Shown: piece after piece, positions 1 through 64,000 of the stretch
How the letters are laid out: each line of letters starts with the position of its first letter
Position numbering within the stretch: the first letter of the stretch is position 1
Origin: Acanthamoeba lenticulata
Taxonomy: Eukaryota; Discosea; Longamoebia; Acanthamoebidae
Length of the DNA stretch: 64,000 nt
NCBI GenBank assembly: GCA_002179805.1
Contig: NAVB01000045.1
Span: 22,274 to 86,273 of the forward strand
Reading direction: 5' to 3'
The notes under the pieces: model-generated
Told to the model about the DNA's origin: nothing
The model's database searches: none
What the model saw: only the letters and a program-made list of their open reading frames with translations
Position numbers and translations under genes: made by a program

Positions 1-2443
1 CGGTGCCGACACCGCGATAAGCGGGCAGAGAGCCATTGTTGAAGGTCGTGTGTGAGATCCTCACGCCGTCCTCCTCGCTGCTCTCCTCGTCCCACTTGGT
101 GCGCTCCCACCCGCCGTGCACGAGCCCGTTCACTGCGTAATGCACGCACGCGCACGTTTCTCGCCAAGTCAGCCAGCCCGGACGCGAGATGGGAGGCCCG
201 CGAAGGCGAGGACAGTCCACAACGGGGGACTTATGTACGTTCAGATGGGGCCACAGTACAGCCTGACGATGGAGTCGCATAGCGGATGAACTCGGCAAAG
301 ACGACGTCGGGAATGAGAAACATGCTCTGTTTCAGGTCCTGTGCCGCCCGTCGCTCCAGCGCCTGCCGCCCAAGTCAGATGAAAGACATATTTGTTTCAA
401 TTAATAAATAAAATAAAAATTAAATAAAACAGAATCTTTTTGCAAAACAAAATATTGATCGTAATAAAAATAGTACCGCAGCCTCGTCGTCAGGAGTCGG
501 CCGGGGTGGTGCATTCTTCCAGGCCTCCACTTCCATGTCGCACGCGAGGATCGCGTGGAAGAGTTTCTTGAGGAAGAACGAATAGGAGACGCCTTTGGTG
601 ATGGCCTGCCACACCTCGGCCTGCGCGGCCTCGAACAGGAGCGCGGGGAGCGGCAGGTCTTGCCGGGCAAACTGCGCTTCGATGTCGCTCAGGATCGACG
701 GCTTGACCACCACTGACGGCTCTGCCGGAATCCGCGGAGACAAAGGCCGGCTCGCCGTCGTCTCCGTCGCGGCGCTCCGGCGCGGTTGCAGGTACTTGGC
801 GTAGAGGGCCAACGCGAAGTCGCGTCGGGCGCGGTGAGCCTCCGGCGATGTGTTAACCTGTGAGTGCGCGAGACGAGTGAGCCCTCTCCACATGTGTGCG
901 CACGGTCAATGAACTTGGGCAAAGTGAGTACATTGGCGGAGCGCTTAAAGTTGTCGGCCAGGAGCCAGAAGGCAAAGGCCTCGAGGTTGCCCATGTCGTC
1001 CTCCTCCCGCAGCGAATTCTTGCGCGCGAGCTGCGACGTGGTCGACGCGTTGGCCTCCTCCTGGAACGTCTTGATCAAGAATTCACGATTTCTGGACCTG
1101 CTCAAGCCAACGCCATTATCACCTTCAGTATCATCAACCAGGGTGGAAGCTTCGTGGGCCGAGGGCTACCGAGGGCTCAGGGGCCGAGGCCCGTTCTTGT
1201 CCTTCGAGCGGTCGCCCTTGCGCGTGTCGCCGTTCTTCTGGACGTGGCTGGCTTGCAGGGCCGCCATGTTCAGCGAGAAGCCGTTCTTGTTGTTGGACGT
1301 CGACGGACTAATCGTGAAGGCGTCGTGTTCGGCGCTCGTGGCGGGCGACCTGCGGGTGATGGTCGAGGGCGACGAAGTCGTCGAGAGGCTCTCCCACCCA
1401 TCATCGGAAATGGCGTCGAACGAGTCGACTGTCGAGGGCGAGGACAGAGCCGAGTCCGGGTTGTTGCTGCCGGACCTCTTCTCGTCTGATACACGGAGCA
1501 GGAGAGGCAGAGCCGGCCGGCCGATGTCCGTCAGCGCGCGACGCGTCCTCTTTTTCTCGTTAAAGGTCGCCGCCTGGCCGGCTTCTTCATCGTTCCCACC
1601 GCAGCCGTTGGCTTGTGGTGCCTCGGCGCTGCTGCAGCCGACACGATGATGGTGTTGCGACTCGTCCCTCTTGCCTTTGCGCTCCTTCTTTTCCTTTTTC
1701 TCTTTCTTCTCTTTCTTCTCTTTCTTGGTCTGGCGCGGCGAAGACGCGGGCGACGTAGTACATACGGGCATGCGCACGATCTCGTCCTTGGTCTTGGCGC
1801 CGGTGGCTAGCGAGGCCTTGGATGAGATGCGTGTGGGGCGAGCTGGGTCGGCGTGCGAAATGAGGGGCGGGCTTGAGGAAAGAGGAGTCGTGCTGGTAGA
1901 GGCTGGAGCGCTGGAGCTGTTCGTTTTCCATTTGACGCCGCCAAAGATCATCGCCTTTTGCTGGACCATCTTTGATCCTCTCTTGCGGCCAGCCGAACCT
2001 GAGGAATGAGCTTCAGCTCCTTCCATCTGCGAGGTTTCGTCTCCATCTTCATCGCTTCCCAGATCGGGAAAGTCTACCAGGCTACCACGGCGTGGCGCCT
2101 GCCCATCGGTGCTTCTTATCTCGTAGAGCTGCTTCAGTTCTCTAACCGAAGGCACACGAATGGGGGTCACGTGCAACGTGTTATTGCCATTCCCTTCCCG
2201 GGCAGAAGATGAGGAAGCGATTGCGGGCGATGAAGCTGAATGGCTGGAGGTGATGGAAGCCGATCGTGGAGAGGTGGAGGGGGTGCCGTTTGGTTGTGAA
2301 TCGGAGAAGATGGAGGCAGCAGCGGCGGCCGCTCTCTTGCCCCTCCCGGACAGAGTGCCGAGAAGGTTGAAAGTCTTTCTAGTTCCTCCTACGCTAGCGC
2401 TGTCGTTTGGTACTTTCGTGCTCGTTGCTACTGCCGTGCTCAT
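1..2443 (-). CDS. RGS-domain protein (3' end outside window)
   Basis: Probable regulator of G-protein signalling, a family that accelerates GTP hydrolysis on G-alpha subunits. The first exon (2443 to about 1171) encodes a Ser/Thr/Pro-rich, low-complexity N-terminus of about 425 residues with a Lys-rich patch. The next exons (from about 1097) read through EAFAFWLLADNFKR, then ALALYAKYLQP, then LLFEAAQAEVWQ and YSFFLKKLFHAI. These match the helices of an RGS box in the usual order. A donor at 'AAC|GTACTC' joined to the acceptor 'CTCACAG|GTTAAC' keeps the RGS frame. An AT-rich stretch at about 370-480 is an intron. Further exons (about 360-265 and 150-1) continue past the RGS box in a segment I cannot assign. 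The gene runs off the window, so its C-terminal domains are unknown. Family call good, exon borders approximate. Confidence 0.72.
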
Positions 2444-3285
2444 CCCTCGATGTCCCTCTCTCTACCCTTGGGGGACTTCGAGACCAAACGTTACTCTCGT
2501 CCTCGTTGACAACGCGTTTCGTTTTTTCGAAAAGCCAAATCTTTCGATCTCTATGCTTTATGTTTCCCGTTTCCACCCTCTAACCATACTCTCTTCTCCT
2601 CTCTTGGCGATGCAGCTTCGCCTCGTTGTACAGGTGCGAGGTTCCCCCTTTCCTTCGTCTTCGCGTTTCTCGCCTCTCCGGAGTCAAAACTGGCCGAAAA
2701 GACGGAGGGGCCTCAATGGGGTGGTCCTGTGCCGGCCTCACGCCAACCACCGCCAGGAGCCAACCCAGTCCCCGTAGGTGATGACCCAAGGATACGCAGC
2801 AACCGCCTCGTCAAAGTTAAGGTGGCGAGCTCGAGCTGCCTTCCCGTTTTCTTGGCCCACGGCCTGTGGTGAGGCCAGACGCCTTCTTGGGCAGGTAAGT
2901 ACAACAAAACCTCTTGTGGTGTCTTGTGTGCTGACTTGAAGACCACTCTGACTGGGTTCTCCTGGGTGCAGTTGGACCAGGTGTGAGCCAGCAACGACGG
3001 CAGTGCACCGCATAAAAATTGTCGCAGTTGCCAAGAGGACGTAGTTGCCAAGATGCAGAGAGGCACCGCTATGGCCGACCCTGGGTAGGGTTCGTGTCAC
3101 TTCCCCACTTCGCTGCTAGTTAAGCCCACTTTCCTCTGCGCCCTCCTCACCTCAGCAAGGCTTTCTTTGTTCAATCTTGAACCAACTGCACTTCGGCCTT
3201 CACGCCACTTTCGTCTCAAACGCCTCTTCTTGCTGCAGGTTTGCCCACTCTTCCAACAACCTCACAGTCTCTCAGCCAGGCCCAA
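2444..3285. other. Divergent intergenic region with probable 5'UTR intron
   Basis: This gap lies between the start codons of the RGS gene (-) and the myosin gene (+). No ORF in it has convincing protein character. A pyrimidine stretch ending in TTGCTGCAG at about 3230-3238, 47 bases before the myosin ATG, looks like the 3' splice site of a 5'UTR intron. Promoters for both genes must lie here, but I see no clear core motif. Confidence 0.5.
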
Positions 3286-6200
3286 GATGAAGGTGGTGCC
3301 CAAGATTCCTATCTACGACCTCGACCGACTCGACTTGTCCACTATCCCCTCGGCCCGGCGTGCCCAGCTCCTGCCTCGCGAGGCTCGAACCCCCACTTCG
3401 GGCCCGCGACACGCCAGGCTGCTTGCTCAGGATGAAGCTGATGACGACACACAGAACAACAAGAATGCCGCCAACTGCGCCGCCATGCCGCCACGTGACT
3501 ACAGCCGTACCTGCGCAAAGTTGCGCCTGGTCGAGCTTGGCATGCCCGCGGCTGGCGTTGAGGATATGATCAGCATCGATAGGTTGAACGAGGAGTCCAT
3601 TCTCCTCAACCTCCAGAGGCGTTACGAGGACGACCTCATCTATGTACACTTGTCTTCCTCTCTTTCTCTCGGTTCTTTACGGCTTTGTGCCTGACTTGGT
3701 GCCCCGCTGTCTATATGACAGACATACACCGGCCCCATCCTGGTGGCAATGAACCCCTACAGAAGGTTGCCCATCTACACCAAGCCTTATGTGAAACTAT
3801 ACAAGCAACAACCCGTTGGGTCCCTCCCTCCTCATGTATTCGCCGTCGCCAGCGCAGCCTACAACGCGCTTCTGGAAAAAAAGTCCAAGAACCAGGCCAT
3901 CGTCATCAGGTGCCTCCCTTTACATCATGCGTAGAAAAAGTCATGTTTTACTTTTGTTTATTTTTTAATTTTTTTTTAATTTTTGCTTTTTTGGCTTTTT
4001 TTTCGAGACTCACGGGCCGTCTTGCACGTGTAGCGGCGAGTCAGGCGCGGGGAAGACCGAAACCACGAAGCTGATCATGCAATTCCTGGCCCAGTGCACT
4101 AACAAGCACACTGAGATCGAGAGTCGCATCCTGGCCGCCAACCCCGTGCTGGAGGCCTTTGGCAACGCCGCCACCGTCCGCAACAACAACTCCTCTCGTT
4201 TCGTACGTACAAGAGAAGCCCCTCATGAGCTCGCACCTCACGCGCCTAACCTGTCCACTAGGGCCGCTTCATCGAGATTCGCTTCAGCGAGACATGCACC
4301 TCCATCGAGGGCGCCAAGATAACCAATTGTACCTTTCCTCTTCCTCCTCCTTGCTCGGGAGTTGGTCTGGTCTTGTGTTGACCGGGCCACTCGTTACAGA
4401 CCTTCTCGAGAAGTCACGCATCGTCAAGCAGGCCAAGGGCGAGCGCAACTACCACGTCTTCTACATGTTTCTCGCCGGCTGCACGCCTTATGAGAAGAAG
4501 TTGTACAGCTTGAAGGAGCCGCACGAGTACCACTACTTGAACCAAAGCGGCGTCTACACGCTACCCAACGTTGACGACAAGCTCGACTGGGCCCGCGTGA
4601 AGGTACGGACTTGCTTGTGCGCGGTCTTGTCTGGCCAATCAATCTCACGCACTTCGTGCGATGAACCCGGGTCAGGACGCAATGGTGGGCCTCGGCATCG
4701 CCGATTATGACATGAAGAGCGTGTACTCGATCCTTGCCGGGATTCTCAGCCTGGGCAACATCAACTTCATCAGCGGCAAGGACCGCACGCTGATCGAGGA
4801 CGAATCCTGTACGTTGCTCCCTTTTCCCTCCTGGTCGTACATTTTTTGGACCAATTTCCTGACGTCGTACGGTCCCAGGGGTTGAAACGACCGGCAACCT
4901 GCTCGGAGTCCTGCCCGCTGTGCTCAAGGACGCTCTGCTGACCCGCTCGATCAAGGTCGGCACCGAGCAGATGACCATGCTCCTCAAGCCCGCCGAGGTG
5001 AGCACCAATCCCGCGATGGCTTCCGTCCTTCGCTTGTGATCCTCACACTTGGGTACCGTGCAGGCCGTCGATGCGCGGGATACGCTCGCCAAGGTCGTCT
5101 ACGGCCGGCTGTTCAACTGGCTCGTGCAGCAGATCAACAATCGCATCAAGGGCACCTTCTGCGAGGCCAATCCCTTCATCGGCATTCTCGACATTTTTGG
5201 CTTCGAGAACTTTGCCGTACGTCTCTTGGCTGCAGCTTCGTCCCAACTTGAGGCTCCATGCTGACTTGTTATTCTCGTGCAGACGAACAGCTTCGAGCAG
5301 CTGTGCATCAACTTCACCAACGAGACCCTCCAGCAGCACTTCAATCGCCACGTCTTCACGTACGAGCAGAAGGAGTACGAGCGCGAGGGCCTGAAGTGGG
5401 AGTCGATTACGTTCAACGACAACCAAAAGTGCATCGACCTGCTCGAAGCCGTACCTCTACTCACCTGCCCCGCCTCTCGCGCCTCCGCCAATTGCTCATC
5501 GTCATTGCGTGAACAGGTCACGCCGCCCGGCATCCTGCCCCTGCTCGACGAAGAGGCCCGGTTCCCCAAGGGCTCCGATGAGAGCTTCCTGGCCAAGGTG
5601 ACCGAGGTCCACAAGAAGCAGCCCCACTTTGAGACGCCCGCGCGCCGCGCGCCCTGCTTCACGGTCAAGCACTACGCGGGCGACGTGTCGTATCAAATCG
5701 CGGGCTTCTTGGAGAAGAACCGGGACCCGCTGGGCGCTTCCATCATCAGCTGCTTCCAGAGCTCGAGCATCGCGCTCCTCCGCAAGCTGTTCCCTGAGGA
5801 CCTCAGCACCCCGCGCACGCTTCGCGGCGGCCCCAAGACCATCGCCCTTTCTTTCCGGGTACGCCACACCGCTTTCTCGAGTGTGGCATGATCGTTCTCC
5901 AGTCGCAGTACTGACAAGGCAAGTCTCTCGTCCTCGCGTGGCCCAACGCAGATGCAATTGCGCTCGCTGATGACGCTGCTGAGCCAGACCGAGCCCCACT
6001 TCATCCGATGCATCAAGCCCAATACGCTCAAAATCCAGCGGTGCTTCGACGCCGCGCTGGTCTACCATCAGCTGACCTACGCCGGCATGATGGAGACCAT
6101 CCGGATTCGGTACTGCGAGCTCTTCTCCTCTGTGTAGACTTGTTCTTCACAACGTGCGCTCATCACCCGAGCTCTTGTGATCGATCTGGTTACCTTGCAG

Positions 6201-9200
6201 CAAGTCGGGGTTCCCCATTCGCGAGACCTATCAGTCGTTCTGGTTCAACTACCACGCGCTCACCCAGCGCACCAAGTTCCTCAAACCGCACAGCGGGAAC
6301 TACACCAAGCCGTGCCAGTGCGTGCCACCCGCCAACGTCTTCCTCACCTCTCTAGTCCTTTCCGCTCCCATCGGCTCACACAAGCGCACACGATCATACA
6401 CGACCAGGATCCTCCTCACTGCGCTGGTCGAGGAGAACAAGGGCCTGCTCATCCTTGGCCACTACTACGCCGGCCAGACCAAAGTCCTCATGAAGGACGG
6501 CCAGTTTGCCTTGCTCGACAGCGCGCGGCGCGTCGTCCTCGGAGGCTACGCGCACCTCATCCACCGGGTACTTGCCCCGGGCCTGGGACCGATCCACTGT
6601 CCATCCGGCGCCATGGAACGGTACTCACCAGGTCGTGGTCCGAGCAGGCGCTGCGGTTGCATCGCGACCGGCAACAGTTCTTGCGCAAGCGGGCTGCCGC
6701 CACGAAGATCAGCGCCGCCTTCCGGGCCCACCGCGCCCGGCTGCAGTGGCTCGAGGTTCGAATCTCGCCCTTTGACCAACCTCGACGATGCCATTTGCCT
6801 GACCTGATTTGGGCTTTGTCGCAGCTGAGGGCCCGCATGCGCGCCGCCAAGCGCCTCCAGGAGGCCCAACAGAAGGCCGCCCTCATGGTGCAGGCCAACT
6901 GGCGCAGGCGCCAGGCCAAGCGCACCTACGAGACACTTCGCGACGAAAAGGAGAAGAAGGAGCGCGCCGCCCGGGCCGCACGCGCGGCCGAGGAGGAGCG
7001 TGCCGCCATGGCCACACGGGCCGCGCTCGAACGCGAGGAACGCGAGCGGGCTGCACGCGAATCGGCCGCCGCAGAGGCCGCCGAGCGCGAGAAGGAGAAG
7101 GAGCTCGAGCGCGCTCGCGCTCTCCAGGAAGCCGATAAAAATGCGCACAACAACAGCAAGGCCGACTTCCCGGCAGCGTGCATGGTGCCGTCGGAGGAGC
7201 AGGTTCGCCTGGAGGCCCGCATGCGGCTGCTCGAGAGCGAGCTTGAGGAAACGCTGCGCGTGCTGCGCTCACTCGTCTCCTCCAAAGCCAACCCGACCGC
7301 CGAGTGGATGCACGAGCGCATTCGACGCCTCGAGAGCCAGCTGATGACGCACCACAACCAGGACCATCCTCACCTTCATCAACGCGTTGCTGAGGATGGG
7401 ACAGCGGCTCCGGCGCAAAAGGAAGAGGACAGGTGGCAAAAGGCCAAGATTCGCAGCCTCGAGGAGGACCTCAAGGGCAAGGACGAGCTTTACGCCGCCA
7501 CGCAGCTGGTGGTCCGCAACCTGCAGGACGACCTCAACGCGCTCACCAGCAAGGTTTCTTCCGCGAGTGGTGAAGGGTGGATAGAGGCCAGGCACTGACA
7601 TGGTCTTTCCGCCTTGCGGCCGGCAGGTTGCGACGGAGGAGCCGCGAAGCAAGGCCAAGCTGCAGTGCCTGGAAGAGGCCATTAAGGAAAAAGACCGGAG
7701 CGTTGCCGCGACCAGGACCGCGATGGGTGCCCTTGAGGAGGAGCTCAAGGCCCAAAACCAAGTCCTCGCCTCGACCAAGGTTCGCCGCCCCGTCTTTGTC
7801 CACAACGCGTTGGCCTGCGAGGCTCACTCGGTCGCGGACCAGGTGACGATGGTGAGCCTGGAGCAGCAGCTCAAGGAGAAGGACCAACGCCTGGTCGACG
7901 CTCTCAAGGAGAAGGATCAAAGCTTCGCCGCGACTAGGACCGCGATGCAGGCCCTCGAGGAGGAGCTCAAGGCCAAGGATCAAGTCCTTGCCGCGACCAA
8001 GGTTTGCCGCTTCATCGCGATTGTCTGCGAACTTGGCGTCTCACTCCAAACGGTTGGATTACAGGAAATGATGTTCGGCCTCGAGGAAGAGCTCAAGCAC
8101 AAGGACAAGAGCCTCAAGGCCAGCCAGGCCGAGGCGCAGAGGATGCAGGAGGAGCTCAGGCAAACGAGCCAGATGCTCGACGCCAGCAAGGTGCGTCCCC
8201 ACCCCAGCATTGCACGTAAAGGCGGGTCGTGGTGGTCGGCTCACCTGATGTCTGTGGTGCAGGGGGCCACGCTGAGCCTCCAGGCTGAGGTCAAGCAGCA
8301 GCACGAGATCCTCACCTCCACCAAGGTATGCGGGCTCATTTGGCCCAAAGGCCGTTCAGGTGAACTGACAAGTCGCGTAGGCGGTGGTGAGCTCGCTCGA
8401 GTTGGAGCTCAACGAGAAGGCCGGTCTGCTCGCCTCGACCAAGGTATAGCCAGTCCGCGCGCTGTCGAGCAGTGCGATGAAGATGTAACATAATAACCGG
8501 TGGGCTGGCCGCAGGCGACGGTGCAGCGGCTCGAGGAAGAGGCACAGGAGAGGGACAGCAGCCTTGTGTCCATGCAGGCCACGGTGCAGGGCCTCGAGTT
8601 CGAGATTGCCGAGAAGACCCGAATCCTGGCCGACACCAAGGCCGTCGTGGAAAGCCTCGAGGAGGAGCTCAAGCAAAAGGACAACCGGCTCGAGTCCAGC
8701 AAGGCCGAGACGCAGAGGCTGCAGGCCCAGCTCGATGAACAGGCTAAGCTTTTGGCCGCGACCAAGGTCGAGAGCCCTTTTGTTCGTTCTGCTTGATGTG
8801 CAGCCGCACCTGACTCTCGATGGCTGCGCAGACCGTGGTGGAGGCTCTCGAAGCCGAGCTCAAGCACAAGCTGGGCGAGCTCGCCGAGCGTAAGGCTGAG
8901 GTGACCCGGCTCGAGAAGCTCCTGCAGGAGAAGGACACGATTCTTGCCTCCACCAAGGTACATCACCATCATGATTGTCAAATTATCATCATCGTTATCA
9001 TTTTTCTGATTTTCTGATTTCTTGTGAGCGCCTGCAGGCCGTCGTGCAAGCTTTCGAAGTCGAGCTCAAGCACAAGACGGACGAGCTCGCTGAGCGGAAA
9101 GCTGAGGCAACCCAGCATGAGCAGGAACTGCAGGAGAAGAACACGGTTCTCACCGCGACCAAGGTACCCTTCGTCCTCGTCCTCGTTCTCGTCCTCTTGG

Positions 9201-11711
9201 TAGTCATCCCCTGATCGCTTCTGTCTTCGTTTTCCTGCAGGCGGTCGTGCAGACGCTCGAGGCTGAGCTCAAGACCAAGGACGCTATTCTGGCCTCGACC
9301 AAGGACGTCGTGCATAGCCTCGAAGTCGAGCTCAAGAACAAGACAGACGAGCTTGTCGCGCGTCACGCCGAAGTGGCCCGTCTCGTGATGGAACTGCAGG
9401 AGCGGGACGTTGTCCTCGCCTCGACCAAGGCCACGGTGGAGAGCCTGGAGGAGGAGCTCCGACGCAAGGACGAGCGCCTCGCCGCCGCCAGCGCGTTGGA
9501 GGCCGAGCTCAAGTCCCAGGAGGCGATCCTGGCTTCCACCAAGGCTGTCGCGCAGCGCCTAGAGGCCGAGCTTGAGGAGCAGTCTCAGCGCTTCGCCGCC
9601 GCACAGGAGGAGGCGAGTGGGCTGAAGGACGAGCTCAGCGCACGGGACGAGAAGCTCGCCAGTTCGCGTCTGGCCGTACAGAGCCTCGAGGATCGACTCG
9701 CCGAGAAAGAGAGCCTCTTCACCGCGACCAAGGTAAACAGCTGCAGCCTTTCAAGTTCATATTGCTTGCTTGTTTGCTCAAGCGCTCATCCTCATTCATC
9801 GTGGGACCAGGCTGTGGTGCAGAGCCTCGAACACGAGCTCAGGGAGCGATCGGACCAGCTCAGCGCTGTTCGGGTTCGTTCACCTCTCCTCTTCCACTCC
9901 TTGGCCGTGCCTTCATTGACGGACGAATCCATTCCCTCAGACCGAGTCGCAGGGCTGGTGGGAGAAGCTTCGCCGGAAGGACGACAAACTGGCTGGCGCT
10001 CGGGTGCGTGGCCTGCCCTCCGCCTTCGTGTCGGCCAATCTTGTTGGTGATGGTCATGTGCTGACGACGGGTATTGTTGGTCATCCACAGCTGACCGTCA
10101 TGCGGCTCGAGGAGCAGATCAAGGAGCACGCTTCGCTCCTGGCCTCGGCCAAGGTCGACCCAGCCTTGATCGCTCTCCCCCGCTTTGGGCGACGTTGAGC
10201 TGACATGCTTGGGGCCGGGATGGATAAACAGGCCAAGACAAGCTGCGTTGAGGAGGAGCTCATGCACAAGTCCAACCTGCTGAAGGAGCTCAGTGCTGCC
10301 CGGCCTCAGCTGGAGGAGGAGCTCGCCCGCAAGACCGACGAGCTCGCCTCTGCGCAGGTGAGCCCATATTCGTTGTTGTTGTCGTTCATCTGCGAGGTCA
10401 TCGTGTGGCTCACTTAAAACGTGACCCGACAATGCAGAGCACGACACGCAGCCACAAGGACGAGCTCAGCCGGCGCGACCAGGATCTTGCCGCCAGCCAG
10501 GCCGAGGTGCGCAGCCTCAGCGAAGCGCTCAAGCAGAGAGAGCAAGAGTTTGTCAGAGCACAGGTCCAACCTCCCCCTAAGCTCATGCCTTGTGTGTTGA
10601 TGTCGCAATGGCGCTGACACACCACGTATGTCTTGTGTTGCAGGCCGTCAGCTGCACGTTCGAGGAAGAGCTCCGCGAGAAGAGCCGCACGCTGGTGGCA
10701 CTCCAGGCCGAGATCAACACCCTGCGGCTCACCTTTGGTGCGCACGAGCAGCAGTGGAAGGCGCAGCTCCAGAGCCTCCAGGCACAGCTGCTCCAGGCTT
10801 CCTCCGCCGTTGCTTCGACCTCGTCCTCATCATCGTCGTGGTCATCGACCTCAGCGTCACCCGCGCCGCCTCCGCCGCCACCGGCGGCCACCGTCAAGAC
10901 TCACCAGCGGACCTCACCAGGAGGCTCGTCCACCGCCGGCTCTGCGGCCCCAGCGCCGATCGGCACCGCCGCGCCCCCGCCGCCTCCGCCTCCACCGGCG
11001 GCCAAGGCCGTGGTGCCCAACCCGAGCGAGTCGCTGCTCAAGCTGCGTCAGCGGGTCCCGCCCCCAGCCGCTGCCGATGTCGAAGTTCAGGCTTCGGCCA
11101 GCGGCGCACCTCCGCCTCCCCCGCCTCCGCCGGCGGCCAATTCAGGCAGCTCGGGCAACTCGCTTGCCAAGCTGCGCCAGCAGACTGCGCGCGACGCCTC
11201 GGCCGGCAACCAACGCCAGGCTCAGCAGCATCAACAGCAGAGCGGATTTTCGATGGACCGCCTACAGCAGCAACTGCTCGAGGCCATTGCACGCCGCACG
11301 CACGCTGCCGAGGCTTCCGCCCCACCGCCCGTGCCCCCGCGCGAGGACGCGCCGGCTGCCCTGGGTCGCGGGCCCTGCGCCTCGTGCGCTTCCTGCGCCC
11401 CCGCCGCCGCCGCAGCTTCTGCTGCCGCTCCCTACGAGGCGCCTCCGCCGCCTCCGCCGGCCAGGGTAGACTACGGCGGCTTCCGGCCGGCGTCGTCAGG
11501 GCTGCGGATGGCGCACAAGCCCGCAGGCATCAGCCGCACGCAGTTCGCCGACGTGCCGCCGCCGCCGCAGCAGCCTGGAGGATCGTCGACGACAACCACG
11601 AGCGCTAAGCCGCGCCAGTCTGTTGGGGCACTGATCTCCAGGTTCGGGGCCAGCAGGAAGGATGGTGAGGCAGCCCCAAGTCCGTCTGTGTATTTTGTAC
11701 AAATTAACTGA
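3286..11711 (+). CDS. Unconventional myosin with modular coiled coil and polyproline/WH2-like tail
   Basis: Actin-based motor of roughly 2,100 residues in more than 30 exons. The motor shows the P-loop [12 protein letters not shown] (exon from about 4033), switch I NNNSSRFGRF, switch [10 protein letters not shown] (about 5190) and the actin-interface stretch [11 protein letters not shown] (about 5993). One or two IQ-like helices (about 6690-6920) follow, then a charged single-helix-like segment (6940-7140), then about 1,000 residues of coiled coil built from repeating ST-K / SLE-EL-K modules (7620-10790). The tail (10860-11700) has three polyproline runs suited to profilin or SH3 binding, short basic LLKLRQR and LAKLRQQ helices, and a [11 protein letters not shown] helix resembling the start of a WH2 actin-binding motif. 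I see no FERM, MyTH4 or TH1 domain, so it fits no standard myosin class I know. The start is the first in-frame ATG after the UTR acceptor. AATAAATA follows the stop at about 11726. Confidence 0.85.
7623..10700 (+). repeat. Exon-aligned coiled-coil repeat modules in the myosin gene
   Basis: More than a dozen consecutive exons encode variants of one block of 20-40 residues: A-VVQ-SLE-EL-K-KD-ELA...LASTK. Most exons end with codons for (A/S)-(T/S)-K directly before a phase-0 GT donor, for example near 7780, 8001, 8190, 8326, 8445, 8767, 8959, 9164, 9733 and 10155. Protein repeats and exon borders therefore coincide, the pattern expected from exon duplication. The stretch at about 9241-9733 is a long exon holding several modules without introns. 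Confidence 0.8.
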
Positions 11712-11779
11712 AAATAATAGCATAAAATAAATACGGCACAAAAAGTAACCTTTTGAAAAACGAAAAGTTACACTCAACA

Positions 11780-14700
11780 TGAACAGGCTTAGCTTTGCTG
11801 GGCTCGCGGCCCGCAAGCCCATGAAGGCTAGCGCAAGCCTACAGGCGTTGGGTGGTGAAGGTGAGGTCCTCTTTATTTTATTTTAAGTGAACTGCGAGAG
11901 AGCGAGAAAAGCACAACAACCAACCCCAGGGAAGAAGAAGGGAGAGAGCCAGAACGTTGGTAGAGGATGGAATTTGAAGGCTTGACTGTGCGCAAGCCCA
12001 TGAGGGCACCAGCCGTGCTGGTGCTGCCAGGTCTTGCGCTATGAGCTCTCGTCCTCCTTGTGGTTGTCCTGACTCATGCCCTTGTGTGCATGTTGTGGTT
12101 GGGGCCACCAACGCCAGATACCCCTGTTGTTACTGCCCAGCCGGAGAGAATAAGCGCGCACAAGCCCCTCCAGGCGTCTCTCCTCCACCAGCAAGGTACT
12201 AACTCTCGCCAAGCAAAAAGGTTTGGATGAGTTCAGCGAAACTGCACCACAAATTTCGGTTTCGGCCCACCGCTGCAAACCAGCCTGCACCACAACCAAC
12301 GCAACTATGGCTTCAGCACGCCTCGCTGTGGGCGGGTTGATCGCGCGCAAACCCATGCGGGTTCCTCCTTCTGGCGAACCAGCAGCGCACCAGCAGCAAG
12401 GCAGAGCCACTGTCTTCTCCCCACTTTGGTGGTGCTGTTTCTGACTGGGCCATTTTTTTGTGGCGTTGGTACAGATGTGTTCAACGACGTTGTCAACGCC
12501 CTCTCCTTAGGTTCCTGGGGCGCGACCCCGCCCGTGGCAGGTACTTCACCCTCTAGGGCTCTATCTGTTTCACTTCATTCTGCGTTTAGTGAAAATGCAA
12601 TCTCGGGTCGGGGGACAAAGTTCTGTGCTTTTGTTGTTTTTGCGTCATTTTGCTTTGTTCGTACGACGATGCAAAAGAGACGCGCCCGCGGACTGGATGC
12701 GCATAGGCCCATGTCGGCCCCTCAGGCGTCCTTGTTGGACCTGAACCCGACACGTACGACCACAACACGTGGCGTCACGACACTCACAAACCCGAAATTT
12801 CAACTCTGCACCAGCGGGCGCTGCTGTTCTGTGCATCAGCATGTTCATGAAAAGTTTCTGAAACCTGACGAAATGTGTTTGTGGTGTGTTTACGTCGTCC
12901 ACAGCCGAGCCACCAATGTTGGGCATGAGCAACACCGCGATGCCGCCGACGGTGATGGCCCAGCAGCCCGCCTTCGCGGGCCTCAGCGCTCGAAAGCCCA
13001 TGGCCGCCCCGTCAGCAACCGAGCCGCCAATGTCGGGCATGAGCAACACCGCGATGCCGCCGACCCAGATGACCCAGCAAGCAGCCCATGCGGGCCTCAG
13101 CGCTCGAAAGCCCATGTCCGCTCCATCAGGTTTGTTCTCTGCCGATTGCGCATTCCACGAATTCCTCATTTATCATGTCATAACTGACTTTTGAAAATTA
13201 TCTTTTTAATCCCAAACGCAGGCGATCATCACGCCCCCAAGCAACAGAGCGCGTATGCAGGCCTGAACGTGCGGAAGCCCATCAACGCCGCCAACACCCT
13301 GAATGCTGGCCCGACAGTGATGCCTGTCGGGCCAGAATTACAACAACGCGCATCGTCGAGCGGTCTGGCCGTGCGCAAGCCCCTCGCGGGTGGTCTATCG
13401 ATGATGTGCGTCAACGTCGGCCTTCTTCCTCCTCGTCGTCTTTATCACCATCACCTTCTTCATCGTCGTCGTCGTTCTTGTCTGACGGCCACGCCTCTCT
13501 CCGCTCCAGGAACTGCATCCTCCCCACGATCGTCGCGCGTCGCGGCATGACGGCGCAGACCCAACAGCTCCAGCAGTCTTACGGGCAGGTGGATGCCTCG
13601 TTCGACTCTCCTGCCGCTGCCCAAGTCCAAGCCCATGACCTGATGCAGGCCGTCCTGGGCCTCCGGATGGCTCAGTTCCAAGCCTCGGCGGACCCCGAGC
13701 TGGTCCAAGAGCTGGCCAAGCTGCAGGAGCTCGTCGCGCTGGGCTACCTCCAGGCCGAGCAGGCCATCCGCCGGCTCGACGAGCTTGCAGCGGCGGCTGG
13801 TGGCGATGCTGGTGGCGATGGTGCTGACGTCAGCATCAACATCCGCCTCAACACGCCTAGCGGCTACTCGGCCTCGCCCGCGCGGGACATGACCTACGCC
13901 TTACAGTCCGCCGCCTCTGCCGCCGCCGTCAATAACGACGACGACGACGGGCTGCGAGTCGAAGCCTTCGTGTCCTCTTCCTACACGTGCGGCCCCACTT
14001 GCCTGTCGACAAAGCTGCTGCTGTTGTTGTTGTTGTTCTCGTTGTTGATGAACGCTGCGACCACCAGGATGAACGTGTGGGGCGGCTATGGCGGCGTCTA
14101 CCTCGAGGGCCCCCAGGCCGCCGCCTCGGGCACGGCGTCGCGGCCGCGGCCGCAGCCGACCCAGTCCAACAGCCGCAACGTCCGCGTGTTCATCTCATCC
14201 ACCTTTAGGTCCGCCCAACTGACCGGCGGCCACGCAGCGCACAGCCCTGACCGCAATGCTTATCTTGTTGTTGATCTGCGCAGGGACATGGAGATGGAGC
14301 GTGAGGAGCTCATGAAGTGGGCCTTCCCGCGGCTCCGCAAGTTCTGCAGCGAGCGCGGCGTCTTCCTCACGCAGGTCGATCTGCGTTGGGGCATCACCGA
14401 GGACCAGTCCCAGGCCGGCGACACCATCAACATCTGTCTCCGCGAGAGTACGCCCCGCCCTCATTACGCCCCAATGGTCCATGACGACTCACGCATGACG
14501 CGGCCGAACGCTGCAGTCGACCTGTGCCGGCCCTACTTTGTGTGCATGCTGGGCGAGCGTTACGGCTGGGCTCAGCCCGACGAGCAGTGCAGCGACGAGC
14601 TCCTGCGGAGGACGTACGAGCGCGCGACGCCCAACTTCCCGTGGATCGCCAACTACCGCGACCGGAGCATCACCGAGCTCGAGATCCGGCACGCGCTGCT

Positions 14701-17700
14701 CAACGACTCGACCGACCGCGCGATGGACCGCTGCCTGTTTTACTTCCGCCAGCCCGGCACTCCCATCAAGGGTCTCGACGAACGCGACCTTAAGCTCAAG
14801 TCCAAGCTCGACCGCCTCAAGGACGAGATCAAGAGCGCCGGCGCTCGCGTCGCGCCCTACAAGACGTACGTGAAGGCCGACCGGCTGAGCTCGCACGCGC
14901 CCCATGACTAATCGTGGAGGTGGACGGGGACAGGCCGTCCGAAATGGCGCTTAAGATGGTGGAGGCGCTTGAGGCAGCCATCGACCAGGACTTCCCGAGG
15001 CGCGAGGCGCCCACGCCGCTCCAGCGCGAGCGGGCAGCGCATGAAGCCTTTGCGGCCAGCCGCGCGCGGGTCTACGTCGGGCGAGGCCACTACTTTGAGC
15101 GCATTGACAAGCACTTGGCCACCCACCCGTCCAAGCCGCTCGTCATCTGCGGTATGTCGTTCATCATCTCGAGACGATGACGCGAGGCCTGACCTGGGAG
15201 AGCTCGTGTGTTTGTGTCTGTCTGTCTCTTGCTTGCAGGCGAGAGCGGATCGGGCAAGAGCGCGCTGGTGTGCAACTGGGCGCTGGGCTATGTGGAGCGT
15301 CACAAGTCCGAGCGGCTCGTGCTGACGCACTACATCGGGAGCACGGCGCAGAGCACCGACCTGGCGGGCCTCCTGCGGCGGATCATGGGCGAGATCAAGG
15401 ACTTTTACGGCGTGCCGGACGAGATCCCGACCGACCTGCGTTCGCTCATCGACGCCCTCCCCGACTGGCTCACCGAGGCGGCCAAGCGGGGCGGCCTCGT
15501 CCTCGTTCTCGACGCTCTCAACCAGCTTGAGGACGGAGGCAAGGTACGATCTCGCATTCTTTGGATGCTTCTTGCTTGCTGGGGCACGTGCTTATGTTTT
15601 TTGTGGAATGCGTGGTATGCTCTTTCACACAGGGCGAGGTGCACGAGCTGGGCTGGCTGCCGCGCGAGTACCCGAACGGCGTGCAGGTGGTCGTGTCGAC
15701 CCTGCCCGGTCGCTGCATGAGCACCATCCAGCAGCGCGGCTGGCACACGCTCCAGGTGGAGCCGCTCAACGAGACCGAGCGCCAGGCGCTGGTCCAGGAG
15801 TACATGGCCCTCTACGGCAAGTCCCTCAACGCGGCCCAGCTGGCCCGCATCATCAAGGCCCCGCAGTGCCAGAACCCGCTCTTCCTCCGCACCTTGCTCG
15901 AGGAGATGCGGTACGTCGTCAGCGTTGCATAGCTTGAATTCCTGCATTGGCCGTCAAGGCGCTCATCACGCTGACTTTATCATCATTCTGCTTGGCAGGG
16001 TGTTTGGCTCGTTCGAGGCGCTGGACGCCAAGATCAGCCACTATCTCACGGCCAACACGCCGCCGGAGCTGTTCAACCTGGTCTTCTCCCGGCTGGAGGG
16101 CGACTTTGAGACCAAGCACGCCGGCACCAGTACGAGAACGATCGCTCCCATCGTCATCATCAGAGCTGACGTGTCGGACGCTGACCTGCACCCCGTGTGT
16201 GTGGCCTGCTTGAGCTCAGGCGGCAAGTCGCTGCAGGGCCTCGTGGGCGACATCATGTCGCTGATCTGGGTCAGCCGCCGCGGCCTCACGGAGAGCGAGC
16301 TTCTCGACATTCTTGGCATTCCGCACTCGCTCTGGTCGCCGCTGCATCTGGCCCTGGCACGTCCACGCCCACACCTTCGAGTCCCTACTTTGCCCACCTT
16401 GATCTCACTCTTGATGGTGGTGTTGCTGCTCGGGACTGCGTGCAGGAAGAGTCGCTGGTGAGCCGGTCGGGCTTCCTCACGTTCTTCCACGACTACATGC
16501 GGCAGGCCGTCGAGGCGCGCTATCTGCGCCCGCAGAACCGCTACAACCACTACCGCCGCCGCATCATCACCTACTTTGACCGGTGCGTCCCTCGTCTACG
16601 ACGTCGTCTGTCTTGTCCCGGCTGCTGGACTGGCGATGGTGATGGTGACGCTCGCGATGAGCAGGGCCGAGGCGGGCGTCCCCGAGAGCCGGCGCTGCGA
16701 AGAGGTGCCCTACCAGCTCATGGCCAGCCAGGACTTCGAGGGCCTCGCCGCCTGCATCACCGGTGCTGCGCCGCTCGAACCCGCGCCAGTTGGCTCATTT
16801 CGGCGTGTGTGCTGACCTTCTGCGACATACTGTGCGCACAGAGCTGGAGATGTTCAAGCTGCTGTCGGCCGACGAGTACCGGTTCGACTTGTATCAGTAC
16901 TGGCAGCAGGCGGCCAAGCACACGGACCCGGAGGCCTACTTCACCGACCGTTTGGCCCGCTTCGAGGCCGAGGCCCGTCCGACGCCCACCGAGCTGGCCG
17001 CGATCCTGACCTCGGCCGGCAATTTCCTGCAGGTGCGGCCGCTCGAGCCGAGTTGCAAAGGCAGACCTCTCGTCTGTGCGGTGTGTGGCCTGACTTCCGT
17101 GTGGCGGGGCACCCCAACAGGACATCGGCGCTTTCCTCAACGCCGAGACCTACCTCAAGCGCGCGCTCGAGATCACGGAGCAGATCTACCAGCTCGACCC
17201 GTGGCACTCTGAGGTGGCCAGCAAGCTCGACGCCCTTGGCTATCTCTACCGCCTCCGGTACGTCTCCCTCAGATCGCCGTCGTGGTTGTCGTCAGCGTTC
17301 TGACGGCTGACTGCTGCTGGTCCCCATCCGACAGCGGCAAATATGCACTGGCGGCGCCGCTTTACGAGCGCGCGATGAAGATTCGCGAGAAGACGCTCGG
17401 ACCCGAGAATCCCGAGTTCGCCTCGTCCGTCAACAGTTTGGCCATCCTCTACCGCCACCAGGTTTGACGCCCTTTCCTCCGGGCAGAATGTGGAGAATGC
17501 GACAGCGTGGTTCAAATGCCAATAACGTTTGATGGTGTGCTCTCTCTCGGGCAGGGCTTGTACGATAAGGCGGAGCCGCTCTACATCAGGGCGCTGCGCG
17601 TCCGCCAGAAAATCTTTGGCGAAGTCCACGCGGACATTGCGCAGAGCTTCAACTCGCGTACGCACACACACAGTCACACCCGGTGCGCCGCAGCTATTCC

Positions 17701-19160
17701 TCACATGGTCCCACGCGCAACATCCCAGTGGGCTGTCTGAACCAGGACATGGGCCGCTTCCGCGAGGCCGAGGACTACCTTCTGCGCGCTATTTCCATGC
17801 GCGAGACCCTCTTCGGGCCCAACCACCCTGACGGTGCGCGGCTTCTCCTCTCCTGGCCTCGCCTGGCCGCCGCTCTGGGGGCCTACCACGAAAACAAGTT
17901 GTTTTTATTGACGACATGGACATCGTCACAGTGGCGATGTCGCTGGCCAACCTGGGTGGGCTGTACATGGACCAGTCGCGCTACGACGAAGCCCACCCGA
18001 TCTACGCGCGGGCGCTCGCCATCTACGAGAGCGTCTACGGGCCCGTCCATCCGTCCGTCGCCCAGTACGCGGCTCCTCCCGGCGCAGCGATGCCCCTTCA
18101 CTGTATGACCGACTGACCCAACGATCTGACGACGACGCGCAGGACGTTCAACTCGATGGCGGGCCTGGCGCAGGAGGCCGGCAAGTACGACGAGGCCGAG
18201 GCCCTGTACACCAAGACGCTCGCCATCCGCGAGCGCCTGCTGGGCGACTCCCACCCGGAGCTGGCCCTCACCCTCAACGACTTTGCCGTTCGGCTCCTTT
18301 CCCCTTTTTACACGTGTCTCAATTGACCGCTTTGGTCTAAACGCACACACACGCGCAGGTGCTGTACGCGCGGCAGGACAAGTACGACAAGGCCGAGCCG
18401 CTTTACCAGCGCGCCCTCTCCATCCGCGAGCGCGTCATCGGCGTGCACCACCCGGACTACGCCCAGTCCCTCAAGTACGCCCTCTCTTTCTTTGTCTTAT
18501 CCCAATAATTGCCAAATATACAGAATAATAATAATTTATTTACAAAAATGGGAAAATGCAGCAACATCGGATCGCTGTACCAGGACATGGGCCAGTACAC
18601 GCGCGCGCTGCCGCTGTTCGAGCAGGCCCTCCAGATCTGTGAGACCGCCTTCGGGTCGCGCCACATGGACGTCGCCAGTACGTCGCCAGCCGCCCGTGTC
18701 GTCCTCGAGATGCTCATCATCCTCATCACCATTACGTGTGTCGTGGACAGGCTCGTTGACCAACATCGCCGGGTGCTATCAGTTCCTCAAGCGCTACGAC
18801 GAGGCCATCCCGCTCTACCGGCGTGCGCTCGACATCTACGAGGACCTCCTCGGGCCGGTGCACGCCGACGTGGCGGTGACGTCCAACGACTTGGCCGTGC
18901 TCTACTTCACCACGGGCAACAACGAGCAGGCCGAGAAGCTCTACCGCCGCGCGCTGGAGATCTACGAGAAGATCTTTGGGCCCGCCCACCCGGACGTCGG
19001 GCAAGCGCTGGCCAACCTGGGCGAGTTCTTCGCGGCGCAGGGCAAGCGCGCCGAGGCCCGCCAGTGCCTCGAGCGCACCGCCGGGATCTACGCGCAGACC
19101 TTTGGCGACGCCCACCCGCGCGCGCAGGCCGCCAAGGCCACGCTGGCCCGGTTTGCCTAA
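11780..19160 (+). CDS. RKPM-repeat / DUF4062 / NACHT / TPR protein, nephrocystin-3-like
   Basis: Large predicted scaffold or STAND-type ATPase. The N-terminal part (11780-13401) has about nine copies of a GL-x-x-RKPM motif on small exons. A linker with a short coiled coil (about 13520-13800) follows. Next come DUF4062 ([17 protein letters not shown], then VDLRWGIT, then CMLGERYGW, about 14170-14600) and a NACHT-type NTPase with P-loop [11 protein letters not shown] (about 15241) and Walker B-like [11 protein letters not shown] (about 15500). About ten kinesin-light-chain-type TPRs of 42 residues (17110-19150) finish it, with the YxxAxxLYxRAL and LGxxHPD-A pattern. This order is that of nephrocystin-3-like proteins. 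The last RKPM exon joins the DUF4062 part in frame by a phase-2 intron (about 13404-13509). An alternative is two genes, the second starting at ATG 13547. Many short introns were placed by eye. Confidence 0.75.
11793..13401 (+). repeat. GL-x-x-RKPM motif array (about nine copies)
   Basis: Short motif of form (F/Y/H)(A/E)GL-x-(A/V)-RKP(M/L/I)-x-AP. Copies lie near 11793 ([10 protein letters not shown]), 11970 ([10 protein letters not shown]), 12148 (ISAHKPL), 12331 ([10 protein letters not shown]), 12685 ([10 protein letters not shown]), 12970 ([10 protein letters not shown]), 13088 ([10 protein letters not shown]), 13253 ([10 protein letters not shown]) and 13356 ([10 protein letters not shown]). 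Most copies sit on separate exons, and the clearest borders are phase 1 on both sides, which allows duplication or skipping without frame loss. I recognise no named domain. The borders of the copy near 12685 are the least certain. Confidence 0.75.
12905..13131 (+). repeat. Recent 114-bp (38-codon) tandem duplication within one exon
   Basis: Two adjacent units starting at the GAG codons at 12907 and 13021 share the frame [14 protein letters not shown]...[11 protein letters not shown]. By eye about 31 of 37 residues are identical, and most of the DNA is too. Each unit carries one RKPM motif. The single exon runs from the acceptor CCACAG (ending 12904) to the donor at about 13132. Confidence 0.85.
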
Positions 19161-19404
19161 GGAGCAGCCGCTTGCTTCTTTTTGTTTACGGCCGCCTTGC
19201 TTTTGTTCACGGGTGGACATAAAAGCTGTGTCTTGGCCACCTTTGTTCTTTTTTGCCGGAGCCTTACTTCATTTAGCTCGGAGTTTGTTAATGGGTCACG
19301 CGTAACAAACGTATTCGGGTTGCACCAACCGGGGCAAGGTGATTATAGTAAAGGGTTAGAAAGCTCCGACGCGCTGCAACTCACGCGTCGGGGGGCTATG
19401 GCTT
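19161..19404. other. Intergenic, 3' region of TPR gene and 5' region of next gene
   Basis: T-rich 3' flank after the TAA at 19158-19160, then a stretch with no convincing ORF or RNA gene before the next coding region. Confidence 0.4.
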
Positions 19405-20802
19405 TTGCCAGCTAGTCTGCTTCTGATGCACAACGTACGCAAGCTCAGGTTCGGTGTTGTAGGGGCATGCTGCCTCCTTTTCTTGTGGTGGATTTGCTTC
19501 GCGTATATTGGTGGAGACAAGTACTTGGGAGCTCTAATGATTACCCGCACGCCTGCCGGCGTGATGCGGCTGGTGCGGGCTGAGCCTACCCCTGGTGGGT
19601 CCGCGAATGTGTGCCAGCTCAGCTCCACCCTCCGCCAAGTCCTCATCATTCGCTCTTGTGGCGAAATCACGCAGGTCTTCTTCTTCTTCTTCTCCTCCTC
19701 CTTACATGTTGTCGTTTTCTCCCCTTACCTGGGAACTCGGGGGGTGCACCCAGGACAGCCCTTGCGCGCTTCTCTGGCCAAATACGCCACCGACCTCCAT
19801 CTCCAGGACCATTACGACGTGTGGCTGCTTCACGACGTGGGCAACAACACGAGCCCAGAACGGCTCGCCTCGCTGGAAGAGCTTCAGCGCGAGCAGCCCA
19901 ACCTGGGCGTGTTCCTCTATGACACGGCCGCCGTCAAGGCCATGCTCACCACTGCGACCTACATCCTTAATGACCCCACGCCCAGCTTCTGGTTCCACGA
20001 CGCATCCATTATGCTGTGGGCCAGGCAATGCCGACCAGACCTCTGGGCTCCTTCTTCCCCAGTCGTGCCCTATCACGGGTAAGTTCCCCCCCCCCACCCA
20101 CAACACTCATCTGTGCTTCTTATTCACGAAGCGCGTCCTTTGGGCGAATGAGAAGCCACGGGAGGCAGGGAGACCTGTTCATGTGGGTAGTTGAACAGGA
20201 TGCGATGTACTTTGGTGACGTGACTGACTTCCTCGACGCCCACAGTAACAATGGCGCTGGTCTGTACCCCTTTCGTTATTTTTGTTATTTCGTTGTTTTT
20301 GTTTTTGTTTTTATTTTTTTCTAACGCCAATGTGTCGGCAAGCAGACTACATCGCCCACTACTACCCTCTGCCTAAGCACTGGCCTCACAGCAAGAAGAC
20401 GACATGGCATCCACCGGCTGACAAAATGCTGTTCAAGCGCGAACACGTGGAGCGCTACTCGACCACTCTTCTGCGCTTCTTGTACCACATCGTACAGCTC
20501 AACGTGGTGGCCTATGGCGAGATGTTTGCGTCGACCGTGTGCAACCTGCAGCCAGAGTGGTGCGTCATGTCGCTCCTGAACAAAAAGTTCATCGGCCCGG
20601 CCTATGACTGGAATACGGGTCTGACGGATGACCAAGTGGCGGCCATGAGAAGTGACCCCAAGCAGCAAGGCAAGTGGAACCATGCGGTCATATCGCTCAA
20701 AAGTCGGAGCTGCAAGTCGAGTATCACAGCCACCAAGCCTATTGCGCTGGCATCAAATACAAACACAACGTAACAGCACTTGCCGTGTGGATTCACATGT
20801 GA
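19405..20802 (+). CDS. Type II membrane protein, glycosyltransferase-like (possible frameshift)
   Basis: A short basic N-terminus precedes one hydrophobic segment (GVVGACCLLFLWWICFAYI, residues about 17-35), the layout of a Golgi type II signal anchor; ATG 19426 may be the true start. The lumenal part has YDVWLLHDVG, a stretch WVVEQDAMYFGDVTDFLDAH with an aspartate-rich core, and ADYIAHYY. This pattern resembles eukaryotic glycosyltransferase-like families of the DUF3405 type, but I am not certain of the family. Clear introns lie at about 20080-20131 (GTAAGT donor) and 20260-20342 (T-rich, ending GCAAGCAG). The open frame stops at 20773. Another frame from about 20690 reads SELQVEYHSHQAYCAGIKY and on to a TGA at 20800-20802 and looks more like real protein. 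A one-base frameshift or sequence error is likely there. Confidence 0.5.
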
Positions 20803-20880
20803 GGTGAGATGAATGCAAAAAGGAACGAACAAAAACCAGAGCAGAGCAGAGCATACGCTGGACGAAGCCTCGAAAAGAAC

Positions 20881-20885
20881 AAAAA
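20881..20885 (-). terminator. Pol III T-run terminator of 5S rRNA gene
   Basis: AAAAA on the plus strand, so TTTTT on the transcribed sense, begins eight bases beyond the 3' end of the 5S rRNA. This is the usual RNA polymerase III stop. Confidence 0.75.
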
Positions 20886-20892
20886 GAAGAGG

Positions 20893-21011
20893 AGGATACG
20901 ACACGGTGGATTCCCGGGTGGTCGCCCACCCCAGTACTAACACCGCCTGGCGCAGCTTAACTTCGCTGTTCGGATGGGAAGCGGTGCTTTCTGCGCAGTA
21001 TGGCCGTATCC
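20893..21011 (-). rRNA. 5S ribosomal RNA
   Basis: The minus strand begins GGATACGGCCATACTGCGCA, contains CCCATCCGAACAGCGAAGTTAA and GGGTGGGCGACC, and ends CGTATCCT. These are the 5' strand of helix I, loop B/C and the box C promoter region, and the complementary 3' strand of helix I. Length is 119 nt, normal for eukaryotic 5S. The ends pair (GGATACG with CGTATCC). The gene is solitary here, between two damaged-looking protein genes, not in an rDNA repeat. A T5 terminator follows directly. Confidence 0.95.
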
Positions 21012-21210
21012 AACAACCACTGCTTCCAACGACCACCATGCCCGTATCCCTCTAACGTGAGGTGCGAGTCCAATCATGCTGCAGCATACGCGTATCATAC
21101 AAAAGAACTTTTCGGTCGAAAAGCATAAGGTGGTCTTCAAATCGGTTACAGCTCGCCTGCAAACTGCAGCGAGTTGCGAAGCACTCGAGTCCTCCGCTTT
21201 CGTTTGTGCC

Positions 21211-22383
21211 TCACCAGCACGAGTCCACCGCCGCGGCTGCGGCTACCATCACCAATGCCACGCTCACGCTCACCACGACGCCCACAACAAGGCCCACATC
21301 CAGCGATCCGCCGCGAGTGCCGCCGTCGCCATCCTGGCCCAGGAGCAGGCCGAGGCTGATGCTCGGGTCGTACTCAAGCGAATGGCGGAAAGGAGGGAAC
21401 GTGAGCACCAGTTCGCACGACGGGGCCGAGCCGCTGTTGGACTCCAGCAATTGTGATCGATGGGCAGAAGCACGCCGTCGACGAGGGCTACGTCAAACAC
21501 CTCAACCACCATGGCCTGCTGAACTGATGCCGCTCCTGTGGTGGAGCTAGCGCTGGTGAGGGCAACGAAGTAGGTGGTCATGTTGGTCTGTGGCGTGTTC
21601 CGCGCTCGCCCGACCATGTCGCCCACTTGGATCGACTGCAGACTCGAGCGCATGGACAACACCGGGCCGGGCGACGTCGTGGCGTTGTCGGCTCCAGCAG
21701 AGGACGCGGCCGAGGAGAGGTCAACGGCAGGTTGCCCGTCGTTGAAGCTGGCCGAGGAATTGCCTGCCAGCGGCACAACGACCACGCCCGGCGCCGACGA
21801 AGGCCAAGGCGATGGTGTCACCGATGGCGTGATGGTGGCTAACGGGGAGCTCGAGACAGTCGGTGAAAGGGTAGGCGAGCTCGTGGGTGTCGCCGAGGGG
21901 GTGGCTGTGCGCGAAGGCGTGATGGTGGCGGACGGGGTAGGCGAGATTGAGACAGTCGGTGAAGGGGTAGGCGAGCTCGTGGGTGTCGGCGAGGGGGTGG
22001 CTGTGCGCGAAGGCGTCGGCGAGTTCGTCGGCGAGATCGACGGCCAGGGGGACGGCGTTGGAAGGTAGAGACCACATGCGTAGTCGGTTCCCACGGCCAC
22101 CTGCTTGAACTGGTAGGGCGGTATCTGGTTGAGCACCGGGCTAGAGCCATTTCCCCAGAAACGTACGATGCCTCCCGCAGATCTACTTAAGTAAACCGCT
22201 GCCCCAGCATTCGGGGAAGCCATTGTCCTGCAAGCCGCAGGCATAATCTTGGTTTCCGACTGCTACACTCTGGAACATGACGCCCGTCGGGGGCGGGTAG
22301 GTCGCGATCCCCCAGCACCCAGTCGGGTAGTAGTCCGCCGTCACAGAACCGACCAGAGCAGCTCCGATCATCCAGCACCGCAA
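21211..22383 (-). pseudogene. RCC1-like repeat protein with Pro/Ser/Thr-rich stalk and TM segment, probably broken
   Basis: Two RCC1-type repeat fragments are visible: [12 protein letters not shown]...FPECWGSG (about 22190-22300) and GIVRFWGNG...[12 protein letters not shown] (about 22080-22170). A mucin-like TPSxTPS stalk follows (about 21780-22060), then a mixed region, then a hydrophobic segment with [17 protein letters not shown] near 21250-21290. The parts lie in different frames: the first fragment ends at an in-frame TAG near 22188, and the stalk frame changes to the TM frame near 21450 without an obvious intron. Signal peptide and first repeats are missing. I read this as a decayed or mis-sequenced cell-surface RCC1/stalk/TM protein; complex splicing is the alternative. 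Confidence 0.45.
21853..22020 (-). repeat. 96-bp period repeat in the Pro/Ser/Thr stalk
   Basis: The block beginning GAGACAGTCGGTGAA recurs at 21853 and 21949, a 96-base (32-codon) spacing, with about 70 nearly identical bases per unit. On the minus strand it encodes alternating TPS / SPT runs. It is a coding minisatellite typical of O-glycosylated stalks. Confidence 0.7.
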
Positions 22384-22689
22384 AGGTGGTCATCGGTTTC
22401 TTCCTGTCGCGCTCTTCTGCTGTCTCTATGCCTAGATTCATTGCCTACGACGAAAAGGCTTTGGCTGTTCATGTCGTGTGCTCCAAGCACACAACTTCGG
22501 ATGCCTGCCTTTCTGTGCCTTACAAGTCCATGCGAAATGAAGGCAACCATTGGCATGGATGATCTAGATTTTAATAAGACAAAGCACAGGATTGGCTTTA
22601 CCTGTTCCAGCTTTTGTTCCAGTTTAAAAACAAAACATAAACTATTGTTTTATTCAAAATAAATAAAAATAAACAGATAAAAAATAAGA
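22384..22689. other. Intergenic, AT-rich 3' flank
   Basis: No convincing gene. The end nearest 22690 is AT-rich and carries TTTATT (AATAAA on the minus strand), fitting the polyadenylation region of the minus-strand gene ending at 22690. Confidence 0.45.
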
Positions 22690-25600
22690 TCACTCGAGTT
22701 GGTCGGGGAGGTCCATGGCCATGCTGATGGCAGAGAGCTGACTGAGAGCCGACGACTCGAGGGAGCGCTTGAGCCACAACGTGGCCTTTTGCGCCAGCAA
22801 GCGCCACTCGTCGCGCTTGTTGCTAAACACGCGCTCCAGCACCGCCAGGGCCACCAACGTCGCCCACACGAGCACCGCCTTCTCCTGCTGCGACTATGAC
22901 AACGAAATGACAAGAAAAGTGCATCAGCACGAAGAAATGGAACACGTGTCAGAGTTCAGGGACGTACGTCATTCATTCTGGCAAGCAGGGCGGGCAGAGG
23001 CAAGGAGACCTTGAGGAAGCCCTCCATGGCCGCGAGGGTCCAGGTGCCGTCTGCCCGCTGCAACATCACCAGCCTTTCCAAAGTGGCACTGTCCGCGCCA
23101 GTCTTTGCTGAATCTTGCGCTGACAACGATTGTGAGGTCAATGGCGACGTTGATGACGACGATGAAGAGGACGAGGATGAAGAAGACGAGGTCTTGGGAA
23201 CAGATGACTGGTTGAATGGTGACGTAACCGCAGCCGCGAGCCCGGAAAAGAACGAGCCCAGTCCCCAATTCATGCCTTGGAAGAAGAAGGAGGCAACAAT
23301 TTGCGTCATCATCATCATCATTAGATTTGGGCCAAGTATGAACAACTGACAGGGGGAAGTCGCGTACTCTTTGCGGACTGCCTAAAGCGCGACGCCTCGA
23401 TCAACTCCGTCTGTGGAAGAGAGAATAGAGAGTCTGAGGCTGACGCCAAGCTTTTTTAATGCACAAAAGACCTTGCTGGGGAGGGGGAAGCCTGGTAGCC
23501 TCTGGCTGTGCATACCTGCGCTACCAGGGGCTCAGCCGAATCGATTCTATCCAGCATGCATGACTGCAGTTCCAACTCAGCCCCAATGGAGGCCGAGAGG
23601 GCTTTAATCTCTCGCACATGCTTTGCGATCAGATCCAAAGCGTCGTCCTGCTGCCGACACACGCTCCTGCAAATCACCGCCCCCCCCCCCAATCTGTGCG
23701 TGAGTCCACGTGGTGACGTTTGACCTCACGCACAGGACGGGCTTGAAAGGAGCCAGAGCATTGACACGCACGAGGTAGCCGTGATGCTGGGGAGGCTGTG
23801 GGTCGTGGTCGACCAGTTCCTCTTCTTGCCGGCCGCTCCGTGCTCCTCGTACTTGCGCATCGTACCTGCAATTCACGATATGTCGGCGGAACTTAACGAC
23901 TTGACACAAGGGAGTGCGCAAGGCGTCCGTAATTGATAAAAAAAGTACCGAGGGTGGCGCGATCTCGCTCCTCGACCGCCACGAAGGAGGTCTGCGAGGT
24001 GGCCAGCGAGTAGGCCAGGCCGAGCTCCTTGCAGCGCTTCGTGTCGTGGCCCTTCAAACCGCTGGCGGAAAGCGAGATTGACGATGTTCAGGAAGAAGAA
24101 GAAGAAGAAGAAGAAGCGGGCGGCAACGACCCACCTGATGCGCGAAATGGCGGCCAGCTGGTGTAGCGTGCACCCGGTGGTCGTGTGGTCGGCATCGATC
24201 AGGAGCTCAAACACCAATTCCTCGCCGGTTGGACCCACGCCCGTCAGCTCGGCCTTGACCAGCTCGTGCTCGGCCGACCACTTGCTTTGGCGCCTGGAAA
24301 ACGCGTAGAGGACCAGCCTTTCTCCTGCATGCAGGAGAGCGAGGTCAGCACAGCGGCTCACGTGAGGTTTCTATGGACTCAGGCACGCACCAGAAAAGAT
24401 GGGACGGATGGCGGACGAGGTGCAGCGCCAGTGCTTGTCTGAGCCGTCCCGCGAGAGGAGACGAAGCTTGGTGATGGTCATCGTGGGCTCGAGCGCCTTT
24501 TGCAGCTGCCGCATCACCTGCGCCTTCATACACGCCACGTCGCTCACAAACTCCATCGCGCCTCGTCCGCACAACGCCAGCTCTGTGCGATTCCCCCCAC
24601 GATAGATCGTCTCGTCAGCGACCAAGCCCTGGAAAAAAGCTGAGAAAATCGTGACTGTAGGCACCTTGAAGCATGTTCTTATCAGCCGCGTTGCCAATGG
24701 CACAGGTGAAGATCCGGGTGGTGCCGCCCTGCTCGCGGACCAGCTGGATGACTTGCTCGGCGTTATTCACTTCGCCATCGGTCAACCTGGGCGCGTGATG
24801 GGTGGGACTCAGACCAGGCCTTTTGATTCGAATCAGAGGAGGGGGGGAAGAGAGGTACAGGAAGATCTGGCGGGAGAAGCCCTTGTGCTCGGGCTGGCGG
24901 AGGATCTGCTGCAGAGGCGGGAGGAGGACAGTGCCGCCCATGTCTGCGCTCATGTCCTGGACATGTGCCTGCGCGTGCTCAAGACTGTGTTCATCGTACA
25001 ACACGCTCGTGTCGAACAGGCTCGAGAAGAGGCTGCCAAAGCTGAAGATGTTGAACCTTTGGAGGAACCGACAACAACATTGATTGGGTGGTGGTGAGCG
25101 TCAAGTGTGATTGAGGCCTTGAAGGCGGATGGGACTTACCGAACGCCTTCGGGCAAACTCCGCAGGAAGAGCTGCAGCGTCGCTTTGGCGATGTCCATCT
25201 GCGCGCCTGACATGCTTCCCGACCTGGCGTTGTTCAACAGGTTCCCAAGCTTAGTCAGGCGAAAAGGCTCGGTCTTAAACTAAACTCTGGTCAAGGCTTT
25301 ACCTGTCGACCAGAAAGATGAGCTCGGTTCGGTGCTTGATGGCATCAGGATCGACCTCCCAGCGCGGATGAAACGTCATCATGGCCGCTTGAGGATGCGT
25401 CAAGTCTGATATGGTGGTTAGTTACCTCATGTTCGTTCAGCAAGGCTTTTTCATCACCATTCAACGAATACGATGACGATGATGATCTCTTTGCGCGGCC
25501 GTAGTGCACCTTCATGTTTGTTCTGTCCGCGGCTTGGGGAAGCATAGATCTCGACCAACGCATTTGGTTCGTGAGGCGAGTGAGGGCTGACTTCGAACAC

Positions 25601-26668
25601 CACATCGTCACGCAACGGTCTCGTGGAACTCATGTACGCTTTGGCCCGACCACCATCTGTACACACAACCACCAAACCGGGTGAGCAGCCTGCGCAGAAC
25701 GCGGAGATGGTGATCATGATGGTCGAGATGGTGTGTGTGTGTGTGTGGCGCAGACCGAGAACAATTTTGCACTCGGGATGAGTCGGGCACGTCACGCTCT
25801 TGATTCCGCCAGGGCTCGTCTGGCAAATGTCGAGCGCCAGAGAGAAGTCGCTGCAGCTCGCCGGCACAAGCCCGTGGCTCATCGCAAACTGGAGGTCGCC
25901 GCTGACCAGAGGCGTGAGCTGTTGCACGCACCGCAAAGTGACTGTACACAATGACAATTCCAAAGCAACGATGATGGCCAGTCAGCCACTTGAGCACTCA
26001 ACCAATAAGTGGAGGCTTTGTAGCCGGCGGCTTACTGGTGGCGGTCTGGCCTGGCGGAAGGTTGCCAATGGACATGCGGTAGCCCACGCCCTGCACCTTC
26101 TCCACGAGATAGGCGCCGTGTCCGCTGCTAATGGCGTCATCTGCAATGCATCACGGCGCCCAGAGTCAGGTGATCACCCAAAGGACCACACCGAAATGTG
26201 CAGTGTCACATTACCGTATGTATTCATGGCGTCTTGCTTGGGCTGCACTTCAGCAACGACTCGGGTGCCGCTTATCTCGACCTCGACGCCGCACACCACC
26301 AGCGGACAGGAATACGTCGCCACGCCAGAGGTCAGGTCCTCCACGGGGAACGTGTAGATGCATTCGAGCCCTCCTGCTTCGCCGTTGTCGGCAGAGGTTG
26401 TATCGTTGTTGACAAAGACTTGAGTGATGGTGAGGCGGGCGCACAGGTCCACCAGGTCGCCCTCCACGCTCAGTCGCGCCAGAGGCAGCCCATCGGCCCG
26501 CCCCTTGGCGAGCAGATTGAGTGGAGTCTTTGGTTGATAGGGCCGAAACAGAGACTGCTGCTGTTGAGAAAGAGCGTCTTCCCCAAGGGGCAGGCCCGCG
26601 CTGGGGGTAGGGGCAGAGGATGACGTGAGGGGGCTAATGCCAGCAGGTGCAGAGGTCACGTTGCCCAT
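22690..26668 (-). CDS. VIT and von Willebrand factor A domain protein
   Basis: Related to the inter-alpha-trypsin inhibitor heavy chain, PARP4 and VWA5 group. The start ATG gives MGNVTS, a good N-myristoylation consensus (Gly2, Ser6). The VIT domain (about residues 50-250) shows ARLTITQVFVNN, YTFPVEDLTSGVATY and EVQPKQDAMNTY, then VEKVQGVGYRMSIGNLPPGQ. The vWA domain has LIFLVDR joined across an intron to SGSMSGAQMDIAK, giving the MIDAS DxSxS. It continues to GGTVLLPPLQQIL, LTDGEVNN and TRIFTCAIG. A beta-rich region and a Ser-rich linker (about 23130-23230) follow, then a helical C-terminus (GTWTLAAMEGFLKV). About ten introns interrupt the gene. Likely cytosolic or membrane-attached; its ligand is unknown. 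Confidence 0.8.
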
Positions 26669-26805
26669 TCTTGCTGGCAAAGAAGATCTGAGCCTTACCT
26701 TCGCGTTGCCTTTCAGTTCTGTGCGGCACCGCCACGTTGTAGCTCTCCTCTTCCTGGATGTGGTTTAACATAAAATGCCTTGAATTTTTTTCGACGATTT
26801 GTTTT

Positions 26806-28511
26806 TTATTTCTGTGCCTGAATGTCGTCCGATGGGTGGGATGGCGGCGCAAGTTCGATGGTGACCTCACGTAGCGTGGGCATGTGCTGCAGCACTTCGC
26901 TCCGCACGCGCTCTTGGATGGCCAGTGCTTCGTCGACGTCGCGTGCGCTCGCACTCAACAAGACTCGAATATCAGCCACGCTGTAGGGACCCATGCGCCG
27001 AACGCGCACGCCACTACACTCCTGAACCCCGGGGACTCGATGCACCAGGTACCGCACGTCGGCCACATCGTCTTGGTTGCCCTTGGCGGCGTCGGTGAGC
27101 TCAGCCACGCTCTGCCGCACCATGGTCCACCCCATCCGTACCTGGAGGGCCAATCTCTGGTCAAGTGGCTGCTCGGCGAGCGAGACAAAGGCGAGAGAGA
27201 AGAGAGAAGAAGGGAAGAGAGGAGAATGCCAAGCGCGTACGATCATGGCCGACACGGCGGCAGCAGCCACGGGATCCCAGTAAGGCGATTGGCCTGCTTG
27301 GGCTGCTGCAATGCCAAACAGGGCGATGATCGACGACAGGGCGTCCGATCGATGATGCCACGCGTTGGCCTTGAGCAAGCTGGAGTTGGCTCGCCGCGCC
27401 ACCACCATAGTCACTTGATACAGCACCTGAGGAACCGCGCGCATCAGGATCGAGCCTCAAGCGCCAGCTCCGGGCACGCGGGCATAGGACAAGTCGGGAC
27501 GGACCTCCTTTGTGAGAATGGAGCCAATGGCGCCATAGAGCGCAAGATCGGTCGGGATGGCTCGCTCGTGCCCGGCGAGGACCTACAATGGGCGGACTGG
27601 CATCAGCTGGCTGGGTGTAGTGTTGGATGGGACTTGGGGGGAGGGAGGGGGGGCAACAATAAGAACAATACAAGACCTCGTCGACGGCGTGGTAGGCAAT
27701 GCCAAAGCCGGAGGAGATGAGCGAACACGCCACGAGGAACGTGCCCACGGTCTCGAACTTGCCCCGCCCGTATGGATAGGCCTGCAGTCCCGCCCCGACC
27801 ACGTGTGGGGTTGAGCGCCACTGCCACTAATGAAAGCCTCGGCGAGCCGTACGGGCGAATGCGGGCGAGCACTCATGTGGATGGCCCATAGTGTCACGCC
27901 GTCGGAGAGGCCATCCGAAAGGGTGTGCAGCGCGTCTGCCAACATCGCCTCTGAGCCGCCATACTTGATTCCCCCCGCCCCACAAGCTGACGTCAGGATT
28001 GAAGCTTCAGAAGCAACAACTTCTTGTTGGGAGAGGCTTGTAAACGTACATGTGCGGCCGCAGCTTTCGCTAGGAACAGCGCGATGTTGGCTCCCAAGCC
28101 TGCCCACGTCACCACGCGCGACAGACGCTGGGACTCGAGCGCCTCTTGGCTTCGCTCCTCCAGACGGCGCTTTTCTACTTGTCCCACCGCGGTGCTGCCT
28201 GCGTGGTCGTGCGCCTCTTCTTCTTTGTCCTCATGCCGGGCGTGCTTGCCCTTGCGCCACCACCGGCGAAGGAAAGCTAAAGGATTGTCACCGTGGCCGC
28301 CATGGTGGTGGTGTCCGTGCCCAGCGTGGTGCCGCTGGGCAAGGAGGGGGGCTGCGCTGGTGTGGGGCAACAGAAGGGCCAACGAAGCCCCTTTGCACGT
28401 AGCGCTTCTTGCACCTGCCCATGGTGCAGTGCACAGCACACGTCGAGTGCCTTGTTGGGCAGAAGAGGGGGATGCCCGCAGTACGCCCGGGCGCACCAAG
28501 AGCCTTCGCAT
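26806..28511 (-). CDS. Cation diffusion facilitator (zinc-type) transporter, probably mitochondrial
   Basis: Six-TM metal/proton antiporter of the CDF (SLC30) family. The Arg-rich, acid-free start MRRLLVRPGVLR looks like a mitochondrial presequence. A His-rich stretch (HHAGHGHHHHGGHGD, about residues 68-82) follows. TM helices include TWAGLGANIALFLAKAAAA and TFLVACSLISSGFGIAYHAV. The metal-site motifs HxxxD are present in TM2 (ALHTLSDGLSD) and TM5 (AWHHRSDALSS), so the four site-A ligands look intact, and AYPYGRGKFETVG is the expected loop after TM2. The C-terminal cytosolic domain (VRYLVHRVPGVQECSGVRVRRMG...) is the usual ferredoxin-like fold. Several introns. An ATG upstream of 28511 is not supported. 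Substrate (zinc or another divalent metal) is inferred from the motifs. Confidence 0.82.
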
Positions 28512-28916
28512 TTTTATTCTGCAACTGCTGCTCTCCTGCAAGAAAAAAGGCAGGCAAGAAAGAAAAAATAAATTAAAATTTAAGTGCTAGAAAATGATGA
28601 ATGCTGAGTGAGCCTCCTCGACGGCAGCCTCTCTGCTCCAAATAGATAAACCGAAATGCACGCCAGCAGCGCTTATTGCGGCTCACACCTAGGAGAGACG
28701 GCACGTCGATGGTGATGTACATCTTTGTGCTGATGACGCATACGGGAATTCCCGCTAGCCATGTTGTGGGCCCCAGGCTTGGGCGAAACCTCACCTAGGT
28801 GAGGTAAATCCCGAATAGAGCTTGAGATCCGGCTCTCGATCAACAGACCATACAAGGAGAAAAACAGTGGAGCCTCGGGGATCTAGATTTTAATATGAAG
28901 CTTTATCGGCCGTTGG
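28512..28916. other. Intergenic with perfect CCTCACCTAGGTGAGG palindrome
   Basis: No ORF with protein character. A perfect 16-base palindrome, CCTCACCTAGGTGAGG, lies at 28789-28804, and CACCTAGG recurs at about 28687. The stretch 28620-28860 is GC-balanced and unlike the AT-rich 3' flanks on either side, so it may hold a non-coding RNA or the promoter of the CDF gene. Confidence 0.4.
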
Positions 28917-31441
28917 CTAATTCAAAATAAAGTCCAGGCGGGACTTCTTGCGCTTGGGATCTCCGCTGCTGTGTCCTTGGGACTCCTTCGGTGGGGACGT
29001 GCGGTAGGTGTCCGTGTAGTCGTGGGGCTCGTCCTTGATGGGCGGCTGCGGCTTGTCGTCATCGTCGCCACCGTCCTCGTCGCTACTGCTGGCGGCGGGC
29101 TGGCGCCGGCCGCGGGACGACTGGCGCGATTGCTCCTTCTCGTCGCGCCACCGCTTGTGGCTGCTCGTCGTCCGCTGCTGCTGCTGGGCGGGGAAGTCGC
29201 TCTCCTCGCTGCTCGCGGCGCTGAAGGCCGGGAGCGAGTGGCGCGAGAAGAGCGGCAAGGACGAGGCTGACGTCGCCGTGGCGGTCGTCGTGGTCGACGT
29301 CGCGGTGAAGACCAGCGGGGACGAGGCCGAGAGAGGCGGCACGCTGTAGGACGATGTCCCAGACGAGGAGGGCGTGATTGTCGATGACGAAACGGCAACA
29401 GACGGGGCCAGCGGCGCCAGTGCGTGGTAGGCCGACGACGAGGAAGAAGACGAGGCCATCACCGGCTGGTGCTGGAACTGGAGCTGATGCTGGTGGCTCA
29501 GGTAATGCTGGTGGTGGTGGGCCGCGGCGAGCGCCATGGCCGAGTGGGGCAGCGCAGCGGCGGCCATGAGCGGGTAGAGGTAGTCGACCATGCCGCCGGC
29601 CCGCGCGGCCTCATAGCCGTGCATTCCGGCCGGCATCTGCAGCGCGGCGGCCGCAGCGGCGATCGACGCAGCGGCGGCCGGGTCCTGCGCCATCAGGTGG
29701 TGATAATAGGCGTAGGGGCTCGGTTGTTGCTGCTGTTGTTGCTGCTGTTGCTGTTGCCACTGCTCGAGCTTGAATGAGGGCAGCGGAGTGAGATTCCTCA
29801 TCGACGATGAAGAAGACGACGAAGACGAGGCCTTGCGCTCCTCCTTGATGCGCCGCAGGCTGGCATCGGCCAAGTCGCGGAAGTGGTCGGTCTCGTGGGG
29901 ACGCTGGCTCAGCGAGGACCAGGTGGACGACGATGATGATGCCGACGGCGAGGTCAGTGAGGGCGAGTGGAAGGTGGGCGTGCTCGGCAGGGCCGACGAC
30001 GATGCCGCCGAAAAGCTGCTAAACATCGACCGTGACGGCGACGCCGGCGAACGTGCACGGGAGGCCTTGGGCCGATAGGGCAGCTGCCCTTCGTCGGAGC
30101 TGAACAGGCGGTCGCCCTCGACAGGCTCCGCCGACATAGTCGCTTCTTGCTCCCGCTGAAGCGACGCCGTGCGCCGACGGCGACGGCCGCCAGAGGACGA
30201 GGCGGCCACGTTCTCATGCGTGAAGCTCGACATCATGGCCGAGCTTCCGGCCGTGGAAAACATCGAGGCCGGGGACGAGGCCGACAGCGACGCCGGCGGG
30301 CCGGTCAACGGCGGAGACGACTCCCCATGTTGTTGCTGCTGCTGCGGCACGGTGGTCCAGCGCCTGGACGAGGCCGGGGCCGATGTCGAAGTGAGGTTGT
30401 AGTAGTACATGGCCTGTTCATTGTTCCGGATGAGCCTACGGGTCTCCACGCCGGGGAAGACCTGTCAGGGCGTGGCGGGCACAAGGCCCAGCGGAAAGTG
30501 TCAGAGAGTTGTGGTCTCCAAGTCGGGGATGATCCAAACACACGCACATTTGGGGGAGGCACAACACAACAACCCGGAGTCACACATCGTCTTCCAGGAG
30601 GAAATTTCCTTATTGTCCGATAACCACTTTCGGACAATCGAGATCGAAACGCTCTGGATTGGCGCAATTTTAAAAAGTCGGATACCAGGTGGTTTCCGGT
30701 TCCGCCAAATAGAGAGTGACCGCCCAGCAACGACGAAAAGCGACAAAACACGCAGTTTGGGGGCGCTTTGGGGGAGGAGGAGATGAATGTGTTGGCCTTG
30801 GTGTGGCGAGGAGGAGAGAGGCACCTTCTTGAGAAACTTGCCAAAGGAGGCTGGGGTTGTGGATTCGTAGTGGTTGGTTTTACAAAAGTCGGCGTAGGCG
30901 CCAAAGACCTCTCGCTTTGGCACAAAGTAGCCCTTCTTCTCGCGGAAGGCGCTCAGGAGCCTGTGGATGTCACGTTGTGTGGATGTTGCGTCAGACCAGG
31001 ATGTACTTCTGGTCGAGTCACAAGAAGACGCTGCCTTTGACTGAACAACAACAACAACAGACACCAAAGAACGACGCCAAAGAACGAAGAAGACGAAGGG
31101 ATGAAGAACAATATCAACTTGAGGATGACAGTCCTAGATCACCGGATCAGCTTAGCCTGGCTGTATGTTAATGGAAGTAGAGGATAATTGGCGCCTCACC
31201 GGGTGGGCAAACTAAGAACGGTCGGGCAGTAAAAACTTGAACAGAAAAGGGGACAGATGATGTATCCGTACTCGGGCTTTACGTCCTCGACAGAAAAGCC
31301 TCGACACCAACAACAGACAACAGCTACCCACCAGACACACATCAAACAAAAAGGTGTGTCTGTTGATTGAAGGAAAAAGTACCAGTCTCGGATGTCGGGC
31401 AAGGCCTCTTCCTTGCTCTTGATGAAGATAGGCGCCAACAT
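28917..31441 (-). CDS. RFX-type winged-helix transcription factor
   Basis: The DNA-binding domain is split by an intron. The exon at about 30960-30825 encodes LLSAFREKKGYFVPKREVFGAY followed by TPASFGKFLKK. The next exon (30461 down) gives VFPGVETRRLIRNNEQAMYYYN. The core SFGKxxKxVFPGVETRRL...YYYN is that of RFX/ARID2-type domains, which bind X-box DNA with a winged helix. The rest (to 28917, about 500 residues) is low complexity: poly-Ser, poly-Gln, Ala/His runs and an acidic patch ending near a basic PKRKKSR signal, as in many amoebal nuclear factors. No RFX dimerisation domain is visible. The upstream exon starting at ATG 31441 (MLAPIFIKSKEEALPDIRDW) is probable, and exons between it and 30960 are unresolved. 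Confidence 0.68.
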
Positions 31442-32304
31442 GATGACGCGGGCTGAGCGAGATTGCTAACAAAGGGGGTTTTGCTGGTGATGACACAGCT
31501 GTGGCTGTGTCTAACTTGGGCGTGCCTCTCTATCGGAGGTTGGGTGGTGGTCTGGTTTTTGTGCGCTCGGCGGGAAAGAAGGAAAGGGAGTGAGTCTAGC
31601 AAGCGGTTGTGCTGACGGGTTATGTAGCAGGACGACTGGCAGCCTTCACCCCCAATGGTCGGTCTGGTGTGTGGGAGGGCCTTGCAGCAAGGCAGGGTGC
31701 CCGAGCCTACACGTGTGACCAGCGTTGTCGTCGGGGATTTCCGTGTCGGCTACCGTGCAGCGCGGCAAAAGATATGTTATACGAAATCTCAGCGGTTAAT
31801 GTAGGTCATCGTATTTCCCACTGGTCAGCCATCTCCGCGCCGCATTAGCTTCGGAACTAGCCCAGTTACAGCCAATGAGCGGTGGCCTGTGCTGCCTTGG
31901 GACAGCTTTTAAAGACGCTACGTGGGGTCTTGACTGGCTACTCGCAGAAACGACAAGCCTGATGTGCCCGCCTATGCCTGCGCACCTTTGATAAAGCTTG
32001 AACGCTCACCCAATGGCTCGCCGTTTCGACTGGCCCGAGGCCAAGATACCATCGCTGATTACGACGAGGCCGTTCAAAGAAGTGCTCTGTCAGCCTTGTG
32101 CTACGGCGACCCTGCTGGGCGTGTTGGCAAAAGGCAACAACATAGGAAGCCTAACTGAAAAACCTTGTCCTTTCATGGTCATCTCACACACATGTTCTTC
32201 TTGTTGTTTTCGCCAATTCAGGAGAGAAGGCTTGACCCAAAAAACCAACTCGGCTCCCGCTCATCACTTGAGCCACAAGAGACCACAACCAAGAGATCTC
32301 GCTT
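31442..32304. other. Intergenic, no supported gene
   Basis: Several short ORFs exist here, the best at 32012-32170 on the plus strand (MARRFDWPEAKIPSLITT...), but none has a recognisable domain, splice structure or length to support it. The part next to 31441 should contain the RFX gene promoter. Confidence 0.35.
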
Positions 32305-32955
32305 CTATTCACCCAGCTTCCACTTGCCCTCCACGGCACCCCAGGTACGGTCCTCGTTGAACTGCTTGATGCGGCGCCGGTTCATCTTCTTCCAGAACAG
32401 CGGTCCAGAAAGCGGATGAAGGTGCTTAGGGCTCTTCAGCTCTGGACGCAACGCACCACAACCACGCAACAAAGGGTGAGAAAGGAAGCGTAGACAGCCT
32501 CAGCTTCGCCCGGCGCCATTGTTGGCGCTGGAGCGGAAAAACTGAGGCGGGAGATAGCGGTCACGAACCGACTTCCGTCTTCCACACCCAGTCCGGGACG
32601 TCGTCCCACGTCGGCACCGTCAGGCCGTATGCCTCCAGCATTTCGTCAACAAATTCATCGCCCTTATCTGAAAATCAAATAAATCAATTGAAAGGAGATT
32701 TAAGCAGTTGCATTTACAATATGATACAATATGAAGAATGATAAAATGTGCGATGATTGGCCATGAAGTTCTTGAAGGGGAAGACGCACATTCTCTCTTG
32801 GGCCGTTCAGCGGCAGCAGCACCACCCTTGCCGGGCTTGGCGTAAGCCCTCCTCTGTTCTTGCGGCAGAAGAACGCTAGCCTGGACCGCGGAGGTCGAAC
32901 TTCGCGCCAGAAGCGAGCGGCCAGCAGTCGCCTGCACCGCCCTTCGCTGCATCAT
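32305..32955 (-). CDS. Mitochondrial ribosomal protein mL54-like
   Basis: Small mitochondrial protein in three exons. The N-terminus (ATG 32955) is Arg/Ser/Ala-rich without acids (MMQRRAVQATAGRSLLARSS), ending near RRAYAKPG, a typical presequence and cleavage region. The second exon (32669 down) encodes GLTVPTWDDVPDWVWKTE. The third encodes LHPLSGPLFWKKMNRRRIKQFNED and ends at TAG 32305-32307. The pattern 'PxWVW ... LxPxxxxFWKKxNRxRIK' resembles mL54 (yeast MRPL37, human MRPL54), a large-subunit mitoribosome protein. Length of about 120 residues fits. It is divergently arranged with UBA5, 108 bp apart. The family call rests on this short pattern only. Confidence 0.5.
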
Positions 32956-33063
32956 TGATGAGACAAGATTGTTTTCCCGACTCTACTTTTCTTTCAGCTT
33001 TTCACTTGACAACTCGTTATTTCTTTTACCTGTTCTGGTTCGTTGTTCTTCTGCCACCAAGTC
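32956..33063. promoter_or_regulatory. Short bidirectional promoter, mL54-like / UBA5
   Basis: Only 108 bases separate two divergent start codons. The interval is pyrimidine-rich on the plus strand. It must contain both transcription starts unless they lie within coding exons. No TATA box was seen. Confidence 0.5.
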
Positions 33064-34659
33064 ATGGAAGCCCAGCAAGTCGAAGAGCAAAGGCGCACCA
33101 TCACCAAATTGGAGGCCGAATTGGCTGTGGTTCGGGCCGAACTCGAGGATGTAAAGAAGAGGGCAAATGGGCGTAGGCAGAAGATTGAGGAGATGAGCGC
33201 CGAGGTGGTTGACTCCAACCCCTACAGTCGCCTCATGGCCCTCAAGAGGATGGGCATTGTAGAGAACTATGCTCGCATCCGTGACTTCAGCGTGATTGTG
33301 GTCGGCATGGGAGGCGTGGGCAGCGTGGCCGCTGAGATGCTGACCCGCTGCGGCATCGGTAAGCTCCTTATGTTCGACTACGACAAAGTGGAGATCGCCA
33401 ACATGAACAGGTACTTCCTCTGTTCTCTTGTCTTCTTCTCAATTAAAACTTATCCTGCATGTTGCAACAGGCTCTTCTTCCGTCCCGACCAAGCGGGCAT
33501 GACCAAGACCGCAGCGGCCGAGGAAACGCTACGAGACATCAACCCAGACGTGGAGTTTGAAGCTCACACCTACGACATCACATCCATCGACAACTGGGCT
33601 CACTTCCTCGGCCGCATCTCTGGGGGCGGCAAGGCCGGTCGGCCGGTCGATCTCGTCCTCGGCTGCGTCGACAACTTCGAGGCCCGTGTCGCCGTCAACA
33701 AGGTCCCTCCTCTCCTTCTGCGTTCTTGCACCTTAACGACTTCGACGCTGACCCCGCCGCGCGCGCGCGGACGACCTAGCACAGGCCTGCATGCAACTGG
33801 CCCAGCCGTGGATGGAGTCGGGCGTGTCAGAGGACGCCGTCTCGGGCCACATCCAGTTCATCATCCCCGGCGAGACCGCCTGCTACGAGGTTTGCATTCC
33901 TTTTTATTGTTATTGTTATTCTTGTTCACGGGCGTATTCATTTGCACATTCGAACACAGTGCGCACCACCGCTGCTGGTCGCCAGCGGGATCAACGAGAA
34001 GTCGCTCAAGCGCGAGGGCGTTTGCGCTGCGTCGCTCCCGACCACCATGGGCGCCGTGGCCGCCATGCTCGTCCAGAACACCCTCAAGTGCGTGATCTCG
34101 CCCCCCCCCCTCTTTTCTCTTCCTCCTCGCTCGAGGAGCGCTCAACGCGCGCGCACGTAGGTATCTGCTCGGGTTCGGCGAGGTGTCGTACTACCTGGGC
34201 TACAGCGCGATGACGGACTACTTCCCCCGCTACGCCATGAAGCCCAACGCGGAGTGCGACAATGCGGACTGCGTGACGCGGCAGCACGAGTACAAGGCCC
34301 GGCTCGCCGCCGCCCCCAAGGTCGAGCCCAAGAAGGACGCCGACGAGACCGCCAAGCCCAAGCACGAGACCAACGAGGTGCGCGGCGCTTCGCATGTCGT
34401 GCGTCAGTCGCAGCAGTGCTGACGTGAGTGCAATCGCGCGGGCGGGGGTCAGTGGGGGATCACGCTCGTGGACGACGACGAGGAAGAAGAGACGCAGCCC
34501 AAGCAGCAACAGCAAAAGCAGGAGGAAGTGCTGCCCGAGGGTCTGGTGCGATCGTTCGATGCGGCTAAGGTGGAGGTCAAGGCCGGCGACATCGTGCAGA
34601 CCGACGACACCCTCGACCTGGACGATCTCGCTGCCCAGCTCAAGGGCCTTTCCTCCTGA
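33064..34659 (+). CDS. UBA5: UBA5, UFM1-activating E1 enzyme
   Basis: Adenylates UFM1 and passes it as a thioester to UFC1 in ufmylation. A short coiled coil (residues 1-50) precedes the ThiF/E1 Rossmann core: [23 protein letters not shown] (ATP-binding loop), [16 protein letters not shown], and [15 protein letters not shown]. The catalytic cysteine lies in [14 protein letters not shown]. Zinc cysteines are CYEC (across an intron) and CDNADC. After an acidic tail linker, EWGITLV matches the UFM1/LIR-interacting motif of animal UBA5, and the C-terminal helix [12 protein letters not shown] matches the UFC1-binding end. About seven exons (33064-33410, 33471-33702, 33784 on, and so on) join in frame. 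Length of about 420 residues is normal. AATAAATAAATAAATAAA follows at about 34682. Confidence 0.93.
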
Positions 34660-34681
34660 ACGCGCTCCAAATTGCTAAAAG

Positions 34682-34703
34682 AATAAATAAATAAATAAAT
34701 AAA
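34682..34703 (+). promoter_or_regulatory. Polyadenylation signal cluster of UBA5
   Basis: Overlapping AATAAA hexamers (AATAAATAAATAAATAAATAAA) about 25 bases after the UBA5 stop. The next gene ends on the opposite strand 100 bases away, so the two 3'UTRs are tail to tail. Confidence 0.7.
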
Positions 34704-34758
34704 GCCATCTTTTTCTATTTGCAATTCTTTTTATTCAATTAAATAGTATTTTTTGAGC

Positions 34759-35970
34759 TCAGTTGGGCGACGACTGGAGCAGAAGGAGCTGTTTGGGGCC
34801 GCTCTTCTTCTTGTCCTTCTCCTTGTCCTTCTCCTTGCTGTTGTCCCTCGAGTCGCGTCGGCTTCGTTTGCGTCCGCTGATGATCTTGGGCTTGATCTTC
34901 TTCAGCCTCATCAGCTTCATCTTCTTCTTCTCCCCGTCCTTGGTGGTCGCTTCCTCCCCCCACAGTTCGCCTTCATCCTCCTCTTCCTCATCATGCCGCT
35001 CCCACTCTTCGATGCCGAGATGCACCTCCTCCGCCGACTCGATGTCGCTGCCGCTGCGCAGCGTCCTGAGGTACTCGTCCTCTGCTCCGCTCTCGGCCGT
35101 GCTCTCGACGTCTCGCTGCTGTTGTTGCTGCTGCTGCCGTCGCTCACGAGGCGTCTTGTCGCCGCTCTCCTCGCTCCGCTTTCGCTCGTTGATGGTCAAA
35201 ACGCGTTCGCTTTCGCTCTTTTGGCGCAGCATCTCCGTCGCCGCGCCATCGCGCGCTGGCTTGGCCACGTCCTCGCGCACAAAGAGCCGCAGGAGGCGTT
35301 CGTTGCGGGCGACCAGCGCCTCTTGCTCCTTGCGCTCCCGCTCGCGCCGCTCCTCCTCGCGTCGTCGTTCCTCGGCCAGCCGCGTCTCCTCGTCCATGTT
35401 GAGCTGCTTTTCGAGCACCTGTTCTTGGGCCTTTTTCTTTTTCTCCCACTGCGCTCGTCGCCGGTCGGCCGCGCGCTGGTTGGCATTGGCCATCTGCAGC
35501 ACCACGACCATGCCGCTGTCGGACAAGCTTCGTGTGTGTCGCCGCGCATGAGGCGCTCTTCCTCCTTCCTCCCCGCTCGTCTTCTGCTCTTCCTCCGCCT
35601 TCGCTTCGTTCTTTTGTCGCGTTTCGTTCTTGGTGAATTCCTCCTTCACTCTCTCCCACTCGGCTCCGCTTTCGGCTCCCTCGACCCCGACAAGAGGCAG
35701 GCGAGCAGGCACGGGCGCGGTGCATACAGGGCCCGCAAAGCTGTGCAGGTTCGCCATAACCTGCTCGGCCACCTCGCACGCCAGGAGCAGGCCCTCAAGC
35801 CCGCCCCCCTGCGAGTAACTCAGCGAGATGCTGCGTCGATGCATCTTGCGGCTTTCTGAAAGCAGCTGGCTCAGGCGCGCTCGGCTCTGTGTCTCGAAGG
35901 TTTCCTCCATGACAGCCCGCAGGGTCGGCTTGTCGGTGGCCCTGCCGACGGCTGTTGTTGCTGACGACAT
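34759..35970 (-). CDS. Unknown protein with central coiled coil and Lys/Arg-rich C-terminus
   Basis: Single-exon gene of about 403 residues. I chose the internal ATG at 35970 (MSSATTAVGRATDKP) because sequence upstream of it in the open frame looks non-coding. Residues about 15-110 are a helical region (LRAVMEETFETQSRARLSQLL, then LEGLLLACEVAEQVMANLHSFAG) that could be a small folded domain. Residues 140-280 are a highly charged coiled coil. An RRQQQQQQQR run, an acidic patch (EEEEDEGELW) and a C-terminus rich in Lys/Arg follow. The composition suggests a nuclear or RNA-associated protein. I recognise no family. Confidence 0.6.
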   Translation of the reverse strand: MSSATTAVGRATDKPTLRAVMEETFETQSRARLSQLLSESRKMHRRSISLSYSQGGGLEGLLLACEVAEQVMANLHSFAGPVCTAPVPARLPLVGVEGAESGAEWERVKEEFTKNETRQKNEAKAEEEQKTSGEEGGRAPHARRHTRSLSDSGMVVVLQMANANQRAADRRRAQWEKKKKAQEQVLEKQLNMDEETRLAEERRREEERRERERKEQEALVARNERLLRLFVREDVAKPARDGAATEMLRQKSESERVLTINERKRSEESGDKTPRERRQQQQQQQRDVESTAESGAEDEYLRTLRSGSDIESAEEVHLGIEEWERHDEEEEDEGELWGEEATTKDGEKKKMKLMRLKKIKPKIISGRKRSRRDSRDNSKEKDKEKDKKKSGPKQLLLLQSSPN

Positions 35971-36380
35971 CGCTTTTCTTGTATGCGTCGAGACTCCTTC
36001 TCGTACTCCTCCGTCTCTGTGGTGGTGCGTGTGCAGCCGTGCGCTCAGCTCCCCTGTTGCGCGGTGCGCGTGAAAAATGAGGTCTGGTATTGGCCAAGGA
36101 GCAACTTCAAACTTTCGTCGCCTTGGTTGTCCGGACCAGCTTAGGTTCTCTCTCCGCCTCTTCTCCACCGACGCTTGTTTCTTCTCGCTTCTTGCCTCTT
36201 CACGAATTCGTTGGGCCCTGCTGCTTCAGTGCGTAGCTTTACGGTCGTGTTTGTTAGTCCTCATCCCCTGCGGATCGAACGGCCGCAATTTCTCGTATTT
36301 GTCGCTGGTGCCGCAAGCGTCGCCACGCCACGAGGCACATGTGCGACAGTGTCACAAGAAGGAACATGATGCACGAGTTT
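35971..36380. other. 5' flank of the unknown gene and 3' flank of tRNA
   Basis: The open frame above extends into this stretch but without supported start or codon character. It probably holds the promoter of the minus-strand gene. No other gene seen. Confidence 0.35.
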
Positions 36381-36388
36381 AAAAAAAA
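36381..36388 (-). terminator. Pol III terminator of tRNA-Asp
   Basis: Eight A on the plus strand, so T8 in the transcript sense, lie 7 bases past the tRNA 3' end. Confidence 0.8.
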
Positions 36389-36395
36389 GATTTTC

Positions 36396-36467
36396 TCCCC
36401 CGCCGGGATTTGAACCCGGGTCGTCCGCGTGACAGGCGGAAATGCTAGCCAACTACACCACAGGGGA
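36396..36467 (-). tRNA. tRNA-Asp (GTC)
   Basis: Minus strand reads TCCCCTG (acceptor), TGGTGTAGTTGGCTAGCA (A box, D arm), a TCCGC/GCGGA anticodon stem around the CTGTCAC loop with anticodon GTC, and CCGGGTTCAAATCCCGG (B box, T arm). The 3' strand CGGGGGA pairs over all seven acceptor positions with one G-T pair. It is 72 nt, without intron or encoded CCA. A T8 terminator follows. Confidence 0.95.
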
Positions 36468-36771
36468 TTTGTTGATTGTTAAAACTTCTAACCTTTTACA
36501 TACACATGGATATAACTTGAAGCGGTTTCCGCTGTTACTTTGGAACAACAAGCATTGAGATGAAGGTCTTTGGCACACCGGGTACTAAGTTGTCGCCCCG
36601 GTGACAGCGGTGCTGTAAGCAGCTGCACAGTTGGGCGCGGCTGGATTCATCGCATACTCCCGCTCACGCATGGATGAGGCCATAAAGCTTTACAAGGATG
36701 GTGGTGGTTTGTATTTCCGCTCTGGAAAGAAGAAGAAAAAGGGCGAGACAGGAAGGGGTTTGAGTAAGTGC
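36468..36771. other. Gap between tRNA-Asp and PEPCK 3' end
   Basis: Contains the upstream flank of the tRNA and the 3' flank of the PEPCK gene. No ORF or RNA gene is supported. Confidence 0.4.
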
Positions 36772-38778
36772 TTAGGCTTGAGACACCTTGGGGCCGGAGG
36801 CAACAGTCTCAGGCGTGCAGCCGTCGGCGTAGGCGGCAAAGTTGTTGACGAACTTGCGCGCCAGCTTCTCGAGCGTGACCTTGTAGGCCTCCTTGTCCTT
36901 CCACGAGTTGACGGGGTTGAGGATCTCGGAGGGCACACCCGACACGGCCTTCGGGATGCTCACGTTGAAGACATCAAAGTTCTCGTACTCGGCCTCAGCG
37001 AGCTCGCCATTGTGGATGGCGTCGATGATGGCGCGTGTCCAGCTGAGCTTCATGCGGGCACCGACGCCGTAGCCACCGCCAGACCAGCCCGTGTTGACCA
37101 GCCAGCAGTGGACGTTGTGCTTCTTGACCTTCTCGATGAGCATGTCGGCGTAGACGTTCGGGTGGAACACGAGGAACGGCGCCGAGAAGCAGGGCGAGAA
37201 GGTGCAGACGGGCTCGGTGATGCCCACCTCGGTACCGGCCACCTTGGCCGTGTAGCCCGTGATGAAGTGGTAAGCCGTCTGCTCAGGGGTGAGCTTGGAG
37301 ATGGGCGGGAGCACGCCAAAGGCGTCGCACGTGAGGAGGATCACGTTCTTGGGCTGGCCCGCCACGCACGGGATGACGGCGTTGGGGATGAACTCGATCG
37401 GGTAGGCCGTGCGCGTGTTCTCCGTGATGCTGATGTCGTGGTAGTCCACCACGCGCGAGTGCTCGTCGTAGACGACGTTCTCCAGCACAGCGCCGAAGCG
37501 GATCGCGTTGAAGATCTCGGGCTCCTGCTTGGGGTCGAGGTCGATGGCCTTGGCGTAGCAGCCGCCCTCCATGTTGAACACGCCGCGGTCATACCAGCAG
37601 TGCATGTCGTCGCCTACGAGGCCGCGCTTGGGGTCGGCCGAGAGCGTGGTCTTGCCCGTTCCGCTGAGACCGAAGAACAGCGACACGTCGCCCGACGGCC
37701 CGACGTTGGCGCTGCTGTGGAGCGAGAGCACGCCCTGCTTGGGCATGAAGTAGTGCATGAACGTGAAGATGCCCTTTTTCATCTCGCCGGCGTACTCGGT
37801 GCCGAGGATCACCATCTCACGTCGCGCCAGGCTCAGGCACACGCTCGTCGACGACGCCACACCCCTGTCAAGGAAGAAGAGTTTGGTCAGATAAGGTTCG
37901 AGTTCATGTGTGCTACGTGATGAAGGCCGTTGAAGACACGTACTCGGTGTAGCGGTTAGCGGGGAACTGGCCAGCGTTGTAGATGATGACGTCGGGCTCG
38001 CCAAAGTCGAGCAACTGCTCGTCGGTCGGGCGCACCATCATGTTGCTGATGAAGAGCGCGTGGTAGGCCCGGGCGCAGATGACGCGCACCTTGAGCTGGT
38101 GCTCGGCCACCCAGCCCACGTAGCCGTCCACCACGAAGAGTCGCTCCCTCGTGTTCAAGTAGTCGATCGCCCGCTCGCTGTACAACGTTGTTGTTATTTT
38201 ACGCCAGGGTGAGTCATTGGTCCAACAAGATGAAGACAAGCAAGTTGAAGTTTGTAAAAACGAACCGATTGATCATGAAAGAGTGGTCGCTGAGCGGGAA
38301 GTTGATGGGCCCCCACCAGACGTCCTTCTCGGACGTGGCCTCCTTGACGATGCGCTTGTCCTGTGGGCAGCGGCCGGTATGCTTGCCCGACTTACAGACA
38401 AGAGCGCCGGTCGCGGTCACCGCCGTGCCGCTTTCATGTTTGAGGGCCAGCTCGTACAGCTTGGGCACACTGGACGGTTTAAAAAAGTATTGGTAAAAAG
38501 AAATTGAGCGTAAATTCAAATAAGCGGAAGAAAATAGCAAAAGAAATATCATATGCGGGGCCACAGGTAACGTACCTGGGGTTGCGGATAATGTTGTGGA
38601 TGTGGATACCGGCGTACTCGAGGCTCACGCTCTCGAGCTCCTCGTCGTGAAGTTGGTGCCATTCCTTGGGCGACAGGCGCGGGCGCACCTCGCCAGAGGC
38701 GAACGGCTTGAGGTGGGCTGTGAGCTGGCTCTCGAACTTGGGCGAGGGCTTCTGCGGCGATGACGACAGCTTTTCCAT
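36772..38778 (-). CDS. pckA: Phosphoenolpyruvate carboxykinase (ATP)
   Basis: Converts oxaloacetate + ATP to PEP + CO2 in gluconeogenesis. The ATP-type family is shown by the kinase-1 loop [11 protein letters not shown], the metal-binding [21 protein letters not shown], the oxaloacetate site with [13 protein letters not shown], and [13 protein letters not shown] [48 protein letters not shown] is the adenine-loop region. Four exons: 38778 to about 38575 ([15 protein letters not shown]), about 38472 to 38264, about 38178 to 37948, and 37866 to 36772. Length of about 560 residues is normal. The long final exon holds the catalytic core without introns. No targeting peptide is evident, so it is probably cytosolic. 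Confidence 0.95.
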
Positions 38779-39398
38779 TGTGTGGTTGTTGTTTGCCTAA
38801 CTGCAGCCCAGAAAAAACAGTACGGTCAAAACTAATACGAACGTCGAACGGTATGTGAAGGACGTGCAGCTCGAAGACCATACCTTGAGTGCGGGTCTAC
38901 GGGCAGAGTACTAGGTGGTGTGGTGGTGTGTATGTGGGGAGCAGGTCAACTGCGGTTAGGAGCAAGAACGTGAGTTTGTCTATGTCGTGGCTTCTCCGTT
39001 TTATGTCGGTAACCCCGCAGTGGGCTGATAGGTTTTATTCTGTCGGAAAGTCCGAAGCGCGAGAGCGAAATTCGACGGAGACGGCACTTTGAGTGAAGAA
39101 TGACAATAATAAACCAATCACGGACGTGTTTGGGAACTTTCACGCAGATCGGAACTTTCCGGCCGATAGTGCGGGATCACTGGACGGCTGGGCGGTCGAT
39201 GTGTCGGGACCAGCCGCGAACGGGAGGCCCAGGAAGCCAAGTGCCCAGGTTAGGCTCTTGTGGCTTCTCTGGGAATCGGAAGACGCCCTTCTTCCTTCGT
39301 CCTCTTCCATGTCGGCTCCTCGGCCTGGGAAATGGCCGCTCCCTCGACAATCGACGGTCCGTCGTGGGACTCGAGTGCCTCGACCGCCAACGAGGCAA
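38779..39398. other. PEPCK promoter region and flank of next gene
   Basis: 620 bases without a supported gene. It contains the 5' flank of PEPCK (from 38779) and the 3' flank of the minus-strand gene ending at 39399. A TATA-like element was not identified with confidence. Confidence 0.4.
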
Positions 39399-40499
39399 CT
39401 AGTTGCTCTTCCTCTTCTTGGCCGTCGCTTTACTGCCGCCCCTTGCTGGTGTCTTGCTGGTGGACTTGCGCGTAGTGGATGCTTTGCCCGTGCCGCGCCT
39501 TTTGCCGCCTCTGCCCCTTCCAGCAGGCTTCGTGGCGCCGGTGGCGTTGAAGTAGTGAGATAGCTTGTGGCCACTCTGGCCAATCTGGTTCGCCGCCACG
39601 GTGTGCTCCATCACGTCATCCATCGCCGCCGCTGCCTCGGCGCTCAACGTCTCGACGACGAGCGTGTGGGGCGTGACGGCGTACCCGCGGTAGCCGTCGC
39701 GCCACTGCTTCCTTTGTCTCCTCTGTCGTCGCTCTCGAAGTTCGTCTTCGCTAAGTCCTTCTTCGTCCTCGTCGTCTTCATCACCGTCCTCGTCTTCATC
39801 CTCGTCTTCCTCATCTTCGTTGACTTCCTCCTCCGCGCTTGGTTCCCTGCGATCCGCGATCTCGACCCTTCCTTCTTCTTCCTCCTCGTCCTCCTCCGTT
39901 GCGGATGTCGCTCTATCGGCATCCGCTCCCTGCTTAGCCTTCTTTGGTGGCGCATCGTGGAGACTGTGAGTCTCTGCTGGGCGTTTCTGCTGTCCGCTTC
40001 CACGGTCCACGGCAATAGATTTGGTCATGACGGCGTAGCGAGGGGCAGTGGGCATGAACCGGTAGGTGAAGCGCAGGTCGCTGCGCCCGGGCACCGAGTA
40101 GAGGCCCCGATGGCCGGAGAAGGAAGAAGTGGGCGGGGGCACCGATAGCCACACGCGGCCGTTGATGGGAGAAGCTGCGAGGTAGGCGGCCAAAACGTCC
40201 CGTAGAGCGGCCGTAAGCACCCGCAGGAACGAAGCAGCACCAGCGCCCGGCGGACCTCCGCCTTCATCTGGCGACTGGACAGGACCTAATTCTATCTGCC
40301 GTGGGTCGTGAAGCACAAGCAAAAGAGGTATGACCGTAGTGGGCCCCACCTTCAGGTGATACAACGCCCTTCGCCGCAGGACCCGCCCTCGGATTTCATT
40401 TTGATGGCCAGTTTCGTCTAGGGTTTCTGAATCATCCGCACTAACCGCGTCAAAAACAGTATCGTCTGTTTCTTCGTGCTCTGTTTTGATGGCGTCCAT
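39399..40499 (-). CDS. Unknown nuclear-looking protein with acidic stretch and basic tail
   Basis: Single-exon gene of about 366 residues starting at ATG 40499 (MDAIKTEHEETDDTVFDAV); the track frame upstream is not needed. Residues about 45-165 may be one folded domain (RALYHLKVGPTTVIPLLLVLHD, then VLTAALRDVLAAYL, then LRFTYRFMPTAPRYAVMTK). A bipartite-like basic segment with PPKKAKQ follows, then an Asp/Glu-only stretch of about 40 residues, then DGYRGYAVTPHTLVVETL, and a Gly/Arg/Lys-rich tail ending KKRKSN. Such acid-plus-basic layouts occur in chromatin and nucleolar proteins. I recognise no family. Confidence 0.6.
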   Translation of the reverse strand: MDAIKTEHEETDDTVFDAVSADDSETLDETGHQNEIRGRVLRRRALYHLKVGPTTVIPLLLVLHDPRQIELGPVQSPDEGGGPPGAGAASFLRVLTAALRDVLAAYLAASPINGRVWLSVPPPTSSFSGHRGLYSVPGRSDLRFTYRFMPTAPRYAVMTKSIAVDRGSGQQKRPAETHSLHDAPPKKAKQGADADRATSATEEDEEEEEGRVEIADRREPSAEEEVNEDEEDEDEDEDGDEDDEDEEGLSEDELRERRQRRQRKQWRDGYRGYAVTPHTLVVETLSAEAAAAMDDVMEHTVAANQIGQSGHKLSHYFNATGATKPAGRGRGGKRRGTGKASTTRKSTSKTPARGGSKATAKKRKSN

Positions 40500-40645
40500 C
40501 TTGCTTGTTTTTTTTCGACTGTGTGTTTTTTTTTTGATTAACTGCAAGATGCAATTTCTTCCAAGAACAGAAAGTAGAAAAACGTCAGGCCGCAAAAATA
40601 ATTGTCATTAATCAACATTCAGCTGGCCGTTAATTGTTCACCCGA

Positions 40646-41931
40646 ATGGAGCTGGTCGAGCCACTTCTCCTGACCATATCCAATGTAAGGGAATTGGTGC
40701 AGAGCCATGCCGAAATATCTAACGAAGTATCGGATCTCGGTACGCACTTTAAATTGGCATCTCGCCTCTCTTTGCCATCCAGCGAGACCACTGATTCGTG
40801 GGTGCTCAAAATAGGGGAGACGATTAGCTTGATCGAGGTAGCCATTCGTCCCCTACTCATGAACAACGCTTGTGATAATTCGGAGCTCAAGGATGTTCTA
40901 GGGGCCTTGCAGCAGTGGTACAACCTGCCTCATTGGTTACTACTTGCCGCTATGTAAGCTAAGCCTCAACGTGGGCCCTTTTTCTTGTTTCTTCGTAGCA
41001 TGGTGAACGCCAAAAACGCCCTTGAGAGGATGGCCAAGACGACGAGTCTCTCACAGCGAGTGATGTCTTGGTACGTTTCCGTTCTTCTTCTTCTTTCGTC
41101 TTGATTACGTCGCCTTGTTAATGCGTATGCACTCCAGGTTTCGATCCAGCACCGACCTCTCCGAGCTCAAAGCTCATCAGGACAAGCTCAAGACCCTCTG
41201 TCCCATCCTCTCGTTGGCCATCACTACTAGCCAGCAGAGCAAGCAGGTACATGACTCGTTCTCGCTGCTACGGTTACGGTCTCACACTTAGAGTACTGAA
41301 CGTTGTATGGCTTCGCTTCTGCCACCTGTAGGGCCAATCCGAGGATAGCAAGGGGTTCGACGCGCTGCGCCTGCTTAAGAATGAAGAAACCAAGGCCTTC
41401 TGGGCTCATCACTTTGGCCCTAAGGTTGCCACCTTCCTTAACGAGTAGCACTCGCTGTCCGACGCTTTTTCGCGCAGCTCGAATCAGCCGTCTGACTGTG
41501 CGTATTCCGCAATAGACGTTCAAGGTAACATGGACGCAATTTCGGGCTGCTTTTGAGCACGAGTTCGAAGTGCAGCGCGACTCTAACATCGAGCTGATGC
41601 GACAGCGGCTGGATCGGTACAGTTTCTTGCCACTTCCTCTCTCGTCTCAACAATTACCTATCTTAATTTAGTCTATTATTATTCCAACAGGAACAACGAT
41701 GGTGATGTAGATATCTATGAACTAGCCAACTTCACAGGCCACCTGGGTGTGCTGGACAGCTACCAGCAGCTCGTGCTGCAGGACCGACAACACGAACAGC
41801 ACACGCAGCGAGCAAAGCGACCAGCCTCGTCAAGTCCCCAGAACGAAAAGCTTCTCCGGCGCGCTACGGAAAAGGAGCCTCTCTCCAAAAAACCTCGTAC
41901 GGCCGAGCCAGAACGGGAGAAGAAGTACTGA
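40646..41931 (+). CDS. Helical-bundle protein with one EF-hand and basic C-terminus
   Basis: Six exons join in frame: 40646-40954, from about 41000 to 41070, 41139-41247, 41333-41423, 41524-41619 and 41691-41931. The N-terminal ~170 residues are all helical: LLLTISNVRELVQSHAEISNEV, LKDVLGALQQWYNLPHWLLL, ALERMAKTT, RVMSWFRSSTDLSELKAHQ and LKTLCPILSLAI. The arrangement resembles the four-helix HeLo/MLKL-N/MCAfunc class, whose last helices carry a similar 'F-x-x-S-x-D-L-x-x-L' signature. Then WTQFRAAFEHEFEV leads into DRNNDGDVDIYEL, one complete EF-hand loop. The C-terminus has RPASSSPQ and KKPRTAEPEREKK, a possible nuclear signal. The EF-hand is secure; the helical-bundle class is a guess. Confidence 0.6.
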
Positions 41932-42012
41932 ACGCCCGCTCGATCTCATAGCCGTGTGCCTAAACGGATGATAGTTGACTGATATTGTTGGGCGTCCCGT
42001 ACGATCAGGGTT

Positions 42013-43128
42013 ATGGGCCCGCCTGTGGCCTCGCTGGCAAAAGTGCGGTTCTCATTGGCACCTAATACACAGCATGTCATACCCGAAGACGACGACTCGG
42101 AGGAGTGCCAGTTCGCCTACAAGCTGCTCCTCTTTGCCCGCAACGAAATTTTCCAGCTCAAGGGCTGCGAAGGTAAGTTAACTCTCGGTTTGCCAGTCGG
42201 TTCTGTGCGCTCTTACACATAGACTGGCCGGGTATGTCCAACGTAGGAATTCGGACGCTGTATAGACAGTGGCACCCGGAAAAGCCCTTCGTGGTTGGCC
42301 GGATGATGATGGAGCATTTGCCCACGGATCTGGTGGTCCGCATCAGCCGCACTCACTTTGAGATCCACTGCAGCACGGCTCGCACGCTCAACGACTCAGC
42401 GGAGGCTCGGCAGTACTGGATTGTCGACTTGAGTGGTATGTTGCCGCGACCCTCCTTTCCCTCTTGCGTCGCTTGACTCAGCGCTGACGTTGTCTACCAG
42501 GCAATGGTACCTTTCTCAACGGCAAGAGAATGACAAAGAGCAGTAAGATGTTGCTGCACAGCGGCGACCAGATCGGAATCGTGACCGACAAGGAGCGCTT
42601 CGTGGTTGAGCTCGGTTACACCTTCCAGCCCATCAACTAGTACTGCTTCCGGCCCTGTTCGGGTTTCGACCCTTTTCGTTATACCTACGGGACTGATCCA
42701 TCTCGCTTTTATGTTGCATCAGCGTGTCCTACACGGGAACAGATGACAGCCAAGAACTGCGGTCGTCGCCTTCATCATCATCATCATCTTCTTCCTCGTC
42801 GTCTTGGTCGTGCTCGCCACCGTCATCTGTGGCGTCGAGCGCAGCCACGCTGCCCGATGGAGGATCGTTGGGCAGCCATTTCTCGCCTCCTGCTTCGCTC
42901 GAGGACTCGGACGAGTTCACCTGCACTCCACCCAAGGGTCAGCTTCTCTTCTGTTCTGCTTCTTCTTGTTTTGCGGTGGGGTCCATCCTGACGCGGGTTG
43001 GGGGTCCGTGGACAGCAGGCATTCCCACGATCGTGGTGACGCCGCCACAGAGCCCATCGAAGGAGGGTGGCACGCCGCCGCCGTCGATTTCTGCCGTTCT
43101 GGCCTCCTCCCTGGAGCAGCTCACCTAA
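42013..43128 (+). CDS. FHA-domain protein
   Basis: Binds phosphothreonine peptides. The FHA fold is shown by FVVGRMMMEHLPTDLVVRISRTHFEIHC (the GR and SxxH elements) followed by YWIVDLSGNGTFLNGKRM (the NGT-x-LNG loop), LLHSGDQIGIV. It follows an N-terminal segment starting MGPPVASLAKVRF. The domain occupies about residues 70-190. After it, an intron at about 42640-42721 (donor inside AACTAGTACTG) joins TFQPIN to YVSYTGTDDSQEL and a Ser-rich, disordered tail ending in SSLEQLT. If the intron is retained, translation stops at TAG 42638, so two C-terminal forms are possible. It lies 82 bp after the EF-hand gene in the same direction. Confidence 0.75.
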
Positions 43129-43294
43129 CAAAACCTGCCTCCCTTGTACATCACACGAACAATCAAACCACCACATTCTTCAGATTCCCTATGTTCCGTT
43201 GCTTGGCCCTTCACTCAAAAAGGCAGGTCGAGAAAGTTAATCTGAATCGACTTGCTCACCCGCAGCTAGCGAAGGAAGTGAGTGAGTAGAAGAG

Positions 43295-45819
43295 ATGAGT
43301 CTGTTTGGCATGCTCTCCAAGAAGCCGGCGTCTCCGCGGCCCAACATCCTCGAAGAAAAAGAGGATGGACTGCTCTATGAGGGAGAAGGCGGCCCCAACC
43401 GCAAGCGCACTAAGAGCAAGTCAAAGAAACAGCCCAGTTCGAGCTCGTTCCTTTCTACTGAATCGGTAGATGAGAGCCCCAGCGACGACGAGGGTTCGTT
43501 TCTTTGCACCTTTCACCCAACTGCTGGCTCTCACCGTCCTTCACCAGAAGGAAGCAGCAAGAGGGAGACTGAAGCGGAAGAACAACTGGAAGTGCAAGAG
43601 CCTGAGGAAGAGGACAAGAAGCCCTTCGACGCCACCACTAGCCTCCTCATTTTCCACAACGGTACCGTATTTGCAGCAAAGCGCTACAAGGAGGTGTAGG
43701 TGCTGAGCCCGCTGCGCAGGTCAAATCTACGTGCGCGAGGACAGGCCGGTGCTGGTGCAGCAAGGTCGTGCTACGATCCATAACTTGCCCTGGTCCATCC
43801 GTCCATCTTCTCTTCACTTTCACTCCTTCTCCGACCCTGAGGCTTCGATCATCGAACACACGTACGTGAAGAATGCCCAGACCCCGTTCGTACTCCCTTG
43901 AGTGCGGACTGGAATGACCCTCATGGCAAACCAGGTTTGAGAACGGCGTGGAGTCCTGGAACTCGCTACTGGCCGAGTCTGTTGGCGAGACGGTGACGCT
44001 GGGCCTGAAAGGCACCGATAAAAGCGTTGTCACAGGCAAGCTCCTCCACACGACCGCAGAAAAGGAAGACATCGTGGTTGAGACACAAGTGCGTGACTCT
44101 TCGTTTGGTCCTGTTGAGCTCTGCGATAATGAGCGCCTGACGCACGCATATGAACTATTGAATAGGAGGGCGCTGTGGTGGCTGTCTCGCGTTCGAGCCT
44201 CGCCAGCGTTGAAGTGCGCCACGCCCACTTTAACAGGTATCCCTCCTCTCCCCCCGTTCTTGGTGGTCGCGTAGTCTTACCGCATGTGCGATCTCGCACT
44301 GATGATGCTGTTCAGGGAACCGACACTGCACTGTATTGTCGAAACTTTGCAGGAGGGCCCGCACAATGCCCAGCTTACTTATGGTTCCTGGCACCTCCTC
44401 TGCGAGCTCGCAGCAAGCATGGTACATTTACATCTCACACGCGGTTGACGCACAGAGGCTGCGGGTATCAACTGGTCGGCTGAGTACTCGTTGGTCGTGC
44501 GTCCCGACTCCACGGCCGAGTTCAACGGTTGGATCACGTACGTTTGAACTTGTACCAACTCCTCGTTGCAGTTTTGGCTGACGGGGCCTGTGCGTTGGAT
44601 GCTGCTCAGGCTCGGCAACTACTCGGGAAAGTTATTCAAGGACGCCGCTCTGGCGCTTGTCGGCGAGCTTCACTCGACGCCCGTTGTATGTTGCCTGCCT
44701 ATTGCCCTCTCTCCACTCCATCACTCAATACGAAGCCTTGTGGGTCACTGCAGCAGGGCGGTAACCGCGACGTCAATAACAAGTCTAAGAAGTTCGCGGG
44801 CATGGGCAGTTTCTTCAAGTCCAAGTCGCCCAAGCCCATGGTACAAAAGAACAACACTTATCGATAATCATTCCACATTAATTGACTCTTCTCCCTTTTC
44901 TTCCTGCCAAGGTGTCGACGCAGGACACAACGTACATGCCACGCCCGATCACTCTGGAGCCAGGCAAGGACAAGCAGGTCCGCGTCACTCACGCCACCTT
45001 CCCTATTGAGCAAATCAACCTGGTACGTCGACCATGGCGCTTTGTAGTGCTTACAGACTGCTTTCAGAATTTCTTGAGATGATCTGCTCTTACATAAACG
45101 CAGTTCCGTAAGTTCGTAGGTCGGTACAAGGGCTCGTTCCAGGGAGTTCACCCGGACTCTTCCGCGGAGGGTTCCAAGAGCGTCGAAAAGATCCTCCGTT
45201 GGATCAACTCCACGTCCACCCACCGCCGTATGTCCTCCCTTCTCGAAGGTCGCCGGAACATCTTTGTGGCGCTCAAGGCTTATTGACGTTGTTGGGTGGA
45301 CACATGTGCAGGGCTGGGCGTTGAGCTTCCCTCAGGCAGCATCGACGTGCTGGACTCAGTCAAGGGCGACACCTTCCTCAGCCTGCGCCATCAGTCGTCA
45401 CTCCCCTTCACCCGCCCCAACGACGAGATCGTCCTCGTTACTGGCCATCACTCTGATTTCTCTGGTCAGTATCTTGTTCCCTTTTTGCTCTCTCTTGAGT
45501 TTGTCTTGACGTCGTCCTCTCCGTCGTCATCATCATCAACGCAGGCGAGCGTCGAGTGACGGAGCTCAAGGTGGACGCGCGTACGCGCACGATCCGCGAG
45601 TCGGTGCAGATCGAGCTGCGGAACAGCGGGCCGCGTCAGCAAGAGGTCGTCGTCGAGGACCTCCTGTGGCGCTGGCACCAGTACGTGGTCTCGCCCTGCC
45701 AGCCCAAGTACGAGGGCGCCGTCGCGCAGGTCCTCGCCTGGCGCCTCGTCGTCCCGGCCCGCACCACGGAAACCATCCGGTACACGGTCCTTTACTCGGA
45801 CGTGCCTCAACAGCTTTGA
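43295..45819 (+). CDS. DUF4139-domain protein
   Basis: Protein of about 560 residues. The start (MSLFGMLSKKPASPRPN) leads into a basic/acidic disordered region with KRTKSKSKKQ. A conserved N-terminal segment has LLIFHNGTVFAAKRYKEV and IYVREDRPVLVQQ, then TVTLGLKGTDKSVVTGKLL. The DUF4139 core shows AQLTYGSW, then GINWSAEYSLVVRPDSTAEFNGWIT, then NYSGKLFKDAALALVGE. In this family GLxWxxxYxLxL is followed by a GxDxxxAxLxLVAGD strand. The C-terminus ESVQIELRNSGPRQQEVVVEDLL...ETIRYTVLYSD is the matching beta-sandwich end. About ten introns. Family function is poorly known; some bacterial relatives are annotated as mucoidy-inhibitor A. No signal peptide is visible. Confidence 0.65.
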
Positions 45820-45944
45820 ACATCGTCATGGTGTGGAGGACTGGGTTGATGCGCTTTTTTTCTTTATTTAACTCAAAATAAAATAGGAAAAAGCTGCCTT
45901 TTAAATAAATAACAAAAAATCGTTTTCTGGTTGGCCACGCCTTA

Positions 45945-48846
45945 CTACGAGTACCAGAAGGCGCTGACGGGGTCCTCTGCATCGTTGACGGCTAGTTTTG
46001 GGGGCGCCTTCTTGCGCTCGGGGATGGGCGCCAGCTCCAGCGACATCTTCGTCTTGCGCGTCCCCTGAATCATGAGGACGATGATGCGCACATGTCAGTC
46101 GGATGAGATGTCAAATCACAGCAGCTGCCTCCCTCCAAGGCAACAAGCAACAAGTATCTTGATGACGCCACGTACCCCCACGAGGTAGGACAGGTCCTCC
46201 GTTGGCGCGCCTGTGTGCCCCCGCGCATGATTGGTGGTCATCATCCCCATCAGCCACCATCACCACCGCGACATGCACGATGATCAGTTTTCCATTCGCG
46301 CACGGCGTCGAGACGAGCGCGCGCCGTACCAGGAATGCGGGAGTGGGGCAGGGGCGCCAGCCGCTTCTTCTCTTCAGCGGCAGCGGCAGCGGCGGTCGTG
46401 GTGGTGGCGGGCGCCGGCTCGGCTGCCGTCTGCTGGCCATCCGCCTCCTGTTTGCCGGCCAACGACGGTGACGACGACAAGCCCTTCTCCTTCTTCTTCT
46501 TTTTCTTCTTCTCGGGCTTCTCCTTCTTGGCCTTCTTTGTCTTTTTCTTCTTCTTGTCCCCGTCCTCGCCATCCTGCTTGGCCGCCTTCTTCTCCTTTTT
46601 CTTCTTCTTTTTCGCTTCGCCCTCGTCCTTGCTCTTGTCCTCTTCCTTGGCCTCCTCCTCCTTGCTGGTCTCCACCGGCGCGGCCGCTGCCTCCGGAGAG
46701 ACGGCCGCCGTCTTCTGAGTCGTGGCCGTCTTCTCGCCCGCGAGGGCGTCGATGGCCGGCTCGGCGGCCTTTGCCGTCTCCGCCGCGGCGGTCGCCGTCG
46801 ACGACGTAACGTCGGCATTGACCACCGGTGAGGCCAGCGCCACACTGGGCTGCTCGTCGGCGACGGCCGCCTCCTTGACTTCTGCCGGCGCAACCACCGC
46901 GGGCGCCGCAGCCGCGATGCTCATCTTCTCGTCGCTGGCCTTCTCAGGCGCCACGGACGGCGTCACGGCCGCTTCGCCGGGTTTCTCGTCGTCGTCGTCA
47001 GCGGCGGCAGTGGCGGACCTGACGGGCTCCTCTGGTCGCTTGGCGTCGGGCACCGGCGTGACCTCGGTCGGGACGTCGACCACGGGCGGAGCTGGGCTCG
47101 TAGGGGCGGCGTCGGTGACGGCGGCCTTGGTGACGGTCGGAGTGGCCGCCGCCCCCTCCGTCGCTGCAGGCGCAGAGGCCAACGCGGCCTGGCGGGCGCC
47201 GTCGGCCTGCTTGAGGTAGCTCAGATAGAGAATGAGCGAGAGGCCGTCGACGTCGGCCCCGTTCGCCAGGTCGTCGCCTTCGAGCAGCGCCGGCACGGCC
47301 AGCCGCTCGGTAGCCGCGCGCAACGCGAGCTTGTTGTTCTCGACGGGCCGCTTGATGTCGAGCGCCTTCACGTCGACCGCGCCTGCGCCACGCAACCAAC
47401 GGGCACACGCGCCGTCAATCGCTCTGGCTCAGCGCACACACGCGCACACGCGCGGACACAAGCACAACACACACACACACGCGTGTACCGGGGTGGATGG
47501 CGTTGACGAGGGCCGGGAGGGCGCGGCCGTCTGCAAAGAGCTCCTTCACGCTGTGGACGCGCGGTGGCGCCGAGCTTGCGGCCACTGCGGGGTGTTGCTC
47601 GCTCGAGCCGGCCGACGTCTGCGGCTGCGGCTGCGGCGACGATGACGACACGGCCAGCTTCTCGCGCGCCCACTCCAGCAGCGACTGCTCCACCGATGCC
47701 TGCGGCTGGGCTCGCGCTCCCGCCGGCGCACCGGCGGCACTCACGGGCGCCACCGTCGCTGTCGCGGTTGTCGTTGTTGGCGTGGCCGCCACCGCTGCCG
47801 CGGAAGTCGCGACCGTCTTGGACGACGCCTGCTTTTTGCTGTCCTTGTCCTTGTCTTGGTTCTCCTTCTTGTCCTCTTTCTTGCCCTTCTTGTCCTTCTT
47901 CTTGTCTTTCTTGTCCTGCTTCGGCTGGTGGTCTTCCTCGTCCCGCTGCTGCTGCTGCTGCTGCTTGGGCTCCTCCTTTACCTCGTTGGCCACGGCCTGC
48001 GTGTTCTCGGCCTGAGCCTGGGCCTGAGGCTGGGCCTGGGCCTGGGCCTGAGGCTGGACCTGGGGCGCGTCAAAGAGGTGGGCGAGGCGGTAGTGCTGGA
48101 TGACGCTCCAGAGCATGCCGAGGATGAGCTTGAGGTTGCCCTGCGCGACGTCCTGCGGCCCGATGCCCACCAGCGGGATGCCCTCGGCCCGCATGAAGGC
48201 AAAGGCCTGCTCCACGTGCTCCAGCGACTGGAAGCGGGACGCGGCTCCGCCCGCTCTGTCCGGGCAACGCAGCAAAAAAAGAATTGAATGATTAATTATT
48301 AAACAAAAGTCTATTTATATAAATGATATTTTAAAAAATAAATTCGAGTAAATGAAATAAAATGCAATAAAAGAAGGCGTACTTGGCAGCTGCGTGGGCG
48401 GTGGCGTGAGGGTTCTTGCCGGAGAGGATGGCCAGCAGGCGCAGCAGATTGTCGCCAGAGGCCAGGCCCTGCACGAGGTCGGGCAAGACGACGGCGGGCG
48501 TCTGGCTGCCGGCGGACGCGTTCTGGAACTGAAGGTTGACCCATCGCGTGAAGGTCTGGTTCTGCATCTTCTCCAGCCGAGACTGCTCCTGCTTCCTCAT
48601 CTTGGTGAAGGCTGGTGCGCCGCCTCCAGCCGCGTAACGATTGACGTTGAGCAATCGCTTGCGATCGGCCTCGGCAGCCGCTTGAGCCTCGTCCTGTCGC
48701 TGCCTCGCGGCATCTGCTGGGACCGACGACGAAGAGGAAGAAGAGGAGGACAGGTTCATCCAGTCCGAGCGCAACCCCTCTGCTGCGCCATCCTTGCTTG
48801 ATGATTTCCCCGGACGTGTGGGTTTCTTCTTCAAGAAGGTGGCCAT
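45945..48846 (-). CDS. Tandem calponin-homology (CH) actin-binding protein with large inserted linker
   Basis: The start MATFLKKKPTRPGKSSSKD leads into CH1: QTFTRWVNLQFQNA, DLVQGLASGDNLLRLLAILSG, then across an intron FQSLEHVEQAFAFMRAEGIPL and VAQGNLKLILGMLWSVIQHY, the classical end of a type-1 CH domain. A linker of about 150 residues rich in Gln, Lys, Glu and Ala/Thr separates it from CH2: SLLEWAREKLA, VHSVKELFADGRALPALVNAI, ENNKLALRAATERLAVPALL and DGLSLILYLSYLKQ. Family members usually have about 15-30 residues between CH1 and CH2. A C-terminal region with Ala/Pro/Val- and Lys-rich repeats (KKKKKKEKK) runs to a short conserved-looking end SAFWYS. Expected role is F-actin binding. No filamin or spectrin repeats are seen. 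Confidence 0.82.
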
Positions 48847-49192
48847 TGGGGACGAGCCAACGTGGGGGCCGCAGCAGTTGTTACCGCCACAACGAACGGC
48901 GACAACGAAAGTAGCCGACAGCAATAAAGTGAACAATAAAATGAAATAAAATAATACTGCCCCAGAATGTGAAGTATGTTGGGAAGAACAAGAAACGTGC
49001 AAGAAACCACAACGTTGGTGGCCTGATGGATGCGTGGAGGCGCGCTGCAACAGGTCAAGGGCTCGAGGTTCAAACGCGCCGCGTAAATGGTGAGGCTTTG
49101 CCTGTCTCTGATGCCGGTTGGACTTGCACGCGACGGCCCCGTACGCAACCACTCGGCTTTGTCCCATACGCTCATACAAGGAAAACAGCTCA
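48847..49192. other. Divergent intergenic, CH gene / PAS gene
   Basis: Contains the 5' flanks of both genes and an AT-rich run near 48920-48960. Early exons of the PAS gene could lie here, but no frame shows clear protein character. A GGTTCAAAC at about 49071 resembles a Pol III B box without any tRNA around it. Confidence 0.4.
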
Positions 49193-50808
49193 ATGCCTCG
49201 CTGGCACACCACAGAGGAACCAGGTTTCACGAGCTCCTGGCCGTTCACACCGGTGCCTTTGACAACGGGCTGTCATTCTTCCGTGCCACCACCAGCGGTG
49301 ACTGTGGGGCCATCACCACCCGATGCCGTCTCTTGCATGACGTTCAGCAACAAGCGTGACTGTCGAGGAAGCGCCGTGGTACGGGGTCTGCTCGACGTTC
49401 TGCGCGGGGAGCTGGCCGAAATGCGGGCGAGTGTGGATGACATGCACAACGACGCCGCCCAGCTGTCGATGACGCAGCAGGCCCTGGTCCAGGAACAAGA
49501 CGGTGCGGCACTTGCTCATGTTGGCTGCGCGATGCATTGACCAACTGCGCTCATGCTTACATGTCCTGTGTTGGGTCGGGCCAGGCATGCGCCGCACGCT
49601 GGAGATGCTCCCAATTGCGCTCAACCTCCATGCACTTGCTCAGGACCCGCCATCGTCATCAGCTTTGCCTTCCTTTTCATCATCATCACCACCATCCTCC
49701 TCGTCAGCATGGCATGTTGCACCATTGACACCGCTCTACGCGCAACCGGGCCCAATATCGCCCGGTGTAGGGGCGTACCTGGCGACCCACTTCCCCTTCT
49801 TGGCCGACTACTGCCTAGACCAGCGCAACGTGCCGTTTGCCATTAACGATGTCACGTACGTTCAACGCACAACCTTTTCATTGTTTGCGCTCATGTGTCA
49901 AGCGGTGGTCAACACACTCCTTCCTTTGCTGCCACAGCAAACCAATCGCGGCGGTGAGCTCGCTCTCCTCGCCAAGCTTCAATCCAGACAACCTGCCCCA
50001 CCTGACCTTCTTCAACCAGGCCTTCTGCGACATGCTCGGCTATCCGCCTGTACGCGCTCTCCTGGAGATGCATCTTCTTCATGCTGGAGACCGAGCTGAC
50101 GCCCTTGAATCGCGCAGGATGAGCTCCAGGGCATGCCAATCGTTCAAGTGCTGATACCTGGCACGGACGTGCACGCCTTCCTTGCTCGAATCCATTTCCG
50201 GTGCGTCTTGCGCTCCTTCAAGGCTGGTGGCATCTGCACGACCATGTCGTTCATCGTCTCATGCACGAGCTTCATTGGCGTGCAGGACGTTCGGCGATGT
50301 GGGCGAGGTGTTGCCCCTCTCGCCCTTCTTGCGCACGAAAGACGGGCGCCTGCTGCGGGCCCAGCTCAAGCACCAGAGTTTCTTCGAACGGCCCTCGAGC
50401 CAGGTGATGTGGGGGATGATGTGCATCGAGAGCCTCGCCCCAGCCAAACCGGAGGACCTGCCGCCCCTCCCCTTCCTCGCTGCCCATCGCCGAGGTGCTC
50501 CCACCACCCTCTCTCTCCTTGTCCCTCACAATGCGCTACATAATTTTCATCAATATAATTTTCATAATTTTATGAAAATAAAAAGTATTTTAATATATTT
50601 ATTATATTATTTTATTTTATTTCTATTAGGGGCCGCCCAAGAAGGCCAAGACTGATTTTTACAACAGCGACAGGAGTGGTTCCTCCGTTTCCTCTTCCTC
50701 CCCCACCGCCGCCTTTCTACCTCTTTTGAGACGCTCCTGGGGCCTGCCGAGACCCCACCACCAGCGCGGACGTCCATGTGATGTACATAAGAACAAGAAA
50801 CTAGAATA
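49193..50808 (+). CDS. PAS-domain protein, possible transcription factor
   Basis: Exons join by phase: MPRWHTTEEPG start at 49193, exon end near 49500 (EQD), then GMRRTLEMLPIALNL, then after an intron near 49855-49938 SFNPDNLPHLTFFNQAFCDMLGYPP, DELQGMPIVQVLIPGTDVHAF, and RTKDGRLLRAQLKHQSF. The last three are the beta-strands and helix of a PAS sensor domain of the kind found in fungal ERT1/AcuK regulators (FNxAFCxxLGY). A coiled coil (LRGELAEMRASVDDMH) lies upstream. The final exon may read GPPKKAKTDFYNSDR, containing a basic PPKKAK signal, to TAA at 50806; a shorter end at 50655 is possible. No zinc cluster was found upstream, though the first exon may be missing. Ligand unknown. Confidence 0.65.
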
Positions 50809-50836
50809 AAAACTGTATTCTTTTTTGCGTCATCCG

Positions 50837-53321
50837 TCAGTAGGGCTGGGTGCCGCGAGCTCGCTTGAGCTGCACTCGGAGGCGCTTCCCGGCCACCTGG
50901 AACCCGTTCATCTGCTGGATGGCCAGCTCGGCCGCTGCTGGCGTCGCATAGCTCACGAACCCTGAGGAAGGCGGTGTGACCCGTCAGCAGGCCGACGACG
51001 ATCATTCAAGGGTCAGCGGGACGTACCAAAGCACTTGCTGGCGCCGGTGGCCTTATCGATAAAGACCTTGGCGCTGACGAGCTGGCCGTAGGGCGCAAAG
51101 TGCGAGTAGAGGTCGCCGTCCTGGAAGTGCGGCGGCAAGTGGTAGATGAAGAGGTTGGCGCCCGGTGGGCCCTCGCCCTGCGGCGATGGTGGCGCGCCCA
51201 CGACGGGGGGTGGGGCCCCGTAGCCCATGTGGGGCGCTGGTGGCTGGGCCATGACGGGCTGCGGCTGCATCACCGGCGCCGGTGCGTAGACTGGCTGGGC
51301 CATCATCGGTTGTGGTTGCATCGGTTGGGCCATCGGCTGCTGCTGTTGTGGCTGCCGTGGGTACGTCCCGCCCCATGGGAGGGCCATCCCCGCCATTGCT
51401 ATTTTCGTTTTTAAAGAATAAATAAACAAAAATAAACAATACAAAGAATAATAATAATGAGTTTGAAAACAGTTATAAAAAGGTTTAGCTCTTGTGGGGG
51501 AGGCCAAGCTTAAACAGGGGTACGCACTGATGGCATTCTGCAACACTGAGATCTGGTTGTGGAGCTGGCTGATGTAGGTGTTCACGTCCATGCCCGGCGG
51601 TACCAACGATGGTGCTGCGAGACAGACGCGCGGTCAGTTATTCGCCGGTTAACGGCGGCGAGCAGGTAGGCCCAACAGTCAGAGAGAAAAAGATCGCCAT
51701 AAAGAGAGAAGAAGAAGAAGAAGAGACGAGACAGCGGCGGTACCTCCGAGCTGTACCAGACCAAGGACCGACAGAACAGGAGGAAGAGGTGATGGTGGTG
51801 ATGATGACGACGACAACAACAAGCCATGATGAGTGCGATAGAAAGATGGATAGAGGTGGAGGACGGAGAAGGCCACGTTTGGAGAGGACGCCGGGACATC
51901 GATGGAGGATTACGACGGGATATAGACACATGAAGAACACAACGACGACAGGTCAGATGCTCACATCGAATCAGATCACATCAGATCAGAGACAGACACA
52001 CAATCAACCAGGGGGTGGCGCTGAACAAAGTGGAGCTTGGGAAGGAGGAGGCCGGCCGGGCGCCGTACCTCTGGATAGCCCGGGGCTGGCTGCACGAGAG
52101 CGTGAAGCGGTTGCGGCGGCGGCGGCTGCTGCTGCTGCTGCTGATGCTGCTGTTGCATCTGGAGCTGCCACGACAAGGCGGGGTTGCCTTGTGGCACGAG
52201 ATGCGAGGGCATGCCGAACTGCTGTTGCTGCTGTTGCTGCATCTTCTTTTCCTTGTGCTTCTTCGTATCGGCAAACTTGACCACGAGGGGCTCGACCGAC
52301 CCCTTCATCATCACGCGCCCGTTCAGCGCCTTGATGGCGTTCAGCGCCTGTTCTCGGTTATCGTAGTTCACGAAGCCGCAGTTGACGTCGGCAGGTCCTA
52401 CACGTCGCACAACAACAATAACAACAACAAGTCAGGTTTCCTCCTGACACGAGGCGAGAGCGAGGACGCCTTACCGCGTAAAATATTGAGCCGCTCAATG
52501 TTGCCGTAGGGAGCAAAGACCTGGCGCAGCAGGTCGTCGGTCACGGTGACCGGCAGCTTCCCGACAAAGAGCTTGTGCTCTGTTGGAACTACAAAAACCA
52601 CAAGATCACGAAAATCATCAGAAACAAGCCAACCACATCAGCTCCGAGGGCCAAACAAGCAAAGGTACCTGGAGGCGGGGCGTGGGCGGAGGAGCCTCCC
52701 ATCTGCTGCAGCTCCTCGTCGGCGTAGCGCACCTGTAGTGGGCTCGTGTGCTGTGCACAACAGAAAAGACGTCAACCTTGGGAAGCGAAAACCACGGAAG
52801 CCAAGGCGAATATACTGGTGGGATGGTGACGACGCTGTGGAGGGCGGAGATGGCCTTGTCGGCCGCCTCCTTGGTCGAGTACACAACAAAGCCGCAGCCT
52901 GCACGAGTATGGACCACAAGAAGGGGAGGTTGGAGGTCATGCCCAGAGCGAGAACCGAAAGGACCATACCGCGAGAAACTTGGGTGTTCCTGTCCCGCAA
53001 GATGTTGAGCTGCACGATCTCACCGTAGGGCGAAAAGATGGATCGGATCGTGGCCTCTTGAACGCTTTTAGGGATCTGCCCCACGAAGAGTTTGCAAGAT
53101 TTGAACGAGCTCTCGCTTGCTCCTTCGTGGCCTGTTGCTGTTGATGCTGATGGCGCCTGATCGATGAACCAAAACTGCGCATCCTCCTCTTTGGCATTAT
53201 GCCCCGTGCCTGCTGACTGTTCCCCAACTGCAGTTGTGCTAGTACTACCTGAGGCCGGCTCCATCTTTAGCTTGAAAGATGCTAAGTTGGCCAAAAACAT
53301 AACACAGAAAATTCGAGCCAT
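50837..53321 (-). CDS. CELF/Bruno-type RNA-binding protein, three RRMs
   Basis: RNA-binding protein controlling splicing, translation or decay. RRM1: [20 protein letters not shown], then [22 protein letters not shown]2: [21 protein letters not shown], then [23 protein letters not shown]3 is the hallmark: [60 protein letters not shown], almost the CELF RRM3 consensus. Between RRM2 and RRM3 lies a long Gln/Met/Pro-rich linker (poly-[12 protein letters not shown]), the usual divergent region. The protein ends TQPY* at 50837-50839. The likely start is MEPASGS (53264); an upstream ATG at 53321 adds a hydrophobic [15 protein letters not shown]. At least seven introns, one AT-rich at about 51410-51530. 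Confidence 0.9.
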
Positions 53322-53624
53322 TGTGACGTCAGCATCCCTTTTTCTGCGGACAGGCTCCCGTCGGTGATGATGCCCGTCGGCCCCCGCTGGCAACCTGCAC
53401 AATACACGACCTCCCAACAGCTGCCCTCGCCCCTTCCCCAAGTCTGCGCTCATGTTGGGTCTGACCTGATGGTCATCGATAGGTCATGACAATCAGTGGA
53501 AAATATGCGATGCTCAAAAAGAAAATACTTAAGAAAAGCACAGGGCGGGAAGAAAAGAAGAACCGGGGCGAGAAACAAACGCGTTGGGTGGTGCGGCCGT
53601 TGTTCGAACCTGCAAGCGGAGTGA
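53322..53624. other. Divergent intergenic, CELF / MAK11
   Basis: 303 bases with both 5' flanks. No other feature is supported. Confidence 0.4.
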
Positions 53625-55766
53625 ATGGAGTTCGTCGTAGTGGCAGGAACCTACGAGCACATTCTCTATGGCTTTTACTGTCTCGAGAATGAGCCGGAGA
53701 CCAAGCCCAAAACGGTAATTTTGCATCGAAATCCGATTATCGCTTCATCTTTCAGGCAGGGTTTTTAGCACCACGACCGCTTTGCACTCACCCCACCTGA
53801 TCACCACGCTAGGAGCTCCGCCTTGACCCCATGTTCATTTACTCGTCGCACTTGAACGGCATCTCGTGCCTCACCAACCACAAAAACCTTCTGGCCTCGG
53901 GCAGCGCGGACGAGACGATCAAGTACTTGCTGCCATTTCTCGCGTGCGTGTCGTGTGCTGAACTGACCCTACTCGGTTAGGATCTACGACCTTAAGAAGC
54001 GAGTCGAGGTGGGCACACTGATCCAGCACAACGGTACCAGCCTCTTCTCACTCCTCTCGCTGCTGCAGCAACTGCAGCGTGTGCGCTGGGATGTTGATGC
54101 GAGCGCTCGCCATGCACGCAGGTGCCGTCACGGCGACCGAGTTCTACGGGGCACACATGCTGAGCGGAGGCCAGGACGGAAACATCTGCGTATGGGAAAC
54201 CAAGCGGTGGGAATGCCTCGTAACACTTAAGGCCCACAAGTACTTCCTCCACTCTTCCACCACCCACCACCAACGTCCTTTTTTTCTCATGTCTCGTTGT
54301 ACGCTGACCGACCTCTTCGTCTTCTACGTGTTGTAGAGGAGGCGTCATCGACTTCTCCGTGCATCCGTCGGGCAAAGTGGCGCTCTCGATCGGCAAGGAC
54401 AAGTCCATGAAGCTGTGGGACCTCACCACTGGCAAGTCTGCCTTCAAGTCCCGCCTTGTCCGAGGTACGTCCAGGCGACTTGGCGTCGGTTACAAGTCCT
54501 CTAACGGAACAAAATAATGCAGCCCCGCAGATGGTGCGCTGGTCCCCGAGCGGAGAAGTCTACTGCCTGGTGGACGAGACCAAGTTCACCGTCTGCAGCG
54601 CCGACGACAACACGGTGTTGCACACCATCGAGACTCCGAGGAAGATCATCTCGCTGGCCTTTATCACGGTGCTGACGACAAAACAACAAACACAAGAAAA
54701 CAAGAACAAACACTGACAATACTTGTGTCGATCAGGCCAAGCTGGTTGCGCTGGGCTGCGAGGAGGGTGTCCTCCAATGCTATGACGTGACGACGGGCCA
54801 GCTGACGCACAACTTCATTGGCCACAAGTTCCGGGTCCGCGGCCTTTCCGTGACCCACTTGCCTCTCGTCGAAGACGCCGTCGAGGGCAAGACGGCCGAG
54901 AGTATGCACACCCTGTCCCTCCGCATGCTCTTGTCTCCCGAGTCATGGCCACTGACGAGATTCGTATGTTGTGTCTCTTTGCCTGTCAAGAGCTGCGCCA
55001 TTTCCTGGTGTCGGGCTCGTCCGAGGGCGTGATCAAGGTGTGGGAGGTGCCCGAGCCGGCCGGTGACGAGGCGGAACCCATCACGCTGAGCCAGCCCAAG
55101 GCCGAGGTCAACGTCGACGCGCGTATCACGTCCGTCGCGTCGGCGCTTGTCTATGAGCAAATCGTCGAGGACGCGCCGGAAGGCGAGCAAGCGACCGCCG
55201 GGACGCCGCAAAAGGCCAAGAAGCCCAAGAAGCCGAAGCAGAAGAAGGCCACACAAGTGGTCGTCGTGGAGGACGAATCCAACCGAAAGCGAAAGCGAGG
55301 GCAGAGCCCAGGCCCCGGCAAGAAGCCCGCCAACCGCAATAACAACAACAACAAGGGCGCCAAGCGCGGAGGCAAGCGGCCTCGGCACGCGGGCGAGGAC
55401 GGTGATGCCGGAGGCGATGACGGACAGACGAAGCACACCAGGACCTTTAAGCGCAAGAAAAACGAGGAGAAGATGATTGCCGCGGCCGTGTTTGGTGACC
55501 CCGACGCCAAACCCAAGAAGAAGAAGCCGGCTAACGTGCGTTCTCCTCGTCCTTGCCCCGACTGGATCTTGATGTTTACCATCCCATGTGTCTATCAATT
55601 GCAGGATCAGCAACAGGAGGGCAAGAAGGGAGGCCATGACAGCCAGCACAACCAGCAGCTTAACAGCAGAGCCAGAAGAGCGCCACGCGAGGGCTCTTCG
55701 CCAGCCAGAGGTCGAGGTGGCGGCCGGGGAGGTCGTGGCCGAGGTGGTAGGCGCGGCGGCAAGTGA
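53625..55766 (+). CDS. MAK11/PAK1IP1-like WD40 ribosome-biogenesis protein
   Basis: Seven-blade WD40 protein needed for 60S subunit assembly in the MAK11/PAK1IP1 family. It begins MEFVVVAGTYEHILYGF, then HLNGISCLTNHKNLLASGSADETIK, IYDLKKRVEVGTLIQH, GAVTATEFYGAHMLSGGQDGNICVWE, GGVIDFSVHPSGKVALSIGKDKSMKLWDL (the best matched block) and further degenerate blades to FLVSGSSEGVIKVWEV. The C-terminus is Lys/Arg-rich with repeated NLS-like clusters (NRKRKRGQ, FKRKKNEEK) and ends in an RGG-type run (RGRGGGRGGRGRGGRR) expected in nucleolar proteins. Roughly ten exons. The start ATG gives the conserved N-terminus directly. The basic tail after blade 7 is longer than in yeast MAK11. Confidence 0.85.
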
Positions 55767-55943
55767 GGTTGTAAGCAGCTGGATCTAGCATAAACCGCTC
55801 ATGTTTCATCGTCCAAACCCATGGCAAGTGATCATGATGATGATGATATAATGATCCTGATGATGTGCTTTATGTACTTCATTCGCTTTACAGCCAATTA
55901 TTTCAATAAATAAAAAAATAAAATAAAAATCAATATTTGTTGC

Positions 55944-56936
55944 TCAGATGGAGAAGAGAAGAGGAGGTGTGGAGGAGAGGCTGACCGAGCGCTCTCGCAC
56001 TTGCAAAAGATTGCGGAAGAAGTCGTTGTCCTCGAAGCAGCCGCTGCCGACGACAGGGCTTGTGCCTGCGCAGCCGAGCTGCGCCAACTCCTCCTCTTCC
56101 TCGAGGGCCTCGTCGTGGTAGCGTTTAAATCGATCCTTCAGCTGCATGAGCTGCAGGGCTCCCGAGGCACACTTGGTCAGGTGGAAAGACTCGCCTCCGC
56201 ACTTTTCGTTGAGCACCTCGTCCAGCAATCCACTGCTCAGTCTGCTCAGAAGCTCGCCCACGTCCTCGGCATCTTCTTCTTCTTCCTCCCGGTGCGCGCG
56301 GTCGGCTTCAACGTCGTCAAGCACGTCCCAGAATTGATTCCATAGCCCTTGCTCTTCTTCCGCACGTTGAATGCTCGAATTCCTACGCTTCCTCTCTTCG
56401 AATTGATCGCGAATTCGTTGCACCTTCATCACCCGGTCCGACTTCTCCTGCACTGCAGCACGCTGCTTGGCATCGAACACAATCGTGGCTGTCGAGAAGT
56501 CGCCAAACGGCGACAGAGGAGGTGTGCAGGAGAACCGGACAGCGGTCCTCGCTCCCGCGCGTCGCGTATTGATCGGAGAAGTGATTGGTCCACGAGAGGA
56601 AGGGGAAAAGAAGGCCAGCCCTCCGGACGTCGGAGATGTGAGGGAAAGTGGGGGAGAGAGAAGGCTCTCAGCCGCCTGAATGATTTCTCTGCCTACTTGT
56701 CGCCTCTGGATCGTCACTGGCGACGTATCCATCCGCCTTCTGCCTTCGGGAGACTTGATTGAATGGGCAGCGGAGCGACTCTCCTGCCTCCGCTCATGTG
56801 ATATTTCGACGCGGGTCGGGCCCTGGTCCGTTTTGGCCTTCTTCTTTGCTGTCACCCACATGCTGGTGTGTTGTTGGCTTACTTCGAGGAGGCGAACTGT
56901 TGTTCTGTCGGGGAGAGGAAGTTGTACACGCGACAA
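55944..56936 (-). CDS. Unknown protein, proline-directed sites and acidic helical C-terminus
   Basis: Single-exon gene of up to 330 residues (MSRVQLPLPDRT). The middle is rich in SP/TP and RR motifs (LLSPPLSLTSPT, RGPITSPIN, CTPPLSPFGDF), possible proline-directed kinase sites. From residue 160 it is helical: RIRDQFEERKRR, an acidic segment (REEEEEDAEDVGELLSRL) and FKRYHDEALEEEEEL. A later start is possible. It resembles unannotated cell-cycle-regulated proteins in composition only. No family recognised. Confidence 0.5.
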   Translation of the reverse strand: MSRVQLPLPDRTTVRLLEVSQQHTSMWVTAKKKAKTDQGPTRVEISHERRQESRSAAHSIKSPEGRRRMDTSPVTIQRRQVGREIIQAAESLLSPPLSLTSPTSGGLAFFSPSSRGPITSPINTRRAGARTAVRFSCTPPLSPFGDFSTATIVFDAKQRAAVQEKSDRVMKVQRIRDQFEERKRRNSSIQRAEEEQGLWNQFWDVLDDVEADRAHREEEEEDAEDVGELLSRLSSGLLDEVLNEKCGGESFHLTKCASGALQLMQLKDRFKRYHDEALEEEEELAQLGCAGTSPVVGSGCFEDNDFFRNLLQVRERSVSLSSTPPLLFSI

Positions 56937-57322
56937 TGGCTCTCCGCGGAGTGGTGTCTGCGGGAGAAGTTGGAGTAGTGCGCCTATTTTATGAAGGGAG
57001 CCGCGGTAGTCTAGCTCGGCAAGCTCCCGCCCATGAAATGCAGAGGAGAAGCACTCGAATGTCGTGGACGATCCGTTCTTGTCCCTTTCAGGACACTTTT
57101 CGGTCCGCCTTCCAGGAACCTCAAGCTTACCGTCACTCGAGCTTCTTTCTCCTTTACGCCCTCGTACGTCCGCGGTGGTTGGTTGTGACGACGGCAGCCG
57201 AGGTAGTCAACATACAGTTTTCTTAATGAAAGCCGACAACGAAAAAAAAGCAAATTCGTGGCAAACAGAGAAACAAAACAAAAACGCAAAGAAAAAAAAC
57301 TCGATTTGGCGCCAATTTTGAC
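56937..57322. other. Divergent intergenic, unknown gene / GCP gene
   Basis: 386 bases between the two divergent starts. A-rich near 57240-57300. No other feature is supported. Confidence 0.4.
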
Positions 57323-60300
57323 ATGGATGGAGATGCAGAAAACATGCTTCTGCCTGGCGTGTACGCTGCAACCACCGAAGTGAATCTTCATGCGGCTTTG
57401 GCCAAGTTGGAAGAAAGATTGGGTGGTCAACGGAAATCGAGATGTGGCAAAAAAATTTATGAGCATCTGTTGGGCTTCGAAGGGCCCATCGCAGAGTCGG
57501 ACGGGGCCACAAGAAGGGTATCAGACCACGCGTACACACAGGCACTGGTAAAGATGCACGCAGTCACCTATTCCTTGCGGGAGAATGGGCACAAACAAGC
57601 GGCTGCTGCGCTCGAGTTGCTGGTGCAGAAGTGGCTAAGGTGCGCGTCCTGCTCTGTTGTATTCGGTTGCTTTGTGCTGCTCATCAGCCTCATGCTCTTA
57701 CGTGCAGATCTTCAACCGTGTTCCTGCCTAAGCCCACCGACCACGAGGCTTCGCCCTACCCCACGGACGCAGCGCTGCGCATCACCGACCACCACTCCAT
57801 ACTGTTGCTGCTTCTCCTGCTTGCACGGCCCAACAACGCCAATCCGCCGGAGCTCGGAAAGTGCGCTTACTTGAGCCGTGCTGTTCTTTGCTGCTAACCA
57901 ACGTCTTTGACCTTGGCAGTGTGGCACTAAGCCTCTTGGCTGAACTGCGGCCGCCTCTCCCCAGCGAGTCATCCGTGGAAGCGAGGCTGTTCCGCGAAGA
58001 ATATGAAGAGGTTCATGTGTCGCTTCCACCACGTCTCTTCTCCACCTCTACCTTCGACGACATGAGCAGCCAAACCGAGATAACTATGCCATCAACAAAC
58101 TCAAAGCAGCACAACGACGGCCCGCCCGAACTTAGCTTGCTCGACAGCTCACCAACACTGGGCGACACCATCTTTGATGGGTTGGTCCGTCACGAAGACG
58201 CACCTGGCCCCGAGGCTTGCGGCGCGCCCGGCCCGATCGATCCCTTCTCGATGCTGCCGCCACTTCCAACCGACCCATCGTTGACACCCTCCATCTTTGA
58301 CGACTTCCTCTCGTTCGCAGCGCCCTTTGCCTCTCCTCCCGAGACCTCTGCCAGTGTTGCACCGGTCGAGGCCGTGAATCGACCGCCAGGGCCGAGTGCT
58401 GCTGTCCCAGTTGACAGCTTGCAGCCCACGGGCAAAGCGACGACATCCTCCGTGGCAACTGTCGTTGCGCAGCAAGGTAGGAACCTCTTGACTTGGAACC
58501 GATCGGGCGCAAGACAAGGCACATGATGTCTTTGATTGCTGACTTGCCTTGGGCTCGCACAGCAGACGTGCAGCTGCGCTACGAGCCCCAAGTGCTGGTC
58601 GAAAAGGAAGTGGTCGAGTGCTGCCTGCTCATGTTGCTCGGCATTCCGTCTTGGCTGTTCGTGTGGGATGACGCCACCGAGGTTGCTGCCCTCCTCTCCC
58701 CGCACGTGCCAACTCACTCCTCTGATGGGATGTTTCATCGGGCCTTAGACCTTCCGCATCGTGCCTCCTTGCGTTTGCCTGCCGACCATGGACGAAGCCA
58801 GCTTGACTTCCCTCCTCGGCGGGTTGGCTCACCTGGGCTCGGTCTTGCAGCGGCTTCAAAGCTTCGCCGGTCTCTTGATCGATGGTGAAGACATCGCCGA
58901 TGGCAAACTGGTACGCGTTTTCCGTTTATTATTCGTTTTGTTTTATTATTATGACTTCTTTGTGAGGTCGACCGTCATCACGAGACCCGGAAGGTGAGAT
59001 TGATGCGGGGCTCCTTGACCTCCTCTTCTCGAGGCACGGCATGCCGCCAGTGGGTTTGGGTGGTGCCGTCCATGATGAGGAGGCTGCCCGAGGTGAGGGC
59101 ATAGTGTCGCGGCGGCAACTTCTTCTTGCGGCCGTGGCGCAGCACAAAGGTGCGAGTGGCGCCCAGCGAGACCGAGGCCACGATGTTCTTGGGCCCGTTC
59201 GTCGGGTTGACCCCGCGGGCCTCGTCGTCGGCGTGAAATCCGATGGAGTCGTCGCCGTTGCGGTAGAGGTTGATGAGCACGTAGTCAAACGTGCAGCGGT
59301 TCCCCAGAGCGGCCTCGATGGCGGCCTTCACCTTCAACACGGGCGGCGTCCACACAGTGGGCGGGTTCTTCTGGTAGAGGGTGCCCACCTTCTTGTACTC
59401 GGTGGACATCCAGGCCTGACGTCAAGCGAAGCCGACAAGTGGCCCAGGATTAGTGCCATGAAAGAAGAGGAGGAGGAAGAGGACGAGGGCTCACCTGCAC
59501 GCGAGGCAGCTTGTATGTGGAGCCGTCGGAGAGGGTCCTCTCACTGTGCTCCCACGTTACGGAGGTCATGACGTGCTCGAAGAGCGCCGCGGCCTCGTCG
59601 GGCGCGAGGAAGGTCGGGCAGGAGTGAATGAGCACGCCCTGGCTCAGGTCCTCTGTGATCATCTCTTTGCCGTCCGGCGTTGTCGAGGTGGTGGTCGTTA
59701 CCGTCCCTGCACCGTTGGGTTGTTCGCTTCCTCCTTCCATGGCGTGAGATTGGGGCAAATGGGCAGTGTGGTTGTCGGTGGTTGGTCGTTGGTTAAACGT
59801 TGTTTCTTCTGCTGTTCTTCCGTTGTGTTGTTCACTGTTTCGTTTTCTTTCTTTCCCAATTACAATTAATTATTAATTAATTCCTGGTATTTTCCCACCG
59901 CGGACCAGGTGTGGCAAGCCGTCGGCCGGGGCGTGCAGGACCGCGTCCGGCGCTGGCGCGAGCGGGTACTGGCCCTGGGCCATCTGCCGTCGCCGCTGTT
60001 CGCCACGCAGGACGACTTGGCCGAGGTGCTCCACGAGCTGCAGGCGGCCAACGCAGCTTTTAGCACCGACATCCGGCACCATCCGTGTCTGTTTGAGCTC
60101 CTGCCCGGCCAAGCCAACGACGATTGCTCATCAAAAGAAGCTCAGCCGGAGGACTCAAAGAGCTCTTCGAGGCGCAAGCCGATCGCGGGCGACCTCCGCT
60201 TGTTGCATGTGGAGCACTGCACCCGGCACATACACGGTACGCGCACAGGACAGCGCGACTACGCTAAGCTTGCTAGCGCCTATTTATTGATGATATGTAT

Positions 60301-63187
60301 GTTGGATTGGTTCCTCGACCGACCGCAGATTGCGCGCTCTTCTTGATGGATACACTGGCTCGCACGTCTGCGCCTGCCTCGTCGCGAGAGGTGCGGCCTC
60401 CCTTCTTGCCCGTGGCCGATCGAGTAGCGTCAAAAACTACGTTGTGCGGCCATTCTTGTGAACTGACACTTACATGGAAGCAGGGCAAGTGGAGCGAGCG
60501 CACGCCATGTAGTGGCCTGGAGTGCATTTCCTCTCTTTACGCGCTGGCCGCCGACACGTTGATGGTAGATGCGCCAAATTCTTTCTCCCTCTCACGAACA
60601 TCACCTGACGGCCCGCGCTTAACGTTCCTCTTCCTCCTTTCCTTAAAGTGGGACGCGGAGCCGCACGGCCGAGGTGAACTCGCGCTGGACTTGTTTGCGC
60701 GCAGCTGGCGTCCATACGCCACATTCTTGGAGCGGCTCCTGGCCGAGGGCGTCTCGCCGACCATCGACCCCTTCCGGGACTTTTACCACGTCATCCCCTC
60801 TCAGGTCGCCACACAGACCCACTCCCGCCGGCTTGGTTTCACGTGCATGTGACTCGAGCTCGGGCCTAACACTGCTGCGGGCACCTGCAGGACCGAGAAG
60901 GCGAGTGGGAGGACATCGTGGTCGAAACGCCGCGGCATCTGGCGCACGTCAAGCGGGAACTGTGTGCCATCGCCTTTGGGCTCTACATCCTGGGCCGCGA
61001 GCGGAGCGTAGATCCGCGACTGTCGGCTTCGCCAGTTCAACCAAACGGCCAACCAACGACGAGCCTCGGCTATCCCCAGTCCCTCCGTCACGGAGTTGAG
61101 CTGTACGTCTTTCCTCCTGATCCTGCCGGCCACATGGCCGTCCTTCTATGTGGCCTCATCACCTTCTTGCACGCCGCGGCCAGGAGCGTGGACGACGCCG
61201 CTGCGGAGGCGGAGCCCAGCGAGTGGTCAGACATCTTTCAGGTTCAGTCACCGTCGCGGCTGGGCGGCTCTGTGTATGACGAGGAAGCCAGCAAGAAGAA
61301 GAAAAAGCGTCTTCATGACGACCTGCCTGGGCGTGATGGCTCGAGTCCCGCCGGCGGCTGGCTGTTCCTGGACGCCGTCACGCAAGAGCGCATCGTCTCG
61401 CAGGTCGCTCAACGGTTCGTCCTTCCCGGCGACGCCAGTCAGCTCTTGCTTGTTGTCCCGCTCTGCTCACCCTGTTGCGTGCACGAGGATCATCAGGTAC
61501 GAGCAGGTCAGCGTTGGCGTGCGGCACTACATGATCGACCAGAGCGGCGTGCTCGACGAGCTGCGCTTCCTCCACACGACCTGCCTGCTGGGCTCGCCGA
61601 TCGTCCACACGCTGGCGCAGGCCCTGTACGGCCTCGTCCTCGACCCGCCGCAGACGTGGGGCGTGGCGCAGCGGCGCCGGATCAACATCATGCTGCGCAA
61701 CACGCTGGCGGCCCACATGGGCAGCCACACCTGCCAGCGAGACGACAACGACAACGACAATGGTGGTGAGGACAACAACCTCGCCCGGCGGTCCGTCATC
61801 AGCGAGGACGCCACAACGGCCCAGGGCTGCGACGCGTGCTATGCGCAGAAGCTCGCCTTTGGGTTCGGTCTCCGGCAGCAGCAGGACCCAGCCACTGCCG
61901 AGCAGCAACAGCATCAAGGTGCGTGAGTTGCCCCTTTCGCCTGTACTGTAGCGCGGTCATGGCGCCAAGCCCTATCTACCAACGCTCACTCCCACATTGC
62001 TTGCGTGGCCCTGTCATGTGTGGTCTGCGCGCAGGTCCGCTGGCAGTGCTGGACGAGATGGCGTGGGACTATCAACTGGCTTGGCCCGCCTACCTCGTGA
62101 TCGACCGACTCGCCATGTACAAGATCAATCAGCTCTTTGGCTTTTTGATGAAAGTGCAGGTACGCTGCGCAGCGATGATCATCTCTTCCCTCTTGGGCAC
62201 AGCGTTGTGCCCCTTCCTGTCACGTGAGCTCATCCCTAATGCGTTGTGTGTGTGTGTGTGTGAACACAGGTCGCCGAGCTGGCGCTGGCGCACTGCTGGG
62301 TGCTCCTGAAGCGAACGCGAGAGCACCCGCAACTCAATTTGCCCTCGGTCATCTTGTACTTTGCCCCCAACGAAATTTGTCCATGGATGTTGTTGTTGAT
62401 CTGTTGTTGGTTGTGGCCGACACGAATTATCCAGGCAAGAGATGCGACATGTATTGGGCGTGCTGAGCGAGGACACTGGCCGACAGATCCACCACGTCTT
62501 GTGGCAGGCCTTTGTCGCCGCTTTTGCCAAGGTGCGGCCACGTTGGACCCAAGAGATCTCTTGCCTACAGCTCTGACTGGGAGGAGGGAACGACACACAC
62601 GCACACGCACGCACACAGGCAAAGGACGTACAAGCCATGCAAGAGTGTCTGCACCGTGACTTCCTCGATCCAGCTCTCTCCTAGTACGAGGCCCTCTCCT
62701 CTACTTGCACTCTTGGCGTGATCTCGAAGCGAGCGAGCTGACTGGTCGTCTCGTGGTGATCCGGCCGATATCGAACGGCGCTCGCAGTTGCTTCTTGCAC
62801 AAGGAAAGCGCGGGACTCCTCCATCTTGTGGAGAAGTTGCTGTCTTACGCGCTGGTGATGCAGCACTACGCGGAACGCTTGGCCGCCCGGATCAACGGCC
62901 TACGGGCCGAAAGCGCTTACCGAGCTCGCCGGCCTCCGTCGTCCAAGTTGACAGGAAAAGCCGAAGGACCTGCTGACATAACACTTGAGGTGTGTCTGGC
63001 CGAGGCCGAGGCGCGTGAGTTTCGCGCGCTGCGGGCCAGCTTCCGGCAGCATGTGGGTGCTTTCCTCACCCTCATGGCCCAGCTCTCGCGTGTGGCCACC
63101 GCCTCGACCTCCTTCCGTCTGCTGCTGGCCCAGTGCAACTTCAACGGCTTCTACAGCAGCAGCGGCAGCAGTAGTCGGCTGGGGTGA
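57323..63187 (+). CDS. Gamma-tubulin complex component, GCP5/6-like
   Basis: Member of the Spc97/Spc98 family that builds the gamma-tubulin ring for microtubule nucleation. The N-terminus (MDGDAENMLLPGVYAATTEVN) is helical and diverged. A Ser/Pro-rich linker covers about 58060-58440. The GRIP1 region is split around a 998-bp intron (58911-59908): LLGGLAHLGSVLQRLQSFAG, then VWQAVGRGVQDRVRRWRERV. The C-terminal GRIP2 region is clear: VLDEMAWDYQLAWPAYLVIDR, MYKINQLFGFLMKVQVAELAL, EMRHVLGVLSEDTGRQ, and FRQHVGAFLTLMAQLSRVAT ending with LLLAQCNFNGFY, matching the conserved 'L-L-x-L-D-F-N-x-F-Y'. Two large inserts in the middle (about 61200-61330 and 61730-61910) explain the unusual length of about 1,250 residues. 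More than 12 introns. Assignment to GCP5 or GCP6 rather than GCP2-4 is based on length and divergence. Confidence 0.8.
58978..59758 (-). CDS. AlkB-type (ALKBH2/3-like) 2-oxoglutarate/Fe(II) dioxygenase nested in GCP intron
   Basis: Oxidative demethylase family acting on alkylated DNA or RNA. Two exons: 59758/59740 to about 59495 (ending KLPRVQ), then about 59412 to 58978 (AWMSTEYKKVGTLY). The core is complete: LINLYRNGDDSIGFHADDE (HxD iron ligands), PTNGPKNIVASVSLGATRTFVLRH (AlkB strands), GSLLIMDGTTQTHWRHAVPRE (distal His) and PRINLTFRVS, the conserved R-x-N-L-T-F-R that binds 2-oxoglutarate. The ALKBH2/3 order and a length of about 245 residues fit. The start may be MPQSHA at 59758 or MEGGSE at 59740. 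The whole gene lies on the opposite strand inside the intron at 58911-59908 of the gamma-tubulin complex gene. Confidence 0.9.
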
Positions 63188-63812
63188 CTGCAGCGTGACG
63201 GCCGAGACAAGAGAGAGAACGACCTGGTGGTCCCCCGAGAACCGGGCTTTTCTCCAACTGTGCCTCTCCTAGGATAACATTCCGGCTACATCGTCAGAAT
63301 GCATCGCAGCGATTGGGCGCGCTTGTTGCACGCCGATCGCACCAAGGAAGGCAATCGTGTTTCTGTCGAATTTCATCGTAACTCAAGCCTAGAACTCCAG
63401 AAGATCGCGTAATTAATGCTGTCGACATACGTGCAATGAACGGCTACCGGCCTGTTGCTATCGTAGCGAGGCAAGACGACACAGTGAACCCAACCTGCGC
63501 TTACTTGAGTCTCTTGCTTCCATTGGCGTTCTTCGTCAACCTTCTCTCTCTGCTGCTTTTGAGGAGGGTAAAGGAGAAGACTCTCAAGGAACAGAGTCTT
63601 GCGTCTTCTCCGGGGCCGTCAGGTTTCTTGATCACCTTACCGGGCTCGTTGTCGGGTCGACTTAGCAGCAGGCCGACTTCGCCGGGCGACGGTTAGCTTG
63701 GCGCCGCGCTTTAGGCACAGTTGCGAAAGAACCAACTTGCTTGCTGGGTAGTTGTCCCTAAGCGGCCTGCCTGGAAAGCCTGCCGGACCGCTCCGGCGTG
63801 CACGACACATCG
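63188..63812. other. Intergenic, GCP 3' end to next gene
   Basis: 625 bases. One ORF (63436-63696) has a hydrophobic stretch LSLLLPLAFFVNLLSLLLL but no codon or splice support, so I do not call it. The region must contain the promoter of the gene at 63813. Confidence 0.35.
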
Positions 63813-64000
63813 ATGAGCAGCCCATCAACGCCCACTGGCGCATCGACCCCGCCAAAGGCCGGGTCCGACGAGCCACCGGCGGCACTACCAAGGGCCAAGA
63901 AACCAAAGCAGTGGCGCTGGGCCGAGAACGACTTTCCCAACCGCGACATCGACTACGAAGTGAGGATACACAAAGAGGAAGCCATGCCACTCATCGAAGC
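63813..64000 (+). CDS. Unknown protein, first exon only (runs off window)
   Basis: An ATG at 63813 opens a frame that is uninterrupted to the window end: Ser/Thr/Pro/Lys-rich start (MSSPSTPTGASTPPKAG), then KPKQWRWAENDFPNRDIDYE and VRIHKEEAMPLIEA. It is judged real because the later part loses the low-complexity character and has no stop. I do not recognise the family. Confidence 0.45.
   Translation, partial: MSSPSTPTGASTPPKAGSDEPPAALPRAKKPKQWRWAENDFPNRDIDYEVRIHKEEAMPLIE

Follow-up and report, generated by a model that had tools for sequence, protein, structure and literature searches.

The window, a 64,000-nt stretch of Acanthamoeba lenticulata genomic DNA, contains nine readable copies of an octet, [G/S]-L-x-x-R-K-P-[M/L/I], between positions 11779 and 13405 of its forward strand, with a consensus over that interval close to G-L-x-[A/V]-R-K-P-[M/L/I]. 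The copies lie on small exons, as the first-pass annotation had claimed. A second contig, C421, covers the same region and is read here, from its sequence, as the other haplotype. Exon A (11779..11860) opens the long gene model with the ATG at 11779 (MNRLSFAGLAARKPM...), encodes FAGLAARKPM and ends in the phase-1 donor GTGAGG. Exon B (11967..12030; MEFEGLTVRKPM..., ATG at 11967, phase-1 donor) carries EGLTVRKPM and is a probable alternative first exon; if it is internal instead, its first base is 11980, behind the weak acceptor TTGAAG. Exon C (12118..12195) has phase-1 borders on both sides and a diverged copy, ERISAHKPL. Exon D (12307..12400, ATG at 12307) encodes GGLIARKPM and ends in a GC donor; read as an internal exon it starts at 12317 with the acceptor CTTCAG. 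Exon E (12475..12540; phase 1 on both sides) is without the motif and is tentative, because both of its two changes between haplotypes are nonsynonymous in its frame. Exon F (12669..12753; MQKRRARGLDAHRPM...) has its own ATG at 12669, the copy RGLDAHRPM and a phase-1 donor. Exon G (12905..13129, phase 1 on both sides) holds AGLSARKPM twice; the near identity of these copies, noticed earlier at 12970 and 13088, reflects a tandem duplication of 114 nt (38 codons; 12896-13009 and 13010-13123) with units that are 85% alike. Exon H (13222..13405) encodes AGLNVRKPI and SGLAVRKPL between a phase-1 acceptor and the phase-2 donor GTGCGT. It is followed by a fast-changing linker, exon I (13510..13986), in which a decayed copy, IVARRGM, can be made out by eye (13529-13549). 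Exons J-L (14068..14865) encode DUF4062, exons M-R (14934..16582) a NACHT/STAND ATPase with the Walker A sequence GESGSGKS, and exons S-AC (16665..19160) a TPR superhelix of the NPHP3 type, similar to kinesin light chain.

Upstream of the array lies a coiled-coil/polyproline gene. It contains a lone GLRMAHKPAG (window 11480-11530), which is one residue longer than the octet and probably a chance occurrence, and a SLLKLRQ / SLAKLRQ repeat (11030-11056 and 11147-11178) beside polyproline tracts.

A 28-exon model that begins with the ATG at 11779 and joins exons A, B, C, D, E, G and H to the series from I to AC stays open for 1595 codons, up to the stop at 19160. This splice chain is predicted from the sequence, the haplotype and orthologs. 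The lengths of exons B, C, D, E and G are divisible by three, and phase 1 is found at both borders of C, E and G, and of B and D if these are internal. The claim of phase-1 borders therefore mainly stands, with the exceptions of exon F, which has no phase-1 acceptor, and exon H, whose donor is in phase 2. The GC donors of exons D and Q give the model two GC-AG introns (window 12401 and 16357), and both are conserved in C421.

When the first 450 residues served as the query, one protein emerged from the 7,992 candidates scored, the ortholog P0001 (E 1.3e-33). Its source contig of 4604 nt is too short for introns like those of the window and is therefore probably derived from mRNA. P0001 begins MMMQQPSFAGLSARKPM and bears GLNVRKPI and GLAVRKPI before a DUF4062-NACHT-TPR body; in all, three octet copies are fused to the same body as in the window protein, and the sequence past the last copy matches across the window's H-I splice. 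By hand count, 23 of the 24 residues in the last three octets agree between the two proteins, against 12 of the 29 aligned residues in the linkers between octets, with 14 gapped. The P0001 array corresponds to the last three copies only and has no bearing on exons A to F.

C421 is collinear with window positions 5738-20769, and its long aligned pieces are about 95-96% identical. One of the two 114-nt units of the G1/G2 tandem is missing from it, which leaves an in-frame difference of a single copy between the haplotypes. When the same model coordinates are applied to C421, no AG acceptor and no GT or GC donor is lost, exon lengths differ only by multiples of three, and the reading frame runs open through 1559 aa. 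The open 28-exon model, the fusion in P0001 and the frame in C421 establish that the motif array is the N-terminus of the DUF4062-NACHT-TPR protein; it does not merely precede that gene, as had first been proposed.

Substitutions between the haplotypes support coding of the motif exons. Over their 169 synonymous and 509 nonsynonymous sites, exons A, B, C, D, F, G and H together show 7 and 3 nucleotide changes, respectively (Fisher p 0.003), and substitutions are fewer in motif exons than in introns (10/695 vs 33/849, p 0.0046). By reading, none of the listed changes alters an octet residue. Exons B and F have no changes at all, and exon C has an in-frame 3-nt indel, 3 synonymous changes and 1 nonsynonymous change. 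Linker exon I shows 1 synonymous and 8 nonsynonymous nucleotide changes. Near window position 11645, C421 has an extra G in a G run close to the end of the last open frame of the upstream gene, which is either an error or a frame difference. Other contigs also give like matches in pairs (C745/C746 and C559/C560, in addition to C44/C421), as if haplotypes had stayed uncollapsed in the assembly; of these pairs C44/C421 was aligned.

The motif repetition did not arise by chance. A back-translated degenerate DNA pattern, which suits seven of the nine copies and cannot match C or F, has 13 matches in the 48.5 Mb genome, 7 in the window locus (C44), 6 in C421 and none elsewhere, whereas the reversed control pattern has 3 matches genome-wide. 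A protein search of the same genome with exons G and H gave four strong matches, all in the window locus and C421. Six weaker matches (E 0.4-3.8) were judged to be noise. In the stretches fetched of the paralogous DUF4062 loci C440, C216, C1635 (1,209 bases) and C560/C559 there is no array, and three lone pattern matches were seen. DNA homology between exon units beyond the motif was looked for and rejected: two of ten pairs scored just above the best of 200 shuffles, and both of these align over motif sequence. A 304-aa chimeric query that strings together exons F, A, B, C, D, E, G and H and the beginning of I retrieved nothing at E<=10 among 7,993 candidates scored. The motif had been described as belonging to no named domain, and this is borne out: two array pieces matched no Pfam family at E<=1, and six N-termini searched at E<=10 gave solely matches below the Pfam cut-offs. 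In the open-licence literature, no description of such an octet array was found among the matches listed, nephrocystin-3 was joined with neither Acanthamoeba nor Dictyostelium, and of four octet spellings just one, 'RKPL motif', turned up, in 2 unrelated bunyavirus reviews. The motif array is real and has no Pfam name.

The body of the protein is recognisable. One window exon frame matches DUF4062 (PF13271) with E 3.6e-4 and 21.1 bits, below the cut-off of 24.7, and P0001 matches it above the cut-off (3.8e-13, 49.9 bits). P0001 also matches NACHT (36.3, cut-off 26.7) and TPR_NPHP3 (PF24885; 336.7 bits, cut-off 100; E 8.8e-101). Among the 25 matches listed for P0001 there is no WD40, and TPR families appear instead. 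A SHOCT-like hairpin before DUF4062 was seen solely in matches below the cut-off. The order DUF4062, NACHT, TPR is common to NPHP3-type proteins, whose animal and bacterial representatives carry no such repeat in their N-terminal extensions (36 extensions were tested across the relatives). The N-terminal region of human NPHP3 has a coiled coil and a myristoylated start. That of the window protein is the array and starts M-N, and the protein is therefore termed NPHP3-like and not NPHP3. The spliced DUF4062 matches the TIR-like domain of TEP1 (PDB 11gz, E 2.9e-19). Its S-x-T-E-x-E region reads DRSITELEI; of the two Glu, either of which may correspond to the catalytic E1008 of TEP1, the second (E190 in P0010, a relative free of the array) is invariant in the 40-row alignment A3. 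A preprint (PMC13174449) reports TIR-like NADase activity of DUF4062, both in antiphage systems of bacteria and in human vault TEP1, states that the specific activity of TEP1 climbs with concentration, and finds no NAD+ hydrolysis by human NPHP3, NWD1 or NWD2 in its assay. Human NPHP3 is the closest architecture, so NADase activity may be lacking in the window protein as well.

Relatives were collected with P0001 residues 283-700, which matched 2608 proteins at E<=1e-30 among 7,997 scored; the set examined comprises 121 proteins, namely the 120 that were listed of those 2608 matches and the window protein. At least 60 residues precede DUF4062 in 36 of the 121. A pattern chosen once the sequences had been read, phi-x-x-[RHN][KRED]-P-[LMI], occurs 39 times in the 17,287 residues before DUF4062 (8 times in the window protein) and never in the other 134,703 residues of these proteins. 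In a search without a preset pattern, the best repeated 8-mer of each of the 36 extensions was compared with 100 shuffles. It beat all 100 in seven (the window protein, P0002, P0011, P0013, P0014, P0015 and P0017), and in all seven the top 8-mer is an octet of the array's shape, in P0013 in the form RPLDA and in P0014 and P0017 often with A for P. In five others a few shuffles did as well (2 for P0016, 2 for P0020, 3 for P0001, 5 for P0004 and 6 for P0053). P0006, with three shuffles as good, has a repeat that is unrelated to the octet. The remaining 23 extensions, including those of P0003, P0007, P0009, P0012 and P0029, were not unusual against 100 shuffles.

Related arrays occur in two amoebozoan phyla. 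The carriers in Balamuthia mandrillaris (Discosea), P0003 and P0004, are of the RKP type, and those in Pelomyxa schiedti (Evosea), P0014, P0016, P0017 and P0029, are of the HR[ED][PA] type. A looser octet pattern, which also lets in spurious octets (QMSQNKAL, for instance), gives 28 octets in the RKP group, every one with K or R at position 6, and 29 in the HR group, 25 of them with D or E there. In a tree built from 66 of these 121 proteins, midpoint-rooted for drawing only, the 15 proteins labelled as carriers (P0007 and P0020 by eye) fall inside one clade of 22 rows (support 100/98), which under that root is drawn beside nine animal proteins. The window protein groups with P0001 (100/99). 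The six HR-type proteins make up one side of a branch with support 100/98. The RKP-type proteins do not form one clade (two changes), with P0011 standing apart. The seven unlabelled members of the clade are P0008, P0009, P0010, P0012, P0019, P0031 and P0102, and three of them have fewer than 80 residues before DUF4062. The array is not a property of one gene alone: relatives in two phyla carry arrays, and in the Pelomyxa clade the core has changed. Two members have further N-terminal peculiarities. The precomputed Pfam list of P0016 includes SH3 (PF00018, PF14604, PF07653), and by eye an SH3-like stretch lies between its HRDP motif copies. P0019 has, by eye, a different repeat, [WF]MEE[LM], at its N- and C-terminus, and its Pfam list includes a protein kinase family.

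Fast-changing linkers and a variable copy number would also be expected of neutral low-complexity sequence. As an account of the repeats this has almost no probability, since the octets are conserved where the linkers are not and the motif has been retained across the clade.

The exons of the array differ in how they could be used. An in-frame ATG lies 7, 4, 9 and 7 codons upstream of copies A, B, D and F, respectively, in all four cases with A at -3. For G1 and G2 the distance is 8 codons, and A at -3 is lacking. No in-frame ATG lies within 10 codons upstream of H1 or H2, nor, by reading, of C. An ATG within that distance is thus present for 6 of 9 copies, against 1255 of 13,500 background positions (6000-19500), and among the background cases 21% have A at -3. 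The relatives show a similar placement: counted over the RKP and HR groups, 9 of 11 array-bearing relatives (10 of 12 proteins with the window protein) have their first copy no more than 15 residues from Met1, P0016, P0029 and P0053 being counted through ELT-type octets. It does so in P0013 as well, and P0011 and P0017 are the exceptions. In P0011 a decayed GLSANKLQ can be seen by eye at residue 8. The start of Balamuthia P0004, MEGEGLLVRRPL, resembles the MEFEGLTVRKPM of exon B.

Could the nine copies nevertheless be ordinary internal phase-1 cassettes of a single transcript? The chain A-B-C-D-E-G-H is open in both haplotypes with GT-AG or GC-AG introns, which would suit such an arrangement. 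However, exon F cannot join in frame: by reading, there is no AG at the position needed for a phase-1 acceptor, and inserting the exon disrupts the frame of the long model. Exon B as a cassette depends on a weak acceptor shortly past an in-frame TAG, which lies 6 nt before the ATG at 11967, and past that ATG. A cassette-only arrangement is decidedly unlikely, and the earlier supposition that all copies are spliced together fails at exon F. Copies A, B, D and F are probably alternative first exons, an assignment held with good confidence for F and as likely for B and D. The choice among them would then set which copy occupies the N-terminus, for which the support is fair.

What the octets bind can be approached through the proteins they resemble. 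AARKSAP is a segment of the histone H3 tail, and P0009 opens with such a tail over residues 1-25 (MARTKQTVRKSTGGKAPRKML; match to an H3 chain at E 4e-7). The octet could on this basis mimic the H3 tail segment GKAPRKQL and bait histone-binding proteins. GLAPRKPI and SMAPRKPL are found in other clade members, and TSK/BRU1 with histone H3.1 is match 13 in a fold search with the model of P0010. Set against this, the lysine is absent from HR[ED][PA]-type arrays, and P0009, a EukProt transcript, may be chimeric, if it is not a real capture. Histone mimicry is extremely improbable.

Another candidate partner is a polymeric scaffold, for example the vault that houses the relative TEP1. The genome encodes MVP and, on C440, a separate TEP1-like gene with TROVE and DUF4062, and many copies in a tail would fit a many-fold scaffold. 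TEP1 likewise has a TIR-like DUF4062 (11gz) beside a STAND ATPase and, according to PMC7916137, short N-terminal repeats whose role is unclear. Those repeats are 30 residues long, and TEP1 has TROVE and WD40 where the window protein has TPR. TROVE has no match at C44 and was located on C440, C610 and C965. The C440 gene carries no such array in the stretch scanned, and none of the Pfam matches to the six N-termini is to a repeat family of the TEP1 N-terminus. Tethering to a scaffold is accordingly judged very unlikely.

The octets might instead be ligands of the TPR superhelix of their own or a sister chain, which would hold the sensor shut or link chains head to tail. Kinesin light chain has a leader peptide that acts as such a ligand of its own TPR. 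The TPR here is of the peptide-binding kind: the sequence matches of P0010 include kinesin light chains, and a fold search with its structure model (mean pLDDT 89.9) finds the TPR superhelix of APPBP2 in complex with the RxxGP degron at ranks 1-4, a STAND-TPR protein at rank 5 and, further down, kinesin light chain with cargo peptides. The known ligands of APPBP2 and kinesin light chain are, however, unlike RKP[ML], and no paper was found in the open-licence literature with APPBP2, RxxGP and degron together. If the octet docked in the groove, its K/E switch should be answered there, and charge-reversed positions would therefore be expected to cluster in the groove. Only three such positions separate five RKP-type from six HR-clade proteins (a set that includes P0102, which has no array), and two of the three are an adjacent D-K to R-D swap on one TPR turn. 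Binding to the protein's own TPR is possible but unlikely.

A multivalent N-terminal docking tail on a NADase-fold STAND sensor is the reading to which we give an even chance. The order of the protein is motif array, linker, DUF4062 with its TIR-like NADase fold, NACHT and TPR. Each octet, [GS]-[LI]-x-x-R-[KED]-P-[LMI], would act as a short linear motif that docks one partner site, and the copies per chain multiplied by the chains of a NACHT oligomer would give a polyvalent tail. On a signal sensed by the TPR, this tail would gather the NADase-fold domains or tie them to a scaffold. The switched charge at position 6 points to a change in the site on the partner as well.

Known systems offer partial parallels. 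Swarozyc antiphage systems belong to the DUF4062 family and, according to PMC13174449, are activated in a large complex; they are bacterial, and the solved one is described there with a helix-turn-helix/winged auxiliary domain and without the NACHT-TPR body or an array. Fungal NLR proteins with amyloid signalling motifs (PMC9815663) likewise place short motifs on STAND-type sensors. The amoeba octet differs from these in its proline and charged core and in its many copies. The octet is not known to resemble amyloid signalling motifs. The signalling parts known from STAND sensors are folded domains at the N-terminus or short motifs in single copy. The best reading of the array is an N-terminal signalling or docking tail of the known STAND-sensor kind, in a new form. 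A wider proposition is put forward tentatively, and is on balance doubtful: amoebozoan NADase-fold STAND sensors would share an undescribed polyvalent tail, the charge of its core would have been switched together with the partner, and the bank of first exons in the window would pick the motif variant that caps the tail. If true, a long-conserved linear-motif tail of many copies on a NADase-fold sensor, its copy number differing between haplotypes, would mean that an immune or stress assembly can be built on a different plan, and the octet peptide would be a concrete handle on the partner of the amoeba DUF4062-NACHT-TPR proteins.
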